IMG/VR virus record: IMGVR_UViG_3300020446_000003
Location: 1 to 64,000 of that record
Source: a virus
Length of the DNA: 64,000 bases
Direction: 5' to 3' (one strand)
Shown: positions 1-64,000 of the stretch, piece by piece
Position numbering within the stretch: the first letter of the stretch is position 1
Layout: every line of letters starts with the position of its first letter
The notes under the pieces: model-generated
What the model saw: only the letters and a program-made list of their open reading frames with translations
Database searches by the model: none
Told to the model about the DNA's origin: nothing
Translations under genes and position numbers: made by a program

Positions 1-58
1 ACCAATATTTGCCACGTAATTCACTATTACCACCTTTATTCTCCTTCCTGTTCGCCAT
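1..58 (-). CDS. Unknown protein, N-terminal fragment cut by window edge
   Basis: Reading the minus strand from an ATG at 58-56 gives MANRKENKGGNSELRGKYW with no stop before the window edge. The start lies inside the last codons of the next minus-strand gene, overlapping it by 23 bases in another frame, which is normal for tightly packed phage genes. Only 19 residues are visible, so no family can be assigned. The lysine-rich, polar start is compatible with many phage proteins. It could be a chance open frame. Confidence 0.45.
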   Translation of the reverse strand, partial: MANRKENKGGNSELRGKYW

Positions 59-719
59 ATTTAATTTTATCCCCTAAAATTTCTTTATGTTTTTCACTAA
101 TTAAATCTATTTTTACATTTTTAATTAAATGATTTAATAAAATTGCCAATTCTTCACCATTTAATTCTTCTTTTTCAACTAGACTTAATAAATGATTTAA
201 CTTGTGAATAACCATAGGTTTTTCAAAAGTTTTTTTTAATTCACTTATATCTGCAATTTCTATTTCATCCCCAACTAAATCTTGTTCGTTAGTTTTTTTT
301 ACCATTCCACTATCTGTCTTTTTCGATAAAAACATCTCATCGACTAATCCTTTCATTTTATTTTCTTCTAAAAAATCATAATTAAATTCAATATCATGAA
401 ATGCTTCCAAATCTTGTATTGCTTCTGGTGAAATATTTTCTTCTATTTTCTCTTCTTCATTAACAACATAACTATAATTTATACCATAATAAGGACCACC
501 ATATATAAAGTAAGCTTCAGGACCCTGTGTTGCTGCCCTAGCAAAATCATCACTAGTCTTTTTAGATTTAATAACCGAAGGAGTTGCCCTATAATTATCA
601 TCTTTGTTAATTAATGAACCATCGATGTCAACTAACTCATTAACTTCTTCTTCGTCAATGACATTTTTCTTTTCATTAATATATTTATGAATATCGGACT
701 TTTTATATGTTTTATTCAT
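36..719 (-). CDS. Hypothetical protein, 227 aa, acidic
   Basis: This complete minus-strand gene is not a recognised family. The protein is rich in Glu, Asp and Lys with few aromatic residues. A single Gly/Tyr-rich patch (near residues 72-84, YGGPYYGINY) interrupts otherwise helical, charged sequence, and the last 90 residues look helical. There is no signal peptide or membrane segment. It is transcribed away from the fibre genes and has its own motif upstream (ATATTTATATAAA on the minus strand, 743-731), 12 bases before the ATG. Position beside structural genes suggests a virion or head-assembly role, but that is only inference. Confidence 0.75.
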   Translation of the reverse strand: MNKTYKKSDIHKYINEKKNVIDEEEVNELVDIDGSLINKDDNYRATPSVIKSKKTSDDFARAATQGPEAYFIYGGPYYGINYSYVVNEEEKIEENISPEAIQDLEAFHDIEFNYDFLEENKMKGLVDEMFLSKKTDSGMVKKTNEQDLVGDEIEIADISELKKTFEKPMVIHKLNHLLSLVEKEELNGEELAILLNHLIKNVKIDLISEKHKEILGDKIKYGEQEGE

Positions 720-730
720 GTTTAAAGTTT

Positions 731-743
731 TTTATATAAATAT
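731..743 (-). promoter_or_regulatory. Putative phage late promoter (minus strand)
   Basis: The minus strand reads ATATTTATATAAA here, 12 bases before the ATG of the 227-aa gene. It matches the motif found before many other genes in this window, and it forms a divergent pair with the plus-strand copy at 757-771. Confidence 0.5.
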
Positions 744-756
744 AACAGAAAACTAA

Positions 757-771
757 ATATTTATTAATAAA
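757..771 (+). promoter_or_regulatory. Putative phage late promoter
   Basis: A perfect copy of ATATTTATTAATAAA lies 9 bases before the ATG at 781. The same 15-mer occurs at 17505, 39206 and 47266, each time just upstream of a gene. There is no TTTG element at the -33 distance. Confidence 0.6.
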
Positions 772-780
772 GATAAAAAT

Positions 781-2463
781 ATGTCGGATTGTGAAAAGAA
801 ATTTATAACTCAAGTAGACTTAGCGAGACAAGCAAATATCATAACAGGTAATACTGCCTGTTTTGATGGTAAAATACAGGCAGGTATACCATTTAGTGAA
901 TACCCAACTGGTATCGATTTGAGTACGGTTACATTATTAAACCCAACAGATGGGGATGTACAAACGGCAGTTTTAAGTGGTAATAACATTACTACCTTAT
1001 TTGACGTTTCTAATCCTGCATCACCAAGTTTTATTCCGTCTATGTTTACTGGTACTTCACAAGAAGGTATACCCTATAGTTCTTTAACTTGGACAAATCC
1101 ACTTTATTCTGCTAGTACTAGCGGATTGACATTACCTATAACTATTGGGTATACGGGTGAAACAACTATTGGTCCTTATTGGGATATTACTATTTCAGGA
1201 ATGAATGGGACACACCCTATAGCTTTAGAATATAGTGGTTATAGTATTCAGTATGCATTTTATGATTTATTTGGTGATATAAGTGGGAGTACTTTTCCAC
1301 CTCCACCTTTTTCTGCCACCGTATACACCTCAATGACTGGTTTAGTAACGGCAACTTATTTAGCATATTCCGCAGCGTCTTTAGATTATACCGGACCTTT
1401 AGATTACTTAAGGAGTAAAGAAGATGCAACTATAGATAATAAATTAACTACTAAACAAATAAGAGTTACGGAAGGTGCGTCTTTAGGTACTATAGGTTAT
1501 GTGTTAACACAAGCAGAAAGTGACGGTACTGCAATATGGGCACCAGCATCTGGTGGGACATCAGGTTTAACTAATATATTTGTAACCGGTGGTACTTTAA
1601 CTGGGGACGAGTTAACATTAACAAGAAATGATGATGTAGAAATAGATATTGATTTAAGTGGGTTATCGGGTGGTACTATACCTAATTATGTAAATAGTGC
1701 TTCAACTACTTCTACAGTTGGTGGTATTACGGTAGGTAGTTCATTTCCTGCACCTGGTAAAACAATGCAAGAAATGTGGGACTTACTATTATATCCATAC
1801 CAACCACCAGCATTTACCAGTTTTAATCAAGGAGGACTTTTATCAGAATATGAATTAGGGCAAACAATATCGATTGGTGCACAAACTTTTACATGGGGTA
1901 CTAGTAATAGTGGTAACGTTGCAGATGGAATTCTAGGTAGTATTGAAATAAAAGAAGCAGATCCTGTAACTACGATAGCTAATTCATTAACTAATGATGG
2001 GACAGAAAGTATTATATTAACTAACGCAATGGGGCAAAATACTATTGGTTCTAAATTACTCTATACTATATTTGGTGAAAACACTATTGGTGGTACATTT
2101 AGTAGAACTTTATCTAGAACTTGGAAAGTTCAATGGTATTATGGTAAAAACGCTAATACTTCTATTACTTCAGGGCAAATGACGGCATTAGCAGGAAATG
2201 ATTTAGTAACTGGCGTTGTTAATGCATACGTAACACAACCAGCTACTGGTGGTGCGGAATATATGTATTGGTGTATTCCTGATATATTAGCACAACCTAC
2301 TGATATTAGAGATTCGGTTGCAGGATGTTTTGGAACTAACATACCTTATACCACATTATCTGATATACCAATAACAAACGCATTTGGTGTGGCAGTAAAC
2401 TATAAGATATATAGATCTGTTAATCCAACTAGTGCAGCATTTAACACATGGTTATGTAGTTAA
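781..2463 (+). CDS. Fibre/adhesion structural protein, 560 aa
   Basis: First gene of the 25-kb adhesion block. The protein is rich in Gly, Ser, Thr and Asn with short beta-strand-like segments, typical of phage fibre or decoration proteins. Around residues 260-300 it has the module FVTGGTLTGDELTLTRNDD, ending in an I-D-L-S-G-L strand. Versions of this module recur in the genes at 2491, 5334 and 19558, which links them as one fibre system. The N-terminal 50 residues (MSDCEKKFITQVDLARQANI) differ from the rest and may be the attachment end. The C-terminal 200 residues lack the repeat and look globular, with Trp and a few Cys. The exact position in the particle cannot be told. A late-type promoter precedes it. 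Confidence 0.7.
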   Translation: MSDCEKKFITQVDLARQANIITGNTACFDGKIQAGIPFSEYPTGIDLSTVTLLNPTDGDVQTAVLSGNNITTLFDVSNPASPSFIPSMFTGTSQEGIPYSSLTWTNPLYSASTSGLTLPITIGYTGETTIGPYWDITISGMNGTHPIALEYSGYSIQYAFYDLFGDISGSTFPPPPFSATVYTSMTGLVTATYLAYSAASLDYTGPLDYLRSKEDATIDNKLTTKQIRVTEGASLGTIGYVLTQAESDGTAIWAPASGGTSGLTNIFVTGGTLTGDELTLTRNDDVEIDIDLSGLSGGTIPNYVNSASTTSTVGGITVGSSFPAPGKTMQEMWDLLLYPYQPPAFTSFNQGGLLSEYELGQTISIGAQTFTWGTSNSGNVADGILGSIEIKEADPVTTIANSLTNDGTESIILTNAMGQNTIGSKLLYTIFGENTIGGTFSRTLSRTWKVQWYYGKNANTSITSGQMTALAGNDLVTGVVNAYVTQPATGGAEYMYWCIPDILAQPTDIRDSVAGCFGTNIPYTTLSDIPITNAFGVAVNYKIYRSVNPTSAAFNTWLCS

Positions 2464-2490
2464 TAAAAATATGAATAAAATTAATTAAAT

Positions 2491-4482
2491 ATGGCAGATT
2501 ACGGACCATTAGGTGGAGTTAAAATAGCGGGATTTATTTCGCCAGGTGATACTACAGATACTTATGCAGTTATTGATACCCAGTTAGGTATCGATGGATT
2601 AAGAAACTATAGTGGTAATACTAATGACGTTTTAACTGGTACTACCGTACCTTTACCGAGAAGAAGACCTGGTATGATTGTAGGTACGGAAAGTGGTGCA
2701 AGATATTTTAAATTAAAAGATAAAGACCCTTACGATTTTGACTTAACGGATTGGGATGAAATATTTTTTAGTGGTGGTGGATCAGGTTCCGCAATTACTG
2801 GTGGTACATATAGTGCAGGTACTTTAATATTAACCAATGGGACTGGAGGTACAATAACTGTCACCGGTTTCTCTTCAGATAATATTTACGTAACTGGAGG
2901 TACTGTGAGTACAGATGGTTTATTATTTTTAAATTGGAATAATGGTGGTACTGCTAACCCTATTGATTTATCAGATTTAATTTTTACTGGAAACACATCA
3001 GGAAATTGTATTACACAATTATTTGTTAAAAAGATTAGTGGGTGTACGGGAGAAGATTTACGTATAGGAGTCCAACCAGGACAAGATATATATTTTGATT
3101 CTACAGGTTCTACTACATCACCTTCATTATATATAAATCCAAAAGGACAAATTGGTGTTGGTACTAACACACCTTTTAGTTGGGCAACTAATGACGGTAC
3201 AGGTATAGAAGTTCATAATGATAGTACTAATGATCAGATACCATTAGCATTTACTGAATTAGGAACAAGAAGATTTTTCTTTGAGACTGATTTTGCCAAT
3301 ACTTCTAATCCAGTTCATATAAAAGGTAGTAGTAGTACTAATTTAATGACTTTTAATACTTCATCCTCTTCTGCGAGAGTTGGGGTAGGTACTACTGTAC
3401 CAGATGGAACATTTCAAATTGCTAAAGCAGGTTCAATTGCAAACCAAACTAAATATCCTGATGAGACTAATATAGTAATTAATAATACAAGTAATGGGTT
3501 TAGTGGTTCAACAGGTCCAAATAGTGCTGCATTTAGATTCGATCATGGAAGTGGTGAGGATCCCGGTGGTTTAATTATATCTAAAAGACTACCTGTATGG
3601 GATAGTGGGGAAAAAAGTACTACGTTAGAAATTTGGAATGCTTCAGGAGAAACATTATTTAAACGTATTGAAATTCAACCCGATGGTCATACCACAATAA
3701 GTGGTGATACATTTATTGGGGGTAATTTAAGAATATTAAATATTGGTAGTGGTACACCTATCGGTAATTTAGGTGTGGATATTAATGGTAATGTTGTTAC
3801 AGGTACAACTGGAGGTGGTGCTACGGGCACAACAGTTACCGCCTATACCTATAGTAATAATAATTTCACAATTAAACAAAGTGGTGGAGAACCTGACTTA
3901 ACTGCAAATATTAGTGTGGTAACAGGATTAACTGTTAATGGTGGTTTTAATGTTAATGGAGAATCTATTTTTAGTGGTGATAGTACAGATGTAGTAAAAA
4001 TATTTGGATCAGGCAATACCTCACCTTTATTTAGTGTAGAGGGTTCGGTTGGGGAATTATTCACAATCACAGATAGTTTAACTGGACAATTATTTGGTGT
4101 AAATAACGTATCAGGATTACCTATTTTAGAAGTCTATGACGACAATACTATATTGATGGGTAGTAATTTATCTCCTTCGTTAAACACAACTATTAAACAA
4201 ACTATTAATAGTGGTCAATCTACATTATATAGTATACCTATTAGTGCATATACAGGAGCATTTTTTGAATATACTGCCAAAAACACTGCGGGTGTTAGAG
4301 CAGGATCTATAATGTCAGTATTTAGTGGTAGTTCTGTAGAATTTAATGAAACAACAACAAATGATATTGGTAGTACAACCAATTTAACATTTGATATGAG
4401 TGTGACGGGTACGTCAGCAAATTTATTAGTATCTGCAACTACAAATAATTGGGAAATAAAAACAATAATAAGAAGTATCTAA
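2491..4482 (+). CDS. Tail fibre-like repeat protein, 663 aa
   Basis: The first 100 residues (MADYGPLGGVKIAGFISPGD onwards) are unlike later fibre repeats and probably dock the protein. The remainder is made of beta modules: the VTGG-T strand pair, a two-Cys module around residues 170-187 (C-I-T-Q-L-F-V then G-C-T-G), a GQIGVGTNTPF-type segment as found in S74-associated fibres, and a GTPIGNLGVDINGNVVTGTT module near 418-440. The last two kinds recur in the 2549-aa protein, and the two-Cys module also in the 2141-aa one. The C-terminal 100 residues contain an N-terminal-like sheet segment and end INNxWEIKTIIRS-like, without a chaperone domain. The gene follows its neighbour by 27 bases and ends one base before the next ATG, so it is co-transcribed. 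Confidence 0.75.
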   Translation: MADYGPLGGVKIAGFISPGDTTDTYAVIDTQLGIDGLRNYSGNTNDVLTGTTVPLPRRRPGMIVGTESGARYFKLKDKDPYDFDLTDWDEIFFSGGGSGSAITGGTYSAGTLILTNGTGGTITVTGFSSDNIYVTGGTVSTDGLLFLNWNNGGTANPIDLSDLIFTGNTSGNCITQLFVKKISGCTGEDLRIGVQPGQDIYFDSTGSTTSPSLYINPKGQIGVGTNTPFSWATNDGTGIEVHNDSTNDQIPLAFTELGTRRFFFETDFANTSNPVHIKGSSSTNLMTFNTSSSSARVGVGTTVPDGTFQIAKAGSIANQTKYPDETNIVINNTSNGFSGSTGPNSAAFRFDHGSGEDPGGLIISKRLPVWDSGEKSTTLEIWNASGETLFKRIEIQPDGHTTISGDTFIGGNLRILNIGSGTPIGNLGVDINGNVVTGTTGGGATGTTVTAYTYSNNNFTIKQSGGEPDLTANISVVTGLTVNGGFNVNGESIFSGDSTDVVKIFGSGNTSPLFSVEGSVGELFTITDSLTGQLFGVNNVSGLPILEVYDDNTILMGSNLSPSLNTTIKQTINSGQSTLYSIPISAYTGAFFEYTAKNTAGVRAGSIMSVFSGSSVEFNETTTNDIGSTTNLTFDMSVTGTSANLLVSATTNNWEIKTIIRSI

Positions 4483-4483
4483 A

Positions 4484-5263
4484 ATGGCGTATTTTTATTC
4501 ACCTAAAATAGTGACTGATAATTTGGTGTTTTATATGGATGCACAAAACCCAAATTCCTACAATATAAATCAAGGTAAAGGATATAATTTAGTTAATCCT
4601 GAATTGAATACTTCTTTTACCCATTTAGACTTTGCCATTGATACGGATGCTGGTCCACCACCACCTGACCCATCTACAGTAACCGAAATTCCTATTGCCA
4701 TAGATGGGTATATAAAATCTTTTGAGTTTGATGGTAGTGATTATTATTTTAAAGGTGTAGGTACACCTATGGAAAATATACCTTCTGAATTAACTTATAC
4801 CGCTTGGATTAATCATGATAGAAGTGGTTCTGAAGGTTCTACATTATTTTTACCAGGTGCTGGAGGAAATGTAAATAGAACATGGCTATATATTTATAGC
4901 GATAATATTAATATGACTCTTAGTGATGGTACAGGACAGGCAGGATCAACATATACGGCATATACTTCCACTAACTATCCTAACCCTTTTAATTATGTAG
5001 TGACTACTGCTTCCGATAATGGGGATGGCTCTAGTACTATTAAAATATATGTTAATGGGAAAATAGTAAAAACAGAAACAAATGTGGGAGTAGTCTCAGG
5101 TAGGCCATCTGGACCAAACGAACCAGATGTTGCTAGAGGAGCTAGTTCTGGTGGGCAAAGATTTAGTGGGAAAATTGCATCAACCTCAATTTATACTAAA
5201 TGTCTTAGTGCAGATGAAGTCAAAAGAAACTTCGAAGCAATGAGAGGTAGATTTGGTCTTTAG
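4484..5263 (+). CDS. LamG/concanavalin-like lectin domain protein, 259 aa
   Basis: The sequence has the signs of a laminin-G/concanavalin A-like jelly roll. The start VTDNLVFYMDAQNPNSY is the usual entry strand of phage and Bacteroidota LamG proteins. It is followed by FEFDGSDYYF, then LTYTAWINHD, a segment of the kind IKIYVNGKIVKTE, and finally FSGKIASTSIYTKCLSADEV with the closing helix VKRNFEAMRGRFG. The whole gene is essentially one such domain with an insertion at residues 50-70, rich in Pro and Asp. Such domains bind glycans or act as structural caps on fibres. It begins one base after the previous stop, so translation is probably coupled. The glycan target cannot be read from the sequence. 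Confidence 0.8.
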   Translation: MAYFYSPKIVTDNLVFYMDAQNPNSYNINQGKGYNLVNPELNTSFTHLDFAIDTDAGPPPPDPSTVTEIPIAIDGYIKSFEFDGSDYYFKGVGTPMENIPSELTYTAWINHDRSGSEGSTLFLPGAGGNVNRTWLYIYSDNINMTLSDGTGQAGSTYTAYTSTNYPNPFNYVVTTASDNGDGSSTIKIYVNGKIVKTETNVGVVSGRPSGPNEPDVARGASSGGQRFSGKIASTSIYTKCLSADEVKRNFEAMRGRFGL

Positions 5264-5279
5264 TTTTATTAAGTTCTAT

Positions 5280-5294
5280 ATATTTATATATAAA
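5280..5294 (+). promoter_or_regulatory. Putative phage late promoter
   Basis: ATATTTATATATAAA lies in the 70-base gap before the 2549-aa fibre gene, 39 bases from its ATG. A purine stretch (GGAAAGGGAAAG) sits between the motif and the start, one of the few SD-like sequences in the window. Confidence 0.5.
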
Positions 5295-5333
5295 TAATAA
5301 CATTTAATAACTGGAAAGGGAAAGTATTAAATA

Positions 5334-8300
5334 ATGGCAAACGAATTTATAATAAAAAACGGGTTTGTCTCTAAGGGTAACTCCATTGTTGAGGGTATTC
5401 TTTCAGGACAAACATTTAATCTTATTAACACACCTGTTAATAATAACTCAGCAACAGAAATTTTAGTAAGAAATTCTACCACAGGTGTAGTAGAATATAG
5501 AGATTCTTCTACTTTAAGTGGTGGTGGTGGTCAAACCATTACAGGATATACATACGATGAAACTACTAATAAATTTAGTATAGATTTAAGTGGTGGTACT
5601 TCTTTTGATACCACTATTAGTGTAGTAAGTGGTTTAACTGTAACTAATGATTTAATAGTTAGTGGTAATACAGGAATAGGAACTGATACACCAACAGAAA
5701 AGTTACATATAAAATCCACTACAAATGCTAAAATTAAAATAGAGGCAGACATAAATGACGTAGACGATACCGATACTGCGGATATTTTACTATCACAAGA
5801 TGGAGGTATATCAACCTCTAATATTGGTATGTCACCTGATTCGATAAACGATTTAGTTATAGGGGTTAACTCAACTACTAATCCCAGTATTAAGTTTGCG
5901 ACAAGAAATGATGGCACTACTTTTAGTACTACTGCAGATACCAAAATGACTTTAAGTAATGATGGTAAATTAGGTATTGGGACAATTCCAACAGAAAAAC
6001 TTGACGTTGATGGCAAGGTTAGAATTAGAGATGGTGCAGTTAATGGGTATGTGTTAACTTCTGATGCCAATGGTGTAGGTACATGGTTACCAACTAGTGG
6101 TACAAATACTTTTGTAACAGGTGCAACATTAAATGGTACTGATTTAGAAATTGATAGGAATGATGGACAATCTCAAATTACTGTAGATTTAAGTTCATTA
6201 GCGGTAGATAATAATGTTTTTGTTGATAGTGGAAATGCAAATGCAGCCACACGACAATTAACATTCACAAATACTACTGGTGGTACATTTAATGTCACCA
6301 ATGCTGCAGCATTATTTAGTGACAACGATATTAATGTTACAGGTGGTACATACAGTCCTAATACAGGATGTGTTACATTTAAGACAAACAGTGGAGATAC
6401 GTTTGACATATGTGGGTTTGTTACAGGATTAACTAATACTTTTGTATCTGGTGGTACATATGATAGTAGTACATCAGAATTAACATTTACAAATACAACG
6501 GGTGGAACTTTTAATGTTGATTTATCATCATTAAGTGGTGGTACACTTTGGCAAACTGAAAATGGTGGTTTAAAAAGTTACACACCAACTACAGGCTCAA
6601 TTAACGGAACTTCAACGGGATCTTTAATTGCTGGTGGATTTAGTACTAATGAAATTTTTTCATCACCGGGTTCTACTATATTAAATGGTAGTAGTAATGT
6701 AATTAGTGGTTCGACAACTTCGGCACTATTATCTACTCAAAACAGTTCGATTAAAAGTAATCCTTCTGCAGTTTCAGATATTTCACATGCAACAATTGTT
6801 GGTGGATTGAGCAATACTATAGAAGACACTACTGCACAACCATCAGAAAGAGCAACTATAGTAGGTGGTTCTTCTAATATTATTAATGGTGGTTTAGATA
6901 GTGCAATTATAGGTGGATCCGACAATACTATAGTAGAAGTTGATTCAGGTATATATACATCAACACAATCAGTTATTTCAGGAGGTAGTAGTTCTGCTAT
7001 AATAGGAGGTAGGAATCATCTATTATCTGGAAATAATTCAATAATTTTAGGTGGTAATGGTATTACTGGTACTAGTGATAACACTGTCTATGTACCTAAT
7101 TTAAACATTGGTACTGTTGGTGGTGGTGCACCTTTAATAAATTTAGGTTTAGATTCCAATGGTAATATTGTTACCGGATCAACTAGTGGCGGTGGTACAA
7201 TGTCATTCACAGTAGAGGGTGATAATGGTACACCATTCACTATAAGTTCTGGAGATACACTAGAATTTGTAGGTTTTCCTGGTATAGATGTAGGAGTGGC
7301 GGATCCTGAAGTTCGAATCGCATTAGACTACTCAGGTGCCGACTCATTTATTTTAGCAGCAACTAACGGAACAGGTATAACAGTAGATGGTGCAAATGAT
7401 AAATTAGTTATATATGATAATGATACGGCAACAGTAAAATATATTAATGCTAACCAACTTCCTTCTAGTGGTGCGGCTAGTACCCCAATAACCGGATATT
7501 CTTATAATCCCACTAGTAATACTTTTACTATCGGTTTAAGTGGTGGAACTTCTTTTGATTCACAAATTTTAGAAGTTAGTGGTATTACTGTTAATGGTGA
7601 TATAACTCTTTCTCAAATACCAACATTAAACAATAGTGAAACTGCAATATTAGTAAGAAATAATAGTACTGGTGAAGTGGAATATAGAGAAGCATCAACC
7701 TTAACCGGAAGTACAGATACTAATACATTTGTAACGGGTGGAACACTTTCCACTGATTCATTATTAACATTAGGTTATAATAACGGTGGATTTGCTAGTT
7801 CTATTGATTTAAGTACTTTAATGGATGGTGGTGACACTATTACTGGTTTTACGTATGATAAAACCAACAATACTTTTAGTATTGGGGTAAGTGGTAAAAC
7901 TTCTTTTGATTCACAAATTTTAAAAGTTAGTGGTATTACTGTTGAAAATTCTATGGAATTAGGCGAATATATTAGGCATAGTGGTGATACTAACACTTAT
8001 TTTGGATTTAACGGAACTGATAGTATTGTCGCCTTTACCAATGCAAGTAGAAAATTAAGAATTGGTACAAATGCAGTTGATTTAGAATATAATGGTAGTA
8101 CAAAACTATCCACTATTTCAGATGGTGTATTTGTGGATGGTAATTTAGGGGTTGGTACAGATAACCCATTAGAAAATTTAGATGTAAGAGGAGATGTTCT
8201 TATATCTAACCCATCTAATAATAGTGTATTAACATTAAGTGGTACTGCCTTAAATGACTCAATTATTGATTTTGATAATAATGGTGTATCAACACCTTTT

Positions 8301-11300
8301 GCTAGAATAGAAGGTAGTACTTTTGGTGGGGGTGTATCAGGTAATTTACAATTTTATACTTATCCTACAGGTGGACCACTAAGTGAAGTAATGGTATTAA
8401 CAAATAACCAAAGGGTTGGTATTGGGGATATTACAAATAATGATGTAGATAAAACTCTACATGTTATGGGAGACTTCAAAATGGAAGAAACTGGAGCAAT
8501 ATTTGAGTCAGACCTTAACTTAAATAGCGGTGCGAATGTTAAATTAAGTGCGATTACAACAGATCAACTTGCTAGAATAGCAGTTGCCACACCAGGAAAT
8601 GGTGGTATTACATTTGGAGTTAGAGGTAGTACAGAGACTAGTTTTCCGGGATATGGTGCAAAAGGTGACGGTTATCTTTATTCTTCCATTCATCAAAACG
8701 GTTTAAATATAATATCTGCACCTGGTACAGATACAGAAGATTACATTAGATTTTTCGCTGGTAACGATGCGGATGGAAATACTGCAAATATGTTTATTGC
8801 GGGTACGGGTGATACTAAAGGTTATGTAGGCATAAATACTGAAACACCAACGGCACAATTGTTTATTCAAGGAGATAGTAGTACTAGTACTGGACCAACT
8901 GATCCAGATAATTTTTCTTTACAAATACAGAATAGTCTTAATCAAAATATATTATTAGTTAAAAATGGTAATAATGGAGTTGCAGGTTCTACCGCAGGTA
9001 GAGTATCTATTAATGGTAATTTTGGACCTTCTACTCCATTAGTAGACGATGACGCAGTATTTAGTGTTTTAGGTGATACTAGCAGTTTATCTACTGCATT
9101 AGGATCAGTGATGGCAATAAAAGATGGACAAACTAACACCTTACATAGTTTTTATAATAATGCTGCAACTTCTTTAGCAAAAGGAGCTACACAATACGGT
9201 AAAGTAGGTGTGGGTACAACTACTGCAGCTAGTATAGAGGCTAAATTACATGTAAAGGTTGGTGATGAATGGAAAGATACTCATGGTAATGATTTTACAC
9301 TTAGGGTAGATGGGTTACAAAATGTTGCACCTTATACGGCAACAACTGATAATATTTTAACTTTAGATAATTTTGGTAACTTAAATATTAAGAAAAGAAC
9401 CACTACTGAAAACTTTACTATGACTAGTGGTGCGACTAATGGATACGTATTAACATGTGATGCAAATGGCGTAGGAAGTTGGCAACCTTCCTCTGGTGGA
9501 ACCGGAACAGTTTTTTGGCAAACTGAAAATGGTGGTTTAAAAAGTATTAATCAAAATGCGGGAACAATTAGTGGAACATCCACAGGTGCTATATTAGTAG
9601 GTGGTTATTTCACTACTAATAATATTACGGATGGTAGAGCTTCTACAATAATAAATGGGGGATCTAATACAATAAGTGGTGCATCTGCATCCGCAATTAT
9701 TTCAACAACTAATTCAAGTATTATAGGAAATGGGTCAACTATTCAGTATAGTGTGATAGTTGGGGGACAAAGGAACACAATTAATGGTTCTTCCGATAAC
9801 GCATTAATAGGTGGTGGTACTAACAACGAAATAATCGATGGTCCAACCGCTTCAATTATTGGTGGTACTAATAACACTATAGACGACTGTAGGGGTGGTA
9901 TTTATACTTCGGAAGATTCTGAATTAAATAAGTCTTTTGAATCAGTTATTATTGGCGGTAGTGATCACATTATGGATGCATCTTCACGCTCAGTGATAGT
10001 AGGGGGTATAAATAACCTTATGGAAAGCGTAACTAGATCAGTTATTTTAGGTGGACAAAATATTACTGGAGACACTTCTGATACTGTTTACGTACCAAAT
10101 TTAAATATTAATTCTATAGGAAATGGTACACCTATCGGTAATTTAGGATTTGATTCTAGTGGTAATGTGGTTACGGGTACTACAGGTAGTGCAACATCAT
10201 TTTGGGAAGAAGCCGGATTAAGTAATGAAGTATTAATTGATGAAAAAGGTAGTAGTAGTTATACAGTAAATGGTGAATCTAATGGAGCAATTATTGCAGC
10301 AGGAACAGGACATACAATTTCCAATAGCAAATACGCTTCATTCTTAGGGGGTGTTGGCAATGTTACTAGTAATAGTACTTCTACTTTAGGTGCGGATACA
10401 CAATTAGGTGGTTTTGGTAATACTATATCTGGAAGAACCGCATTAAGTTTTAATAATGTAATGTTAGGTGGTTCATCTAACATTATTTTCTCTTCCGCTA
10501 GAGGTGCTATGTTGAGTACTTCAGATTCTAGAATGAGTGCTTGTACGGATAGTTTTATTTTAGGTGGTAGTAATCATAAAAATGGTAGTGGTAATAATGG
10601 TTTAGCACAAAATGATAACTCAGGTATTGTTGGGGGTACTAATAATACTTTTGATATTGGTGTTGATAGATCAGTAATAATTGGTGGTACAGGACTTAAT
10701 GCTACTACTAATGATACAGTTTATGTACCTAATTTAAATATTAATTCTATAGGAAATGGTACACCTATCGGTAATTTAGGGTTCGATAGTAACGGTAACG
10801 TAGTTACTGGAACAACAGGAGTAGGATCTAGCTTTAGTTGGTCTGATCCCTTAGTTAGTAGTGGTAATACATCTACAGATTGTTTAACAAATCTATATGT
10901 AGCCAACTTACGTTCTTGTTCACCACTTTATATTAATCCCGGTGATGAAGGTGATGTATATTTTGGTAGTAATAGTGGTGTTACAATACAAACTTCTTTT
11001 GGTAAAATGGGTATTGGTACACAAACACCAATATCAAAATTACATATAAATAATGGTAACGTATTAATTAGTAATGAAGATGCAATACTCGCAATTAGTT
11101 CGACTACTGTAGGTGGAAGTGGGGAATATGAAAATAGAATAAACTTTAAAAGTGCAGGGTCTAATCAATCTGACAAAATAGATGCTCAGTTAAGAACAGA
11201 AAGTAGTGGTACTAGGTCTAATTTATTCTTTGGTACTATCGCTTCCAATACATTAAGTGATAAAATGATATTAACGGGTAGAGGAAGATTAGGACTAGGT

Positions 11301-12983
11301 ACGATGAGTCCAGATAGTACTCTTCATATAAGTGGTAGTAATATACAACAATTACATATTGAATCTTCCAATAGTAATGCAGTATTAAAATTAAAATCTG
11401 ATGATGGAAACAATGCGTATATAGATTTTGATGAGACTAGTGGTAATAGATGGTTAATGGGTTCTTATAGTGTAAACGACAAATTCGTTTGGGCAACTGG
11501 AAACACTTTTAGTACTGGTGGATTAATGGCATTAACTCAAAATGGTGATTTAGGAGTTGGTAATATTTCACCTTCATCTAGATTACATGTTAATATTAGT
11601 TCATTACCTTCTTTACCCACTTTAGGTAATGACAATGTGGCGTTATTCGAATCGGATAACGAAACTGAAGTCGCCATAGTTGGTACTGAAGATAGGAATG
11701 TTACTCTTAAATTTGGTGATGAAAACTCACTAGATGGTATTATGAGATATGACAATCTTAATAAAGAATTTGGATTTCAAACAGACGGTATTAATGTTTT
11801 AGAATTAACAACTGAAAATGTTGTTAATGAGAAAGTAGTACAACTTTCGGAATTTGGTGTGGGTGATCCTCTATATACTTTACATGTATCACGATCAGGT
11901 AGTACAGGTAATTACAAATATAATATAATATCTGGTAATACCGGTTTAAGTTCGGATAGTTGTTTAGATGAATTTTATGTTACTAACTTAGAGTCTTGTT
12001 CACCATTATATATTAATAGTCAAAATCAAGGTGATGTTTACTTTGGTGATCAAGGTGGCGGTATACCAACAGTTACTTTAGATATAACTACTGTGGGTGA
12101 ACCCGCGATGTATTTCGGCCAAGATAGTTTTGTAAAGTATAATGAAACTGATAAAAAGTTAATTATTGGTGAAGATGAAACAGATGGTATAGTTGTAGTA
12201 AAAGCTTCCGGTACGGAGACTTTAGAAGTATCACCTACCAAAACTAAACTATTAGAAGGTGATTTAGAAGCGGAAGAAGGTAATATAATAATTAAATCAG
12301 GTAATAGTAAATCATTAATTGTTGAAGATATTCCTGATGTAGGAGGTGCAAATTTAGGTACTAATGTTGATGGTAAATTAATAGATATACCATCCGATAG
12401 TAGAGTGAAACAAAATATCTTAGAGTTAGGTGACGTAGTTGACCCACTAAATTTTATACAACAAGTAAGTGCCTATCAATTTGAATTTAAACCAGAGACT
12501 AGAATTAGTTCTGTAGGTAAAAAACATTATGGATTTAAAGTGGATGATTTTAGAGATAATTTAATATCTGCCGGTAAACTAACTGATTTAACTCCTGATG
12601 AATTAGTAATTAATAACATTGCAAAAACATTAGTTAAAAGATGTAAATCAAGCTTTACGGTAGGTAACAGTCAACTTAATGAAGTAGATGCTATGAATTA
12701 TCAAGATTTAATTCCTTTTATGATTGAGGGTATTAAACAATTAGATACAAACATAAATAATATTAGTAGTGGTGGAAGTAATAAATTTGTTACTACACAA
12801 ACATTGTCATCAGGACAAAATATTATAAATCATAATTTAAATGATGAAAATGTTATAGTTCAAGTTATAGAAGTTGGAACAGGACAATTAATAATCCCAA
12901 ATAAAGTTTCTAATTATCTACCAAATAGCGTAGCAATTGACGTTGAAACAGGTGGGGAACATAAAATTATAATTATTGCATAA
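5334..12983 (+). CDS. Giant tail fibre with S74 chaperone domain, 2549 aa
   Basis: A very long fibre protein. Beta modules of the form NTFVTG.TL...DGQSQITVDLSSL fill much of the shaft. Three stretches (about residues 441-586, 1431-1581 and 1641-1793) carry short repeats such as SAIIGGSDNTI and SVIIGGSDHIM, similar to YadA-type trimeric adhesin heads. Each stretch ends in a GNLG-DSNGN-VTG module. Two-Cys modules sit near 1847 and 2206. Near 2354 SDSRVKQNI marks the start of a peptidase S74 (endosialidase-type) intramolecular chaperone running to about 2475, with the expected Ser-Asp autocleavage site. Unusually, about 70 further residues follow, with an INHNLN segment resembling the C-terminus of the next protein. 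Its TAA overlaps the next ATG (TAATG). It is probably a trimeric receptor-binding fibre. Confidence 0.85.
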   Translation: MANEFIIKNGFVSKGNSIVEGILSGQTFNLINTPVNNNSATEILVRNSTTGVVEYRDSSTLSGGGGQTITGYTYDETTNKFSIDLSGGTSFDTTISVVSGLTVTNDLIVSGNTGIGTDTPTEKLHIKSTTNAKIKIEADINDVDDTDTADILLSQDGGISTSNIGMSPDSINDLVIGVNSTTNPSIKFATRNDGTTFSTTADTKMTLSNDGKLGIGTIPTEKLDVDGKVRIRDGAVNGYVLTSDANGVGTWLPTSGTNTFVTGATLNGTDLEIDRNDGQSQITVDLSSLAVDNNVFVDSGNANAATRQLTFTNTTGGTFNVTNAAALFSDNDINVTGGTYSPNTGCVTFKTNSGDTFDICGFVTGLTNTFVSGGTYDSSTSELTFTNTTGGTFNVDLSSLSGGTLWQTENGGLKSYTPTTGSINGTSTGSLIAGGFSTNEIFSSPGSTILNGSSNVISGSTTSALLSTQNSSIKSNPSAVSDISHATIVGGLSNTIEDTTAQPSERATIVGGSSNIINGGLDSAIIGGSDNTIVEVDSGIYTSTQSVISGGSSSAIIGGRNHLLSGNNSIILGGNGITGTSDNTVYVPNLNIGTVGGGAPLINLGLDSNGNIVTGSTSGGGTMSFTVEGDNGTPFTISSGDTLEFVGFPGIDVGVADPEVRIALDYSGADSFILAATNGTGITVDGANDKLVIYDNDTATVKYINANQLPSSGAASTPITGYSYNPTSNTFTIGLSGGTSFDSQILEVSGITVNGDITLSQIPTLNNSETAILVRNNSTGEVEYREASTLTGSTDTNTFVTGGTLSTDSLLTLGYNNGGFASSIDLSTLMDGGDTITGFTYDKTNNTFSIGVSGKTSFDSQILKVSGITVENSMELGEYIRHSGDTNTYFGFNGTDSIVAFTNASRKLRIGTNAVDLEYNGSTKLSTISDGVFVDGNLGVGTDNPLENLDVRGDVLISNPSNNSVLTLSGTALNDSIIDFDNNGVSTPFARIEGSTFGGGVSGNLQFYTYPTGGPLSEVMVLTNNQRVGIGDITNNDVDKTLHVMGDFKMEETGAIFESDLNLNSGANVKLSAITTDQLARIAVATPGNGGITFGVRGSTETSFPGYGAKGDGYLYSSIHQNGLNIISAPGTDTEDYIRFFAGNDADGNTANMFIAGTGDTKGYVGINTETPTAQLFIQGDSSTSTGPTDPDNFSLQIQNSLNQNILLVKNGNNGVAGSTAGRVSINGNFGPSTPLVDDDAVFSVLGDTSSLSTALGSVMAIKDGQTNTLHSFYNNAATSLAKGATQYGKVGVGTTTAASIEAKLHVKVGDEWKDTHGNDFTLRVDGLQNVAPYTATTDNILTLDNFGNLNIKKRTTTENFTMTSGATNGYVLTCDANGVGSWQPSSGGTGTVFWQTENGGLKSINQNAGTISGTSTGAILVGGYFTTNNITDGRASTIINGGSNTISGASASAIISTTNSSIIGNGSTIQYSVIVGGQRNTINGSSDNALIGGGTNNEIIDGPTASIIGGTNNTIDDCRGGIYTSEDSELNKSFESVIIGGSDHIMDASSRSVIVGGINNLMESVTRSVILGGQNITGDTSDTVYVPNLNINSIGNGTPIGNLGFDSSGNVVTGTTGSATSFWEEAGLSNEVLIDEKGSSSYTVNGESNGAIIAAGTGHTISNSKYASFLGGVGNVTSNSTSTLGADTQLGGFGNTISGRTALSFNNVMLGGSSNIIFSSARGAMLSTSDSRMSACTDSFILGGSNHKNGSGNNGLAQNDNSGIVGGTNNTFDIGVDRSVIIGGTGLNATTNDTVYVPNLNINSIGNGTPIGNLGFDSNGNVVTGTTGVGSSFSWSDPLVSSGNTSTDCLTNLYVANLRSCSPLYINPGDEGDVYFGSNSGVTIQTSFGKMGIGTQTPISKLHINNGNVLISNEDAILAISSTTVGGSGEYENRINFKSAGSNQSDKIDAQLRTESSGTRSNLFFGTIASNTLSDKMILTGRGRLGLGTMSPDSTLHISGSNIQQLHIESSNSNAVLKLKSDDGNNAYIDFDETSGNRWLMGSYSVNDKFVWATGNTFSTGGLMALTQNGDLGVGNISPSSRLHVNISSLPSLPTLGNDNVALFESDNETEVAIVGTEDRNVTLKFGDENSLDGIMRYDNLNKEFGFQTDGINVLELTTENVVNEKVVQLSEFGVGDPLYTLHVSRSGSTGNYKYNIISGNTGLSSDSCLDEFYVTNLESCSPLYINSQNQGDVYFGDQGGGIPTVTLDITTVGEPAMYFGQDSFVKYNETDKKLIIGEDETDGIVVVKASGTETLEVSPTKTKLLEGDLEAEEGNIIIKSGNSKSLIVEDIPDVGGANLGTNVDGKLIDIPSDSRVKQNILELGDVVDPLNFIQQVSAYQFEFKPETRISSVGKKHYGFKVDDFRDNLISAGKLTDLTPDELVINNIAKTLVKRCKSSFTVGNSQLNEVDAMNYQDLIPFMIEGIKQLDTNINNISSGGSNKFVTTQTLSSGQNIINHNLNDENVIVQVIEVGTGQLIIPNKVSNYLPNSVAIDVETGGEHKIIIIA

Positions 12984-15900
12984 TGAAAATAAATGGTAAA
13001 ATACAAATAGTTGGTGGTACACCCGGAGTTGATAGGTTATTAACATGTATAGATAGTAGTGGTAACGCAGAGTGGAAAACTTTAACAACCCCTAATGATG
13101 GTGATGATATAGTATCAGGACAAGTAACAAATAATATTTTAACCTTAACTAAAGAATCGGGTAACACAGTAGATATTAATTTAACTACTTTAACTGCAGA
13201 TTGTGGTGATTGTATCGGTAAATATGTGGACTCTATTAACATTGTAGACGATCCAGATACTGTTTGTAAACAAACGACTGTTAGTGTACAAGAAATTGTG
13301 GATTCAATAGAGACTGTTGTAGAAGTAGATCCTCTTACAATATCAAAAAGTGTCTCAGATTTTACTTTAACTAGATTTATTAATGAATGTCCATCGGGTT
13401 ATGATGTAGTTTATTCATCTACAACCACAGGATATTTTACAGAATCAACTGGTATAGGTTATAATGATTGGTGTCCTGATGGTTACACACATGATGAATT
13501 AGGTGACTACGGTAAACCCAATGGTAGTAAATGTTTTAAAGTAGTTACTAATACTACCCCCACTTGTCCTGCAGGATATACATTAGTAGGGAGTGGTGCA
13601 AATCAAATATGTGAAAAAATTACAACTGTTCCAGTTATAGATAATATGGATTTATCTGATCCTAATAATCCCGTACCCAAACCAGGATTTGTATTCGAAC
13701 CAATTACTAAAGGAAATAGTAACGCTGGTTATGGTGCAAATGGAGGATTGTTTATGGATATTGACCCATCAAACTCATACCCATTTGTTTATAGTGGTGG
13801 AACAGTCCCTCAACCATTTACATCTTCATCAAATAATTTATGGAAAGAAAGATTACATAGTTCAAATGATACTGGAACAAATAATGTAGGTATATGGGGT
13901 AACTACCCTAATGAAAATGTGGATGATCGTATATGGTTAGGATTTAACCATTGTATTGAAATTGCCGAAAGTAAAACATATGTTATTGGTATGGCGGCAG
14001 ATAATCTATGTAAATTAAGTGTTGATGGTCAACTTATTATTGAATTTACTGCAGTTAATGAAACCAGAAACTTTAAGCATTGGTGGTTATTTCCAGTTAC
14101 TTTGGATGCGGGAAAACACATTATCTCTATGGAAGGTTATGATAATGCACAAGTCGCATCTTTTGGTGCTGAAATTTATGATATGGATATGGCGACACTA
14201 AAAACTTATACTACTGAAGCGGAATTAGTGCCCACAATAATATTTTCAACTAAACCAAAACAAAATTCGTCACCCCCTAGTTATTTTGATATCAGTAATA
14301 ATCCTTCACATTTAAGATATGCTTGTCCATCAGGATTTCTTTTATCTGAATGTAGTAATGTTTTAGAATGTGTCAAAATTGAAAATGCCTCTCCAGGTCT
14401 TACTTCAATTGATGTTGTTGACACCAATCCTGAAATAGAAGTAAAATGTAGAAGTATTAATTATGAATGTCCACCTTGTCCTATAAACGATATTGTTAAA
14501 ACAAGTACATTAACAGATGCACAATGTTCTGAACAACAAAACGCTTATGAAAATCAAATAAAAGAAAAAGAAGCACAAGCATCCCAATTACAACAACAAA
14601 TAGATTCAATAGAAAGTCAAATAGAAAGTTTAAGTAATAATTCTTCAGAAATGGCAGAATCTGTAGAAGAAAGTAATGGACAAACAACAACATCAGATGG
14701 ACAAACAACAACATCAGCTGGAGAAGTATTAGGAGCATCACAAAATAAAGGTTCTACTAATACTACACCATTAAATCAGGGAGGTGTTACAGAAGTATCT
14801 GATGCAACAACCTCTAAAGATGTTGCAGATGATAGTAGTCCTACTATTAGTGAATTAACTACACAATTGAACTCATTATCACCACAATTATCTGATATAA
14901 ACGAAGAAATTTTAGATTTAAAAAACTTACTTAATACTTTAATAAAAGAGTGTGGTGGGTGTACTCATACAACAACTGGTGAACCTAGTGATGTATATTT
15001 AATAGGTGATCCTAACTATATAAACCCTAATCCAGTTCAGTGTGTATTTGAAGCACTTAATAATTTAGATACGGGTTGTTGTAAAAAAATAGAATTAACT
15101 TATAATGATGGTAGTACTACACATGTTAATATAAATGAATTATATAGTGACAATAATGATTATTCGTTAACATTAAATGATAATATACTAACATTTTCTA
15201 TGTCATCTTCTTGTAATAGTCATTTTGAAGATGTAACTGTAGATTTATCTTCATTAGGTGGGAATGGTGCAGGTGCAGACGGTGTAGGAGTAACTAGTAC
15301 CGTAGATAATGGAAATGGTACATTTACAATTAACTATAGTGATGGAACATCTTTTACTTCTAATGATTTAACAGGCCCGCAAGGACCTAAAGGTGATACA
15401 GGTGCTGCAGGTACTGATGGTAAAGATGGTACTAATGGTAGTAATGGTATACAAGGACCTAAAGGTGATAAAGGAGATACTGGAGCAGCAGGTGCTGATG
15501 GTAAAAATGGTAGTAATGGTGCACAAGGTATACAAGGACCTAAAGGTGATAAAGGTGATACTGGAGCGGCAGGTGCTGATGGTAAAAATGGCGCACAAGG
15601 TATACAAGGACCTAAAGGTGATACTGGAGCGGCAGGTGCTAACGGTAAAGATGGTATTAACGGTAACGATGGTGTTGGTGTGACTAGCACAGTAGATAAC
15701 GGAGATGGTACATTTACAATTAATTATAGTGATGGTAGTACCTTTACGACATCTAATTTAACTGGACCACAAGGACCTAAAGGTGATACCGGTGCTGATG
15801 GTAAAAATGGTAGTAATGGTGCACCAGGACCTAAAGGAGATCCTGGTAAAGATGGTGTTAATGGTAGTAATGGTACTGACGGAGTTGATGGTGTAGGTAT

Positions 15901-17479
15901 AACTAACACCATAGATAACGGAGATGGTACATTTACAATTAATTATAGTGATGGGACATCTTTTACTACATCTAATTTAACTGGCCCACAAGGACCTAAA
16001 GGAGATAGTGGTAATAATGGAACACCTGGTAATGATGGTAAAAATGGTACTAATGGTGTTGATGGTGTAGGGGTATCCAGCACTGTAGATAATGGAGATG
16101 GTACATTTACAATTAATTATAGTGATGGGACATCTTTTACTACATCTGATTTAACTGGACCTGCTGGACCTGCAGGTAGTAATGGATCCGGAAGTGATAA
16201 GTTTTTAGTAAGTGGGTCACTTATCGAAACAACCATACCTAGTGGTGGTGGAGTAAATAGTAAAACCCCTAGTGAAGAAGTTACTATGTTAAGATTAACT
16301 ATGTCTGATAGTACTAATATAGATGTTAATGTAACTGATTTAGTCGGTTCTGAAGGTGATAGTAATAGTAGTTCTTTATGGTTTGACAAACCTACAGGTA
16401 ATAACATTTATAGACATATTGGTAATGTAGGTATTGGGTTAGATTCACCTCAAAAAAGATTACATGTTAAAAGTGATAACGCAATTTTAAGATTAGAAAC
16501 AACAGAAAATGCGGGTGGTAATTTTATAGAGTTTACCGATAGCGCTGCAGTTAAAGGTGTTGTAGGTTACACAACAAAAACAGATGCATTAAATATTTGG
16601 AATCAAGAATCTACTAATGGTTCTATAAATTTAATTACTACTTCAGGTTTAGGTTTAACACTTCAAGGACAAAGTGTGGCTATTGGTGGTGTTGCACCAT
16701 TAGGAAACGAAAATTTAACTGTAAGAGGATCAAGTAGTATTTCAACAGGTTTTGGTGATACCGATCCACAATTATATTTGTTTAATGCGGATACTCATTC
16801 AGGTGGGGGTTACCATTCTGTTGATAGTACGGGTTATAAGATAGATTTATCATATCAAACAGGTGCAAATGCACCGTCAGGATGGACACATAAAGATATT
16901 AATCTTTCAATTAATGATAACATTAAGTTAAGTATTGACGGAGACAATGGTAAAGTAAGTGTTACTGATGATTTATATATTGGTGGTACTGTACAGATTA
17001 ATGGTGGTAATCCAGGTAGTGGTAAAGTATTAACTAGTGATGGTAGTGGTAATGCAACTTGGCAAACACCAACTAGTAGTGGTTCGGGTAGTGATTCATA
17101 TATAACAAATGTAACTTTAACGAGTGATTTATCAAATATGAATGTCTTAAGATTCACTCGTAATAATGGATTAAGTGATTTAAGTGTTAGTTTAAATTCA
17201 TTACAACATGATCCGGACGCAACTCATAATAGTAGAACAACGGTTACCACAACAACAAAAAATGAAACAGTAACTGTTACACATAATTTAAATAGATTTT
17301 ATCCTGTTTTTACAGTTTATCATGTTAATAGAGGAAAAGTTATTTTACCAGAAGCAGTAGGTATGGTTAATTCTACAGGTATGATACCGGCAAATGCAGT
17401 AACCGGTCCGCATCAATTACATCAAATAGATATGACATTTGCTGAACCAGGTATTTATATTATTTCATTTGTGGCATAA
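12983..17479 (+). CDS. Fibre with PA14-like, coiled-coil and collagen-like regions, 1498 aa
   Basis: A mosaic adhesin. After an N-terminal beta module (GGTPGVDRLLTCIDSSGNAEW), residues about 233-410 form a beta-sandwich with PA14/carbohydrate-binding character (GFVFEP, YVIGMAADNLCKLSVDG, DAGKHIISMEGYDN). Short Cys-containing stretches and helical segments with heptad character follow at 516-553 and 621-658. From about 797 to 1060 there are Gly-X-Y runs (GPKGDTGAAG) broken by copies of a 30-residue linker containing VDNGDGTFTINYSDGTSF. The C-terminal 400 residues return to fibre modules and end with a VTHNLN...ISFVA tip related to that of the upstream protein. It lacks the S74 domain. Start codon overlaps the upstream stop by one base. 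Probably a trimeric fibre or whisker working with the 2549-aa protein. Confidence 0.8.
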   Translation: MKINGKIQIVGGTPGVDRLLTCIDSSGNAEWKTLTTPNDGDDIVSGQVTNNILTLTKESGNTVDINLTTLTADCGDCIGKYVDSINIVDDPDTVCKQTTVSVQEIVDSIETVVEVDPLTISKSVSDFTLTRFINECPSGYDVVYSSTTTGYFTESTGIGYNDWCPDGYTHDELGDYGKPNGSKCFKVVTNTTPTCPAGYTLVGSGANQICEKITTVPVIDNMDLSDPNNPVPKPGFVFEPITKGNSNAGYGANGGLFMDIDPSNSYPFVYSGGTVPQPFTSSSNNLWKERLHSSNDTGTNNVGIWGNYPNENVDDRIWLGFNHCIEIAESKTYVIGMAADNLCKLSVDGQLIIEFTAVNETRNFKHWWLFPVTLDAGKHIISMEGYDNAQVASFGAEIYDMDMATLKTYTTEAELVPTIIFSTKPKQNSSPPSYFDISNNPSHLRYACPSGFLLSECSNVLECVKIENASPGLTSIDVVDTNPEIEVKCRSINYECPPCPINDIVKTSTLTDAQCSEQQNAYENQIKEKEAQASQLQQQIDSIESQIESLSNNSSEMAESVEESNGQTTTSDGQTTTSAGEVLGASQNKGSTNTTPLNQGGVTEVSDATTSKDVADDSSPTISELTTQLNSLSPQLSDINEEILDLKNLLNTLIKECGGCTHTTTGEPSDVYLIGDPNYINPNPVQCVFEALNNLDTGCCKKIELTYNDGSTTHVNINELYSDNNDYSLTLNDNILTFSMSSSCNSHFEDVTVDLSSLGGNGAGADGVGVTSTVDNGNGTFTINYSDGTSFTSNDLTGPQGPKGDTGAAGTDGKDGTNGSNGIQGPKGDKGDTGAAGADGKNGSNGAQGIQGPKGDKGDTGAAGADGKNGAQGIQGPKGDTGAAGANGKDGINGNDGVGVTSTVDNGDGTFTINYSDGSTFTTSNLTGPQGPKGDTGADGKNGSNGAPGPKGDPGKDGVNGSNGTDGVDGVGITNTIDNGDGTFTINYSDGTSFTTSNLTGPQGPKGDSGNNGTPGNDGKNGTNGVDGVGVSSTVDNGDGTFTINYSDGTSFTTSDLTGPAGPAGSNGSGSDKFLVSGSLIETTIPSGGGVNSKTPSEEVTMLRLTMSDSTNIDVNVTDLVGSEGDSNSSSLWFDKPTGNNIYRHIGNVGIGLDSPQKRLHVKSDNAILRLETTENAGGNFIEFTDSAAVKGVVGYTTKTDALNIWNQESTNGSINLITTSGLGLTLQGQSVAIGGVAPLGNENLTVRGSSSISTGFGDTDPQLYLFNADTHSGGGYHSVDSTGYKIDLSYQTGANAPSGWTHKDINLSINDNIKLSIDGDNGKVSVTDDLYIGGTVQINGGNPGSGKVLTSDGSGNATWQTPTSSGSGSDSYITNVTLTSDLSNMNVLRFTRNNGLSDLSVSLNSLQHDPDATHNSRTTVTTTTKNETVTVTHNLNRFYPVFTVYHVNRGKVILPEAVGMVNSTGMIPANAVTGPHQLHQIDMTFAEPGIYIISFVA
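15280..16180 (+). repeat. Collagen-like coding repeats with repeated linker
   Basis: Inside the 1498-aa gene, Gly-X-Y coding units (GGACCTAAAGGTGATA and variants) alternate with four near-identical linker units whose cores begin close to 15302, 15691, 15910 and 16084 and read GTAGATAA-GG-GATGGTACAT with little change. High DNA identity between copies makes the region prone to unequal recombination, so copy number may differ between related phages. Confidence 0.85.
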
Positions 17480-17504
17480 ATTAAAATTTAATTGTTATTT
17501 CTTA

Positions 17505-17519
17505 ATATTTATTAATAAA
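17505..17519 (+). promoter_or_regulatory. Putative phage late promoter
   Basis: A perfect ATATTTATTAATAAA copy lies 8 bases before the ATG at 17528, in a 48-base gap between genes. Confidence 0.6.
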
Positions 17520-17527
17520 CTATATTA

Positions 17528-19507
17528 ATGAGTAATATTAACCAAAATAATTTCAATAATTGTATGAACTTACAATTAAGTAATTCCGATTATTGGGATT
17601 TATTTATTTGTAATGATTGTGGGTGTAGTCTAAATCATCAAGAGATATTAGATGAATGTGTCATTATCGATATAGACATTGATAATAATAAATGTATTAG
17701 TGGTGATTCACTATGTAGTTTAGTGGGTTGGACTGGTGATACGTGTTTTGAAAGATTATCATTACCCACCTCCGCACTGACATTAAATGATATTGGATTA
17801 ACAGGTATTGATAATGGTTTTATTTCTTATGATTGTACAGGATCTACTACAGGATCAACATTTATTGATGTTTATACTGGTTCGTCATTTACAATAACAT
17901 CCGCAGATACAAAATTTTGTTTTACTAGAGTTAGTGGGTGTACTTATACTTATCCCTATCAATTTATTACTTCTGGAAATACCGTAGGTAGATATGTAGA
18001 ATTATGTGGTGGTTTTTATCAAGGATTTTTTAAATTATCAGATAGAACATTTTTTAAAGATATTTCAAATAATATGTTCGTTTGGCCGATGGAGTGGTTT
18101 AATTGTCCACCACCTTGTGGAAGTGGATGTACTGGAACTACTTCTTGTGATTGTAATAATAGTAATCCACTTTTTATTCCCGGCTCAAATAATTGTAATT
18201 GTGGGAATAATAACTGTCAATTATGTGGAACAGTTTATGAAGAAGAATACGTTGGTGGGTGTGGTCCTTGGTGTAAGAATGGTGGTGGGTGTAAAGGATG
18301 TCCAGATCCTAGAAAAGCATATCAATGTTATCTACAAAAAAAACCTACACCATGGAATTATCAAATATTACCAACAAGATATGAAAGTGGATGGACTGCC
18401 GAATTTTGGATGAGAAGAAATAGTAAATCGTGTACAGGAGATACCGGTACAACAATAAATGCATTATACCCTAATAATGAAGGATTATTTTATTATATGG
18501 GGACAAGATCGGAAAATAAGTTTTGGGACGTATTTAGTGGTGAAACAGGATATACTACATCATCGGGATATCCATTACCCCCACCTAAAACTAGTAAGAA
18601 AGAATTACTAAATAATCCTTTTTTAGTTTATCAACCCACAGGAGAATGTTATTTTACTGGTGTTACCACTGTTGTAACAGATGAAAGAGATAAAAATGCT
18701 GATATAGTAAACAATGCATTAGGTTTTAGAATAAGAAAAGATGGTTCTATTGGATATCGTTCATTAGGTGTAAGTGGAGTATGTTCTGCAGTTACTTCTA
18801 CTACTGTTACAAGTTGTTGTGATAGTTGTAAATCTACTTGTAATTGTCAATTATGTGGTACTTATTATGCAAAAGAATATGTTGGTGGTTGTGGATCTTG
18901 GTGTGAAGACTGTAATGTTCCTATGTGTAAAAAAACTGGAACTACTGTACAAGAAAGATATATTACAGGTGTAACAGTTATAGAAGAATATTCTGAAGCA
19001 GGTATAATTCCTAATGATGAATGGTTTCAATTAGCAATTAGATTCTGTGCATACGAAACATATCTTTTTGATGAAATGGATAACATACCTAGACGAAAAG
19101 GTAGATTAGACTTTTTTGTTAATGGTTATCTTAAATATTCTATTGAAGATTTTGATGAATTTTTATTTAAAGATTTATATGAATATAGAGAAAAACAAGA
19201 GGGTGTACCATTTAATTACTCTTTAGGTGGTGGTACACAAGGATTATTAGAAACTAACACTATTGGTGGGCCCGATCCATTAGATGAAAATTTAATTATA
19301 CAAGAAAATTTTGCTGGTAGTTTCTTTGGTGATATATCTAAATTTAGGCTATATGAATGTTGTTTAGATATAACTACAATTAGATATAGATTTAAAAAAT
19401 ACTGTTTAAATTATGGAATTTGTCCACAAGAATTAATAGATTATCTCTTAACTGAGAATAGTAATATTATTTCTAGTGAAGATGGTGAAGATTTCTTAAT
19501 AGTATAA
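17528..19507 (+). CDS. Cysteine-rich structural protein with probable lectin fold, 659 aa
   Basis: The protein is unusually rich in Cys for a phage structural protein. N-terminal cysteines (ICNDCGC) are followed by two related clusters: about residues 195-268 (CNCGNNNCQLCGTVYEEEYV then GGCGPWC) and about 427-470 (CNCQLCGTYYAKEYVGGCGS then WCEDC). The clusters interrupt what looks like a concanavalin/LamG-type sheet: YESGWTAEFWMRRN before the second cluster, and DEWFQLAIRFCAYE, RLDFFVNGYLKYS and FFGDISKFRLYECC after it. That order suits a glycan-binding virion protein with Cys-rich loops that could bind metal or form disulfides. It has its own late-type promoter. The family is not recognised. 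Confidence 0.7.
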   Translation: MSNINQNNFNNCMNLQLSNSDYWDLFICNDCGCSLNHQEILDECVIIDIDIDNNKCISGDSLCSLVGWTGDTCFERLSLPTSALTLNDIGLTGIDNGFISYDCTGSTTGSTFIDVYTGSSFTITSADTKFCFTRVSGCTYTYPYQFITSGNTVGRYVELCGGFYQGFFKLSDRTFFKDISNNMFVWPMEWFNCPPPCGSGCTGTTSCDCNNSNPLFIPGSNNCNCGNNNCQLCGTVYEEEYVGGCGPWCKNGGGCKGCPDPRKAYQCYLQKKPTPWNYQILPTRYESGWTAEFWMRRNSKSCTGDTGTTINALYPNNEGLFYYMGTRSENKFWDVFSGETGYTTSSGYPLPPPKTSKKELLNNPFLVYQPTGECYFTGVTTVVTDERDKNADIVNNALGFRIRKDGSIGYRSLGVSGVCSAVTSTTVTSCCDSCKSTCNCQLCGTYYAKEYVGGCGSWCEDCNVPMCKKTGTTVQERYITGVTVIEEYSEAGIIPNDEWFQLAIRFCAYETYLFDEMDNIPRRKGRLDFFVNGYLKYSIEDFDEFLFKDLYEYREKQEGVPFNYSLGGGTQGLLETNTIGGPDPLDENLIIQENFAGSFFGDISKFRLYECCLDITTIRYRFKKYCLNYGICPQELIDYLLTENSNIISSEDGEDFLIV

Positions 19508-19530
19508 AATGAATAATAAAGAATATTAAC

Positions 19531-19545
19531 ATATTTATATAAAAA
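19531..19545 (+). promoter_or_regulatory. Putative phage late promoter
   Basis: ATATTTATATAAAAA lies 12 bases upstream of the ATG at 19558, preceded by an AT-rich spacer. No TTTG at the -33 distance. Confidence 0.5.
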
Positions 19546-19557
19546 AAGAAAAATAAA

Positions 19558-22500
19558 ATGGGATTTCCTAAAAAAATAAGTCAATTACCTTTAAATTTAA
19601 ATTTAAAACCTGAAGATTTATTGGTAACCGTAAATGAGAGTGATGTAACAAGTAAAATAAAATTAGAACAATTAATTAGTTTTGTAACTGGTAGTACTAA
19701 TACTTTTGTAACTGGTGGTACATATAATGATGTAACCCAAAATATAGATTTTAGTGGTAGTAATGGTTTTCCACCTTTTAGTGTGAGTTTAACAGGAATC
19801 AGTACTAGTGATACATTCGTAACCGGTGCAACCTTAAATGGTTTTACCTTAGAGATTGATAGAAATAACGGTGAACCACAAATTACGGTAGATTTAAGTT
19901 CTTTAACTGGTGATACAGATACCAATACATTTGTTACTGGTACAACTTTAGTAGGTACTAACTATACTATTAATCAAAATAACGGATCATCCTTTACAAC
20001 AGACTTTAATCCCATAATTACTGGTAAAGTAGATACTACTACTTTCGATACTTATACTGCGGATACTCAAACAGAAATTAATAATAAATTAGATACAACT
20101 GTTTTTAATACTTATTCTGGACTAACTCAAACTGAAATTAACAATAAATTAGATACTAGTATATTCGACACATATACTGCAAATACTGTAGATAATAATA
20201 CTTTTATTACTGGTACAACGTTAGTTGGTACGGAGTATACTATAAATCAAAATAATGGTTCTGCATTTACTACCAATTTTAATCCCATTGTTAGTGGTTT
20301 TACAACGGGAAGTACACTACAAGAAGTTTTAGAAAATGGTTCTATTGCAGATTTAAAAACTGCCAATATAGATTTGGGGTCAAGCGTTTCTAATCCTGCT
20401 GCAGATGGATTTAGTAGACTTGAATTACAACAAAATGGATTTATCCAACTATCGTCAGAAAATGCTGCAGGTGATTTTGGATTTATAAGGATAAACGGTC
20501 AAACTGGGGAAGCACAGTTAAATCAGGGTGGACTAAAATATGGAACTGATTACTCAGCTACTTTTACTGATAGATCTTTAGTAGATAAAGAATATGTTGA
20601 TGATAATATTAGTAATAAATTAGATATTACTACTTTTGATACTTATACTGCTAATACTACAGATGATGTAGTTACTGGTGCAACTTTAGTAGGTGGAACA
20701 TTAGAATTAGAAAGAAATAATGGTTTATCTGATGTAACTGTGGACTTAAGTTCACTTAGTGGTGACACCAATACTTTTGTAACTGGTGCAACTTTAACTA
20801 ACACTACTTTAGATATAACAAGAAACGATGGTGTAGATATTAGTGTAGATTTATCTTCCATAGATAATAATGTTTTTGTTAATAGTGGAAACGCAAATGC
20901 AGGAACACAACAATTAACATTTACAAATACAACTGGTGGTACATTTAATGTCACCAATGCAGTGGCGTTGTTTAGTGATAATGATATTAATGTTACAGGA
21001 GGAACTTACAACCCAACAAATGGTTGTGTAACATTTAGTACAAATAGTGGGACTACGTTTGATATATGTGGTTTTGTTACTGGATTTACCGATGTATATG
21101 TAACTGGAAGTACATTAGTGGGTACAAACTATACTTTAACACGGACCGACAATACAACAATTACTACAGATTTTGATTCTATTGTAAGTGGTAAAGTAGA
21201 CACTACTACGTTTGAAAGTTATAGTGCTCTTACTCAAATGATAATTGATACTAAATTAGATAAATCTATTTTTAACACCTACACTGCAAATACTACTGAT
21301 GATGTAGTTACTGGTGCAACTTTAGTAGGGGCAACTTTAGAATTAGAGAGAAATAACGGACTAACTGACGTAACGGTGGATTTATCTCCATTAAGTGGTA
21401 TAAGTGAAAATACATTTATTTCTGCTACAACTTTAGTGGGAACAAATTATACACTAGAAAGAAATGATGGAGTAGATATTACAACAGATTTTAACCCTAT
21501 TATAAGTGGTAAAGTAGATACAATTTTATTTGATACTTACACCGCAAATACTACAGATAATGTTGTTACAGGAGCAACTTTAGTAGGTGGAACATTAGAA
21601 TTAGAAAGAAATAATGGATTAAGTGATGTTACTGTAGATTTAAGTTCACTTAGTGGTGATACTAATACTTTTGTAACTGGTGCAACTTTAACTAATACTA
21701 CTTTAGGTATTGAAAGAAATGATGGTGTTACAGTTAGTGTAAATTTAAGTTCTTTAACTGGTGATAGTGATACTAATACTTTTGTAACTGGTACTACATT
21801 AACAGGTAATGATTTAATAATAGAAAGAAATGATAATATAGATATTACCACAGACTTAACACCAATTATTAGTGGTAAAGTAGATACAACTTTATTTGAT
21901 ACATATACGGCAAATACTACAGATAATGTTGTTACAGGAGCAACATTAAATGGTTTCACATTAGAATTAGAGAGGAATAATGGACTAACTGATGTTACAG
22001 TAGACTTAAGTTCATTGACGGGTTCAGTAGATACTAATACTTTTGTAACTGGTACTACATTAACAGGTAATGATTTAATAATAGAAAGAAATGACGGAAT
22101 AGGTATTACTACGGATTTAACACCAGTTTTAAGCGGTAAAGTAAACACAACTTTATTTGATACTTACACCGCAAATACTACAGATAATGTTGTTACAGGA
22201 GCAACATTAAATGGTACTATATTAGAATTAGAAAGAAATAACGGATTAACGGATGTTACTGTAGATTTAAGTTCACTTAGTGGTGATACTAATACTTTTG
22301 TAACTGGTGCAACTTTAACTAACACTACTTTAGATATAACAAGAAACGATGGTGTTAATATACCCGTAAATTTAGGTTCATTAACTTTTACTGGTAATAC
22401 ATCAGGAACATGTATAAATGAACTATGGGTATCTAATATTTCTGGATGTAGTTCAGTAACTATTGGGACTGAATTAATTGTAAATGATTTTATGAGTGGT

Positions 22501-25500
22501 AAAACTACTACTTTATTTGGTGAAAATAATGTTGGTGGTGGATCACGAACATCATTAACACCTACCCTAACAATATTCGACAATCCTGGAACTGGCGGTG
22601 GATCACAAAATTACGCAGGACCAAATTTAAGATTTAGTGATAATGGAAATATTGGTGATATATTTTATAGATATAATGGTGGTGGAAACCTATTAAGTAA
22701 CGCCTTTAATTTTATAAGTGATGGTGGTTTTAATTTTATTGCTGAAGGTGATAACGGAAGTCCTTCACTGAGTGATGGACCTTATTTTAGAATCACAAAA
22801 GGACAATCTTCTTTATTGATTTATGATGACACTACTAGACCTAGAACAGATGTAAAGATTACCAATGCTAATGGAGGTACTGCATATAGTAGATTAGGTG
22901 TAGGTGCACAAAATGATTATTGGTATATCGAGGCAGACGATGTAGATACCCCAATGCATATTGGGTATGATGATAACGGTGTAGATACAAATGTACTTAC
23001 TTTTGAAAAAAGTGATGGGTTATTAGAAGGTTCATTAGAAATTACTAGTGGTTTAACCGCAGATACTATAACACTATCTGACACACCAACATTAAATAAT
23101 TCTGGTACGGAAGTATTAGTAAGAAACAGTACTACAGGAGAAATAGAATATAGGGCATCTTCTACATTTAGTGGTTCTAGTAATGAGGATATAAATACAG
23201 GTAATGTATTATGGGTTGATTCTATTTTTGGTGATGATGGTACTGCACTTACTAATAGACAAGATAAACCTTATTTAACTATAGAATCAGCATTAAATGA
23301 CACAACTAATGGGGATACAGTAATTGTAAGACCTGGAGAATATCCAGAAGAAATTGGTATTCCTGAAGGTGTGTCTTTAGTTAGTGAAGGTGGCTGGGAA
23401 GTTACTATTTTAGGTCCTTCACCAGCAAGTGCAGGTGGTGCAATTGTAGAATTAAGCGAAGACTCTTTTATTGACGGTTTTAGTATTAACGTACCACAAG
23501 GAAGTTTTGACGCACTTATTTCAACACACATTAGTGGTACATCTACCGCCAATAATATTACATTCTACGGTAATGGTGGTGTAGGTAGTACAGGTACAGG
23601 ACTTTATAAAACTGGTGGTGGTAAATTAATTGGTTATGGTATAAGAGTTGAAGGTGGGGGGATGTCTAATTGTTTAAAAGTAGATTCAGGCACTTTAGCA
23701 TTAGAGGGAGTTCACGTACCAGAATCTAATGGTGATATTGATAATGTGTTATTGGTAACCACTTCAAGTGGTACTAATGCCGGTAGAGCACAAATGGTAG
23801 GATTTAATTGTGGAAACAGTAATGTAACTAACGCCATTAGAACTGAAGGTGGTAGTTCAGGAGTAATACCAGTGGCAAAAATATTTACACCTAATATAAG
23901 CAATTCAACTAATGCATTAAGTGCATCAGGAGATTATGAAGAAATTAATTTATTAGGTGGTTCTTTAGAAAATGTAACTTATTCAGTAAATGTAGATTTA
24001 ACTGGTACAGGTATAGATGCATCATATAGAATAACATCTAATCACCAACCAAATTATATTTATCCACCGGCAGTAGCATATACTGCAGAGTTTGGTTTGG
24101 ATTTTACACAAGAATCTACAGATGTATTCAATTCAAGTAAAAATTTATTTGGTTTAGATCAAATGAGTTTAGGGTTTGCAGAAAGAGGAACGGAAATGAA
24201 TGTAGGTAGAGGTGCACCTTCGACTGTAGGTATGAAGATATTTACCACAGATAATACTACAAGTAGTGTTAGTGATGGAGGTAATTTTATTGATGTTACA
24301 GATGATGCAGAATCCAAAGAGGGTAGTACTATAACTTTTCAGAGTGGGGGGACTGGAACTACCATTTTATTTACTACACGAAGAGTTAGTAGTGATTTAA
24401 CAACACCACTAAAATTTTATGGGTTAGATATAAATATATTACAGAAAAAAGTTGGTGGTGATTACGTATTTGAATATTGGAATGGTACAGAATGGAAAAG
24501 GGATTTATGGCATATACACTCAGAAGATTTAGGTTATAGTTATGGTAATGATTTATTTTTAAGAAGTCAGAGTAATGAAAATATTAGTTTTGAACTTAGT
24601 AAAGATTCAGCAAATTTAGAACCAAATAATGATCCTTGGTCAGCTAAGACTATAAATGGTGTTACTGGTTATTGGATGAGATGTAGAATGATATCTACGG
24701 GAACAACTAAACCTACTATCGAACAAGTTAAAATAATTTATGACAGTAGTACAATAAGTAAAGAAGGTGTATTATCATTTAATGGTAGATCACTACATAA
24801 AGAAGAAATAAATTTATTTATGGGTACATGGAGTGATCCAGCAGGAGACTTAGCAAGTTTTAGTGTTACAGTTGGTGATGGAACAGGCGCAGAAACTTGG
24901 ACACAACAGTTTTTAGAATCACAATTTGCTACTAATGGTGACTTTGGTACTTTCCTTATGAAAATACCACAAGGAATTAGTACTTCTCAAAGAGTTAAAG
25001 TAAAAATAACTTATATTTTATCGGGTACCGGTGATGAGGATACACCATCAGAAATGAGATTATCATTCTTACCTGTAGAGGTGGGTAATGTTCTTATTGC
25101 AGATTCAGATGGTGGTAAAACGCCTATACCTAGATCACCGCAAAATGTTACACCATTTAATACTTATCCAGCGGAAATTGTAGAAATTGATACTGATTTT
25201 GGTGAAAATATAGTTTTACAGTCCACTGTTGGTACATTTGATATATCGAATTATTATGAAGGCGATATAATTCTTTTTAGATTAGAACATATACAAGCCA
25301 CAACTATTAATTTAATATCTTTTGATTTAGAAGTTTCTAAATGGAGTTTAGGTAAACAAGCACAACCTTTAGTGGTGGATACACAAATTCTATTAGAGGA
25401 AGATTGGAGTGATTTAGGTGTAGCGAATGGTTGGGTATTCAGACAACCATCATCTACTGCAGGATCTCCACAAAATATATGGACAGTTAGTAGTGACACT

Positions 25501-25983
25501 TCTAGAACTGGTAGTAATTCAGCTTATATAAGTGATGAAACTTGGGCTGGTGGTGTACCACCGTATCAATATAGACTATCACCATCGATAAATTCTTATA
25601 TGTATGTAGATTTTGATGTCCCTTCTAGTTGTATTGCATTAACAGTTAGTTTTTATTGGACATGTGTTGGTGAGTCTTCGTTTGATTATGGAATGGTTGG
25701 GTTAGCACCTACAACATTTACACCATCTAATACTGGATCTGTGACAAACTTTGAGGACTACGAAATGGGTGGTGGCACCGGTAATCGTTTAAATACTAGT
25801 TATGTGGCAGGTGCAACTGAGGGTAACTGGCAATTGGAGACAATATCAGTACCTAGTAATTTATGGACTCCTGGTGAACAAGCTAGATTTATGTTAAGGT
25901 GGAGAAATGATGGTAGTGTTGGAACTCAACCACCAATTGCAATAGATGATATAACAATAACGTCACAATTTATCGTTAGTTAA
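19558..25983 (+). CDS. Giant repeat fibre with beta-helix and jelly-roll domains, 2141 aa
   Basis: The N-terminus (MGFPKKISQLPLNLNLKPED) is a docking-type sequence like those of other phage fibres. Residues about 50-950 are a long array of a roughly 45-residue unit, for example TTLFDTYTANTTDNVVTGAT followed by LELERNNGLTDVTVDLSSL. A two-Cys module sits near 950. At about 1208-1488 a right-handed parallel beta-helix is likely: VLWVDSIFGDDGTAL, then LTIESALNDTTNGDTVIVRP and GEYPEEIGIPEGVSLVSEGG, the usual pectin-lyase-like entry. Later segments (FEYWNGTEWKRDLWHI) form another beta domain. The last 200 residues end with a jelly roll containing ILLEEDWSD and AIDDITITS, resembling MAM or choice-of-anchor-J folds of Bacteroidota surface proteins. 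No catalytic site for polysaccharide cleavage could be identified. Probably the main or second long fibre. Confidence 0.8.
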   Translation: MGFPKKISQLPLNLNLKPEDLLVTVNESDVTSKIKLEQLISFVTGSTNTFVTGGTYNDVTQNIDFSGSNGFPPFSVSLTGISTSDTFVTGATLNGFTLEIDRNNGEPQITVDLSSLTGDTDTNTFVTGTTLVGTNYTINQNNGSSFTTDFNPIITGKVDTTTFDTYTADTQTEINNKLDTTVFNTYSGLTQTEINNKLDTSIFDTYTANTVDNNTFITGTTLVGTEYTINQNNGSAFTTNFNPIVSGFTTGSTLQEVLENGSIADLKTANIDLGSSVSNPAADGFSRLELQQNGFIQLSSENAAGDFGFIRINGQTGEAQLNQGGLKYGTDYSATFTDRSLVDKEYVDDNISNKLDITTFDTYTANTTDDVVTGATLVGGTLELERNNGLSDVTVDLSSLSGDTNTFVTGATLTNTTLDITRNDGVDISVDLSSIDNNVFVNSGNANAGTQQLTFTNTTGGTFNVTNAVALFSDNDINVTGGTYNPTNGCVTFSTNSGTTFDICGFVTGFTDVYVTGSTLVGTNYTLTRTDNTTITTDFDSIVSGKVDTTTFESYSALTQMIIDTKLDKSIFNTYTANTTDDVVTGATLVGATLELERNNGLTDVTVDLSPLSGISENTFISATTLVGTNYTLERNDGVDITTDFNPIISGKVDTILFDTYTANTTDNVVTGATLVGGTLELERNNGLSDVTVDLSSLSGDTNTFVTGATLTNTTLGIERNDGVTVSVNLSSLTGDSDTNTFVTGTTLTGNDLIIERNDNIDITTDLTPIISGKVDTTLFDTYTANTTDNVVTGATLNGFTLELERNNGLTDVTVDLSSLTGSVDTNTFVTGTTLTGNDLIIERNDGIGITTDLTPVLSGKVNTTLFDTYTANTTDNVVTGATLNGTILELERNNGLTDVTVDLSSLSGDTNTFVTGATLTNTTLDITRNDGVNIPVNLGSLTFTGNTSGTCINELWVSNISGCSSVTIGTELIVNDFMSGKTTTLFGENNVGGGSRTSLTPTLTIFDNPGTGGGSQNYAGPNLRFSDNGNIGDIFYRYNGGGNLLSNAFNFISDGGFNFIAEGDNGSPSLSDGPYFRITKGQSSLLIYDDTTRPRTDVKITNANGGTAYSRLGVGAQNDYWYIEADDVDTPMHIGYDDNGVDTNVLTFEKSDGLLEGSLEITSGLTADTITLSDTPTLNNSGTEVLVRNSTTGEIEYRASSTFSGSSNEDINTGNVLWVDSIFGDDGTALTNRQDKPYLTIESALNDTTNGDTVIVRPGEYPEEIGIPEGVSLVSEGGWEVTILGPSPASAGGAIVELSEDSFIDGFSINVPQGSFDALISTHISGTSTANNITFYGNGGVGSTGTGLYKTGGGKLIGYGIRVEGGGMSNCLKVDSGTLALEGVHVPESNGDIDNVLLVTTSSGTNAGRAQMVGFNCGNSNVTNAIRTEGGSSGVIPVAKIFTPNISNSTNALSASGDYEEINLLGGSLENVTYSVNVDLTGTGIDASYRITSNHQPNYIYPPAVAYTAEFGLDFTQESTDVFNSSKNLFGLDQMSLGFAERGTEMNVGRGAPSTVGMKIFTTDNTTSSVSDGGNFIDVTDDAESKEGSTITFQSGGTGTTILFTTRRVSSDLTTPLKFYGLDINILQKKVGGDYVFEYWNGTEWKRDLWHIHSEDLGYSYGNDLFLRSQSNENISFELSKDSANLEPNNDPWSAKTINGVTGYWMRCRMISTGTTKPTIEQVKIIYDSSTISKEGVLSFNGRSLHKEEINLFMGTWSDPAGDLASFSVTVGDGTGAETWTQQFLESQFATNGDFGTFLMKIPQGISTSQRVKVKITYILSGTGDEDTPSEMRLSFLPVEVGNVLIADSDGGKTPIPRSPQNVTPFNTYPAEIVEIDTDFGENIVLQSTVGTFDISNYYEGDIILFRLEHIQATTINLISFDLEVSKWSLGKQAQPLVVDTQILLEEDWSDLGVANGWVFRQPSSTAGSPQNIWTVSSDTSRTGSNSAYISDETWAGGVPPYQYRLSPSINSYMYVDFDVPSSCIALTVSFYWTCVGESSFDYGMVGLAPTTFTPSNTGSVTNFEDYEMGGGTGNRLNTSYVAGATEGNWQLETISVPSNLWTPGEQARFMLRWRNDGSVGTQPPIAIDDITITSQFIVS

Positions 25984-25984
25984 T

Positions 25985-26353
25985 ATGGAATTTTTTATAA
26001 ATCAAAATAGTACTTTACCACCACTAAAAATGGAATTAATAAATGATGGTAGAAATGATTTCAAAAAGTTTTTTGAAAAAATACAAAATGCAACTATTAA
26101 ATTTAATATGTATGATGTAGATAATAAAGTTAAAAGAATCGCCAATTCACCGGCAGATATTGAATTAAAATGTGAATCTTGTGATATAGGTGGAGATGAA
26201 AACGAATATTATATTGTATATAATTGGAGAAATAGGGATACTAAAAAAGTTGGTAAATTTAACGGTGAATTTATTATAGAATTTTTAGACGGTACGGGAA
26301 CATTAATTGCACCAATTAGAGACAAATTATTTATTAATGTCTTAGAAGTTTGA
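25985..26353 (+). CDS. Small beta-domain protein, BppU N-terminal-like, 122 aa
   Basis: The gene starts one base after the long fibre stop. The protein reads as one Ig-like beta domain. NATIKFNMYDVDNKVKRIA, then YYIVYNWRNRDTKKVGKFNG, and a final strand FINVLEV follow the pattern of the N-terminal domain of phage baseplate upper proteins (BppU): a modified-value clause, a Y-x-W-x-x-x-D-T core, and a closing FI-V strand. In siphophages that domain joins fibres to the baseplate, so a fibre connector is the best guess. The similarity was judged by eye. It is the last gene before the host-type promoter of the polymerase. Confidence 0.6.
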   Translation: MEFFINQNSTLPPLKMELINDGRNDFKKFFEKIQNATIKFNMYDVDNKVKRIANSPADIELKCESCDIGGDENEYYIVYNWRNRDTKKVGKFNGEFIIEFLDGTGTLIAPIRDKLFINVLEV

Positions 26354-26379
26354 TAATTACATTTTTTTTCGTATATTTG
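26349..26379 (+). promoter_or_regulatory. Bacteroidota-type promoter of DNA polymerase gene
   Basis: TTTG at 26349-26352 and TATATTTG at 26372-26379 are separated by exactly 19 bases. This fits the published Bacteroidota consensus TTTG-N19-TAnnTTTG. The -33 element overlaps the last codons and stop of the preceding gene, and the start codon is 24 bases downstream of the -7 element. It should be read by host RNA polymerase without a phage factor. Confidence 0.8.
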
Positions 26380-26403
26380 TAATAATAATTAATATTATAT
26401 AAT

Positions 26404-29175
26404 ATGCCTGCAACTGTAAAAGAAATTGAAACATACTTAGAAGGATATGACGATCAGAAATATATTGTAGGGGTTGAGTCTTCTTATAAGGAGAATAAAA
26501 TAAGTCTAATAATTCACGACCCTGAAAACGGAAAACGTATTGAAAAACATAGGTTAAAACCTTTTTTATGGATGAAGTCTCCTAATATGACTGTTTTTTA
26601 TAAAGGTGATAGAAGGAAGATAAAAGATAAAATGAGAGAGTATAGAGTTAAATTCATACCTCTTAATATAAATGATGAAAGTGGTGAGACTATACCTCGA
26701 CTAGAAGGAGGATATAAATTTTTAGTTAGATGTAAAGGTACATACGGTGATTTATTAAAGTTTTTTCAAGAAGGTGGTACACCAGTATATAGTGAAGAAC
26801 ATAGAGACAATTTTTTAGCTATAAACCCAACAGAACAATTTCTTATACAAACAGGTAAAAGATTATTTAAGGGTTTTGAAAATTATGATGATGTTCATAG
26901 ATTTTCTTTCGATATTGAAACCACTAGTTTAGATCCTGCCGATGGTAGAATTTTTCAAATTGGTATGAAAGATAATAGAGGGTTTCAACACGTATTATCA
27001 ATAGAAGGTGAAACGAGAAGGGAATTAAGAGAAAGAGAAAGAGAAGCAATTACTACATTTTTTAAAGTTATTAATCATCTTAAACCAGCGATTATTGCAG
27101 GTTATAACTCTGAAAATTTTGACTGGCATTATATAGTTAAAAGAGCACAACTTTTGAGATTAGAAATAGGACAGATTGCAAAAACATTAGGTCCAATACC
27201 TTTTTATAGGAAAAAACAAACTTTAAAAATGGGTCCTGAGATGGAATACTATGAACAAACGGTTATGTGGGGATATAATATAATGGATGTTTATCATGCG
27301 GTTAGAAGAGCACAAGCAATTAATTCTTCAATTAAACAAGCAAGTCTTAAATATATTACAAAATACTCCAATGCTGCGAAACCAAATAGGGTATATATTT
27401 CGGGTGATAAAATTAGTAAGGTTTGGAGTGATACAGATAACAAATATTGGTTTACTGATGAAAATGGTGAGTGGGGTATCATAACTAATGGTACATTACC
27501 TGAAGGTAGTAAACAAGTTACTGGTAAATATATAGTAGAGAGATACTTAATAGATGATTTGTGGGAAACTGAAAAAGTAGATAATATATTTAATCAGGCA
27601 ACGTTTCTTTTGTCTAAAATTTTACCTACTTCTTTTATGAGATCTTCTACAATGGGTACTGCGGCAACGTGGAAACTATTAATGTTAGGATGGTCATATC
27701 ATAATGGATTAGGTGTCCCACATACTATGCCTACCAAAGGTTTTACAGGTGGATTATCTAGACTATTAGAAGTGGGTTTTACAGAAAATGTAGTGAAGTT
27801 TGACTTTGCATCACTATACCCATCAATACAATTAACTCATAATGTTTTTACTGAATGTGATGTTACTGGTGCAATGAGAGGACTCCTTCAATATAATTAT
27901 GATTATCGTAATTTATATAAAGAGTTAAAATCTAAACACGCTAAATTAGGTGAAAAAGAAAAATCTGAATATTATGACAAAAAACAATTGCCATTAAAAA
28001 TATTAAATAATGGTATGTTTGGTTCTATATCTGCACCTAATGTATTCCCTTGGGGTGACACTAATATGGGTGAAAAAATTACATGTACTGGTAGACAATA
28101 CTTAAGACATATGATAAGATTCTTTAATAAAAAAGGATTTAGACCTTTAGTAGGGGATACCGATGGATTCAACTTTTCAATACCTAAATATGTAGAGGAT
28201 AATATATATACTTCCAACGGACAACATAGATTTAACGAAACAGGTAAAACCTATAAAGGTTTAGATGCCGTTGTTGCAGAATATAATGATAAGTATATGA
28301 AAGGTGTAATGGGGTTAGATGTGGATGAAATATGTGAATCAACAATTAATATTGCACGAAAGAATTATGCAGATTTAATAGACGGAAAAGTTAAATTAGT
28401 AGGTAATACTATTAAATCTAAAAAATTACCTACATATATTGCAGAATTTATAGATAAAGGAATTCATATGTTATTAAAAGGTAAAGGATATGAATTTGTT
28501 AATGAATATTATGATACACTAGAAAAAATTTATAATCAAGAAATTCCACTTTCAAAAATAGCTAACAAATCAAGAGTTAGAATGTCTGTAAAAGATTATG
28601 AAAAAAGATCATTACAATTAAATAAGGCGGGCAACCCTTTACCTAAACAAGCACATATGGAACTTATTATAAAAGAAGGTTTAAATGTAGATTTAGGTGA
28701 TACTATATATTATGTGAATACTGGTACTAAAAAATCTCACGGTGATATTCAAACTAAAACAGATAGAAAAACTAAAGAAAAAATAGTTCATATTAATTGT
28801 CAATATATTTCACCAGATATTATAGAAAATCATCCCGATACTACGGGTAGTTATAATATAGAAAGATATATTGACGCATTTAATAAAAGGATTAAACCTT
28901 TATTAGTATGTTTTAGTCCAGAAGTGAGAGAAGATATTATAATTACTTCACCATTACATAGACAATATTTTACACAAAAACAATTAACACTAACTTCAGG
29001 ACAACCAATGAAGGAAGGTGATCAAGATACTTTAGAAGATTTATTAACAGTAACTGAAGAAGAAATGTTATTTTGGGATTTAATTAATTTATCACCTACT
29101 TATATGTTTGAGGAATATAATATAGTAGATGAGTTTTGTTTAAATCACAAACAATCCGAGAGGTCTATATTGTAA
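26404..29175 (+). CDS. Family B DNA polymerase with 3'-5' exonuclease
   Basis: Replicative DNA polymerase; length 923 aa is close to T4 gp43 (898). Exo I is FDIETT with D170 and E172; Exo II is AGYNSENFDW near residues 235-245. Polymerase motif A is DFASLYPSI with D467. Motif B is KILNNGMFGS at about 532-541. Motif C reads VGDTDGFNF with D585 and D587. The Ser that usually follows DTD is Gly here. The C-terminal third (about 650-850) matches the palm and thumb order of gp43-like enzymes. Its promoter is host-type, so it is expected to be expressed early or in mid infection, unlike the fibre genes next to it. The last 36 bases overlap the end of the convergent neck gene. Confidence 0.95.
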   Translation: MPATVKEIETYLEGYDDQKYIVGVESSYKENKISLIIHDPENGKRIEKHRLKPFLWMKSPNMTVFYKGDRRKIKDKMREYRVKFIPLNINDESGETIPRLEGGYKFLVRCKGTYGDLLKFFQEGGTPVYSEEHRDNFLAINPTEQFLIQTGKRLFKGFENYDDVHRFSFDIETTSLDPADGRIFQIGMKDNRGFQHVLSIEGETRRELREREREAITTFFKVINHLKPAIIAGYNSENFDWHYIVKRAQLLRLEIGQIAKTLGPIPFYRKKQTLKMGPEMEYYEQTVMWGYNIMDVYHAVRRAQAINSSIKQASLKYITKYSNAAKPNRVYISGDKISKVWSDTDNKYWFTDENGEWGIITNGTLPEGSKQVTGKYIVERYLIDDLWETEKVDNIFNQATFLLSKILPTSFMRSSTMGTAATWKLLMLGWSYHNGLGVPHTMPTKGFTGGLSRLLEVGFTENVVKFDFASLYPSIQLTHNVFTECDVTGAMRGLLQYNYDYRNLYKELKSKHAKLGEKEKSEYYDKKQLPLKILNNGMFGSISAPNVFPWGDTNMGEKITCTGRQYLRHMIRFFNKKGFRPLVGDTDGFNFSIPKYVEDNIYTSNGQHRFNETGKTYKGLDAVVAEYNDKYMKGVMGLDVDEICESTINIARKNYADLIDGKVKLVGNTIKSKKLPTYIAEFIDKGIHMLLKGKGYEFVNEYYDTLEKIYNQEIPLSKIANKSRVRMSVKDYEKRSLQLNKAGNPLPKQAHMELIIKEGLNVDLGDTIYYVNTGTKKSHGDIQTKTDRKTKEKIVHINCQYISPDIIENHPDTTGSYNIERYIDAFNKRIKPLLVCFSPEVREDIIITSPLHRQYFTQKQLTLTSGQPMKEGDQDTLEDLLTVTEEEMLFWDLINLSPTYMFEEYNIVDEFCLNHKQSERSIL

Positions 29176-30294
29176 AGATTTATTAAGATTTTCCGCTTCA
29201 CCTGCTTTTAGTTCTAATTGTTTAGCATTACTTAGTCTTTCCAATCTAGCGTCTAAATCTTCTAACAATTTACCTTGTTCTTCTTTACCTTCACTTAATA
29301 AACTATCATAATCCATAGTTAATTCAGAGTCAGGAACTTTTATTGCCCCACTAAATTTACCTCTTACTCTTCCTAAGGCTTCTTTAAACAATGCCGTAAG
29401 ATATCTTCTTACCCATACTCTAGTTGGTTCGTTTAAATCAGAGTACATTAGTTTTGAAAGGGGTACATCATTAGGTAATTTTATAATATCTTTATTTTCA
29501 TTTAAACATAAATTTATTTCATCTTCGGACATTCCATTAGTATCATAATAATAATACCATACTTTAGTACCTGCTAACCCTACTTGGCTACCAACTAAAC
29601 CACCAGCACTAAAAGATAGTCTACTTCCTGGTATCGGCATTAAATGTAATAATCTAGTACCATTCGGTCCTGCGGTAACTTTATATGTTAATTGACTTCT
29701 AAGTAATTTGGATTTTAAACTAAAATCAGATGCTCTTAATAATACATCAAAAGCGGGTGCAACATAAAAACCACCATTACCTAATCCTCCACCTTGTCCC
29801 CAACCTGCGTAAGGTACTTGTCCAAATCCTCCACCAAATCCGTAGTCTCCAAAACCAGCAAATGAATAGAGTGCATGATCTGTACTATTAGGTGTAATCC
29901 ATAAAATTTCATTTACTTCTCTACCACCTGGTATTTGATAAACTTGTTTACCTGCTTCAATGGTTACGTAATCTTTTTTTAATTCCCAAGGTCCTCTATC
30001 TTGTAACCCTACTTGTTTAGAATATGCATAGGTAAATCTACTTTCAAAATCTAATGAACGTGTAGTAAGTGCAAATGCAATATCTATTTTACTTGCATCA
30101 TTACCTAATAAAGATGACCACTGATTTTCTATTAACCAATCTTGTACTCTTTGTGCATAATCTTCAATTGCAGTTTCTAATAACGAACACATTTGATCGT
30201 TATCTAACTCAATTTTTCTAATCGGTGCACCTAATCGATGTTTTATTAATGTAAATAATTCATCTTTTAATTTATCATTTAATGCATTTCCCAT
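29140..30294 (-). CDS. Probable neck / head-tail connector protein (gp13-like), 384 aa
   Basis: The N-terminal 70 residues are helical (LFTLIKHRLGAPIRKIELD, then LLETAIEDYAQRVQDWLIEN), as in phage head-tail adaptors and T4-like neck proteins. The middle carries a beta region and a Gly-rich loop at about 148-178. The end is helical again (RVWVRRYLTALFKEALGRVR, then a charged coiled coil near 340-370). I assign it as gp13-like from this pattern and because gp14/gp15-like, sheath and tube genes lie nearby. It is on the opposite strand from them. Its 3' end overlaps the polymerase gene by 36 bases, and a late-type motif lies 11 bases before its ATG. Confidence 0.55.
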   Translation of the reverse strand: MGNALNDKLKDELFTLIKHRLGAPIRKIELDNDQMCSLLETAIEDYAQRVQDWLIENQWSSLLGNDASKIDIAFALTTRSLDFESRFTYAYSKQVGLQDRGPWELKKDYVTIEAGKQVYQIPGGREVNEILWITPNSTDHALYSFAGFGDYGFGGGFGQVPYAGWGQGGGLGNGGFYVAPAFDVLLRASDFSLKSKLLRSQLTYKVTAGPNGTRLLHLMPIPGSRLSFSAGGLVGSQVGLAGTKVWYYYYDTNGMSEDEINLCLNENKDIIKLPNDVPLSKLMYSDLNEPTRVWVRRYLTALFKEALGRVRGKFSGAIKVPDSELTMDYDSLLSEGKEEQGKLLEDLDARLERLSNAKQLELKAGEAENLNKSLQYRPLGLFVI

Positions 30295-30305
30295 AATTTA
30301 TACTA

Positions 30306-30320
30306 TTTATTTATAAATAT
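30306..30320 (-). promoter_or_regulatory. Putative late promoter of the neck gene
   Basis: The minus strand reads ATATTTATAAATAAA, 11 bases before the ATG of the neck-like gene at 30294. It lies back-to-back with the plus-strand motif at 30325-30332. Confidence 0.5.
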
Positions 30321-30324
30321 TAAG

Positions 30325-30332
30325 ATATTTAT
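30325..30332 (+). promoter_or_regulatory. Putative late promoter with almost no leader
   Basis: ATATTTAT ends only 3 bases before the first ATG at 30336 and 6 before the second at 30339. If this is the -10 element, transcription would begin at or near the second ATG, giving a leaderless or nearly leaderless message. Confidence 0.4.
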
Positions 30333-30335
30333 TAA

Positions 30336-30746
30336 ATGATGAAAAGAAACCTAATAAAAAAAATTTTAAGAGAAGAAACTACTTATGAAGTAGAAAAAAA
30401 TCTTTTTCCTTATACCAAAACAGATACACACACTTCTACTGATATCTCAGTTGGGTTAATGCATAAAGCAATGAATCATTTGGCATCTGCCCTTAGAGAT
30501 ATAGAGGCAGCAATACAATTCGCATATGAAGCAGATACAAATAATGAAGATTTAATTGAAGGTTTAGAAGATATAAGGAAATCATTATTACATGGAAGTG
30601 GACAAGGTGCAGGATGGGACGGTACAGAGGAACACGATAATATAATTAATGAGTTAGGTTCATTAATTGATAAATATAGTGATAGTAATGATAATTTTAA
30701 TATTAATGGTTATCACGATCAGAAAGCTCCCGAAGGTACTCCCTAA
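30336..30746 (+). CDS. Hypothetical protein, 136 aa, helical
   Basis: No family recognised. The first 20 residues (MMKRNLIKKILREETTYEVE) form a basic amphipathic helix that ends in acidic residues, similar in style to the N-terminal peptides of the genes at 38724, 42898, 43759 and 61278. The centre is helical (MHKAMNHLASALRDIEAAIQ) and the end is acidic and polar. The start is uncertain: ATG 30339 may be used instead of 30336, given the upstream motif. The last 44 bases overlap the convergent glutaredoxin gene. Confidence 0.65.
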   Translation: MMKRNLIKKILREETTYEVEKNLFPYTKTDTHTSTDISVGLMHKAMNHLASALRDIEAAIQFAYEADTNNEDLIEGLEDIRKSLLHGSGQGAGWDGTEEHDNIINELGSLIDKYSDSNDNFNINGYHDQKAPEGTP

Positions 30747-30990
30747 TTAAAATTACTGCATCATCAATCTTTTTAAATGTTCTTTCTGGAAGAAATGCTT
30801 TTTTACCTATAACGATTGCAGGTAAGTAATCACTTTCTACTTTTTTTGAGAATGATTCATATAAAACCTCATTTTCAGATTGGTCTACATCTATTTCTTT
30901 AAATTCAATATTAGATTCCTTAAGTTGTGATTTTAAATTATCACAATGAGGACATCCTTTCATACTAAATACTATTGGTGTTACTTTCAT
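30703..30990 (-). CDS. Glutaredoxin-like protein, 95 aa
   Basis: Small thioredoxin-fold protein. The active site is FSMKGCPHCDNLKSQL, with the CxxC motif C-P-H-C near residues 13-16 at the end of the first strand. EFKEIDVD is the second strand, DYLPAIVIGKKAF carries the expected cis-Pro segment, and the C-terminal helix follows. Size (95 aa) is typical of phage glutaredoxins, which keep ribonucleotide reductase or other enzymes reduced. No reductase gene is in this window. Its start overlaps the end of the helicase gene by 26 bases, so the two are probably co-transcribed. Confidence 0.85.
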   Translation of the reverse strand: MKVTPIVFSMKGCPHCDNLKSQLKESNIEFKEIDVDQSENEVLYESFSKKVESDYLPAIVIGKKAFLPERTFKKIDDAVILIREYLRELSDRDNH

Positions 30991-32791
30991 TTTCTATTTT
31001 TTTTATAAATTCTGTTATTATATCTTCTTCACCCATTATTGTTCCTATTATTTTCTTTTTTTCGTTTAAAATATCCCATACTAATGTATCTATAGTATCA
31101 TCTATTAACATATAATAAATATTAACAGTTTTGTTTTGCCCAATTCTATATGCTCTATCTTCTGCTTGTTCATGATTACCAGGAACCCAGTCTAACGAAT
31201 TCATAATAACTATTTCTGCAGCAGTTAAAGTTAATCCTACACCCGCAGCCTTTATTTGTCCTACAAAAACTTTACAGTTATCATCTTCTTGAAATCTATC
31301 AACCGCTAATTGTTTTTGTTTTTCGGACATTCCTCCTCTGATACAAACACATTTGTCTCCAAAGTGTCTAATAAAAGCATCCATCTCATCATTAAAATTA
31401 CAAAATATTATAGTTTTTTTATCTAACTCTAAAGCTTCTTCAACCTTTTCTATTGTATAAGGTACAGTTTCCATTGCGATAAAAGTTCTTAACAAAGTAG
31501 CTTCTACTAAATCTCTTGCTGGATTACCTTTTTTACCGTCTATTTTTCTTTGTGCTAAATATTCTTCCCATACATTTTTATAACCATCTACATTTTGTAA
31601 TTCTAAATAAATTGGTGTTATAAGTTTATCTGGTAAATCTAATACTTCTTCTTTTTTACGTCTCAAAATAGTTCTTTTTGTTTTCTGTGCTAATTCTTCT
31701 AAATTAGACGCACCTTTAGTAACCCAAACAAATCTACCACCTTTTTTAAATCTAACACCTTCACAATATGTTCTAGCATAATGAACCCAATTATTAGCAA
31801 CACTACACTCTATTATTGATAATAAGTTATAATAATCCATAGGACGATTAGCTATAGGTGTACCTGTTAATAACCAACATCTTTTAGGTGAAAATCTTTT
31901 GGATATATCTTTTAAAATTTTACCTCTAATACTTTTATGGTTTTTAACAAAGTGAGCTTCATCTAAAATAATTAAATCAGGATTAAATTCAACTATTTCT
32001 CTTCTTAATTCCCATTCTTCATATTTTTTACCCCTTTCTTCTATTGTGTGGAAATTTTTAAGTATGTCATAATTTATAATAGTAAATCTATTTGGATCCC
32101 AATGTTTACCTTTTATTATAGAAACATCTTCACAGAAATTTTGTACTTCTCTCATCCAATTAATCTTCAAAGATGCAGGACAAACAATTAAAACTCTTTC
32201 TGCACCACATTCTAATGCGGCAACAATAGATTGGTAAGTTTTACCTAATCCCATATCATCCGCTAAAATACATTTTTTATTTTTTAATAAAAATTCTATC
32301 CCTTCTTCTTGATGTTTAAACGCCCTCCATCCTCTTTTATCTAAATCAATATATTTTTCAAAATCTACTTCTACATCTATTTCTTCATAATGTATATCCT
32401 CAATTAATTGAGTTTTAGGAATCCATATTAATTTAACTTCTTTTTGATTTTTATAAAATTTACATATTGCATGTATTGCTTTATCACTTTCTGCCAAAAT
32501 AGTTTCTACTAATATTTTTGAAATAGGTACTTTTAATTTATATTCTTCTTGCAGTTGATTGGAATAGTATTCTGTTAATTTTACAACTTTATTGATTGTT
32601 TTAGGAATATAATTAAAGTAATTAGTAATATATTTTGTTTGACTATTAGTTAAGAAATAAGACTTTTCCGTTTGGTATTTTTTCTTTATATAATTAATAT
32701 AAGGATTTTTACCTTCATATGTCACTAACAGTTCTTCTATTTTTAATCCCTTTATGTCTTTTATGTCTAACATATTTCTAATTATAATCAT
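30965..32791 (-). CDS. SNF2-family DNA helicase/translocase, 608 aa
   Basis: ATP-driven dsDNA translocase of the SNF2/SMARCAL1 type. The helicase core starts near 155: Q-motif-like RAFKHQEEGIEFLL, Walker A DDMGLGKT at 178-185, motif Ia VLIVCPASLKINW, Walker B ILDEAH at 275-280, motif III LLTGTPIANRP, and in the second lobe GVGLTLTAA and QAEDRAYRIGQ. The N-terminal 150 residues are a poorly conserved extension. Such enzymes in phages remodel forks or recombination intermediates, the job UvsW has in T4. The start could instead be the Met at residue 7. A shared palindromic motif at 32804 separates it from the divergent structural gene. Confidence 0.9.
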   Translation of the reverse strand: MIIIRNMLDIKDIKGLKIEELLVTYEGKNPYINYIKKKYQTEKSYFLTNSQTKYITNYFNYIPKTINKVVKLTEYYSNQLQEEYKLKVPISKILVETILAESDKAIHAICKFYKNQKEVKLIWIPKTQLIEDIHYEEIDVEVDFEKYIDLDKRGWRAFKHQEEGIEFLLKNKKCILADDMGLGKTYQSIVAALECGAERVLIVCPASLKINWMREVQNFCEDVSIIKGKHWDPNRFTIINYDILKNFHTIEERGKKYEEWELRREIVEFNPDLIILDEAHFVKNHKSIRGKILKDISKRFSPKRCWLLTGTPIANRPMDYYNLLSIIECSVANNWVHYARTYCEGVRFKKGGRFVWVTKGASNLEELAQKTKRTILRRKKEEVLDLPDKLITPIYLELQNVDGYKNVWEEYLAQRKIDGKKGNPARDLVEATLLRTFIAMETVPYTIEKVEEALELDKKTIIFCNFNDEMDAFIRHFGDKCVCIRGGMSEKQKQLAVDRFQEDDNCKVFVGQIKAAGVGLTLTAAEIVIMNSLDWVPGNHEQAEDRAYRIGQNKTVNIYYMLIDDTIDTLVWDILNEKKKIIGTIMGEEDIITEFIKKIENESNTNSI

Positions 32792-32803
32792 TTTTTTGCA
32801 AAG

Positions 32804-32817
32804 TATAAATATTTATA
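32804..32817. promoter_or_regulatory. Palindromic divergent late-type promoter
   Basis: TATAAATATTTATA is a perfect 14-base palindrome. It contains ATATTTAT on both strands, and also TATAAATA, the T4 late-promoter sequence, on both strands. It lies 12 bases from the plus-strand ATG at 32830 and 12 from the minus-strand start at 32791, so one element could serve both genes. Confidence 0.55.
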
Positions 32818-32829
32818 GAAAAAAGATAC

Positions 32830-33351
32830 ATGAAATATAACAGAAAAGTACCAATTACGAGAGTAAATAAGTTTTTTTCACAAGAAGATTTTAATTTAGA
32901 GGTAAATTTTGGTAGAGAATGGCTTGAAGGAGATATTAATATTAAAGTTGTTCTTTTTCAAGTTGATCAAGGTAAATCATTAACGGATGATATATACGGA
33001 GAAGCAGCACCTAATGAAATAAGATTTAAAACGCCTGTGGAAATAACTGTTAATTTTCAAATGGAATCTCCTAAAAATGAAGCTTGGAATCCTAATGGTA
33101 GTTTAAGACATTTAGAACACGGTAATCTAACTTTGGGTGTCTATCAATCACATTTAGATGAATTGGGGGTTGAAATAAATTACGGTGATTATATAGGGTA
33201 TCCAGAAACTGAGGATAAAATGACTTATTGGACAGTATCTAATAATGGTATAATAACATCAGACAACGCACACACTATAGCAGGATATAAAGGATTTTAC
33301 AGAACTGTGACATGTGTACCGACTCCTGAAGATGAATTTAAAGGTATTTAA
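32830..33351 (+). CDS. Probable neck protein (gp14-like), 173 aa
   Basis: A single beta-rich domain. The segment KVVLFQVDQGKSLTDDIYGE, then RFKTPVEITVNFQMES, and later LGVEINYGDYIGYPET follow the pattern of T4-like gp14 and related head-completion proteins (an IYGE turn, a PVEI strand, and a GDYIGY strand). T4 gp14 is longer (256 aa). It is followed after 5 bases by a gp15-like gene and then by the sheath, the gene order seen in T4-like phages, which supports a role in closing the head or the neck. The family call rests on visual pattern and context only. Confidence 0.55.
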   Translation: MKYNRKVPITRVNKFFSQEDFNLEVNFGREWLEGDINIKVVLFQVDQGKSLTDDIYGEAAPNEIRFKTPVEITVNFQMESPKNEAWNPNGSLRHLEHGNLTLGVYQSHLDELGVEINYGDYIGYPETEDKMTYWTVSNNGIITSDNAHTIAGYKGFYRTVTCVPTPEDEFKGI

Positions 33352-33356
33352 TATAA

Positions 33357-34388
33357 ATGGGACTTCCTAAAAATTATAGAAAAAATTTAAAATTTACGCC
33401 TACACCACAAGGTTTTGAAGCCCGACAAGGAATTTTGAATGATATTGCGAATCCGGGAACGTATCTTCCTAAAGGTATTTTACATGAAGATATGGACAGA
33501 GAATTTGTTCAATATATGGAAGACGATATAACTTTAGTATTGAATGGTGAAAAAGTACCAGTTATTTTCTTAAGTATACAAAGATGGGCAGAGTTTGCAA
33601 AAACTTGGCAATTTTCGGATGAATACAAAAATATAACAATGCCTTTTATTACTATAATAAGAAAACCAGACGCACAAACAGGAACTAATTATGCAGGAAA
33701 ATTTAATGTGCCTGGTAAACCTACTTTTACATATATGAAAATACCTACATGGGATGGTAACATAAAAAGTTTTGACATTTATAAAATACCACAACCTGTT
33801 TCAGTAGATTTAAATTATGAAGTGAGATTATTTTGTACTAGAATGAGGGATTTAAATATATTAAATAGATTGATGTTAGATTCATTTTCTGCGGGTGAAA
33901 AATATATAAGAGTAAATGGACACCCAATTCCTCTTATGATGGACAATATTGGTGATGAGAGTTCCATACAAAATTTAGATGAAAAAAGATATTACGTACA
34001 ATTATTTAGTATTAAAATGTTAGGTTATTTATTAGATCCTAAACAATTTGAGGTTACACCTGCAATTAGTAGAGCAATTAACTTCTTTGAGGTTAGTGAA
34101 AATGTACATTATGCGGCATTTCAGATTAAACCGAGGGAAGAAGATACCTCAATTGAAATCAACATACAATATGCACCAGGAATTAATGTTTTCCAATTGG
34201 TAGTTGAAAATGATACAGAATATAACAATATTTCTCAACAAAATATTAGTTCTTTTACTATAACTGTAGATGGAGAAGTGAAAAACTTACCTTTTGAAGT
34301 GACATATGGACAAACATTAGAAATAAACATAACAAAATTAGATGTGGCAAATACCGCATTTCTTACATTAATAGGTAATACAAAATGA
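33357..34388 (+). CDS. Probable tail terminator / sheath stabiliser (gp15-like), 343 aa
   Basis: Residues 1-240 form an alpha/beta domain that includes VIFLSIQRWAEFAKTWQF, RLFCTRMRDLNILNRLML and GYLLDPKQFEV. This matches the placement, and broadly the style, of gp15-like tail-completion proteins that cap the tube and sheath. The last 100 residues (from SIEINIQYAPGINVFQLVV) look like an added Ig-like beta domain absent from T4 gp15 (272 aa). Gene order neck, then this protein, then sheath supports the call. The stop overlaps the next start as ATGA. Alternative: a neck accessory protein. Confidence 0.5.
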   Translation: MGLPKNYRKNLKFTPTPQGFEARQGILNDIANPGTYLPKGILHEDMDREFVQYMEDDITLVLNGEKVPVIFLSIQRWAEFAKTWQFSDEYKNITMPFITIIRKPDAQTGTNYAGKFNVPGKPTFTYMKIPTWDGNIKSFDIYKIPQPVSVDLNYEVRLFCTRMRDLNILNRLMLDSFSAGEKYIRVNGHPIPLMMDNIGDESSIQNLDEKRYYVQLFSIKMLGYLLDPKQFEVTPAISRAINFFEVSENVHYAAFQIKPREEDTSIEINIQYAPGINVFQLVVENDTEYNNISQQNISSFTITVDGEVKNLPFEVTYGQTLEINITKLDVANTAFLTLIGNTK

Positions 34389-34684
34389 AAAGGATTATAA
34401 GAAATTATGTTGTTAGAGACCCAAAACCTATTTTGGATACACTTATAGGTGGTGGTGTAATCAATAATTATCAAGCATTAACTTTTAACCCTTCTGTTGA
34501 TGGGCAAATTATATTTGAAGAAATAATTGATTTAGATATAAGTGATGTAAATAAAACTGAATTATACATAAACGGTATAAGATATCATATAGGGAAGGAT
34601 TACCAAATAGAAAATAGAAAATTGAAGTGGGAAGGTAGTTTTAATTTAGAAACTTCTTATAATTTAGTTTTTATTGCGAGATAA
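34385..34684 (+). CDS. Hypothetical small beta-rich protein, 99 aa
   Basis: The gene overlaps the gp15-like stop (ATGA at 34385-34388), so translation is coupled. The protein has beta-strand-like segments (IFEEIIDLDI, ELYINGIRYHI, KLKWEGSFNL, YNLVFIAR) resembling small decoration domains seen in phage tail proteins (a -D-x-x-VNGIRY-L-x-x-DY-pattern). A role at the neck or tail tip is likely from context, with no catalytic residues visible. Confidence 0.65.
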   Translation: MKRIIRNYVVRDPKPILDTLIGGGVINNYQALTFNPSVDGQIIFEEIIDLDISDVNKTELYINGIRYHIGKDYQIENRKLKWEGSFNLETSYNLVFIAR

Positions 34685-34685
34685 A

Positions 34686-34844
34686 CTATTTAAGTATTTC
34701 TCCATATAAATCTTTTTTGGGTATACATTTCTCTTTAATTATTTTTTCCACAAATGCAAACATTTTCAATCCATTTTCCTCACAATAAGTTTTTAATAAT
34801 AAATGAGTTTTAGGGGTTATTTTTAGATTTTTAGTCCTTTTCAT
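34686..34844 (-). CDS. Ribbon-helix-helix regulator, 52 aa
   Basis: A 52-residue frame from ATG 34844-34842 to TAG 34688-34686, placed antisense between two structural genes. The protein starts MKRTKNLKITPKTHLLLKTY and fits the ribbon-helix-helix pattern: a short strand (KNLKIT), helix 1 (PKTHLLLKTYCEENG) and helix 2 (KMFAFVEKIIKEKC). This is the Arc/MetJ-type DNA-binding fold, which works as a dimer on short half-sites. Three AGTATGA half-sites lie 17-47 bases upstream of its start, so autoregulation is plausible. It may also act on the sheath promoter beyond them. The fold assignment is by pattern; the small size is normal for the family. Confidence 0.75.
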   Translation of the reverse strand: MKRTKNLKITPKTHLLLKTYCEENGLKMFAFVEKIIKEKCIPKKDLYGEILK

Positions 34845-34860
34845 AGTTGTTTTTTATATA

Positions 34861-34891
34861 AGTATGATAAAAGTATGAAAAATATCATACT
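34861..34891. promoter_or_regulatory. Putative operator for the RHH regulator
   Basis: AGTATGATA (34861-34869) and its inverse TATCATACT (34883-34891) flank another AGTATGA (34872-34878). The first two same-strand half-sites are 11 bases apart, about one helical turn, as expected for side-by-side RHH dimers. The site lies between the RHH gene and the late-type motif of the sheath gene. Confidence 0.55.
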
Positions 34892-34938
34892 AAATATCTT
34901 AATATTAAAATAAATCACTTACTTTCAAAAATAATTGC

Positions 34939-34952
34939 ATATTTATAATAAA
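34939..34952 (+). promoter_or_regulatory. Putative late promoter of the sheath gene
   Basis: ATATTTATAATAAA lies 36 bases upstream of the sheath ATG. The leader is A-rich with no Shine-Dalgarno sequence, typical for abundant proteins in Bacteroidota and their phages. Confidence 0.55.
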
Positions 34953-34988
34953 AACAAAATAATAAAAAAGATTAAAATAAAAAATTAA

Positions 34989-37811
34989 ATGGCTTCAACA
35001 AATAGAATTTTCGTTAGTCCAGGTGTTTTTACATCAGAAAAGGATTTAACATTCGTAACAAGACAAGTGGGGGTAACTACTTTAGGGTTACTAGGGGAAA
35101 CTCCTAAAGGACCAGCATTTGAACCAGTATTCATCTCAAATTATGATGAATTTACTTCTTATTTTGGTGGTTTAGATCCTGCTAAATATAAGGGCAACGG
35201 ATACCCAAAATTTGAACTTAATTATATTGCGAGATCATTTTTAACTCAGACTAACCAACTTTATGTAAGTAGAGTATTAGGTTTATCTGGTTATAAAGCA
35301 GGAAATGCGTGGTGTATCACTTTAGACGCAGCTGCAGACCCTTCAACGGCAGCATCGGCAAGTACATCTACTTTTACTATGACATACAGTGCTAGTACAG
35401 GAGGTTCACCACTAACATTAGACTTTGATAGTGCAATTCTACAAGAATTATATGATGAAGGTGAAATTAGTAGTAGTTTTAGTGATTTAGGTTTAAAAGG
35501 AACTGGTGATACTATATCTATTTCTACACCGGCATATATAAAAGTAGGTACAACATTTTCAGGTGCTACTTTTGACTTAACTATAAACTCCACAGGATCT
35601 GGTAGTACTACTTCATTTGTAACTGGTAGTACAACAGGTACAGTAGTTACTTATACGGCATCTTCATATGGTATTGATGGTAGTGTAGTGGCAACTTTAA
35701 GATCTAGAGGTAATTATGGTGGAGACCAAATATTAGATTACACAGTATCAGGTATAACAGATGCTAGTATGACAAATACCTCCGCTATTGTAACTAATCC
35801 ATTTGGTAACTTTACTATAAGTGGTACGACAAGTAGTGGTAATGATTTTGATTATAATGTTTCATTAGATAGAACTAAAAAGAATTATTTACCTAACGTA
35901 TTTGGTGTTTATGCACAAGATAAAGAGACTGAACTTTTCGTAGAGGAATTATTCATTAATAGTTTAGATGATTTAAACACCGCAGGAAAAGTTAGAGGTT
36001 TAGATATTACGTTCCTTAGAATTAGTGGAGATTCAACTAATAACCTAAGTAACTATGAAGAAAAATATCAATCAGCCGCTTCACCATATGTTTTATCAGA
36101 ATTAAGAGGTAATAAATTACAAAGATTATTTAGGTTTATTACAATTTCTGACGGTGATGCAGCAAACAGAGATATTAAATTCTCAATTATTAATATTAAA
36201 CCAGATGATAAGACATTTGATTTAATAGTTAGAAGGTATAATGATACAGACGCTAATTTAAGTGTTATTGAGAAATTTTCTAAATTATCATTAGATCCGA
36301 GAGATAATGGATTTATTGGTAGAAAGATAGGTACTTCAGATGGAGAGTTTCCATTAAGAAGTAATTACATAATGGTAGAGATGGCAACAGATTACCCAAC
36401 TAACGGTATTCCAGCAGGTTTTGAAGGTGTACAAGTTAGAGATTACATAGGTGATAGAACGGCATTACCACCACAAATAGAATATGGAACAGAGTATCCA
36501 TCACTAAATAATTCACAATTAAGAAGATATTATTTAGGTCTTAACACAACTATTGGTGTGGATCAAGATTTCTTCGATTATAAAGGTTTAGATGCAGTTA
36601 CTAACTTAGCATATACAGGTAAATCAGATGGTTTCCATTTAGACGTAAATGCAGAAGGTGCTGAAATATCAGCGGGTGACGATAGTTACTTCCCATCATT
36701 ACAAGTGGGGATTTCAGCGTTTACTACTGAAGCTTCACTAGTAGGTGGACCATATGAAAAAGTAAGTGCTAGAAAATTCACATTTGCACCTTATGGTGGT
36801 TATGATGGATGGGATGTTTATCGTTTAGATAGAACAAATACTGACGCATACACTAAAACTGGAAGTAAAGGTAGTGAAGGATTAACTAATGGTACGTTTA
36901 CTACTTATACAACATCAGAAGGTGATGACGGTATTACTTCTGACTACTACGCATACTTAGAAGGTATTTACACTTATAATAATCCTGAAGCAGTTAACAT
37001 CAACGTATTTGCAACTCCAGGTTTAGACTTAAGAGATCAACCTTCATTAATTGATGCGGCAGTAGATATGGTTGAAAATGATAGAGCAGATTCATTATAT
37101 GTAATTACTACTCCTGATACGGATAGTTCTGGTGAAACTGTTTTAACTACGGATGAAGCGGTTGATATATTAGACGATTCCGGAATTGATAGTAACTATT
37201 CTGCAACTTACTTCCCTTGGTTACAAATGAATGATACAGAAAACAATCAGTACATTTGGTTACCACCAACTTTAGAAGTTGTTAGAAACATTGCTTTAAC
37301 GGATAACGTAGCATTCCCTTGGTTCGCAGCAGCTGGTTTAAACAGAGGTACAACAAACGCAATTAAAGCTAGAACAAAATTAACCTTAGATCAAAGAGAT
37401 GATTTATATGAAGGAAGAATTAATCCAATGGCAACATTCTCAGATGTAGGTGTTTGTATTTGGGGTAATAAAACCTTACAATCTAAAGATACGGCACTTA
37501 ACAGAATTAATGTTAGAAGATTGTTATTACAAGCTAGAAAACTTATTTCGGCAGTATCTATTAGATTATTATTCGAACAGAATGATGATGTTGTAAGAAA
37601 TCAATTCCTTTCATTAGTTAATCCAATATTGGATAATATTAGAAAAGAAAGAGGTTTAACTGACTTTAGAGTTGTATTAGATGATACACCAGAATCTATC
37701 GACAGAAATGAATTAAATGGTAGAATATTCATTAAACCGACAAGATCTTTAGAGTACATTAGTATTGAATTTAATATTACTAATACTGGAGCATCTTTTG
37801 ATGATATCTAA
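34989..37811 (+). CDS. Tail sheath protein (gp18-like), 940 aa
   Basis: Contractile sheath subunit. The N-terminus FVSPGVFTSEKDLTFV is the classic sheath start, followed by TTLGLLGETPKGPAFEPVFI. The C-terminal domain carries FPWFAAAGLNRGT, DDLYEGRINPMATFSDVGVC and IWGNKTLQS, then NVRRLLLQARKLISAVSIRL and FVVLDDT-like segments, ending with an IEFNIT strand. These are shared across T4 gp18 and other sheath proteins. It is longer than T4 gp18 (659 aa). The extra material is mainly at about residues 110-300, a Ser/Thr/Gly-rich beta insertion probably exposed on the tail surface. A strong terminator follows directly. Confidence 0.93.
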   Translation: MASTNRIFVSPGVFTSEKDLTFVTRQVGVTTLGLLGETPKGPAFEPVFISNYDEFTSYFGGLDPAKYKGNGYPKFELNYIARSFLTQTNQLYVSRVLGLSGYKAGNAWCITLDAAADPSTAASASTSTFTMTYSASTGGSPLTLDFDSAILQELYDEGEISSSFSDLGLKGTGDTISISTPAYIKVGTTFSGATFDLTINSTGSGSTTSFVTGSTTGTVVTYTASSYGIDGSVVATLRSRGNYGGDQILDYTVSGITDASMTNTSAIVTNPFGNFTISGTTSSGNDFDYNVSLDRTKKNYLPNVFGVYAQDKETELFVEELFINSLDDLNTAGKVRGLDITFLRISGDSTNNLSNYEEKYQSAASPYVLSELRGNKLQRLFRFITISDGDAANRDIKFSIINIKPDDKTFDLIVRRYNDTDANLSVIEKFSKLSLDPRDNGFIGRKIGTSDGEFPLRSNYIMVEMATDYPTNGIPAGFEGVQVRDYIGDRTALPPQIEYGTEYPSLNNSQLRRYYLGLNTTIGVDQDFFDYKGLDAVTNLAYTGKSDGFHLDVNAEGAEISAGDDSYFPSLQVGISAFTTEASLVGGPYEKVSARKFTFAPYGGYDGWDVYRLDRTNTDAYTKTGSKGSEGLTNGTFTTYTTSEGDDGITSDYYAYLEGIYTYNNPEAVNINVFATPGLDLRDQPSLIDAAVDMVENDRADSLYVITTPDTDSSGETVLTTDEAVDILDDSGIDSNYSATYFPWLQMNDTENNQYIWLPPTLEVVRNIALTDNVAFPWFAAAGLNRGTTNAIKARTKLTLDQRDDLYEGRINPMATFSDVGVCIWGNKTLQSKDTALNRINVRRLLLQARKLISAVSIRLLFEQNDDVVRNQFLSLVNPILDNIRKERGLTDFRVVLDDTPESIDRNELNGRIFIKPTRSLEYISIEFNITNTGASFDDI

Positions 37812-37833
37812 AATAAATAAAATATAATTATAA

Positions 37834-37859
37834 GGTGGGATTATTCCCACCTTTTTTTT
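37834..37859 (+). terminator. Rho-independent terminator after tail sheath
   Basis: GGTGGGA and TCCCACC form a perfect 7-base stem (37834-37840 with 37845-37851) around a TTAT loop, followed by eight T (37852-37859). It separates the abundant sheath message from the HAD-like gene, which starts 5 bases later. Confidence 0.9.
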
Positions 37860-37863
37860 GTCT

Positions 37864-38682
37864 ATGAAAATAAAATTAAGTCAATATCAAAAAAGTCTAC
37901 TTTTGGAATTTAAAAAAAGAGCATATTCATTTGATTGGGACGATAATATTTTATTTATGCCCACTAAAATTTATTTAGAGAAAAAGGTAGGTGATGGATG
38001 GATACCTGTTTTAGTAGGTACTGAAGAATTTAGAGAAATTAGGAATAGAGTTGGTAAAGATTATAGATACGAAAAAGATGACTTATATTATGCGTTTAAA
38101 GATTTCAGAGATTATGACGCATTTATAAGAGACACAAAAGAAGCATTAAGAAAAAAATCTTTCGGACCAAGTTTTAATAAATTTATTGAAGCGTTATTAT
38201 ATGGTAATGACTTTTCTATTATAACTGCTAGGGGAAATCCACCTAAAGCAATTAAAGATGGGATAAAAGTAATAATTGACACTATTTTTACTGAAGAACA
38301 AAAAGAAAAGATGTTATCTAACTTACATGGTACAACTATAGAACAATATCTAAACCTACAGGACTACTATCCTGTGACTTCTGACGAATTTGTAGAAGAA
38401 TTTGATACTGATGTAAGTGTAACTAAACCAGAAGTCGGTAAAATGATTGCATTAAAGACTTTTGTAAACAGAGTAGTTAACGCAGTTAAAGAAATGAAAG
38501 ATAATCCAGAATATAATGGTATGAGTATAGGTTTTAGTGATGATGATTTAGGTAATATAGAAAGTGCGGAGAAGTATATTGAAGAGGAATTAAAAAGATT
38601 ATATCCTGATGTTAGGTTTTTAGTGTATGATACATCTGAACCCGATAACCCTAAAAAGAAAAGAATAATAATTAAAAAATAA
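37864..38682 (+). CDS. HAD-superfamily phosphatase-like protein, 272 aa
   Basis: All four HAD motifs are visible: motif I SFDWDDN with D24 and D26, motif II IITARG with T121, a candidate motif III Lys near 193, and motif IV GFSDDDLGN with D226-D227. The protein should therefore be a phosphohydrolase, but the substrate cannot be told. The first 18 residues (MKIKLSQYQKSLLLEFKK) precede motif I and resemble the N-terminal peptides of neighbouring genes. I chose ATG 37864, since an earlier in-frame TTG at 37858 lies within the terminator T-run. It sits between sheath and tube genes, an odd place for an enzyme, so it may be a virion component. Confidence 0.8.
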   Translation: MKIKLSQYQKSLLLEFKKRAYSFDWDDNILFMPTKIYLEKKVGDGWIPVLVGTEEFREIRNRVGKDYRYEKDDLYYAFKDFRDYDAFIRDTKEALRKKSFGPSFNKFIEALLYGNDFSIITARGNPPKAIKDGIKVIIDTIFTEEQKEKMLSNLHGTTIEQYLNLQDYYPVTSDEFVEEFDTDVSVTKPEVGKMIALKTFVNRVVNAVKEMKDNPEYNGMSIGFSDDDLGNIESAEKYIEEELKRLYPDVRFLVYDTSEPDNPKKKRIIIKK

Positions 38683-38701
38683 GATTTTATTTAAATATAT
38701 A

Positions 38702-38709
38702 ATATTTAT
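38702..38709 (+). promoter_or_regulatory. Putative phage late promoter
   Basis: ATATTTAT followed by TAAAAAA lies 14 bases before the ATG at 38724. Confidence 0.5.
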
Positions 38710-38723
38710 TAAAAAAGACTGAA

Positions 38724-39167
38724 ATGGAAAAGAATATAAATAACGAAATTAAAAGAATGAAATCATTGTTTAATGAGGAAAGACTTTACGGTAATATAGA
38801 AAATGATAAAGAAAATTTAAATGAAGGTTTAAAGTCTACATTAAAAGGTATTGGTGGAATGTTTAGAGGTACTGGGTATAGTTATACTAAATATGCTTAT
38901 GAATTATCTGGGGCATTGAAAGAACTTAATGAAGAATTAGAAGAAACAATTAAAGAAGTTAATAAGATAATTGATAAATCTAATAAATCTAAAATGAGTA
39001 ATGTAGCATTTGATAGATTAACTGTTCATGTGGCAGATGCAATAGATACCTATAAAATGGCTATAGATACTAATGATATTATTATTAAAGACTTAGATTT
39101 CTCTGTTAGTTCTAATAGGGGGGATGAAAGAGTAGATGATACTCCACAATCACAATTACAAAGATAA
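38724..39167 (+). CDS. Helical protein with shared N-terminal peptide, 147 aa
   Basis: The first 24 residues follow MEKNI..EIKR.K.LF.EER and then LYGN. They are nearly the same as the start of the 285-aa protein at 42898, though the rest of the two proteins is unrelated. The body is alpha-helical with coiled-coil character (LSGALKELNEELEETIKEVN), with a Gly-rich link (KGIGGMFRGTGYSYTKY) before it. The C-terminus is polar. A cleaved, head-targeted protein is a reasonable idea (see findings). No enzymatic motif is seen. It precedes the tail tube gene but has a separate promoter. Confidence 0.7.
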   Translation: MEKNINNEIKRMKSLFNEERLYGNIENDKENLNEGLKSTLKGIGGMFRGTGYSYTKYAYELSGALKELNEELEETIKEVNKIIDKSNKSKMSNVAFDRLTVHVADAIDTYKMAIDTNDIIIKDLDFSVSSNRGDERVDDTPQSQLQR

Positions 39168-39205
39168 TAAAAAACATTAAAGATTTATATTTTTTTAAAA
39201 TTCAG

Positions 39206-39220
39206 ATATTTATTAATAAA
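39206..39220 (+). promoter_or_regulatory. Putative late promoter of the tail tube gene
   Basis: A perfect ATATTTATTAATAAA copy lies 32 bases before the tail tube ATG. The A-rich leader carries no Shine-Dalgarno sequence. Confidence 0.6.
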
Positions 39221-39252
39221 GAATAAAAAAACAACAGTAAAAAAAAGAAATT

Positions 39253-39741
39253 ATGGCAGATTTATTAATGAGAATGCCGGTTCCTTATGAACCATTAAGA
39301 AAGAATAGATGGATTCTTAGATTTCCAGATGATTTAGGAATTCAAGAATGGTGGATTTCTACTGCAAGTAGACCTAAATACACTAGTGATGAAGTATCAA
39401 TACCTTTTCTAAACACTGAAACTTATGTTATTGGTAGATTTAGATGGGAAACTATTTCTGTAACATTTAGAGACCCTATTGGACCATCTGCGACACAAGC
39501 ATTGATGGAGTGGGTAAGATTACATTCTGAGTCTGTAACTGGTAGACAAGGATATGCGGCAGGATACAAAAAGAATGTAGAGTTAGAAATGTTAGATCCT
39601 ACAGGTGTTGTAGTACAAAAATGGATTTTAGAGGGAACTCAATTAAATGATGCTGACTTTGGTGGTTTAGATTATAGTTCTTCCGACTTAGCAGACATTA
39701 CATGTACATTAAGATTTGATAGAGCGATTAACGTATTCTAA
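39253..39741 (+). CDS. Tail tube protein (gp19-like), 162 aa
   Basis: Inner tail tube subunit; length nearly equals T4 gp19 (163 aa). The start MADLLMRMPVPYEPLRKNRW, then FRWETISVTFRDPIGPSATQ, ALMEWVRLHSESVTGRQGYA and a final LADITCTLRFDRAI strand are the conserved features of gp19-like tubes. The protein polymerises on the baseplate under tape-measure control and is surrounded by the sheath protein encoded at 34989. Its own late-type promoter, A-rich leader and perfect downstream terminator suit a highly expressed single gene. Confidence 0.92.
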   Translation: MADLLMRMPVPYEPLRKNRWILRFPDDLGIQEWWISTASRPKYTSDEVSIPFLNTETYVIGRFRWETISVTFRDPIGPSATQALMEWVRLHSESVTGRQGYAAGYKKNVELEMLDPTGVVVQKWILEGTQLNDADFGGLDYSSSDLADITCTLRFDRAINVF

Positions 39742-39764
39742 ATCAAACTAACATATATAATATT

Positions 39765-39788
39765 AAAAGTCGCTTTATGCGACTTTTT
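39765..39788 (+). terminator. Rho-independent terminator after tail tube
   Basis: AAAAGTCGC (39765-39773) pairs perfectly with GCGACTTTT (39779-39787) around a TTTAT loop, with the T-run continuing to 39788. The U-tract is the paired arm itself plus one further T. Confidence 0.85.
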
Positions 39789-39800
39789 CTATGCTTTTAA

Positions 39801-39815
39801 ATATTTATTTATAAA
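39801..39815 (+). promoter_or_regulatory. Putative phage late promoter
   Basis: ATATTTATTTATAAA lies 9 bases before the ATG at 39825, directly behind the tail tube terminator. Confidence 0.55.
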
Positions 39816-39824
39816 CCTATTAGG

Positions 39825-42800
39825 ATGAAAATTATAATTTCCGAAACACAGTATAAAAAAGTTTTTGATAATGATTTTTTAATTGTTAGTGAACAAGTAG
39901 ACGGAATATCTGGTGTCGCAATTTCTGCTGCACCAAAATTAAATATGGGTTACCAACCTGTAAAACCTAATCAATTTAAATTAAATTCAGTACCACCCAA
40001 TTTAAGTCTTAATTTAACTGAAAAATTATTAAAATTTGGGCCTAAAGGAGAAGAGATACCTGAAATACCATTACCAGAACCAGCAAAATGTGCGCCAATG
40101 GGTATGGAATTTTACCCTACACCTGAAGGTTGGGACTGGTGTAACTCTTATCAAAAAAGTGACTCTTATATGGGTAATACTGTTACCACCTATTATTCTA
40201 ATAATAAAAAAATAGTTGTAAATGACTCAATTCCAGTTTTTGATTTTAAAAAAATATATTCTGATTATACAGTTAGGGACTCATCTACATATGGTTGGTT
40301 AAATGATGCGATTAGATCATGGAATGATGTTAATGGTAAATGGGGTGGGATGCAAAGAGATGCTAATTGGATTAAAAATATTTATAATTTAAGTGTAGAA
40401 AATATACAAAAATTAGGTGGTGATAAATTATTAGAATTATTTAGTGGGTGTAATGATAGGGAAGATGGTGTCTGTAATACAGATTTATTATATCCGGGAG
40501 TTTTAATAGAAGAATATATTGAAAGGAATATTGATACACAAAAAGACTTTTTTGTACAACTACAGAGAGAAATATTTAAAAAAGAACAGGCAAAGAAAGT
40601 TGAGGAATATAATAAAATATTAGAAAAATTTATAGAAGAAGAGAAGGAGTGGGATAAAATGTATGGTAAGGCATATGCAGATTTAGTAAATGCACAAAAA
40701 GAATTTAACACCAAATATCAAAATCCAAATGATATTCATAGAAGAAATTTTGCAGACAATACTAGAGTAGATAATAGTTACCTTAATTTTGACCCTATAA
40801 TTAAAACTACTGAAAAAAAAGAAGAGGAGAAAAAATACATTGAAGGTGTTGGAGATGCATTAGGTTTAGATCTTTCGGATTTACCTTTAAAAATTACTAG
40901 TAATGATTTAAAGAAAAAATTCGTTGACTATCTGCGAAAATATTATCCTGAATTTCCTAACTTAATTAAGGGTAAACCTAATGATATATCTGATATAAAA
41001 TGGTTAGAAACTAATAACACATTACAAAGATTATGGGGAAAATTTAGAGTTTATTACGCATATTTTAAGTTAGAAAAAGTTCCACCACCACCTGTAGCAC
41101 CAGATCCTGTTTCCGCCAGATCATTTTCTTCTAGAGAAGGTGATGAACTTTCTCAAAAAGAACAACAATTAGAAACATTAAAATCAATAATTACTTCTAT
41201 TACAAAATATAATCAAAAATTTATTGATCAATATAAATATTCTAAGTATTATAATTCTAACGATAAAGGTGGGTGTAAAAGAACAAGGGGTTATAAACTA
41301 GTTCGATATAACGAACCTTGTAAATCTGCGTTCCATCGAGTTTGGGAAGGTACTGGTAGTGATAGATATAGTTTTTGCCAAGAGAATGTTGAGTTAAGTA
41401 ATTGGAAAAGTTATTGTAGTAATGATAGAAATGGTGGTGTTTGGTGGTATAAAAGTAGTAAATCAACTGGTGGTTGTGGATGTGTAACTAATAGTATGAA
41501 TCAATTTTTGGATCAATATGGACAAACTTATACAGAAATTGATTATTTAACTAAAAATATTAAAACAGATGTAAGGACTATTGGTGAAAAATGGGATGAT
41601 TGTATAGGAGATTGGCATTGTGTTGCAGATATTGCATCAATCGCTGCATTAGTTGTTTTTGCACCATTAAATACAGTTGTTCCAGGTATTAGTTATGCAA
41701 TTTCTGCAGGTATTGATGCCATTAGTGCTGGTGGATACATTGTGGAAGGAGATCCTGGTTGGCAGATAAATGCAGGTTTAACACTTTTAGGTGGATTATT
41801 TAGTGGAGCAGATGCATTTAAATTGGCAAAAGCAGGTTCAAAAGCAGGTAAATTAACTAAGTGGAGTAAAGCTTTAACCGACACAGTTGAGGATATGGGT
41901 AAATTAGAATCCAAATTAAAAAAGATGAGTAAAGTAGAAGCTGATAATTTTTGGGTATCACAGTTAAGAACTAATTTAGGTGACTTATCTGCTACAGAAT
42001 TAAAATATATTGATGATTTATTAAATTCTGTCAAAAACATAAAAGGAGACTTAAAAGATAAGTTTAGTAAAATTTTAGAAGCTTTAAAACCATTAAGTAA
42101 AGGACAAAAAGCAGAATTATCTTTTTTATTGAAAAACCCTAAGACAACTAAGAATTTTATTAAGTTAGTTGAAAAAAATGGTTGGGATTTGGCAAAAACA
42201 TTAGAAAAATATCAGTTTGTAAGATTAGGTAGAGAAGGATTAATACAAGCAAGTTTATTTGGATTACTTACTAATTTTAGTGAAGAAATTGGAGAAAAAA
42301 TACTTTCTAGTATAGATATGCTTAAAGAGTTAACAGGCATAAATCTTAGACCTATGTTGGGCGTACCAGACAAAGACCCAAAGGATGGAGATAGTGAAAA
42401 GGTTAAAAAGATATTAAAAGATTTTAAAGATTATAGATTTTTTGCGAAATCTATAGATATTACATTACGTTCTTCATCTTGGAGAGAAATGCAAGAAAAA
42501 TATGATTTAAAAGTCGAAAAAGATTTATATGATGAAATTTTTAATAGTGAAGATCCGATTGTGGATACAACGGCTTTAACCAATATTTTAGCGAAATTAG
42601 ATTTAATGTATGAAATTTCAAAAGAAATGGAAAAACAAAATAAGTCTAAAGAAGAAATTAAAAATAAATTACAACAATTATTAGATGAAGCACTTAAAAT
42701 TGCGGTAGAAACTACTGGATTTAGAGATAATCTCAATACATTAGAAGATATAAGAAAAAGAACAGGATATTCTGAAGAAGATATAGAAATTTTTAAACAA

Positions 42801-42860
42801 AATAATATGGACTTAGAGTTTAATGATACTCAAGAACAAATGATGAATATCTTGTATTAA
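39825..42860 (+). CDS. Large virion-type protein with hydrophobic segment, 1011 aa
   Basis: Unrecognised multidomain protein. The N-terminal peptide MKIIISETQYKKVFDNDFLI resembles the leaders of nearby genes. Residues 70-250 are globular with scattered Cys; about 250-310 is a long charged coiled coil (LQREIFKKEQAKKVEEYNKI). A Cys- and Trp-rich section at about 480-560 precedes a strongly hydrophobic, Gly/Ala-rich stretch near 590-670 (VADIASIAALVVFAPLNTVV, then GISYAISAGIDAISAGGYIV) like the pre-toxin or membrane-active regions of bacterial toxins. The remainder is helical. It could be an ejected protein that crosses or perforates the host envelope. No nuclease or protease motif was seen. Its position between tail tube and tape measure supports a virion role. 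Confidence 0.75.
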   Translation: MKIIISETQYKKVFDNDFLIVSEQVDGISGVAISAAPKLNMGYQPVKPNQFKLNSVPPNLSLNLTEKLLKFGPKGEEIPEIPLPEPAKCAPMGMEFYPTPEGWDWCNSYQKSDSYMGNTVTTYYSNNKKIVVNDSIPVFDFKKIYSDYTVRDSSTYGWLNDAIRSWNDVNGKWGGMQRDANWIKNIYNLSVENIQKLGGDKLLELFSGCNDREDGVCNTDLLYPGVLIEEYIERNIDTQKDFFVQLQREIFKKEQAKKVEEYNKILEKFIEEEKEWDKMYGKAYADLVNAQKEFNTKYQNPNDIHRRNFADNTRVDNSYLNFDPIIKTTEKKEEEKKYIEGVGDALGLDLSDLPLKITSNDLKKKFVDYLRKYYPEFPNLIKGKPNDISDIKWLETNNTLQRLWGKFRVYYAYFKLEKVPPPPVAPDPVSARSFSSREGDELSQKEQQLETLKSIITSITKYNQKFIDQYKYSKYYNSNDKGGCKRTRGYKLVRYNEPCKSAFHRVWEGTGSDRYSFCQENVELSNWKSYCSNDRNGGVWWYKSSKSTGGCGCVTNSMNQFLDQYGQTYTEIDYLTKNIKTDVRTIGEKWDDCIGDWHCVADIASIAALVVFAPLNTVVPGISYAISAGIDAISAGGYIVEGDPGWQINAGLTLLGGLFSGADAFKLAKAGSKAGKLTKWSKALTDTVEDMGKLESKLKKMSKVEADNFWVSQLRTNLGDLSATELKYIDDLLNSVKNIKGDLKDKFSKILEALKPLSKGQKAELSFLLKNPKTTKNFIKLVEKNGWDLAKTLEKYQFVRLGREGLIQASLFGLLTNFSEEIGEKILSSIDMLKELTGINLRPMLGVPDKDPKDGDSEKVKKILKDFKDYRFFAKSIDITLRSSSWREMQEKYDLKVEKDLYDEIFNSEDPIVDTTALTNILAKLDLMYEISKEMEKQNKSKEEIKNKLQQLLDEALKIAVETTGFRDNLNTLEDIRKRTGYSEEDIEIFKQNNMDLEFNDTQEQMMNILY

Positions 42861-42885
42861 TTTACTATTTTTTTAAAAAAACTTA

Positions 42886-42893
42886 ATATTTAT
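42886..42893 (+). promoter_or_regulatory. Putative late promoter with very short leader
   Basis: ATATTTAT ends 4 bases before the ATG at 42898. If used as a -10 element, the message would be leaderless or nearly so. Confidence 0.4.
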
Positions 42894-42897
42894 AATT

Positions 42898-43755
42898 ATG
42901 GAGAAAAACATTAGTGAAGAAATTAAAAGAATTAAAACTTTATTTACCGAAGAAAGGTTATATGGTAACTTAGTAGAAGCAACTAATCCAGATACTAATA
43001 ATGATAATGTTATAGACGCAACTGAGTTTACTGCTTCTGGTAATGAAATAGATAGGGTTGAAGCAGAATTATTTTTAACTTCAAATAGTAAACCTAAAGA
43101 AAATTTAGTAGATTATTGTTTAAGATCAGGATCAACATTAACATTACCAAAAGAAGTAATTGAAAGTAAGGTTCCTGTGTCATCAAAATTTGTAACAAAA
43201 ATTAATTCGTCAGGTACAAACTGTTTTTGGGAAATGAGAAATCCATCATCTGCAATTATTACTGCACCACAAGTTTCGATGGTATATATTTTAGAAGGTT
43301 ATAAAATGGGATTTTTTGTTAGATTAAGTCCCGTTATTAATTTGAGTACGTTAGCAGATGCTGCTAAAACTTTGGAATATAGAGATCCTCTTCTTACATC
43401 ACTAATCACAACTAATGCGGTTAGAAATAAAGAAGAAAAAATTGAGTATCTTAAATTTGTTGGTAAGTTAAATCCATCTCAATTTTCATCAACACCTAGT
43501 TACTCAGACATTGAATACGTAGATTTAAAGTTTACTGGTTTTTATGATACTAAATTTAGGCAAGCAGAAAACAGATTAGAACAACCATTATTTAAATCAT
43601 TAGAGCATTTACCAAATGGTGGGTACAGACCATTAGATGGCGGCGGAACTAGAATTGACAATTACGCCCCAAAAGTTGATGGAATTATTGAAGAATTAGG
43701 TATTTCACCTGGTAGTGGTAAGATAGAGAGTATAATTGATAATTTACAAAGTTAA
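42898..43755 (+). CDS. Protein with shared N-terminal peptide and EF-hand-like loop, 285 aa
   Basis: The start is nearly identical to the 147-aa protein at 38724 (MEKNI..EIKR.K.LF.EER, then LYGN). Right after it, residues 31-42 read DTNNDNVIDATE, a canonical 12-residue EF-hand calcium loop with D, N, D, D and E at the binding positions. The rest is an unknown mixed alpha/beta domain (for example ITAPQVSMVYILEGYKMGFF). The loop sits just behind the putative leader, so calcium could order the junction. It is followed after 3 bases by the 831-aa gene and the two are probably expressed together. Confidence 0.72.
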   Translation: MEKNISEEIKRIKTLFTEERLYGNLVEATNPDTNNDNVIDATEFTASGNEIDRVEAELFLTSNSKPKENLVDYCLRSGSTLTLPKEVIESKVPVSSKFVTKINSSGTNCFWEMRNPSSAIITAPQVSMVYILEGYKMGFFVRLSPVINLSTLADAAKTLEYRDPLLTSLITTNAVRNKEEKIEYLKFVGKLNPSQFSSTPSYSDIEYVDLKFTGFYDTKFRQAENRLEQPLFKSLEHLPNGGYRPLDGGGTRIDNYAPKVDGIIEELGISPGSGKIESIIDNLQS

Positions 43756-43758
43756 GAT

Positions 43759-46254
43759 ATGAAAAAGAATTTATTAATAGAGTCTGATAAAATTAAATCC
43801 TTAATAAATAGAATGGATAAAAAACTATCCTATGATGAATATGTAATATATGAATCTAAACAACTATTAACAGAAATAAGAGTTCCTTTAAAAAATCGTA
43901 TAAGTGGATCTCTTAACAATATAAGGTTGGGTCGCGTAACAAAGAAAATTAGTAAAGACATCGTAAATGACTTAACAAATATAAATAAATTTTTAGATGG
44001 TGATGTGAATGTAGTACTTAAAGGTAACACAGATGAAATTATAGAAGCATTAGTAGACAGTAATGTTTTGGGGTCTACTGAGAAACTCATAGTTAAAAAA
44101 TATCTAGAAACTATAGATGGATTATCTAGATTAGGTAAGGGTGGACAAAAATCAGATATTTTAGATGTTTTAGTAAAAGATGGGACACCCTTAAATGAAG
44201 CTACAGAATACATGATAGATGTTTTAATTGAGAATCAGGAAGTCGCTTTAAAAAAGTTGAAGGGTTATGAAGCTAATAAGTTAAGAAAAATAATAGATGA
44301 CCCTAATAATGTCTCTTTAAGACAAGATTTTATTAGTTCTTTTTTTAGTGATGTATGGAAAAATTGGGATAATATGAGTGAAAGTTTTAAAGCTAAAGTC
44401 ATTAGAAAAGTAAAAGATTTAACCACTAAACAAGTACAAGAAATAGCAGCATTAGATGAAATAGCTGAGGATATGATAGGTACTAAAGTATTATATAAAA
44501 CGGTAGATGGTAAGACTAGAATTATTGTAGTCAATGGAGATGGTTTAAGTGATATTGTTGAAAAAGCACTAAAAGAAAATGGTTGGGCTATAGAGAATTG
44601 GAAAACATTTACTCAAAATGCAGGAATGAAAGGGAGTGGTACAAAGCAGGTATTGATGTATCTTAAAGCAAAAACTAATCCGATATTTAAGTGGTATAAA
44701 AAAAATTGGAAATATATGGCGGGTACTGCTTTAGCCTCAAGAGTCTTAGAATGTTTTTTATTAAGTGATAAATGGGAGAAAATGGAAGAAACGGATAAAA
44801 CAACAAATGAAAAATTTGTTATAGACTATGATTTCTTAGATTGTTTAAAGCCCCAATGGGTGGGTGAACAAGATTATTACGTACCTGATGATTGGAAACC
44901 TAAATATTTTACTTGGGAAGGTATTCTTTTACCATTAGGTGGTCAACTAATAGATTTAATTTATTTTGGTGTAAAAAATACTAAATTAATAAGTTTTAAA
45001 AAAATGTTACAATATATTAAAATGAAAGTGGGTAATGAATATGTAGATGCAAAAGAAGCGTTTTTTGATGGTTTTAATTTGATTCAAATTATTAGGAACA
45101 AGTGTAGTGTTAATCCTGAAGATGTAAGAATAATGAGAGATGGTATTAAAAATAAGTTAAAAAGAGATTTAGGTGACGATGTACCAGATGATGAATTTGG
45201 TATAGGTATAGATGAAATGTTAGGTTTAGGTATGGATAAATACGAAACTAAATTAGACGATTTTATTGATAAATATCAAAATAAAGTAGCAGATCTAGAT
45301 AAACTAAGAGATGATATTAAAGACCAATATGAAAAGAATAAAAAGTATAAGTTAAAGGTTAACGTTGATGAATACCCAGAATTAGATTTCACTCCAGACG
45401 TAGAGGGTAAACTTAAAGAATCTTGTATTGTCGCACAAACTAATGCAGCGATAAAGAGCTATAACGCACACAACGAAATCGCAAAAAGTAGTGAAAAAGA
45501 AGGGGCATCTATGGAAGATGTATATGAAAATACTAAATGGAATTTAGAGTGGTATACTACAACAGGTAAACTTAATAATGAATCAACACCAAATAATGTT
45601 TCCGTAGAAGCTTGTGAATACAATAAAGACAAGTTTAAAAATATGTTACAAATATTTGAAAACAAAGGTATGAATGTAAAAATAGAAAATTTAGATTCAC
45701 AAATAGTTTGTAGTAAAGAAAATATGGATAAACTTAAGATGGATTTAGAAAATAGTTATCTTCTTAAAACTAAAGGAGAAGAAATTATAAATGACTTAGA
45801 AAACGATGAAGATGGAGAACGATTATTAGAGTTAGTAAAAAATGAAGAGTCGATTGATGTTAAAAAATTAGCTCTAAGGTCACTATTTTGTTGGGAGATG
45901 AAAACAAATCAGTATTATCCTATAAATTCTTATATTGATATGTTGTTAAACCTAAAATTAAAAGAAGGTGGAGAAGGCGGAAATTACCTTAAAAATATTG
46001 TACTTAACTTACGTGAAAATACTGATTGGAAAAAAGGTAGTGGGGGTTATAATTTTAAATTAAAAGGTGAGGTTATTGATACTGTAGGAGAACGAATTTG
46101 TAATTGTAGTGATGGTAAAACTAAAAATATTAAATACAATGTTAATGGTACTGAAGTAAATGCTTATGATTATTGTATGAAAGCTTTTAAGCAGAAACTT
46201 AAAGACGAAGGTATTTTTAATAAGTTTAGTGACGGAAGTAGTGGAAGTCAATAA
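43759..46254 (+). CDS. Large virion-type protein, 831 aa
   Basis: Not a recognised family. The N-terminal peptide MKKNLLIESDKIKSLINRMD is again lysine/leucine-rich and ends in a helix with acidic residues. Residues about 60-280 are helical. Near 310-335 is a short hydrophobic, aromatic stretch (WYKKNWKYMAGTALASRVLE). The centre contains Trp/Tyr-rich sequence, and 480-560 is acidic and helical. Six to eight Cys are scattered in the second half, with a CNCSDG pair near the end. The gene layout (after the 285-aa gene, before the gp26-like gene) and the leader suggest a packaged or ejected protein. No active site could be found. Confidence 0.72.
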   Translation: MKKNLLIESDKIKSLINRMDKKLSYDEYVIYESKQLLTEIRVPLKNRISGSLNNIRLGRVTKKISKDIVNDLTNINKFLDGDVNVVLKGNTDEIIEALVDSNVLGSTEKLIVKKYLETIDGLSRLGKGGQKSDILDVLVKDGTPLNEATEYMIDVLIENQEVALKKLKGYEANKLRKIIDDPNNVSLRQDFISSFFSDVWKNWDNMSESFKAKVIRKVKDLTTKQVQEIAALDEIAEDMIGTKVLYKTVDGKTRIIVVNGDGLSDIVEKALKENGWAIENWKTFTQNAGMKGSGTKQVLMYLKAKTNPIFKWYKKNWKYMAGTALASRVLECFLLSDKWEKMEETDKTTNEKFVIDYDFLDCLKPQWVGEQDYYVPDDWKPKYFTWEGILLPLGGQLIDLIYFGVKNTKLISFKKMLQYIKMKVGNEYVDAKEAFFDGFNLIQIIRNKCSVNPEDVRIMRDGIKNKLKRDLGDDVPDDEFGIGIDEMLGLGMDKYETKLDDFIDKYQNKVADLDKLRDDIKDQYEKNKKYKLKVNVDEYPELDFTPDVEGKLKESCIVAQTNAAIKSYNAHNEIAKSSEKEGASMEDVYENTKWNLEWYTTTGKLNNESTPNNVSVEACEYNKDKFKNMLQIFENKGMNVKIENLDSQIVCSKENMDKLKMDLENSYLLKTKGEEIINDLENDEDGERLLELVKNEESIDVKKLALRSLFCWEMKTNQYYPINSYIDMLLNLKLKEGGEGGNYLKNIVLNLRENTDWKKGSGGYNFKLKGEVIDTVGERICNCSDGKTKNIKYNVNGTEVNAYDYCMKAFKQKLKDEGIFNKFSDGSSGSQ

Positions 46255-46289
46255 TAAGACTAATACATAAAAAAAAATAAGTTTCATAC

Positions 46290-46310
46290 TATTTATTTTA
46301 TATAATAAAT
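46290..46310 (+). promoter_or_regulatory. Weak late-type promoter candidate
   Basis: TATTTATTTTATATAATAAAT resembles the late motif but lacks the first A-T of ATATTTAT and lies about 24 bases from the ATG at 46334. It is the weakest of the set. Confidence 0.3.
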
Positions 46311-46333
46311 AATTAAATTTTAAAAAAAGTTTT

Positions 46334-47119
46334 ATGGAAAATGTACACAATAATATATTGGATCCTAATTATATTCCTGAAGAATTAAAAACACCTTATG
46401 ATGTTATTGAATTACCTTCACAAGGATTATTATATAAGGATAAATTATCTAAAGTAAAAATAGAATTTTTAACTGCAATGGATGAGAATATTTTAAGTTC
46501 TCCTAACTTAAGTTCTAATCCTAATGAAATGATTAATTTATTAATTAAAAATAAAGTTAAAGATTTAAATATGTCTCCTGAAGATTTATTAGATGGTGAT
46601 AGAATGGCGATTTTAATATTTTTAAGAGCAACTGCATTTGGGCATATGTATCAACAAATGGTTTACGATCCTTCAGAAGAGGACTTTGTTGAAGTGGAAA
46701 TAGATTTAACTCAATTAGAACATAAAAAATTATTAATTAAACCAGATAATAATGACGAATTTGATTTTATTTTACCTTCGTCAAAAAAGTTGATTAAATT
46801 TAAATTTCTTACTGCAGGTGATGAAGAGTCTATAGATAATTACGATAAAGAGTTAATGAAAAGGAGAGGTGACAATTTATCACAAAAAATTACTTTAAGA
46901 TTAGAAAAATGTGTTACAGAAATTGATGGGGAAAGGGATAAAATTAAAATATCTAATATTTTAAAGAAATTACCTATTATGGATTCTAGAACTTTAAGAA
47001 AGTATATAGAAAAAAATGAACCAGGAATAAATATGGAAACAAAAGGTCGGACTCAGGGGGGAGGGTCCGTTAGTTGCTTTCTTACACTCGGAGCAAATTT
47101 TTTCTGGCCTCAACTCTAA
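46334..47119 (+). CDS. Tail/baseplate hub assembly protein (gp26-like), with frameshift near its end
   Basis: The first 230 residues fit a gp26-like hub-assembly protein of T4-type phages: VIELPSQGLLYKDKLSKVKI, LTAMDENILSSPNL, LLDGDRMAILIFLRATAFGH, and FKFLTAGDEESIDNYDKELM. The last 23 residues after G-R-T are Cys/Trp-rich and unlike the body. A second frame that begins inside this tail continues for 64 codons with clear protein-like sequence. The end of this 0-frame product is therefore probably an alternative terminus, with a longer product made by ribosomal frameshifting, as in the tail assembly chaperones of many tailed phages. It lies two genes upstream of the tape measure, the place where such chaperones are found. 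Confidence 0.7.
   Translation: MENVHNNILDPNYIPEELKTPYDVIELPSQGLLYKDKLSKVKIEFLTAMDENILSSPNLSSNPNEMINLLIKNKVKDLNMSPEDLLDGDRMAILIFLRATAFGHMYQQMVYDPSEEDFVEVEIDLTQLEHKKLLIKPDNNDEFDFILPSSKKLIKFKFLTAGDEESIDNYDKELMKRRGDNLSQKITLRLEKCVTEIDGERDKIKISNILKKLPIMDSRTLRKYIEKNEPGINMETKGRTQGGGSVSCFLTLGANFFWPQL
47048..47069 (+). promoter_or_regulatory. Candidate frameshift signal: G6 run inside a hairpin
   Basis: CGGACTC (47048-47054) can pair with GGGTCCG (47063-47069), including one T-G pair, leaving AGGGGGGA as the loop. In the reading frame the codons are CAG-GGG-GGA, so a slippery stretch (47056-47062) sits in the loop. The stem is far richer in G+C than the surrounding sequence. A shift of -2 at GGA, or +1 at the GGG at 47063, leads into the long downstream frame; -1 leads to a stop after three codons. 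Confidence 0.55.
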
Positions 47120-47255
47120 TTTTTTACAACATTTACATAAAGAAATTTCTTTTTTAGTTAAGAAAGGTGGGTTTACTTATTCCGATATTATGGTAATGCC
47201 TACATATTCTAGAAGAATTTTTATAGAAAACCTTAAACCAAAAGACAATAAATAA
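47061..47255 (+). CDS. Second frame of the gp26-like gene, reached by -2/+1 frameshift
   Basis: This frame has no ATG near its start and is open upstream only to 47031. It encodes 64 codons: EGPLVAFLHSEQIFSGLNS, then LQHLHKEISFLVKKGGFTYS and DIMVMPTYSRRIFIENLKPK, ending with TAA at 47253-47255. The pattern (helix, GGFTYSDIMVMPTYSRR) is protein-like and resembles small C-terminal extensions of phage tail assembly proteins. It cannot be expressed alone from an ATG, so it would extend the gp26-like protein to about 306 residues. A single-base sequencing error is the main alternative. Confidence 0.6.
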   Translation, partial: EGPLVAFLHSEQIFSGLNSNFLQHLHKEISFLVKKGGFTYSDIMVMPTYSRRIFIENLKPKDNK

Positions 47256-47265
47256 TTTTTTATAG

Positions 47266-47280
47266 ATATTTATTAATAAA
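47266..47280 (+). promoter_or_regulatory. Putative phage late promoter
   Basis: A perfect ATATTTATTAATAAA lies 12 bases before the ATG at 47293, only 10 bases beyond the end of the frameshift product. Confidence 0.6.
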
Positions 47281-47292
47281 AAAACTTCAATA

Positions 47293-48492
47293 ATGAAAGA
47301 TTTAGAATATTTTAATAGATTAATAGAGGATGTTGTTGTACATGTTGATGGATTAATAGTAGAACAAAGTGAAAAGGAAGATTACGAACAAGAAAAGACA
47401 GATGCTGAATTAATACAAGATATAATAGATGCTTCCGAAAGTAATCCAAATGAGGATGTAGATGTCCAACAATTATTTGATGATTTAGAAGAAGGAGAAT
47501 TTAGAAAAGCTTTTGGTGTAGAAGAAGCTGATATTGATAGGTGGTTTAGAGAACATCCAAATGTAGATTATGTTATAGAAGGTGGAAAACAAGTGGGTAA
47601 AACAATAAGTAAAACAACATATACTGCAATTAGAACATTTAGAGCACAAGCTCAAGCGCGTAAATTTGCTAGTCAAAATACATTAAAAAAATTAATATCT
47701 AAAGAAGGTACTAAATCTTATTGTCATTGTTTAAAATTAGTGAGAACTTTTATTGATATGGACGATCCATCTGATGAAGCAACTAAATGTCCAGAAATAA
47801 ATAGAGCTATGTGTAGAAGTAATTTTGAAACCTCTTTTAATGCAGAAATTGCTACTTTAAATTCTTATGATCGAGAAATACAAGAAAAACATTATGATGA
47901 TTGTTTAGAAAAATATGGGGGTTTTCGGAATATAGGTAAAAAATTATGGAGTCTTAACTATAGACAACAAGTGGATAAAAACCAACAATGTAAAAAATGG
48001 GATAAAAATATTAAACAAACCGTATCAGATATTATGAGTAAACTTACTTCAATGGCAAGTGAATGGTTTGTGACGACTCAAGATTTTAAAAAGAAAATGT
48101 CAACAGAAGGTGATAGTATTGCGGCTAAACTTATAGTATTTGATAAAATTCGTATAAAGTTTGATGACGATGTGTTTGACCCAAATAACAGTAGTCCACC
48201 TCCTCCTGCATGTCCTTCTGGTGGTTCAACTTTTCCTAATTGTGTACCTAATAGTGAAAAACTTGATGCTGGTGAATATACATTTGAACCTTTAAGTGCT
48301 AGTCCTTTTAGTAAAGGTAATACAGTAATGTTTGCACACGGTTCTTACAGAATGTTAATGACGTTTAAAAATTCTACTAGATTAGCGCCAAATAGTGGTA
48401 GTTTAACTTTTTACACAAAAAGTACGGCAACTTCGGCTGAAAGTCCTAAAGTTAAATGGAAAGGAACAATAACTAGAATGGATGCTTTATAA
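47293..48492 (+). CDS. Hypothetical protein with N-terminal leader-like peptide, 399 aa
   Basis: No family recognised. The start MKDLEYFNRLIEDVVVHVDG and LIVEQ form a predicted amphipathic helix similar in type to leaders of neighbouring genes. Residues 30-90 are acidic; 90-150 are basic; 150-260 carry six to eight Cys (YCHCLKLVRTFIDM and others). Then comes a Pro/Asp-rich linker near 310 (SSPPPPACPSGG), and the last 80 residues look beta-rich. It stands between the assembly chaperone-like gene and the tape measure. A virion protein is likely but not shown. Confidence 0.7.
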   Translation: MKDLEYFNRLIEDVVVHVDGLIVEQSEKEDYEQEKTDAELIQDIIDASESNPNEDVDVQQLFDDLEEGEFRKAFGVEEADIDRWFREHPNVDYVIEGGKQVGKTISKTTYTAIRTFRAQAQARKFASQNTLKKLISKEGTKSYCHCLKLVRTFIDMDDPSDEATKCPEINRAMCRSNFETSFNAEIATLNSYDREIQEKHYDDCLEKYGGFRNIGKKLWSLNYRQQVDKNQQCKKWDKNIKQTVSDIMSKLTSMASEWFVTTQDFKKKMSTEGDSIAAKLIVFDKIRIKFDDDVFDPNNSSPPPPACPSGGSTFPNCVPNSEKLDAGEYTFEPLSASPFSKGNTVMFAHGSYRMLMTFKNSTRLAPNSGSLTFYTKSTATSAESPKVKWKGTITRMDAL

Positions 48493-48518
48493 TAAAAAAT
48501 TTTAAAAGTTAATAAATT

Positions 48519-50408
48519 ATGGCAGAGTTCGATGATGATTGGTATAAAGAACAATCAGGTAATCTTAAAAAATTATTAGATGAAACTAAGACTTTTTATA
48601 GTCAGGTTGATGGTTTAAGTAGGAAAACACGTCAAAGGGAAAAACAAGAAGTAGAAGATTTACTTAAAAAATTAAAATCTCAAGTCGAATTAGGTGGTGA
48701 AGAAGCTAAAAATGCCAAAGAATTAATTAAATTAGCACAAAAAAGATTAAAAGTTATTACTTCTCAATACGAAGTAACAGGAAGAATTAGACAAGAAACA
48801 CAACAAACTTTACAAGATTTTAAAAAGTTTATTGAGACGAGTGCTGCTCAATACAACTACGCACAAAAAATTGCTAAAGAATACTTAACAGTAAGTAGAA
48901 ATATAGGTGTTAGTGGTGCACATCAAGAAAGATTAACTAAAAACTTTAAAATGTCGTTACCTGAAGTAGAACAATTAGGTGGTAGTTTAGAAGATGTTAC
49001 AGATATTATGCAAACAATGGCGGAAGAATCAGGTAGAGCTAGAATTTTAGATCCTAGTGATGTAACAAATATTGAAGAAATTGCTAGAGCATTAAATATG
49101 AGTGCTAGTGAAACTACAAAGATGTCAGAAACGTTTGATCTTATGGGAATATCTACTGAAAGTATGAAAAATAGTTTACAAGATGTTTATAAAGAATCAA
49201 GTAAATTAGGATTGAACGCTAATAAGGTAGTAAAACAATTAAGTAATAATATGAAGTCTATACAGTCTTATTCATTTTCAAGTGGAGTAAGAGGTATGAC
49301 TGAAATGGCTAAACAAGCAGTAAGAATGAGGATAGATGTATCTGATGTTTTACAAATGGCTGATAAATTTTATCAACCCGAAGCTGCAATTGAAGCAGCA
49401 GCTAATTTACAAATGTTAGGTGGGGATATAGCTAAAGCGTTTGGTGATCCATTTGAAACTATGTATATGGCTCGTAATAAACCTGAAGAATTGGCTAAAA
49501 AATTAGGTGACATGACTGAAAACATGTTACAATTTAATGAAGAAAGTGGTAGATACGAACTTCCAGCAGAAGCTAGAATGCAATTGAAAGCTGCAGGTGA
49601 TCAGTTAGGAATTAATACTGAAAAAATGGTTGAGATGGCTAGACAATCTAGTAAAATCAAAGACTTAAAGATGAAATTCACTGCAATTGGTGACAACGAT
49701 ATGAAAGAGAATTTAGCATCATTAGCTAAATTTTCGGAAGAGAAGGGTGAATTTGTTATACAACATAATGGGGAAGAATTAGGATTAAATGAAATTTCTG
49801 ATGGAATGGCTGAAGAAATAATGGACGCCAATGCTAATGAAGGGAAAACAGATAGTGATTTATTTAAAAATATTGCCATTAACACTCAAACTATGAGTGA
49901 ACAATTAGCTAGTTTAAAAGAGAGTAGTATGGCAACTATTGCAGGAACAACAGATTTATATGAAATTACTGCAGAACAAATGAAAAAATCTTTAGTTACA
50001 CCATTAAAAAAGAGTATGGAAACGGCACAACAATCTTTTATTGAAAATTTCAGTCCTAAAAGTTTATTTGAAGGTGATACATGGAAAAATACGTTAATGG
50101 GGTTTGAAGAAATAAAACAAGAATCTTTAGATTCATTAGAAGAGTATTATAGGGACGTATTAAATATCCCATTACCTGAAGATAATGTAACACCAGGTCC
50201 CGATAATGAAAATAACAATGACAATGTTAATCCCGCTCCTATGGCAAGCACACAAAATATTAATTTAGATGTTGCAATAAATGGAGATGGAACGTTTACA
50301 CCTGCACAAATGGATATGATTTCTAATAAAATTACACAAAAAATTGTAAATGGGATTGAAGTAAAATCAGATGGACAAGATATTGAGGTAGTACTTAATA
50401 TAACTTAA
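48519..50408 (+). CDS. Tail tape measure protein, 629 aa
   Basis: The N-terminal 100 residues are a charged helix (TRQREKQEVEDLLKKLKSQV, then LAQKRLKVITSQY). The sequence is helical for most of its length with many Ala, Met, Lys and Gln, the typical profile of a tape measure. Examples are MQTMAEESGRARILD, IARALNMSASETTKMSETFD and LQMLGGDIAKAFGDPFET. T4 gp29 has 590 residues, so tail length should be similar to T4 if the usual scaling holds. A Pro/Asn-rich linker at about 550-575 precedes a C-terminal beta segment. Placement right before the baseplate genes supports the call. Confidence 0.8.
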   Translation: MAEFDDDWYKEQSGNLKKLLDETKTFYSQVDGLSRKTRQREKQEVEDLLKKLKSQVELGGEEAKNAKELIKLAQKRLKVITSQYEVTGRIRQETQQTLQDFKKFIETSAAQYNYAQKIAKEYLTVSRNIGVSGAHQERLTKNFKMSLPEVEQLGGSLEDVTDIMQTMAEESGRARILDPSDVTNIEEIARALNMSASETTKMSETFDLMGISTESMKNSLQDVYKESSKLGLNANKVVKQLSNNMKSIQSYSFSSGVRGMTEMAKQAVRMRIDVSDVLQMADKFYQPEAAIEAAANLQMLGGDIAKAFGDPFETMYMARNKPEELAKKLGDMTENMLQFNEESGRYELPAEARMQLKAAGDQLGINTEKMVEMARQSSKIKDLKMKFTAIGDNDMKENLASLAKFSEEKGEFVIQHNGEELGLNEISDGMAEEIMDANANEGKTDSDLFKNIAINTQTMSEQLASLKESSMATIAGTTDLYEITAEQMKKSLVTPLKKSMETAQQSFIENFSPKSLFEGDTWKNTLMGFEEIKQESLDSLEEYYRDVLNIPLPEDNVTPGPDNENNNDNVNPAPMASTQNINLDVAINGDGTFTPAQMDMISNKITQKIVNGIEVKSDGQDIEVVLNIT

Positions 50409-50427
50409 AAAAAAATCATTTACACTA

Positions 50428-50458
50428 TTGACTTTTTGAAAAATATTTTCTATATTTG
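50428..50458 (+). promoter_or_regulatory. Bacteroidota-type promoter in the 198-base intergenic gap
   Basis: TTG at 50428-50430 (in TATTGAC) and TATATTTG at 50451-50458 are 20 bases apart, close to the Bacteroidota consensus. The next start codon is 148 bases downstream, so a message from here would have a long A/T-rich leader, or another unknown transcript is made. Confidence 0.55.
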
Positions 50459-50583
50459 ACCAGAAATAGACCTTAAAAATTATAAATAATTATTAAAACT
50501 AGAATAAATATAATAAAAAAACTAGTAATAATCTATTAATTATATATAATATATAATTTTATCTCCTGAAATTTCTGATTTAA

Positions 50584-50591
50584 ATATTTAT
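50584..50591 (+). promoter_or_regulatory. Putative late promoter of baseplate gene
   Basis: ATATTTAT followed by ATAGAAAG lies 15 bases before the ATG at 50607. A second ATATTTAT overlaps that ATG itself (50601-50608). Confidence 0.5.
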
Positions 50592-50606
50592 ATAGAAAGA
50601 ATATTT

Positions 50607-53600
50607 ATGCCAGGAATTTTAAATCAAACATTATACACAAGTAATTTTGGTGTTTTAACAACTGAGGATTTAAGAGAAAACTTGCTTAGTCGTAATTTAC
50701 CGCCACCAACTAACCGAACATTGGTAGAAGGAGGGTTAACATCTAAACTTGATGATATTGGTAGAGTTATTAATGTACCCATAGGTGGTTCTCAAAACGA
50801 AAATACTGTTGTTTCATATAATGAAGAAGGTAATATTATTACTGAAGGAGAGACATTTAGAGATACCCAAAACGTTAATAATAATAGATATATTCCTAAA
50901 TTAGATGAATATAATGAATATGGTGTTAATATTCCTGCAGAACCTTATCCTAATTCAGGAAATAAAGAAAGAATGCCTTACCCAACTGATTCTAATATAG
51001 AAAATTTTAGTTTATTGAGTAGTGGAGATGATTCTTATGTTTCTTTTCCTTTTGATGTTATAGATAAAATGTCCACTCTAACTTTTGAAAATGAAACGTC
51101 TTTAGGTATGTTAGGTGCTAAAAGTTTAGAAACAAACGTAGTTAATAAAGTTGCTCAGATACAAAATAAAATGAGTAGTGACTTAGTAAAATTTGCTATA
51201 ACTTATTTCCAACCACCTGAAGACGAAGCCAATGAGTTTGAGAATAGAATGAGAGGAGAAAGTGTAGGACAACAAACTTTACCACCAGAATCAGTAGGTT
51301 GGCAAGAATATAATACTCAATTAAGAAATAATAAATTAGGTAACCAATTAAATAATAATCAAACCAATCCTGTTATAACTACCGAACAAAGAAACAATAC
51401 ATTAATAAGTAACACAGGTATAAACCAAACTACTTTTTTATTTAACGCTTTAGGTTTAAACTTATATGTACCTAATTATAGTGATAGAAGATTATCATCT
51501 ACCTCAAATGCGGGTACTAATAGTAGGTATTATATTGGTAGTGAAAGAAGTACTAATAGAGGTAGTAAAATAATGACTACTTTTACCTCTGATGAATTTA
51601 ATGGTGCTGATGGTATAAATTCAGAACAAATAGGACAAACTACAGTAGATGAAAATTATTATTGGGAATTTAGAGATAATAATAATTTTAATAATAAAAC
51701 TATTTTATCTGAGACACAACAATTAGTAAATAATTTTCCTGATGATGTTTTTATAGATCAAACAAAAAAGTTTTTTAAGGATAGAGTTAAAGGAAGATTA
51801 ATAAGTAGAGGTAATGCTATTAGTAGTGAATCTTTTGAGTCTGCTATTAAAAACGGTAAGTTTTGTAGAGTATGGACACCTAATGATCCTTATAAATATC
51901 AAAATGCGATTAGAAAAAGTGGTTTATTTAGTTCTGATAGTAAAAGTAAACCAGGTTTTTCTGTTACATCTGATAATGCATCTTTAAGTGTATTACAGAG
52001 TAATGGTTTTCCTAAAACACATCCTACGGAAATAGATAGGACAACATCATTTAAAAAATATATGTTATCTATTGAAAATTTAGCGTGGGCAGATAATTTA
52101 GCGGATTTAACATTAGATGAAATTGGACCGGGTGATCCTTTAAGTAGAAATAAAGGTAGAATTATGTGGTTTCCCCCATATGATTTAGGTTTTGATGAAA
52201 ATATGAGTGCAAACTGGACAAAAACAGATTTTATTGGTAGAGGTGAACCTGTTTATACTTATAATAATTCTACAAGAAGTGGACAATTAAAATTTAAAGT
52301 ATTAGTAGATCATCCAAAAGTAATCAATGCATATAGAGGAAGGAGAACTAATGAAATAGAAAGATTTTTCGCTGGTTGTATTTCACCACAAGAATTTTTA
52401 GATTTATTAGATAATAGTCAAGGTGTAAGTCCAAATACTAAAAAAGAAATAGAAAAGAAATTAAATTTACAACAACAACAATCTACTGCGACTAATTATA
52501 GTGCTAGTGAAAAATATACTCTTTTATTCCCTAAAGATGTTTCTTCGGGAGTAACTATTGATAGTAGTAGTATTACTAATTTTTTAAATGTACAAAAAAA
52601 TAGTGATAAAACAGTTAAAATATTAATCAATGGTTACGCTTCTAAAGATGAGACTAACGCAAAAACATTGGCAACTGCACGTAGCACTGATATAAAATCA
52701 CAAGTTGAAGCAGTGGTTAACTCCATAAGTAACATTAATTCATCAACTGTTATTAAATCACAAGTAATAGATATAAACGGTGATGTTAATAGTAGGAGAG
52801 TAGATATAAAAATTTCTTACGATGCAGTAAATGATTCTACTGCACAACACCAACAAACTAATGTAGATAGTAATTTAGTCACCTTACCTTTAGATTCCCA
52901 AATTATAGATAATTTAAGAATCGATGAAACAAGATATTTTGATTTTGTAGGTGAAGAATATCCTGAATATTTTGAATCTATATCCGAAAAAATAAAATAC
53001 TTTCATCCTGGTTTTCACTCTACAACTCCAGAAGGTTTAAATACGAGATTAACTTTTCTACAACAATGTTTAAGACAAGGGCCTAGTATATATGATAAAA
53101 AAGATTCTAACGGTATCAAACCTCAGAATTTAGCGTTTGGTAGACCGCCTATTTGTATTTTAAGAATAGGTGATTACATAAATACAAAAATTACAATTAA
53201 TAGTTTAAGTATAACATATGCTACGGGTAATTCACCACAATGGGATTTAAATCCTGAAGGTATTGGTGTACAACCAATGATGGCAGACGTTACTTTATCT
53301 ATAGATATAATAGGTGGACAATCATTGCAAGGCCCGATTAGTCGTTTACAAAATGCTTTATCATTTAATTACTATGCCAATACTGAAATGTATGAAAGAA
53401 GAAGTGATAAGTTAGAAGTAGACGCATTTATAGGGGCACGAATTGTGAATGGAAGAAATAGTTTATTTAGTGAATTATTACCTGGTGTTGCTAATGTTGC
53501 ACAAAAAATATCTTTATTGGGCGATTCACCTAAAAATACATTAAAACAAGAAGTGCCGATAAATCAAACTAGTCAAAATAATAATCCTAGTGAACCTGCA

Positions 53601-54071
53601 ATACCTACTGATACAGTTACTATTAATATTAATTCTAACCAACAAAATGTAATTGTAGAAACATTAGTAAACGGTATTTTAAAACCTTTAGATACACCTA
53701 TTAGAGTAATAATTACCGATAATAAAACTAACATTGTACACGTTGATGAAGCATATACTTCTGGAACTAATATAATAAGTTTAAGTTCTAATAGTACATT
53801 AGCAGTTGCATTTTCTCAATCTCAACAAATTGTAACAAAACAAAATCAAATAGTAGATTTACAATTGGAATATAATAGTTTATCTAATACTACGGCATAT
53901 AACTTAAATAGAAAAAGTCAGATAACTAATGAAATTCAGATATTAAATAATCAAATCATTGATTTAGAAAATAAAATAATGAATGTAAATGTTAACGTAA
54001 TTTATGAATTAGTGGGTGCAGAATTAAATAGGACACAAACATTTACTATTTCTGATAATAAATTAATTTAA
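50607..54071 (+). CDS. Baseplate/tube-initiation protein with OmpA-like insertion, 1154 aa
   Basis: Residues about 470-620 contain RIMWFPPYDLGFDENMS and LKFKVLVDHPKVINAYRGRR, and residues about 770-930 contain YFHPGFHSTTPEGLNTRLTF, FGRPPICILRIGDYINTKIT and GIGVQPMMADVTLSIDIIGG. Both blocks are typical of baseplate proteins that begin tube assembly, the gp48/gp54 position in T4. Between them, at about 635-740, lies a segment with VKILINGYASKDETNAKTLA, ARSTDIK and SRRVDIKI. This matches the OmpA C-terminal peptidoglycan-binding fold. The C-terminal 150 residues are beta-rich, then coiled coil (LQLEYNSLSNTTAYNLNRKS). The unusual length comes from these additions. Confidence 0.65.
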   Translation: MPGILNQTLYTSNFGVLTTEDLRENLLSRNLPPPTNRTLVEGGLTSKLDDIGRVINVPIGGSQNENTVVSYNEEGNIITEGETFRDTQNVNNNRYIPKLDEYNEYGVNIPAEPYPNSGNKERMPYPTDSNIENFSLLSSGDDSYVSFPFDVIDKMSTLTFENETSLGMLGAKSLETNVVNKVAQIQNKMSSDLVKFAITYFQPPEDEANEFENRMRGESVGQQTLPPESVGWQEYNTQLRNNKLGNQLNNNQTNPVITTEQRNNTLISNTGINQTTFLFNALGLNLYVPNYSDRRLSSTSNAGTNSRYYIGSERSTNRGSKIMTTFTSDEFNGADGINSEQIGQTTVDENYYWEFRDNNNFNNKTILSETQQLVNNFPDDVFIDQTKKFFKDRVKGRLISRGNAISSESFESAIKNGKFCRVWTPNDPYKYQNAIRKSGLFSSDSKSKPGFSVTSDNASLSVLQSNGFPKTHPTEIDRTTSFKKYMLSIENLAWADNLADLTLDEIGPGDPLSRNKGRIMWFPPYDLGFDENMSANWTKTDFIGRGEPVYTYNNSTRSGQLKFKVLVDHPKVINAYRGRRTNEIERFFAGCISPQEFLDLLDNSQGVSPNTKKEIEKKLNLQQQQSTATNYSASEKYTLLFPKDVSSGVTIDSSSITNFLNVQKNSDKTVKILINGYASKDETNAKTLATARSTDIKSQVEAVVNSISNINSSTVIKSQVIDINGDVNSRRVDIKISYDAVNDSTAQHQQTNVDSNLVTLPLDSQIIDNLRIDETRYFDFVGEEYPEYFESISEKIKYFHPGFHSTTPEGLNTRLTFLQQCLRQGPSIYDKKDSNGIKPQNLAFGRPPICILRIGDYINTKITINSLSITYATGNSPQWDLNPEGIGVQPMMADVTLSIDIIGGQSLQGPISRLQNALSFNYYANTEMYERRSDKLEVDAFIGARIVNGRNSLFSELLPGVANVAQKISLLGDSPKNTLKQEVPINQTSQNNNPSEPAIPTDTVTININSNQQNVIVETLVNGILKPLDTPIRVIITDNKTNIVHVDEAYTSGTNIISLSSNSTLAVAFSQSQQIVTKQNQIVDLQLEYNSLSNTTAYNLNRKSQITNEIQILNNQIIDLENKIMNVNVNVIYELVGAELNRTQTFTISDNKLI

Positions 54072-54076
54072 ATATT

Positions 54077-54403
54077 ATGAGTACAGAATACTATAATCGA
54101 TATCAAAAATTTAATTTTAATGGAAAATATACACCATTACCATTTATTAAGATTGAGCCTAAATCTTCAGATAAAACTGTTTTATATAGACAAACTCAAA
54201 GTAGAATGGATAAATTAAGTCAAGAATATTATGGTAACCCATATCATGGTTGGTTAATTATGTTAGCTAATCCCCAATACGGTGGTGTAGAAGAATCTAT
54301 ACCTAACAATGAAATAATAAGAATACCATTTCCTTTTAAAGATAGTTTACAACAATATATTTCTGAAGTTCAAAAGTATCAGAGATTAAATGGTACAGGA
54401 TAA
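54077..54403 (+). CDS. Baseplate wedge protein with LysM-like domain (gp53-like), 108 aa
   Basis: The core reads YRQTQSRMDKLSQEYYGNPY, then HGWLIMLANPQYGGVE, IPNNEIIRIPFPF. This is the LysM-like pattern found in T4 gp53 and in many small phage baseplate proteins: an R-x-D-x-L-S-x-x-YYG turn, W-x-I-x-x-x-NP, and an IP-G/N-x-x-I-x-IP strand. Gp53 is about twice as long, so this is a compact version. Spacing of 5 and 10 bases to the neighbours shows a tight operon of baseplate genes. Confidence 0.75.
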   Translation: MSTEYYNRYQKFNFNGKYTPLPFIKIEPKSSDKTVLYRQTQSRMDKLSQEYYGNPYHGWLIMLANPQYGGVEESIPNNEIIRIPFPFKDSLQQYISEVQKYQRLNGTG

Positions 54404-54413
54404 ATCTTAATCA

Positions 54414-57400
54414 ATGGCAGAAGAAGAAAAAGATGTGAATGTTGAACAAGTAGGTGCGGGTTTGATGTTAGTTGATCCTAATCCATCAGGTAGAAATGTT
54501 TTACCTGCAGAAGATATGTTCATATATGTAAGTTTAACTGCACAAGAACGAAATAGAGGAGTAGTAACTATAGGAGAAAATGAAAATGAGTTTGATGAAA
54601 GTAGATTTGGTGAAATTGAGTTTGTAGCTACCGAAGTAAAATATAATCAAGCAGGTGAACCTATGAAAGATATTATGGGGGATGTTACATCTTATGCGAC
54701 TACCAATTACACTAATATAGGAGGTATACAAAACACATTTGGTAGTGGGTTATTAGAAGGGTTTGGTATTACATCCATCAATGTAAAATATAATACAAGT
54801 TTAATACCACAGGTTGATATAGATTTTACTGACATTAGGGGTAGTGGTTTATTTGATGTTATAGAACAAGACAATAGAAAATCTCCATACAGTGTATTTT
54901 TTAAAATGCCGTACCCAATATTTAATTTAACTTTAAAAGGATATTTTGGTAAACCTGTTGAGTATTGTTTAAATTTAGTAAACTGGACTTCTAAATTCGA
55001 TCCTGGTACAGGTAATTTTAATATAAGTGCTAATTTTGTAGGATTCCAACAAGCATTTTTGGCGGATATAACTATAGGAGATATAATTGGTACTGTTAAT
55101 ACAGAGGCAGGGTTAAAAAATTTATTAGATTTACCCTTAACTGTGGGAACAGTAAAAGAAGGTGGTGAGACAGGTTCTGGACAAATTGCAACACCACAGT
55201 TAGATGAGTTTGTAAAGGATTTGAGTAAATTACAAATTGATTTAGAAGAACTTAAAATTGAAAATACAATTTATAAAGAATTACAAATTTTAAATACACA
55301 ACAAAAAAAATTAGAAGATATAAGAGGGTTTATTGGTAGACCGTTAGGTAAAGCTAATATAGACACGTATAAAAATAATGAAAGTGCACCCCCTTATTTA
55401 TCACAGTTAAATTCCCCATTACAGATTAGTAGTTCGAGTATTAAATCTCAAAATCTAACAAATTTCAAATCATACTTATCTATTAGAGATTTATTATTTG
55501 TTAAAACCACAGTAAATAGTTCGGTGGATAATTATATGAATGATTTATACGATAAAGTTAATGACTATGTTAAATTCTATGGTGACAATTCTACTGTATT
55601 AAATGCTAACGACAATATAGCAAAAAAATCGGTTAACGGTGCACAAATAAATAGTGAGTATTGGAAATTTAGTGAAAACAATAATGGAGAGAGTGTTGAC
55701 TATGAACAATTTAAATTAACTTTTGCAGGTGGTGGAAATACTACAACATTAACTTTAGAATCCTTTATAGATGAATTAAAAAAACCAAATAGTATTTTAA
55801 AAAGTAATAACCCTAAAGAATATGCAGAATGTAACCAAAACTTTGATGTTTCTGGTATTACTATAAATAATTACTCTAAAGATTTAAATGATAATAAACC
55901 TGGTAATAAAAATAGTGATTTTAATAATTCTGATGTAGGATTTGTTTTAGACTTTAGGGCAATAAGAATGATGGTTAATGATATGTTAATAACTTTAAAC
56001 AAAGAAAAAAAGAAGAAAGAAGAAAAGTTATTAAAAGAATTAAATGATGCATTATCAGTTAGATTAGGATATAAACCAACCATAGGAACAGTATTTCAAA
56101 TCATATGTAACAATGCACAGGCATTTTTGGCGACAATATATGATATAGGTAGAAGTGCGGAACTACAAAATAAAGCAAGACAAAAAGCGTTACAAAGGGT
56201 AGCGGTAAATAGTGATATACAACTAAAAGAAGAATTCGATTTCAAAAGTCAAACTATTTATGCTTTCCCTTCAGTATTTGTTAAAAAAGATGGTGGATTT
56301 GTAGAAAAATATATTGGTTCAGAAGATATATTTCCACCCGATGATCAGGAATCTAGAAATGCATTTCCTGAAATAGGTTTTATAGAAAATTTAATTAAGT
56401 CATTATTGGTAGAAGAAAAGAAACTATTAAATATAACTAAACAAGTAAATAAAGCAAAAAGAAGTAGTAGTGGTGACGATACAGATAACTGGATACCCAA
56501 CAACCCAATAGATTATAAAAACAATCCATTTTATTTATTGAATAGTTCTCAATCTAAAAGTGCTGAAGGAGCAGAAAAGTTATATGAAAAATTTATTAGT
56601 ATATTAGTAGACAGATATATAATTTTAACACAATATAGTAATTCTATTAAACCTAGTACTTATGGTGGTTTCGATGGATTATTAGCGAATTTATCTTTTG
56701 TTGATGATAGAGTTAAAAATATTTTGTATACTTTTTTAAATGATTCAAATAATGATGATAAAATAAAAGAACTACGAGACAAAAGATTAAAAGAATTAAA
56801 TAGTGCAAAATATCAAGATGAAACAGGAGATGATAAAATTTATCACGTATCCAATCCAAAAGGAAATTTTATTATAATTGGTGGGAGTAATAAAGGTAAA
56901 GAAATTTTAAGTAATAATGTTACGTTAACTGAAGAACAAAAAGACGATGATTATAATAGAATTTATGTTGATAAAAAAGTAATAGATGAATCGAAAGAAA
57001 ATTATACTGAATGGAACAGTAGAAATTTATATTTAACTACTAATCAATCGTATAATGTTTTTGATGCATTTACAAAAATGAGTTTAGTTTCTAAATTAGA
57101 TAAAGGAAAAATTAATTTTACTATACCTAACAATGATATAACGTTATTAGATGGTGGTATAAATCCAAAAAATAATCCTGCACCCAATACACCTACAGAA
57201 ACTGAAACTATTAATCTTTACCTTAACTCTAAGTTTCCACTGAATAATATTGATACAACCCAAAAAGCAGAACTACTCACTAATTCAAAACTTTATCAGA
57301 ACAATACTTCTGAATTATCAAAAGCATTATTGTTATTATCTACTTTACCTTTTTCTGTTTTTGATAAAATACAATTTCCTCAAACAAATGTACCAAATTT

Positions 57401-59993
57401 TATCTCACCCGCTTGTGTAGTAACATTACCTAAATATTTTTTATTATATATAGGTGGTACATTATGGAGACAAAATTTAAGTACTGACCCTATAATATGG
57501 GATGATTCTATTTATACGGGATCAACTATTCCTACACAACAACAATATATTACTCCTTTATGGTCACGTGAACAAAGAGGTGATATTGAATCTAAATTAA
57601 TAAACTTACCAACCCAAACAAAATCTAATTTTATTAATTATTTTACTAATTGGGTTAATAGTGGAGAGTTTAGTAATTTTGCAAATGCAGTAATAGAGTA
57701 TTCAGATGATGATTTATTAACTACTAGTGAGAAATTTGATAAGGGTACATCCGTAGTTTCATTTCTTAAAGAAGAAGAGAAAATGATAGTAGTTTCTACA
57801 GGAGTTCTTAATATAACACCTTCCTCTTCTACATTTTCACTTGATGGTATAACTAATTTTGATGACTACTTAAAATTATTCAAAACGAAGTTCAAAGGTT
57901 CATTAGTTGGTACTGAAAAAATTTCACCTACTAATAGTGAAAAAGAAGATGTTACGAAAAATATGGACGCATTAAAACAAAGTGTGTTTAATAGTATAAA
58001 AAACGTATACGATAGATGGGTGGCGGGTAATACGTCTAAATCTAAATTAACTTTTAACGCTTGTGCTAATGAGGGGACACCCTTATTTGATTATTTTAGA
58101 TTTGTAGATAGAGGTTTTAATGATATTGGTGATAAAGCTATAATTAATTTAGAAAGTGTTATAACTTTAAGTGAAAATTTAACGACTAATGTATATTTCT
58201 TTATGTCTAAATTATTGAGAGATAGTAATTTTTTATTTCAAATACTACCAAATTATATTAATTATAAAGATCCTGAAGAAGTATCTACTATGTTTAAACC
58301 AATAACTAACATTTCAGATAGAAATAATAGTAGTGGTCCAACTTATTTATGTATTTATGCTGGTGGTGCTTCACAAGTTTTAAATATTGAAGAACAAAAT
58401 CGTTATACCTTTAAAAATGATGGGTTTAATTTAGATTTTCCTCCGTCTGATATTTCTGCTAAAAAAGTTTCTGATAAAAGAGCAGAAAGACAAAAAAATA
58501 GAAAAGAAAAAAATTTAGAAAAAAGAAATAAGAGTAGGGAAAAACGTGGTAAAGCACCAATAGTTCGTCCTTCAGGTGAAGGAATTAATTTAGTAGGTTT
58601 TAGAGTGTCTTTTGGTACAGAAAACCAAACAGTATTTAAAAGTGTATCTTTAAATCAACAAGAACACAAAGATACTGCGGAATATCATAAAACTTTAACA
58701 GACTTAATTGATAAAAGAGGTGGTACGAGTAGAAGTTATCAAGGTACAGATTTATATAAAATGTTTAGAGCACGTTCCTATACCTGTAGTGTTGAAGCAT
58801 TAGGTTGTATGAATATTCAACCAATGATGTATTTTCAATTAGATAATGTACCGTTTTTTGAGGGAGCATATATGATACTTAATGTTACACATAATATTTC
58901 TCCTAACCATATGACAACTTCATTTACTGGTGTAAGACAAAGTAAATATTTAACTCCTGTGGTGGATAAAATGACTACCTTTTTAAATATTAGTTTAGAT
59001 GATACATTAGATACTGAACCTATTTTTGAAAGGAGTTCAGTGGCTAGAGAAATCGATTACAATACAGGAATACCTAAAGATAAAGAACCAGATGAACAAT
59101 TTAATTTTGATTCTTTAAATGAAGGTAGTTTAATTACTATGGGTGTTAATAATGTTTCATTAAACTTAGTTAATAGTTTAAAAACTGAATTGATTGGTAA
59201 TGGTATAACTAGTAATTCTCAAGTTACTATGTTCTTAGCCAATGCACTTACAAAATCAAATAATTTCTCTACTTCTGTAGACGTATGGAACGATAAAAAC
59301 AGTGATGCGGGTAAAACACTTTATGGTTCTGTGGGTAATAGGTTTGGTAATAGAGTAAATACCGATGATGCATATATATATAGACCTAAAGGATATATCC
59401 CAATAATAGGTAGAGATCAGTACCAAAGATTTTCTAAAGATACTGATACACCATTATCTACATTAACAGGTAATACAATAAATGTGGCAACTGCTTGTAA
59501 AATTTCTGCTTGGAGATGGATTAATTATCCTTATAGTAATAGTTATCACAATGACGAAAAATTACAAGAAATAGATATAAGAATAAAAGCTTTAGAAGAA
59601 CTTAAAAAAGATAATCAAGAAATTATTGATAACCCTAATACTACACCAACTGTAAAAGAACAATTATTTATGGCTAACACCAAAATAGACATAGAAGGAC
59701 AAAAACTTATAGAAAAGTTTACAGTACTTCAAGAAGAAAAAGACGAAAGATTAAAAACAGAGGAAAATTACCCACCTGGTGGATGGGCTAATGGCGGACA
59801 AGCTAGTAACTTTTCACGTATAGTAGAAAGTTTAAATTTTTCAGGTGGTAAAGATATAGAAGATGCGTTTGAAAATTTTGCAAAAGTACTAAATGCTTTA
59901 CCGACTACAGATGGAGACGATAATTTATTGGGGCAAACAGTAGATGGAACTAAGTTTAAAAAGAAAGGCGTTAATTTATATAAGGAAACTTAA
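54414..59993 (+). CDS. Giant baseplate hub protein with GH19-like C-terminal domain, 1859 aa
   Basis: The N-terminal 200 residues (FGITSINVKYNTSLIPQVDI, then FKMPYPIFNLTLKGYFGKPV) look like hub proteins that contact the tube. Long helical and polar insertions follow. Residues about 1440-1530 (SVEALGCMNIQPMMYFQLDN, then VTHNISPNHMTTSFTGVRQS) resemble gp27/VgrG-type hub folds. From about 1595, FLANALTKSNNF, YRPKGYIPIIGRDQYQRF and ISAWRWINYPYSNSYHND match GH19 chitinase/lysozyme signatures. Lys 1614 stands where the catalytic Glu is expected. An arginine- and lysine-rich segment (KRAERQ to KRGK) lies near 1365. T4 puts a lysozyme on its hub in gp5; here such a domain seems fused but perhaps inactive. 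Confidence 0.7.
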   Translation: MAEEEKDVNVEQVGAGLMLVDPNPSGRNVLPAEDMFIYVSLTAQERNRGVVTIGENENEFDESRFGEIEFVATEVKYNQAGEPMKDIMGDVTSYATTNYTNIGGIQNTFGSGLLEGFGITSINVKYNTSLIPQVDIDFTDIRGSGLFDVIEQDNRKSPYSVFFKMPYPIFNLTLKGYFGKPVEYCLNLVNWTSKFDPGTGNFNISANFVGFQQAFLADITIGDIIGTVNTEAGLKNLLDLPLTVGTVKEGGETGSGQIATPQLDEFVKDLSKLQIDLEELKIENTIYKELQILNTQQKKLEDIRGFIGRPLGKANIDTYKNNESAPPYLSQLNSPLQISSSSIKSQNLTNFKSYLSIRDLLFVKTTVNSSVDNYMNDLYDKVNDYVKFYGDNSTVLNANDNIAKKSVNGAQINSEYWKFSENNNGESVDYEQFKLTFAGGGNTTTLTLESFIDELKKPNSILKSNNPKEYAECNQNFDVSGITINNYSKDLNDNKPGNKNSDFNNSDVGFVLDFRAIRMMVNDMLITLNKEKKKKEEKLLKELNDALSVRLGYKPTIGTVFQIICNNAQAFLATIYDIGRSAELQNKARQKALQRVAVNSDIQLKEEFDFKSQTIYAFPSVFVKKDGGFVEKYIGSEDIFPPDDQESRNAFPEIGFIENLIKSLLVEEKKLLNITKQVNKAKRSSSGDDTDNWIPNNPIDYKNNPFYLLNSSQSKSAEGAEKLYEKFISILVDRYIILTQYSNSIKPSTYGGFDGLLANLSFVDDRVKNILYTFLNDSNNDDKIKELRDKRLKELNSAKYQDETGDDKIYHVSNPKGNFIIIGGSNKGKEILSNNVTLTEEQKDDDYNRIYVDKKVIDESKENYTEWNSRNLYLTTNQSYNVFDAFTKMSLVSKLDKGKINFTIPNNDITLLDGGINPKNNPAPNTPTETETINLYLNSKFPLNNIDTTQKAELLTNSKLYQNNTSELSKALLLLSTLPFSVFDKIQFPQTNVPNFISPACVVTLPKYFLLYIGGTLWRQNLSTDPIIWDDSIYTGSTIPTQQQYITPLWSREQRGDIESKLINLPTQTKSNFINYFTNWVNSGEFSNFANAVIEYSDDDLLTTSEKFDKGTSVVSFLKEEEKMIVVSTGVLNITPSSSTFSLDGITNFDDYLKLFKTKFKGSLVGTEKISPTNSEKEDVTKNMDALKQSVFNSIKNVYDRWVAGNTSKSKLTFNACANEGTPLFDYFRFVDRGFNDIGDKAIINLESVITLSENLTTNVYFFMSKLLRDSNFLFQILPNYINYKDPEEVSTMFKPITNISDRNNSSGPTYLCIYAGGASQVLNIEEQNRYTFKNDGFNLDFPPSDISAKKVSDKRAERQKNRKEKNLEKRNKSREKRGKAPIVRPSGEGINLVGFRVSFGTENQTVFKSVSLNQQEHKDTAEYHKTLTDLIDKRGGTSRSYQGTDLYKMFRARSYTCSVEALGCMNIQPMMYFQLDNVPFFEGAYMILNVTHNISPNHMTTSFTGVRQSKYLTPVVDKMTTFLNISLDDTLDTEPIFERSSVAREIDYNTGIPKDKEPDEQFNFDSLNEGSLITMGVNNVSLNLVNSLKTELIGNGITSNSQVTMFLANALTKSNNFSTSVDVWNDKNSDAGKTLYGSVGNRFGNRVNTDDAYIYRPKGYIPIIGRDQYQRFSKDTDTPLSTLTGNTINVATACKISAWRWINYPYSNSYHNDEKLQEIDIRIKALEELKKDNQEIIDNPNTTPTVKEQLFMANTKIDIEGQKLIEKFTVLQEEKDERLKTEENYPPGGWANGGQASNFSRIVESLNFSGGKDIEDAFENFAKVLNALPTTDGDDNLLGQTVDGTKFKKKGVNLYKET

Positions 59994-60029
59994 AATTCTA
60001 ATTTAACTATAGCACCGCCCACTTCATAG

Positions 60030-60061
60030 TTTGTTTTTTACATAAAAAAATAGTATATTTG
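60030..60061 (+). promoter_or_regulatory. Bacteroidota-type promoter, possibly leaderless transcript
   Basis: TTTG at 60030-60033 and TATATTTG at 60054-60061, spaced by 20 bases, fit the host consensus. The ATG at 60066 lies 5 bases after the -7 element, so the predicted transcript starts at or very near the start codon. Confidence 0.75.
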
Positions 60062-60065
60062 TAAT

Positions 60066-60689
60066 ATGTATATTGGAAATATAGTAACTAAAGATAAAAT
60101 TTTAGATGAAAAATATAATATTTGTGAAGACATTACACAAATAAATGAGAATTTTATTACCCTTATTATTGGTTGGGGTGTAGTTAAAGAAATATATGGA
60201 GAAGAAAATGTTTCTATTTTAAATAAAAAAATAGATGATAAAACCTATTGGACTTTTGATAGTAAAGAAAGAAAAGTAGACTTAGAAATTGATTTAGAAA
60301 ATTTCCCTAAAAAATGTTTAGACTATATTAACCATAATTTAAATTATGTATTCATTGATATTTTACATGATAAACCATCAAAAATAAAAAAAATAATAAA
60401 AAAAATATATTCATTAGAAACTGTTATTTCATTTTTTAATGAGAAAATGGTTTATATTTTCGATGAAAATTTAATCTTTGGTTTGGATTTAAATATATTA
60501 GAATTTGTAGGTTTAGATATTAATAAAATTAAACATAAAATTATTAATATTTCTGAGGTAACTTTAAGAGAAAATGAAATATTTAATAAATGTATAAGGT
60601 GTGTAGAAAATAACAACGAAAAAACCATACCTTACATTTATAGATATGGAACAACGAACAAAGATAATCACATTAGCATCGTTTGTTGA
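60066..60689 (+). CDS. Hypothetical protein, 207 aa
   Basis: No family recognised. The protein is rich in Ile, Lys, Asn and Asp with predicted mixed alpha/beta structure. A hydrophobic segment near residues 30-42 (NFITLIIGWGVVKEIYG) is too short and mixed for a membrane span. Other strands read YVFIDILHDKP and MVYIFDENLIFGLDLN. Its host-type promoter suggests early or middle expression, unlike the surrounding structural genes. The last 44 bases overlap the next gene in another frame. No catalytic motif could be seen. Confidence 0.7.
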   Translation: MYIGNIVTKDKILDEKYNICEDITQINENFITLIIGWGVVKEIYGEENVSILNKKIDDKTYWTFDSKERKVDLEIDLENFPKKCLDYINHNLNYVFIDILHDKPSKIKKIIKKIYSLETVISFFNEKMVYIFDENLIFGLDLNILEFVGLDINKIKHKIINISEVTLRENEIFNKCIRCVENNNEKTIPYIYRYGTTNKDNHISIVC

Positions 60690-61059
60690 TGAGGATAAAG
60701 TAGAGGGTTTTAGTGATTATATTAATAAAAGATTTAAAATACCTAAAGATAAATTATTTATATATACTTCACCACAAGAAGAAGGTAAAAAAATTATAAC
60801 GTTTCGGTTATATTTAAGGGATGGTAAAAAAATAAATACTAAATCGTTTTTCCCCACCACTATAATTACACATAAAAAAGGAGAATGTTTTTATACAATT
60901 AATGCATTAAATAAACTTATAGAAAGTAAAAGTGAAGGTGAAACAGGAAACATTAATCATAAAGAACATAAGATAGAATGGGATGAATACCAAAATAAAA
61001 TGTTAATAACTAAAAAAAATGAATTAACTATTATCGATATCAAACGTAATTTTTCTTAA
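60646..61059 (+). CDS. Hypothetical protein, 137 aa
   Basis: Unrecognised. The ATG lies inside the end of the preceding gene (44-base overlap), so the pair is probably translated together. The protein has beta-strand-like segments (KIITLASFVDED, KIITFRLYLRDG, FFPTTIITHKKGECFYTINA) and a helix (LNKLIESKSEGE), and looks like a small alpha/beta domain. Its basic, polar character would suit a nucleic-acid-related or regulatory protein; that is speculative. Confidence 0.65.
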   Translation: MEQRTKIITLASFVDEDKVEGFSDYINKRFKIPKDKLFIYTSPQEEGKKIITFRLYLRDGKKINTKSFFPTTIITHKKGECFYTINALNKLIESKSEGETGNINHKEHKIEWDEYQNKMLITKKNELTIIDIKRNFS

Positions 61060-61066
61060 AATTCTT

Positions 61067-61081
61067 ATATTTATAATAAAA
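61067..61081 (+). promoter_or_regulatory. Putative phage late promoter
   Basis: ATATTTATAATAAAA lies 9 bases before the ATG at 61091. It separates the host-type transcription unit upstream from two acidic structural-type genes. Confidence 0.5.
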
Positions 61082-61090
61082 GACATTAAT

Positions 61091-61273
61091 ATGAACGAAA
61101 ATACAGATAATAAAAAAACTAAAGATTTGGAAGATTCACTTAACGAATTTCTTAAAGTTAATGAAGAAAAAGAGTGTGAGGGAGAAGAATGTTTAATTAA
61201 TGACGGAAAAGAAATTGTAGAAAGAGTTAATAAAGTTTATAAAACAACTGATGGAAGACAATTATTAATATAA
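61091..61273 (+). CDS. Small acidic protein, 60 aa
   Basis: A complete short gene with a late-type promoter. The protein is highly charged and acidic in the middle (NEEKECEGEECLINDGKEIV) with two Cys five residues apart, and ends KTTDGRQLLI. It may be a head-core or scaffold-type small protein, as acidic genes in this position are common in T4-like phages, but no homologue is recognised. The next ATG follows after 4 bases. Confidence 0.65.
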   Translation: MNENTDNKKTKDLEDSLNEFLKVNEEKECEGEECLINDGKEIVERVNKVYKTTDGRQLLI

Positions 61274-61277
61274 AAAA

Positions 61278-62009
61278 ATGGATAAGAAAAAATTAATATC
61301 AGAAGAATTAAAAAGACATATGGAACTGTTAGAATATACGTTCTATATGGAAGATAAACCTGCGGAAGATGAGGTAGACAATCTTTTGTTAGGGGCAGAA
61401 AAACTTTATGAACAAGATCCTGTACCCGCTGAAGATGCAGAAGAAGAAACTACTGAAGATCCATTTGGTGGTGGTTCAGAAGATACAGAAGGTGGTGAAG
61501 AAGAAACTTTAGATTTAGATACTGAAGAAGGAACTAGTGAAACTGACCCATTTGGTGGTGAAGAAGGTATGGAAGTTGAGGATGAATTTGCAACTGAGGA
61601 AGGTGGAGAAGAGACTGTCGAAGTAGACGTTACTGATATAGTAGATAAGGCAGAACAAACTAGAACAGAAATAGAAGGTATGACTGCTAAAATGGATGAA
61701 TTATTAGGTAAACTTGGTGATTTAGAAGGTAAGGTAGGCGATATGGATCAAGTTATTGATAAAATAGATGGTTTAGAAAAAGAAATTGCAGACAGAAACC
61801 CAACACCAGTAGAAAGATTAGAAATGAGATCAATGGATTCTTTTCCATATAGTGTTTCCTTAACTGATTATTGGACAGATAAAGAGGGTTATGATGTAGG
61901 AGGTGAAGAAAAAGAAGAGTTTGTTATCACTCAAAAAGATGTAGATGATTATAGTGCAACTGAAATTAAAGATTCATTTGACTATAATAAAAATGATGAA
62001 AATTCATAA
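61278..62009 (+). CDS. Very acidic coiled-coil protein, possible head core/scaffold, 243 aa
   Basis: The N-terminal helix MDKKKLISEELKRHMELLEY is basic/leucine-rich, like other leader peptides in this window. Residues 45-120 are extremely acidic, with runs of Glu, Asp, Thr and Gly (DPFGG repeats). Residues about 125-175 are a coiled coil (KAEQTRTEIEGMTAKMDELL, then LGDLEGKVGDMDQVIDKIDG). The C-terminal 70 residues are mixed. Acidic, helical, protease-processed proteins of this kind make the prohead core of T4-like phages (gp67, gp68, gp22). No specific homologue can be named. It ends 26 bases before the terminator that overlaps a promoter. Confidence 0.7.
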   Translation: MDKKKLISEELKRHMELLEYTFYMEDKPAEDEVDNLLLGAEKLYEQDPVPAEDAEEETTEDPFGGGSEDTEGGEEETLDLDTEEGTSETDPFGGEEGMEVEDEFATEEGGEETVEVDVTDIVDKAEQTRTEIEGMTAKMDELLGKLGDLEGKVGDMDQVIDKIDGLEKEIADRNPTPVERLEMRSMDSFPYSVSLTDYWTDKEGYDVGGEEKEEFVITQKDVDDYSATEIKDSFDYNKNDENS

Positions 62010-62022
62010 AACAAAAATTTAA

Positions 62023-62054
62023 TTTGACATATTAACCAATAATGACTATATTTG
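62023..62054 (+). promoter_or_regulatory. Bacteroidota-type promoter P1 overlapping a terminator
   Basis: TTTG at 62023-62026 and TATATTTG at 62047-62054, separated by 20 bases. The -7 element is the loop of the terminator hairpin at 62036-62065. Confidence 0.65.
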
Positions 62055-62071
62055 TTCATTATTGGTTTTTT
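62036..62071 (+). terminator. Rho-independent terminator after the acidic gene
   Basis: CCAATAATGA (62036-62045) pairs perfectly with TCATTATTGG (62056-62065) around a 10-base loop, followed by six T (62066-62071). It ends the upstream acidic gene's transcript. Confidence 0.85.
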
Positions 62072-62077
62072 CTTGTA

Positions 62078-62108
62078 TTGACTTTTACGAAAAAACTTAT
62101 TATATTTA
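62078..62108 (+). promoter_or_regulatory. Bacteroidota-type promoter P2 of the ssDNA-binding gene
   Basis: TTG at 62078-62080 (in TATTGACTT) and TATATTTA at 62101-62108 are 20 bases apart; the last base differs from the consensus G. The start codon at 62142 is 33 bases further on. Confidence 0.6.
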
Positions 62109-62141
62109 GAAATAATTATTAACATTTAAAAAAAATTAAAA

Positions 62142-63044
62142 ATGAGTAACAGTTTAGACGCAATTTTGTCTCAGTATGAAAGTAATACTGAAAACAGTTC
62201 AAAAAAACCTAAGTTATCTAATGAAGATAGACTTAAGAAGTATTTCACTGAAAAACTTCAACAAGGAGTAAAAAGTGCAACTCGAAGATTTAGAATTTTA
62301 CCAGCAAAAGATGGTAAGTCTCCATTCGAAGAAGTATATTTTTACGAAAGACAAGTTAACGGTAAATATGAAAAAATTTATTGTAATAAATTAAATGATG
62401 GTGAATATTGCCCAATGTATGAAGCAAAAGAAGCTTTATTAATGGAAGGTAGTAAGAAAGCCAAAGAAATGGCGAGAGAGTATACTCCTCGTAAATTTTA
62501 TGTGGTAAAAGGTATCGACAGAGATAACGAAGATCACGGTGTTAAATTTTGGAGATTTAAACACAATTATACAGGTAACGGTGTTATGGATAAGTTAATG
62601 CCACTTTTTAAATTAAAAGGTGATATTACAGATGCTAGAGAAGGTAGAGATATTATTATCACTACTAACCGTAATGAAAAAGGGTGGAGTGTAGTAACTT
62701 CTATTATGTGTGATGATGTAAGTATGTTAACTGAAGATACGGTTAAAGCTAACGATTGGTTTAACAACGAAGAAACATTTAGAGATGTTTACGCTAAAAA
62801 ATCACCAGAATATTTAGAGATAGTATCAAAAAATATGACTCCTGTTTGGGATTCAGAACAAAGTAAATACGTAGCAGAAGAAGAAAGAGAAGAATCAGAA
62901 ACTGCTTCATTAGAAGAAGAAATAACTTACTTAAGAGAAGAAAGTAATACTACTTCTACTACCACCATAACTTCAAATGAAGATGAAGATGAGGTAACTG
63001 TAACTAATCTAGAGAGTGGTGATAGTGATGATTTACCATTTTAA
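62142..63044 (+). CDS. Single-stranded DNA-binding protein (gp32-like), 300 aa
   Basis: The N-terminal region is charged (SNEDRLKKYFTEKLQQGVKS), the core binds DNA (ATRRFRILPAKDGKSPFEEV, then RKFYVVKGIDRDNEDHGVKF and WRFKHN). The C-terminal tail after residue 240 is acidic and ends GDSDDLPF, the typical recruiting tail of SSBs. T4 gp32 has 301 residues. In the zinc region only C81 and C90 (YCNKLNDGEYCPMYEAK) are present, where gp32 uses one His and three Cys, so the zinc site is probably lost or changed. Two host-type promoters and a terminator frame the gene, and the recombinase follows. Confidence 0.85.
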   Translation: MSNSLDAILSQYESNTENSSKKPKLSNEDRLKKYFTEKLQQGVKSATRRFRILPAKDGKSPFEEVYFYERQVNGKYEKIYCNKLNDGEYCPMYEAKEALLMEGSKKAKEMAREYTPRKFYVVKGIDRDNEDHGVKFWRFKHNYTGNGVMDKLMPLFKLKGDITDAREGRDIIITTNRNEKGWSVVTSIMCDDVSMLTEDTVKANDWFNNEETFRDVYAKKSPEYLEIVSKNMTPVWDSEQSKYVAEEEREESETASLEEEITYLREESNTTSTTTITSNEDEDEVTVTNLESGDSDDLPF

Positions 63045-63062
63045 TTAATTGTAAATGTGAAG

Positions 63063-63097
63063 AATAGGTCATCTTTTATGGGTGACCTATTTTTTTA
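63063..63097 (+). terminator. Rho-independent terminator after ssDNA-binding gene
   Basis: AATAGGTCATC (63063-63073) pairs with GGTGACCTATT (63081-63091), with one T-G pair, around TTTTATG. The T-run that follows is 63090-63096. The recombinase ATG lies 16 bases beyond, so read-through may set the level of the downstream gene. Confidence 0.8.
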
Positions 63098-63112
63098 AAA
63101 AAAAATATAGAT

Positions 63113-64000
63113 ATGGCAAAAAAACCAATTAAGAAAAAAACAACTGATTTTTCTAGTATTAGGAAAAAATTTTCATCTAGTGATAAATACAAAGAACAAA
63201 AATATTTTGATTTAGGAGAATCATTTCAAAAAGCAACAGGTATTCCTGGCCCAGCTATTGGACAAATTAATATGTTGTTAGGACATTCAGATACAGGAAA
63301 AACGACTGCATTAATTCAAACTGCAGTAGATGCTCAGAAAAAAGGTATATTACCTATTTTTATTATAACTGAACAAAAATTTAGTTTTGAACACGCTAAA
63401 CAAATGGGATTAGAAACTAATTATATTGAAGAGGTTGATGAAAGTACAGGAGAAATTGAGGCATATTGGGATGGATTTTTATTATACAAATTAGGTTTTG
63501 AATATATAGAGCAAGCATTTGAATATGTAACTGAAATTTTAGATGCACAATCAAAAGGAGATATTCCACACGATATTGTATTCTTATGGGACTCCATAGG
63601 GACAATACCCTGTAAAATGAGTTTTGAAGGAAAGGGTGGAAACCAACATACTGCAAGAGTAATATCAGAAAAATGGGGTATGGGTATGGCTCAGAGAATA
63701 ACCTCATCTCGTAAAGAGAGTTCGCCATATACCAATACTATGGTATTTGTTAACCAACCATGGGTAGAGTTACCAGATAATCCGTTTAGTCAACCTAGAA
63801 TTCAACCTAAAGGTGGACAATCAATTTATTTATCTTGTGCACTAGTATTCCTATTTGGGAATCAAAAGAGTGCTGGAGTTTCTAAATTAAATGCCACCAA
63901 CAAAGGTCGTAAAGTAAATTTTGCAGTCAGAACTAAAGTGGGTATCCATAAAAATCATATGAATGGTTTAGGGTATGCTGATTGTAGAATATTGGCTACT
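63113..64000 (+). CDS. UvsX/RecA-like recombinase, N-terminal 296 aa (cut by window edge)
   Basis: The frame is open from ATG 63113 to the window end. After a lysine-rich start (MAKKPIKKKTTDFSSIRKKF) come the RecA core segments: GIPGPAIGQINMLLGHSDTG, where GHSDTGKT (57-64) is the Walker A loop, and IVFLWDSIG near 160, the Walker B strand. Later segments (MVFVNQPWVELPDN) and a GHSxTGKT-class core match the T4 UvsX/RecA family, which pairs with gp32 to drive strand exchange. UvsX in T4 has 391 residues, so about 100 are missing here. It has no clear promoter of its own and is likely read through from the ssDNA-binding gene. Confidence 0.9.
   Translation, partial: MAKKPIKKKTTDFSSIRKKFSSSDKYKEQKYFDLGESFQKATGIPGPAIGQINMLLGHSDTGKTTALIQTAVDAQKKGILPIFIITEQKFSFEHAKQMGLETNYIEEVDESTGEIEAYWDGFLLYKLGFEYIEQAFEYVTEILDAQSKGDIPHDIVFLWDSIGTIPCKMSFEGKGGNQHTARVISEKWGMGMAQRITSSRKESSPYTNTMVFVNQPWVELPDNPFSQPRIQPKGGQSIYLSCALVFLFGNQKSAGVSKLNATNKGRKVNFAVRTKVGIHKNHMNGLGYADCRILAT

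Follow-up and report, generated by a model that had tools for sequence, protein, structure and literature searches.

The amount and timing of structural proteins in tailed phages are usually ascribed to shared late promoters. The locus described here raises the question of whether one structural gene, that of the tail sheath, has a regulator and an operator of its own. It lies in a 64,000-nt stretch of viral DNA (the window; positions 1 to 64,000 of the 97-kb IMG/VR record IMGVR_UViG_3300020446_000003). An initial annotation had proposed that a small RHH regulator encoded on the minus strand acts through adjacent half-sites as an autoregulated switch between its own gene and a late promoter of the sheath gene. 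The 52-aa frame at 34686-34844 (minus strand) and the AGTATGA copies at 34861 (plus), 34872 (plus) and, inverted, 34885 (minus) are exactly where they had been placed, and the late promoter, put at 34939, was correct to within one base, with TATTTATA at 34940-34947. The interval given, 34686-34891, was too short, as it ends at the operator and the functional unit appears to extend to the sheath start codon at 34989. The locus has the following features.

34686..34844, minus strand: RHH regulator gene, 52 aa (MKRTKNLKITPKTHLLLKTYCEENGLKMFAFVEKIIKEKCIPKKDLYGEILK), start at 34844; predicted protein parts are the DNA-contact strand K5-N6-L7-K8-I9, helices 11-24 and 28-39, and the conserved C-terminal tail D45-L-Y47-G
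34845..34860, minus strand: 16-nt gap between the operator and the RHH start codon
34861..34891, no strand: whole 31-bp putative operator, single copy in the 97-kb record
34861..34867, plus strand: half-site 1, AGTATGA, RHH-proximal
34872..34878, plus strand: half-site 2, AGTATGA, left arm of the core palindrome (20 bp), offset from half-site 1 by 11 bp
34885..34891, minus strand: half-site 3, inverted AGTATGA, which completes the core palindrome as its right arm after a 6-bp spacer
34922..34925, plus strand: CTTT element, -35-like part of the putative sheath promoter, 18-15 nt before TATTTAT
34940..34947, plus strand: TATTTATA, -10-like element of the putative sheath promoter, late-promoter motif wATATTTATwA
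34989..37811, plus strand: tail sheath gene, 940 aa (Pfam PF17482, PHROG 23)

A conserved gene for a small RHH protein

The 52-aa protein, used as the clade 1 query, has 304 relatives among IMG/VR candidates, and a query from a second clade (clade 2) found 313 relatives in IMG/VR, which may overlap with the first set. Compared with twelve relatives, the gene has a dN/dS of about 0.01-0.2; these values and the more than 300 relatives rule out a spurious ORF. As judged from these comparisons, the frame at 34686-34844 is a real gene under strong purifying selection. The protein measures about 49-56 aa across relatives. In an alignment of 55 diverse members, four residues of the DNA-contact strand (K5, N6, K8 and I9) do not vary, nor do H14, L17, K18, C21, K27, E33 and I36. 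Beyond the RHH core, the tail motif D-L/I-Y-G-D/E is present in 54 of the 55, the exception being a nuclease-fused spare copy.

PHROG, PDB profile and fold searches agree with the proposed RHH/Arc type. PHROG 582 (phrog_582, Arc-like repressor) was matched by 45 of the 55 members (best E 2.8e-5), Pfam returned sub-threshold RepB-RCR_reg matches only, and SvtR (2kel) was the top RHH entry in the PDB by profile (E 0.0039). It was preferred over the SUMO-2 entries, which match over a short helix. The AlphaFold monomer has helices at 11-24 and 28-39 and an extended N-terminus at moderate confidence (mean pLDDT 77, pTM 0.40); it lacks the strand, which is expected in the dimer only, and a single chain was folded. 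The single-sequence fold was poor (pLDDT 71). Foldseek searches with the model returned mostly Arc, ParG, CopG, AvtR, ORF56 and NikR, led by Arc (1b28), with weak E-values (best 0.3) because the protein is small. In an ungapped alignment, N6 and K8 presumably correspond to N11 and R13 of Arc, and the two proteins have EENG in common. Sequence comparison thus places the 52-aa protein in the RHH/Arc-like fold class.

Linkage to the tail sheath gene

We found the RHH gene divergent to a sheath gene at 80 of 80 protein-found loci (the 80 best matches), with sheath identity ranging from 100% to about 45%. A DNA search for three half-sites with free spacings (core spacer of 4-8 allowed) gave 76 new loci, all of which adjoin a sheath gene, with sheath identity as low as 32%; many of these loci are closely related, and the raw counts overstate their independence. 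The RHH gene is present in 75 of the 76, and the remaining contig is cut off too soon to judge. No relative with the sites but without the frame, which the initial annotation had named as evidence against it, was seen in these 76 independent loci. As had been proposed, nearly all relatives read have the half-sites in the interval from RHH gene to sheath promoter. DNA has been inserted between operator and RHH gene at four loci (L087, L108, L106 and L143), where the gene is displaced from the operator by 130-500 bp and the placement of the operator relative to the sheath gene is unchanged. By these sequence comparisons, the linkage of RHH and sheath genes is exclusive.

No match to the RHH protein was found in cultured phages at E 0.1. 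The nearest cultured sheaths are those of Microcystis phage Mel-JY01 and Flavobacterium phage immuto; in both, same-strand genes lie upstream of the sheath gene and the RHH gene and operator are absent, and none of 83 loci from Mel-JY01 relatives has an RHH gene of the same family or the operator. The best cultured matches of the phage DNA polymerase are Salinibacter phages, at 24%. Among 84,980 genomes, the RHH protein had one match, on a 51-kb contig of the Prochlorococcus single cell AG-409-L21. We rejected a host or prophage gene, as this contig coincides with an IMG/VR virus record. L243/L009 (QCKH01000012.1) is a near relative of the phage on the AG-409-L21 contig; the cell may be its host, or the virus may have been co-sorted with it.

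A single operator of fixed architecture

Read on the RHH strand, the operator is AGTATGA-N6-TCATACT-N4-TCATACT (31 bp). Taken singly, AGTATGA is not enriched in the window (10 copies, 14 expected). It is the sole G/C-containing 7-mer in the 64 kb that has three non-overlapping copies, on either strand, inside 31 bp; order-1 Markov simulations gave a mean of 0.17 such clusters for any such 7-mer. All 76 matches of the free-spacing search are exactly 31 bp long with a core spacer of 6 bp. Across 45 non-redundant copies, the 21 half-site positions are near-invariant and the next 30 bp drift, and the A-rich linker between half-sites 1 and 2 is conserved. L142 and L177 have a mirror-image operator whose extra half-site faces the sheath gene. 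The gap to the RHH start codon is 13-18 nt in most relatives and 26-27 nt in three. The 16 nt found in the window are too short for a promoter, so the operator would have to overlap the promoter or start region of the RHH gene.

A pattern search for AGTATGA pairs elsewhere in the phage genome, suggested by the initial annotation, came back empty: TCATACT-N4-TCATACT, with at most one mismatch, occurs once or never per record (20 records, 97-369 kb). Other near-matches to the core palindrome almost all have two mismatches and look like background. We rejected AGTATGA as a genome-wide regulon signal, its count in the window being at chance and the operator occurring once per genome. Control of the most abundant tail proteins, as first suggested, narrows to one sheath-adjacent operator per genome, with the exception of a duplicate in G017. 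There, the promoter-operator-RHH block is duplicated 2.3 kb away, before a gene for a 567-aa structural (fibre-like) protein (L348, G017:199500-206500; core operators at 1523 and 3846), and the second operator lacks the RHH-proximal half-site.

Co-variation of half-sites and RHH protein

Clade 2 proteins begin with MENKQKNVKI versus MKRxKNLKI in clade 1, and their operator, which occupies the same place, consists of AAAGATA-N6-TATCTTT and, in steps of 10 bp, one or two more TATC half-sites. The spacing of about one helical turn, noticed from the window alone, is a property of a conserved operator (11 bp in clade 1, a 10-bp step in clade 2). Half-sites that change together with the protein are expected if the RHH protein binds the operator, and sequence comparison of the two clades indicates that half-site and DNA-contact strand co-vary. 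The clade 2 sheath promoter (for example in L244 and L245, upstream of the RHH gene) also has a dyad, ATCTTTG-N7-CAAAGAT. An AAAGATA half-site in this clade overlaps the sheath TATTTAT (ACAAAGATATTTAT) and may give the RHH protein a second site on the promoter itself.

Helical phasing with the putative sheath promoter

The motif wATATTTATwA is found in gene orientation upstream of 17 of the 35 window genes, with 0.8 expected, and is likely the late-promoter motif of this phage group. It usually lies about 20-50 nt before the start codon and is common to relatives of Mel-JY01. These relatives, an outgroup without the RHH gene, keep TATTTATA before the sheath gene. The TTT of the CTTT element does not vary among the 49 non-redundant regions and has the same position in clade 2. 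From this motif conservation we infer that the sheath promoter is CTTT-N14-TATTTAT, and we assigned its start accordingly. The combination is not exclusive to the sheath gene, as it occurs at 1-5 further places per genome. We also considered CTTT as an RHH half-site and rejected this, because its position is fixed to TATTTAT, not to the operator, in both clades.

The distance from the operator end to TATTTAT, counted with the mirrored loci L142 and L177 excluded, is 48 (155 loci), 49 (10), 47 (7) or 38 (16) in clade 1, and 37 (74 loci) or 38 (6) in clade 2. The non-redundant clade 1 regions gave 48 (34 regions), 49 (8) and 38 (3). Distances between 38 and 47 occur in neither clade. A protein that acts from one helix face would need spacings one DNA turn apart, as found here. 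With TATTTAT as the -10 element, the core would be centred near -71 or -61 of the expected sheath start. Class I activator sites for CRP have a 10-bp periodicity, with positions -61.5 and -71.5 (PMC10882989), and the integral-turn spacing of such activators is found here (37-38 or 47-49 bp to TATTTAT).

Perfect dyads with arms of 8-13 bp and lineage-specific sequence lie between operator and CTTT in about 15 of 45 regions (for example L086, L135, L138, L192, L064 and L129) and are absent elsewhere, including the window. They are not terminator-like, as no T-run follows the hairpin.

Fusions of the RHH protein to GIY-YIG nucleases

At five distinct loci, the gene adjacent to the operator encodes a GIY-YIG domain fused in frame to the RHH protein:

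L106:992-1456, minus strand: GIY-YIG-RHH fusion under the RHH operator
L143:1538-1987, minus strand: GIY-YIG-RHH fusion under the RHH operator; the protein recurs in a second contig
L142:327-821, minus strand: GIY-YIG-RHH fusion under the RHH operator
L177:5119-5622, plus strand: GIY-YIG-RHH fusion under the RHH operator
L202, around 3858-4438, plus strand: GIY-YIG-RHH fusion under the RHH operator

PF01541 matched the fusions with E-values of 2.1e-5 to 2.7e-4; three of the four scanned passed the curated cut-off. Comparison of the loci showed the nuclease to be present or absent at one site. A separate RHH gene follows in L106, L143 and L202, where the fused copy lacks the tail motif. The fusion is the only RHH protein of the contig in L142 and L177 and retains the tail motif; a single protein there seems to be regulator and nuclease at once. 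L034 and L035 have tandem RHH genes upstream of 5001, the first being a GIY-YIG-RHH remnant with the nuclease mostly deleted. The fusion likely arose when a free-standing homing nuclease acquired the resident regulator for DNA binding, and the missing tail in the fused spare copies fits such a capture. We found no paper on a GIY-YIG-RHH fusion in the open-access literature.

A model for the locus and its alternatives

We propose that the locus is a single-target module whose regulator represses its own gene and, from a constant face of the helix, controls the sheath promoter as well, a reading to which we assign a probability of roughly 0.7 from the sequence comparisons above. Paired N-terminal strands (KNLKI) of an RHH dimer would read the AGTATGA half-sites, and dimers would occupy the core palindrome (half-sites 2 and 3) and the extra half-site 1 toward their own gene. 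With 13-18 nt between operator and RHH start codon, bound protein should cover the promoter or start region, and the resulting self-repression would keep the amount of protein constant. This complex, whose core is centred about 71 bp or, in other lineages, 61 bp before the expected sheath start, would also act on CTTT-N14-TATTTAT from a single fixed face of the helix. Either the transcription machinery or adjacent dimers probably make contact with the tail D-L/I-Y-G-D/E. The strict geometry and the presence of this tail in 54 of 55 members make us slightly favour activation of the sheath promoter over repression of its early expression. Co-variation and helical phasing support regulation of both the RHH and the sheath gene.

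One alternative, possible although we would not expect it, is an SvtR-like repressor of both genes, in which self-repression is followed at a higher protein level by spreading that delays sheath synthesis. SvtR, the closest solved RHH relative by profile (2kel, E 0.0039), represses its own gene and the structural gene gp30 (tail fibre), binding about 80 nt upstream of the promoter and possibly spreading from there (PMC5569661), and the clade 2 AAAGATA overlapping the sheath TATTTAT (ACAAAGATATTTAT) would suit a repressor. However, clade 1 has no extra AGTATGA half-site near the sheath promoter, spreading alone does not demand strict 10-bp steps, and a late promoter that depends on phage late factors would need no early repressor. 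It is improbable that the operator serves the RHH gene only and that the fixed distance to TATTTAT reflects a promoter toward that gene. The closeness of the operator to the RHH start codon (13-18 nt) would fit, and TATTTATA read backwards gives TATAAATA on the RHH strand, which we take to be the T4 late motif. Yet TATTTATw is directional (17 of 35 window genes have it gene-oriented, versus 10 reversed), the outgroup without RHH retains TATTTATA before the sheath gene, and a shift of the RHH gene by 130-500 bp leaves the operator with the sheath gene.

The core is also a perfect 7-bp inverted repeat in which the clades differ by paired changes, as would be expected if AGTATGA-N6-UCAUACU folded into a hairpin in RNA and governed translation or decay, with an incidental RHH protein. 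We consider this extremely unlikely: the clade 1 arms are near-invariant, without compensatory drift, like a protein site; a hairpin would leave no role for the additional direct copy, which lies 11 bp away in clade 1 and 10 bp away in clade 2; and the arrangement is mirrored in L142 and L177. Hardly more plausible is a selfish-element remnant, in which the RHH protein came from a homing nuclease and was kept only for immunity or autoregulation. The fusions at the same operator in five distinct loci point in this direction, but the stand-alone RHH protein is the rule (80 best matches) and is under strong purifying selection, whereas fusions are rare, with spare copies that lack the conserved tail, fitting capture of the RHH protein by the nuclease.

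Returning to the dual-control module, its most specific form is a phase-locked RHH activator-autorepressor for the sheath gene in a large lineage of uncultured phages, which homing nucleases captured as a DNA-aiming domain, such that one operator would control regulator, nuclease and sheath; in this full form the proposal is tentative. The RHH family is known; what would be new is a dedicated, single-target, phase-locked sheath regulator and its capture by nucleases. The sheath gene would then be one structural gene with its own regulator and operator, kept over hundreds of genomes while the flanking DNA drifts. The two clades, which differ in half-site and correspondingly in protein, offer a natural experiment on minimal DNA reading by a beta-strand, and the fusions suggest a direct route by which a selfish nuclease may obtain an aiming domain and promoter control from a resident regulator.

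Comparison with known systems

The protein resembles SvtR of the archaeal virus SIRV1 in being a viral RHH protein (SvtR has about 56 aa) with a structural gene as its probable target. It differs in that SvtR works with archaeal transcription machinery, has several sites in the genome and binds an unrelated sequence. To our knowledge, SvtR is not divergent to its target in a fixed helical phase. Arc of phage P22, which controls the ant operon of a temperate phage, is the top fold match (1b28) and the namesake of the matched PHROG (phrog_582), but has a different operator, and the target here is the sheath gene of a contractile tail. E. coli NikR, another RHH protein, binds GTATGA-N16-TCATAC (PMC7055735), and its half-site GTATGA comprises six of the seven bases of AGTATGA. 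Here, the spacer is N6 instead of N16, there is a third half-site, and the protein of about 49-56 aa has no C-terminal nickel domain; the resemblance of the half-sites is likely due to chance. AvtR of the archaeal virus AFV6 is likewise a viral RHH protein that regulates itself and a neighbour, as it represses its own gene and activates the neighbouring gene at low and represses it at high concentration (PMC5569661). Unlike the protein described here, AvtR is a tandem RHH in one chain, and its target is another RHH gene. The fusions resemble T4 I-TevI and the seg nucleases in combining a GIY-YIG nuclease with its own DNA-binding domain, and I-TevI is both nuclease and autorepressor, acting via an operator over its late promoter (PMC2988022). 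They differ from both in having as DNA-binding module an RHH domain that a resident phage regulator also has.

Follow-up and report, generated by a model that had tools for sequence, protein, structure and literature searches.

A gp26-like gene in the tail module of this virus ends in an overlap with a second reading frame that lacks a start codon of its own, which raises the question of whether ribosomes pass from the first frame into the second and, if so, where. We addressed it on the 64,000 nucleotides covering positions 1 to 64,000 of IMG/VR record IMGVR_UViG_3300020446_000003 (the window). Relatives were collected by a search for the hairpin pattern of the locus as well as by a protein-profile search independent of the hairpin, yielding a clade 1 of 41 distinct sequences (gp26 identity ~50% or more). 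A more distant clade 2 comprises 19 distinct contigs (30-35% identity). The evidence is comparative throughout; counts among the 41 relatives are not independent of each other, for which parsimony counts on the gp26 tree are of help. Taken together, these comparisons make it very likely that one gene specifies two chaperone forms, a minority of ribosomes shifting by +1 at TTT-CTT-A with an upstream hairpin as the probable stimulator.

Two overlapping frames in the tail module

The two frames and their neighbors are as follows.

46334-47119, + strand: gp26-like short form, 261 aa, complete 0-frame ORF (PF12322, PHROG 150, tblastn homologs)
47079-47255, + strand: +1-frame extension, 58 codons plus stop, resembling the gp51 tail (open in 41/41, distant homologs, gp51-tail profile)
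39253-39741, + strand: upstream tail tube protein, gp19-like (PHROG 4542, 4.5e-24)
48519-50408, + strand: downstream probable tape measure protein (PHROG 2276 tail length tape measure, 1.9e-4)

The 0-frame ORF, terminated by TAA at 47117-47119, scores above the cut-off of the PF12322 (T4_baseplate) profile (E 5e-6, 26.8 bits, cut-off 24.5) and matches the baseplate hub family PHROG 150 (3.8e-8). Its tblastn homologs reach residues 259-261, and the FFWP motif at its C-terminus is common to distant gp26 relatives, the alignment extending to the final residue. The last 23 residues, considered odd in the original prediction, thus form a C-terminal end that is normal for gp26-like proteins and conserved among them. 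An AlphaFold model of the short form is confident (pLDDT 88); a fold search of the PDB returned no significant solved chaperone, the HK97 chaperone entry 2ob9 appearing at E 3.5 only.

The second ORF lies in the +1 frame, overlaps the 3′ end of the first and ends with TAA at 47253-47255. No ATG occurs in this frame before the residues DIMVMP, and fusion of both parts gives a predicted long form of ~306 aa. The -1 frame of the window runs into TAG soon after a run of six G (G6) close to the overlap; no classical -1 heptamer arrangement (X-XXY-YYZ) was obtained for the window, its -1 frame being closed by a stop. In these respects, namely a 0 frame passing the G-run to 47119, a second frame without early ATG to 47255 and the early -1 stop, the original prediction was accurate. 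It had counted two other G6 runs, of which there are three on the + strand (23656, 24346, and 39118).

The position of the gene between those for tail tube and tape measure is kept in the phages immuto, SP-15, and LIS04. With the lambda G/GT-type chaperones and their equivalents from further long-tailed phages the locus shares this tube-to-tape-measure gene with a short product and a putative minority frameshifted tail devoid of a start codon: the window has the gene position, a conserved overlapping ORF without start and a conserved, plausible slip site (TTTCTTA, 41/41). It differs from that type in belonging to the T4 gp26 family (PF12322), in the +1 direction of the shift and in the probable upstream hairpin stimulator.

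None of 28 gene starts in the window is preceded by a Shine-Dalgarno-like sequence; like those of Bacteroidota, they follow regions rich in A/T. The missing Shine-Dalgarno sequences and a Flavobacterium phage among the relatives suggest a host from the Bacteroidota. One clade-1 relative is located on a contig from a Prochlorococcus single-cell genome.

As a separate observation on the virion module, a similar short amphipathic leader is found on the otherwise unrelated ORFs at 38724, 39825, 42898, 43759, 47293, and 61278 (e.g., MEKNINNEIKRMKSLFNEERLYGNI at 38724 and MEKNISEEIKRIKTLFTEERLYGNL at 42898). This shared N-terminal segment is possibly a targeting or cleaved leader.

Proposed position of the frame change

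Four short elements define the region in which the frames have to be joined, or serve for comparison with it.

47070-47072, + strand: +1-frame codon TTA, replaced by TAA or TAG in 21/41 relatives
47078-47084, + strand: proposed +1 shift site TTT-CTT-A (UUU to UUC and/or CUU to UUA), invariant in 41/41
47099-47107, + strand: TTT-TTC-TGG (FFW), homologous in position to the slip site TTT-TTT-TGG of distant relatives
46805-46811, + strand: second in-frame TTTCTTA of the same gene, without hairpin, a natural control

The clade-1 alignment around the site is gap-free, all members having the same 0-frame protein end followed by the +1 ORF. Both frames and TTTCTTA are present in 41 distinct contigs, the stem of the hairpin in most of them. 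In 21/41 distinct relatives, the +1 frame is closed by TAA or TAG 8 nt before TTTCTTA, at a point past the G-run and ahead of the second ORF. Parsimony on the tree of the upstream gp26 protein assigns eight gains and five losses to this stop, and two relatives whose gp26 proteins do not differ up to the hairpin (L062 and L085) nevertheless have TAA and TTA here, respectively. Downstream of TTTCTTA, the +1 frame is open in all 41 sequences. From there to the FFW codons its conservation amounts to 6.94, compared with 3.14 ± 0.80 when synonymous 0-frame codons were resampled with the site held fixed, the observed score being reached in none of the 300 rounds. We therefore conclude that the +1 frame is under selection, and presumably translated, from TTTCTTA onward. 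The heptamer itself is invariant despite the rarity of CTT, which accounts for 9.5% of the Leu codons in these genes. Hence, the shift would fall into the few codons (about five) between the stop position and CTT, and is best placed at TTTCTTA. A programmed change from frame 0 to frame +1 as the T4-type counterpart of the tail-chaperone frameshift, the core of the original prediction, is thereby supported by the relatives.

According to codon-anticodon rules, TTT to TTC and CTT to TTA would both permit re-pairing after a +1 step and lead to the same peptide (..F-L-..). The junction peptide predicted for the window is ..SVSCF-LHSEQ in the case of a shift at TTTCTTA and ..GEGPLVAFLHSEQ in the case of a slip at the G-run. 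We infer a +1 rather than a -2 shift; as an alternative, the tRNA on CTT may slip by -2 onto TTC, adding one residue. The A-site codon is AGA in most relatives and ACA in the window. Neither is a stop and AGA represents the commonest Arg codon, which leaves the pausing typical of +1 sites without an explanation. In-frame TTTCTTA occurs at four other places in the genes of the window.

Distant relatives would shift at Phe-Phe codons in the position homologous to FFW, and clade-1 sequences retain TTT followed by T or C there. Clade 1 could accordingly still shift at this ancestral TTT-TTC-TGG (47099-47107), with TTTCTTA kept for another reason. We regard this as improbable, since the +1 frame is open and constrained further upstream, back to TTTCTTA, and since the FFW codons vary, in contrast to the invariant heptamer.

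Alternatively, the downstream ORF might encode a separate protein, initiated at a non-canonical start and coupled to the termination of gp26 or to a Shine-Dalgarno-like element. Cyanophages and other T4-like phages have an ATG just after gp26, and the loop of the hairpin is similar to a Shine-Dalgarno sequence. Against this stand 32/41 clade-1 sequences in which the stretch from the -8 stop position to +60 offers no canonical start in frame, the few codons that clade 2 leaves for such a start (absent in 10/19) and the 28 gene starts of the window phage, none of which uses a Shine-Dalgarno sequence, so that separate initiation appears very improbable.

Less probable still is the slip at G6 inside the hairpin loop, by -2 or +1, favored in the original prediction. 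It draws on the +1 frame of the window itself, which is open from the G-run, and on the -2 shift in the chaperone gene of phage Mu (PMC5009743). Because of the +1 stop behind the run in 21/41 relatives, repeatedly gained and lost, a shift at this place is dead in half of clade 1; different from the Mu type, a -2 slip at the G-run would lead into the same stop. In addition, the run is interrupted by an A (GGAGG) in 9/41, and selection has not preserved an open +1 frame from the run to TTTCTTA. Transcriptional slippage at G6 was rejected as well, the loss of one G meeting the same stops in the 21 relatives. Bypassing as in T4 gene 60 was discarded for a 0 frame that has neither stop nor gap and continues into the conserved gp26 C-terminus. 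A single gene split by an assembly or sequencing error, conceivable for a metagenomic contig with a homopolymer run nearby, is practically excluded, as the same frame relation recurs in isolate genomes and in 41 distinct contigs that come from many samples.

Upstream hairpin and G-rich loop

The proposed +1 shift at TTTCTTA is preceded by two overlapping elements.

47048-47069, + strand: RNA hairpin with a 7-bp stem, CGGACTC (47048-47054) and GGGTCCG (47063-47069), supported by covariation
47057-47061, + strand: GGRGG loop core, complementary to the anti-Shine-Dalgarno CCUCC, putative function (purine in 41/41)

The loop comprises 8 nt (AGGGGGGA, 47055-47062) with G6 at 47056-47061, and the 3′ end of the hairpin lies 8 nt 5′ of TTTCTTA. 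Stem and loop are those originally predicted; the idea that they enclose the slip site was not borne out, as the shift is placed 8 nt 3′ of the hairpin. Stems of 7 bp with at least five G-C pairs and a loop of 4-10 nt are found twice on the + strand of the 64-kb window, at 47048 and 37833. The latter is a terminator-like perfect hairpin (AGGTGGGATTATTCCCACCT, 37833-37852) directly after the tail sheath gene.

Across the 41 sequences, pairing in the stem is seen in 84% of cells versus 73% in shuffled and at most 55% in slid controls, and the covariation score is 0.268 versus 0.122 and at most 0.190, respectively. Parsimony gives 16 double compensatory, six single, and 13 breaking events. All six inner pairs are formed in 32/41 sequences; five members of one sub-clade (L052, L063, L066, L067, and L069) have lost the canonical register and contain other hairpins there. 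RNAalifold retained three inner pairs only, since one sub-clade has lost the outer columns. The folding energy of the RNA segment in the window is not unusual in comparison to shuffles (z -0.21). On this comparative basis the hairpin is an RNA structure conserved by compensatory change.

In a 70S system from E. coli, an upstream hairpin positioned close to the E site promotes +1 frameshifting (PMC6321510), and the 5′ stem-loop of T4 gene 60 is thought to pull the mRNA by refolding at the exit channel (PMC5009743). By analogy with both systems, the hairpin is probably a +1 stimulator upstream of the shift site rather than a wrapper of the slip site. This role, the efficiency of the shift and the chaperone function of the products are inferred. 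A function as transcription terminator was rejected, there being no U-run directly after it. A pseudoknot of the G-rich loop with CCUUUCU was also set aside: it is geometrically possible, with an invariant downstream strand and mostly G-U pairing that permit no covariation signal.

The GGRGG core is present in nearly all 41 sequences, 16 nt from the shift codon. The third base of the Gly codon in the loop is A or G in 41/41, although 62% of the other Gly codons in these genes are GGT. Bacteroidia hide the anti-Shine-Dalgarno tail of their rRNA and yet keep the prfB frameshift element (PMC8710568). The G-rich loop may add pairing with the 16S rRNA.

In the proposed mechanism, most ribosomes would read the gp26-like ORF to its own stop and release the short form. 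A minority would shift by +1 at 47078-47084, and translation of the +1 frame would then extend the protein by ~57 residues to the long form. The hairpin, unwound by the passing ribosome, would refold at the mRNA exit as the shift codons enter the P site and thereby favor forward slippage, with pairing of its G-rich loop to the 16S rRNA as a possible addition. In T4, this task probably falls to two paralogs, gene 26 for the short and gene 51 for the long form.

Among known +1 systems, prfB (RF2) shares the shift at a CUU/UUU-type site and a G-rich element upstream, and its frameshift also occurs in Bacteroidia (PMC8710568). In the RF2 type, however, a stop occupies the A site and the Shine-Dalgarno-like element is ~3 nt away, whereas the window has ACA (AGA in most relatives) in the A site and its G-rich element 16 nt away inside a hairpin loop. 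A 5′ hairpin is likewise found in the SARS-CoV attenuator, in synthetic 70S hairpins and in the T4 gene 60 stem-loop, where refolding at the mRNA exit favors +1 or forward movement (PMC6321510, PMC5009743). Different from those, the hairpin of the window would stimulate a +1 shift naturally, in a gene for phage tail assembly, and would be conserved in evolution. The few +1 frameshift stimulators known so far would gain an upstream hairpin that is natural and covaries, in a lineage without Shine-Dalgarno starts.

The wider gp26 family and T4 gp26/gp51

In clade 2, the same tail follows in the +1 frame after TTT-TTT-TGG; a +1 stop directly precedes the T-run in 7/19 contigs, and 10/19 have no early start. 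This +1 layout at Phe-Phe codons was also found in Flavobacterium phage immuto, Microcystis phage Mel-JY01, Bacillus phage SP-15, Listeria phage LIS04, Rhodothermus phage RM378, a Streptococcus phage, and a jumbo phage. T4-like cyanophages, Caulobacter phage Cr30, Sinorhizobium phage phiN3, a KVP40-like Vibrio phage, and Aeromonas phage AS-szw encode the tail in frame -1, where it follows a U-UUU-UUC/U run located at these Phe-Phe codons. In most phages of the -1 type an ATG comes shortly afterwards, and some carry a gp51 annotation there, so that the tail may also be made alone.

Both gp26 and gp51 of T4 belong to PF12322 (8.8e-64 and 3.9e-52), with gp51 covered over residues 1-201. The remaining C-terminal tail of gp51 was matched by the profile of the +1 tails, with P 8.4e-7 over columns 205-251 when the S-PM2 tail was added and P 5.1e-5 without it, as well as by the -1 tails (P 2.5e-9). 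The +1 and -1 tails also match each other (P 5.8e-7). Profile comparison of the +1 tails with T4 gp26 gave no match; with the 0-frame family profile, a match extending along the length of T4 gp26 was obtained (P 3.3e-9). A profile of clade-1 gp26 alone is weak against T4 gp51 or gp26, the more diverse family alignment being needed for these comparisons.

The locus thus shares with T4 the protein family and a gp51 that ends with the tail of the frameshift product; different from it, T4 has two separate, divergent genes and no frameshift. The gp51-type layout, a gp26-type domain with a C-terminal tail, is found in the window as well, where the single product is predicted from the joined frames. 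Judged from these alignments, what the relatives produce by frameshifting seems to be divided between two genes in T4, gp26 (short) and gp51 (long). Both proteins are listed as hub assembly chaperones in a review of the T4 tail (PMC3004832), and a 2016 review names T4 as the exception among phages with a frameshifted tail chaperone (PMC5009743). Should the comparison hold, T4 gp26 and gp51 would represent the short and long chaperone forms, which is checkable in T4 itself. Many phage annotations would likewise gain a missing protein. Within the open-access literature, no report of a gp26/gp51 frameshift was found; most subscription papers and preprints lie outside this coverage, and its novelty is provisional.

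We give roughly even chances to a broader history in which T4-type phages form no exception: a frameshift at the C-terminal Phe-Phe codons throughout the gp26 family, in the +1 or -1 direction depending on lineage, its replacement in T4 by gene duplication (gp26 and gp51), and a new upstream hairpin in clade 1 as a dedicated +1 stimulator, its loop complementary to the anti-Shine-Dalgarno, in phages that do not use Shine-Dalgarno sequences.

Two individual genomes deserve mention. At 3156-3374 of the RM378 sequence (L121), a gp26-like ORF ends with TTT-TTT-TGG and is overlapped by a +1 ORF, the tail being weakly similar to the others; a tail tube gene is annotated nearby on the opposite strand. 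Aeromonas phage AS-szw (L138) contains, at ~1480-1680, a gp51-like -1 tail after gp26 with neither an ATG nor an annotated gene, making it a clean candidate for a -1 frameshift in a phage of the Straboviridae.
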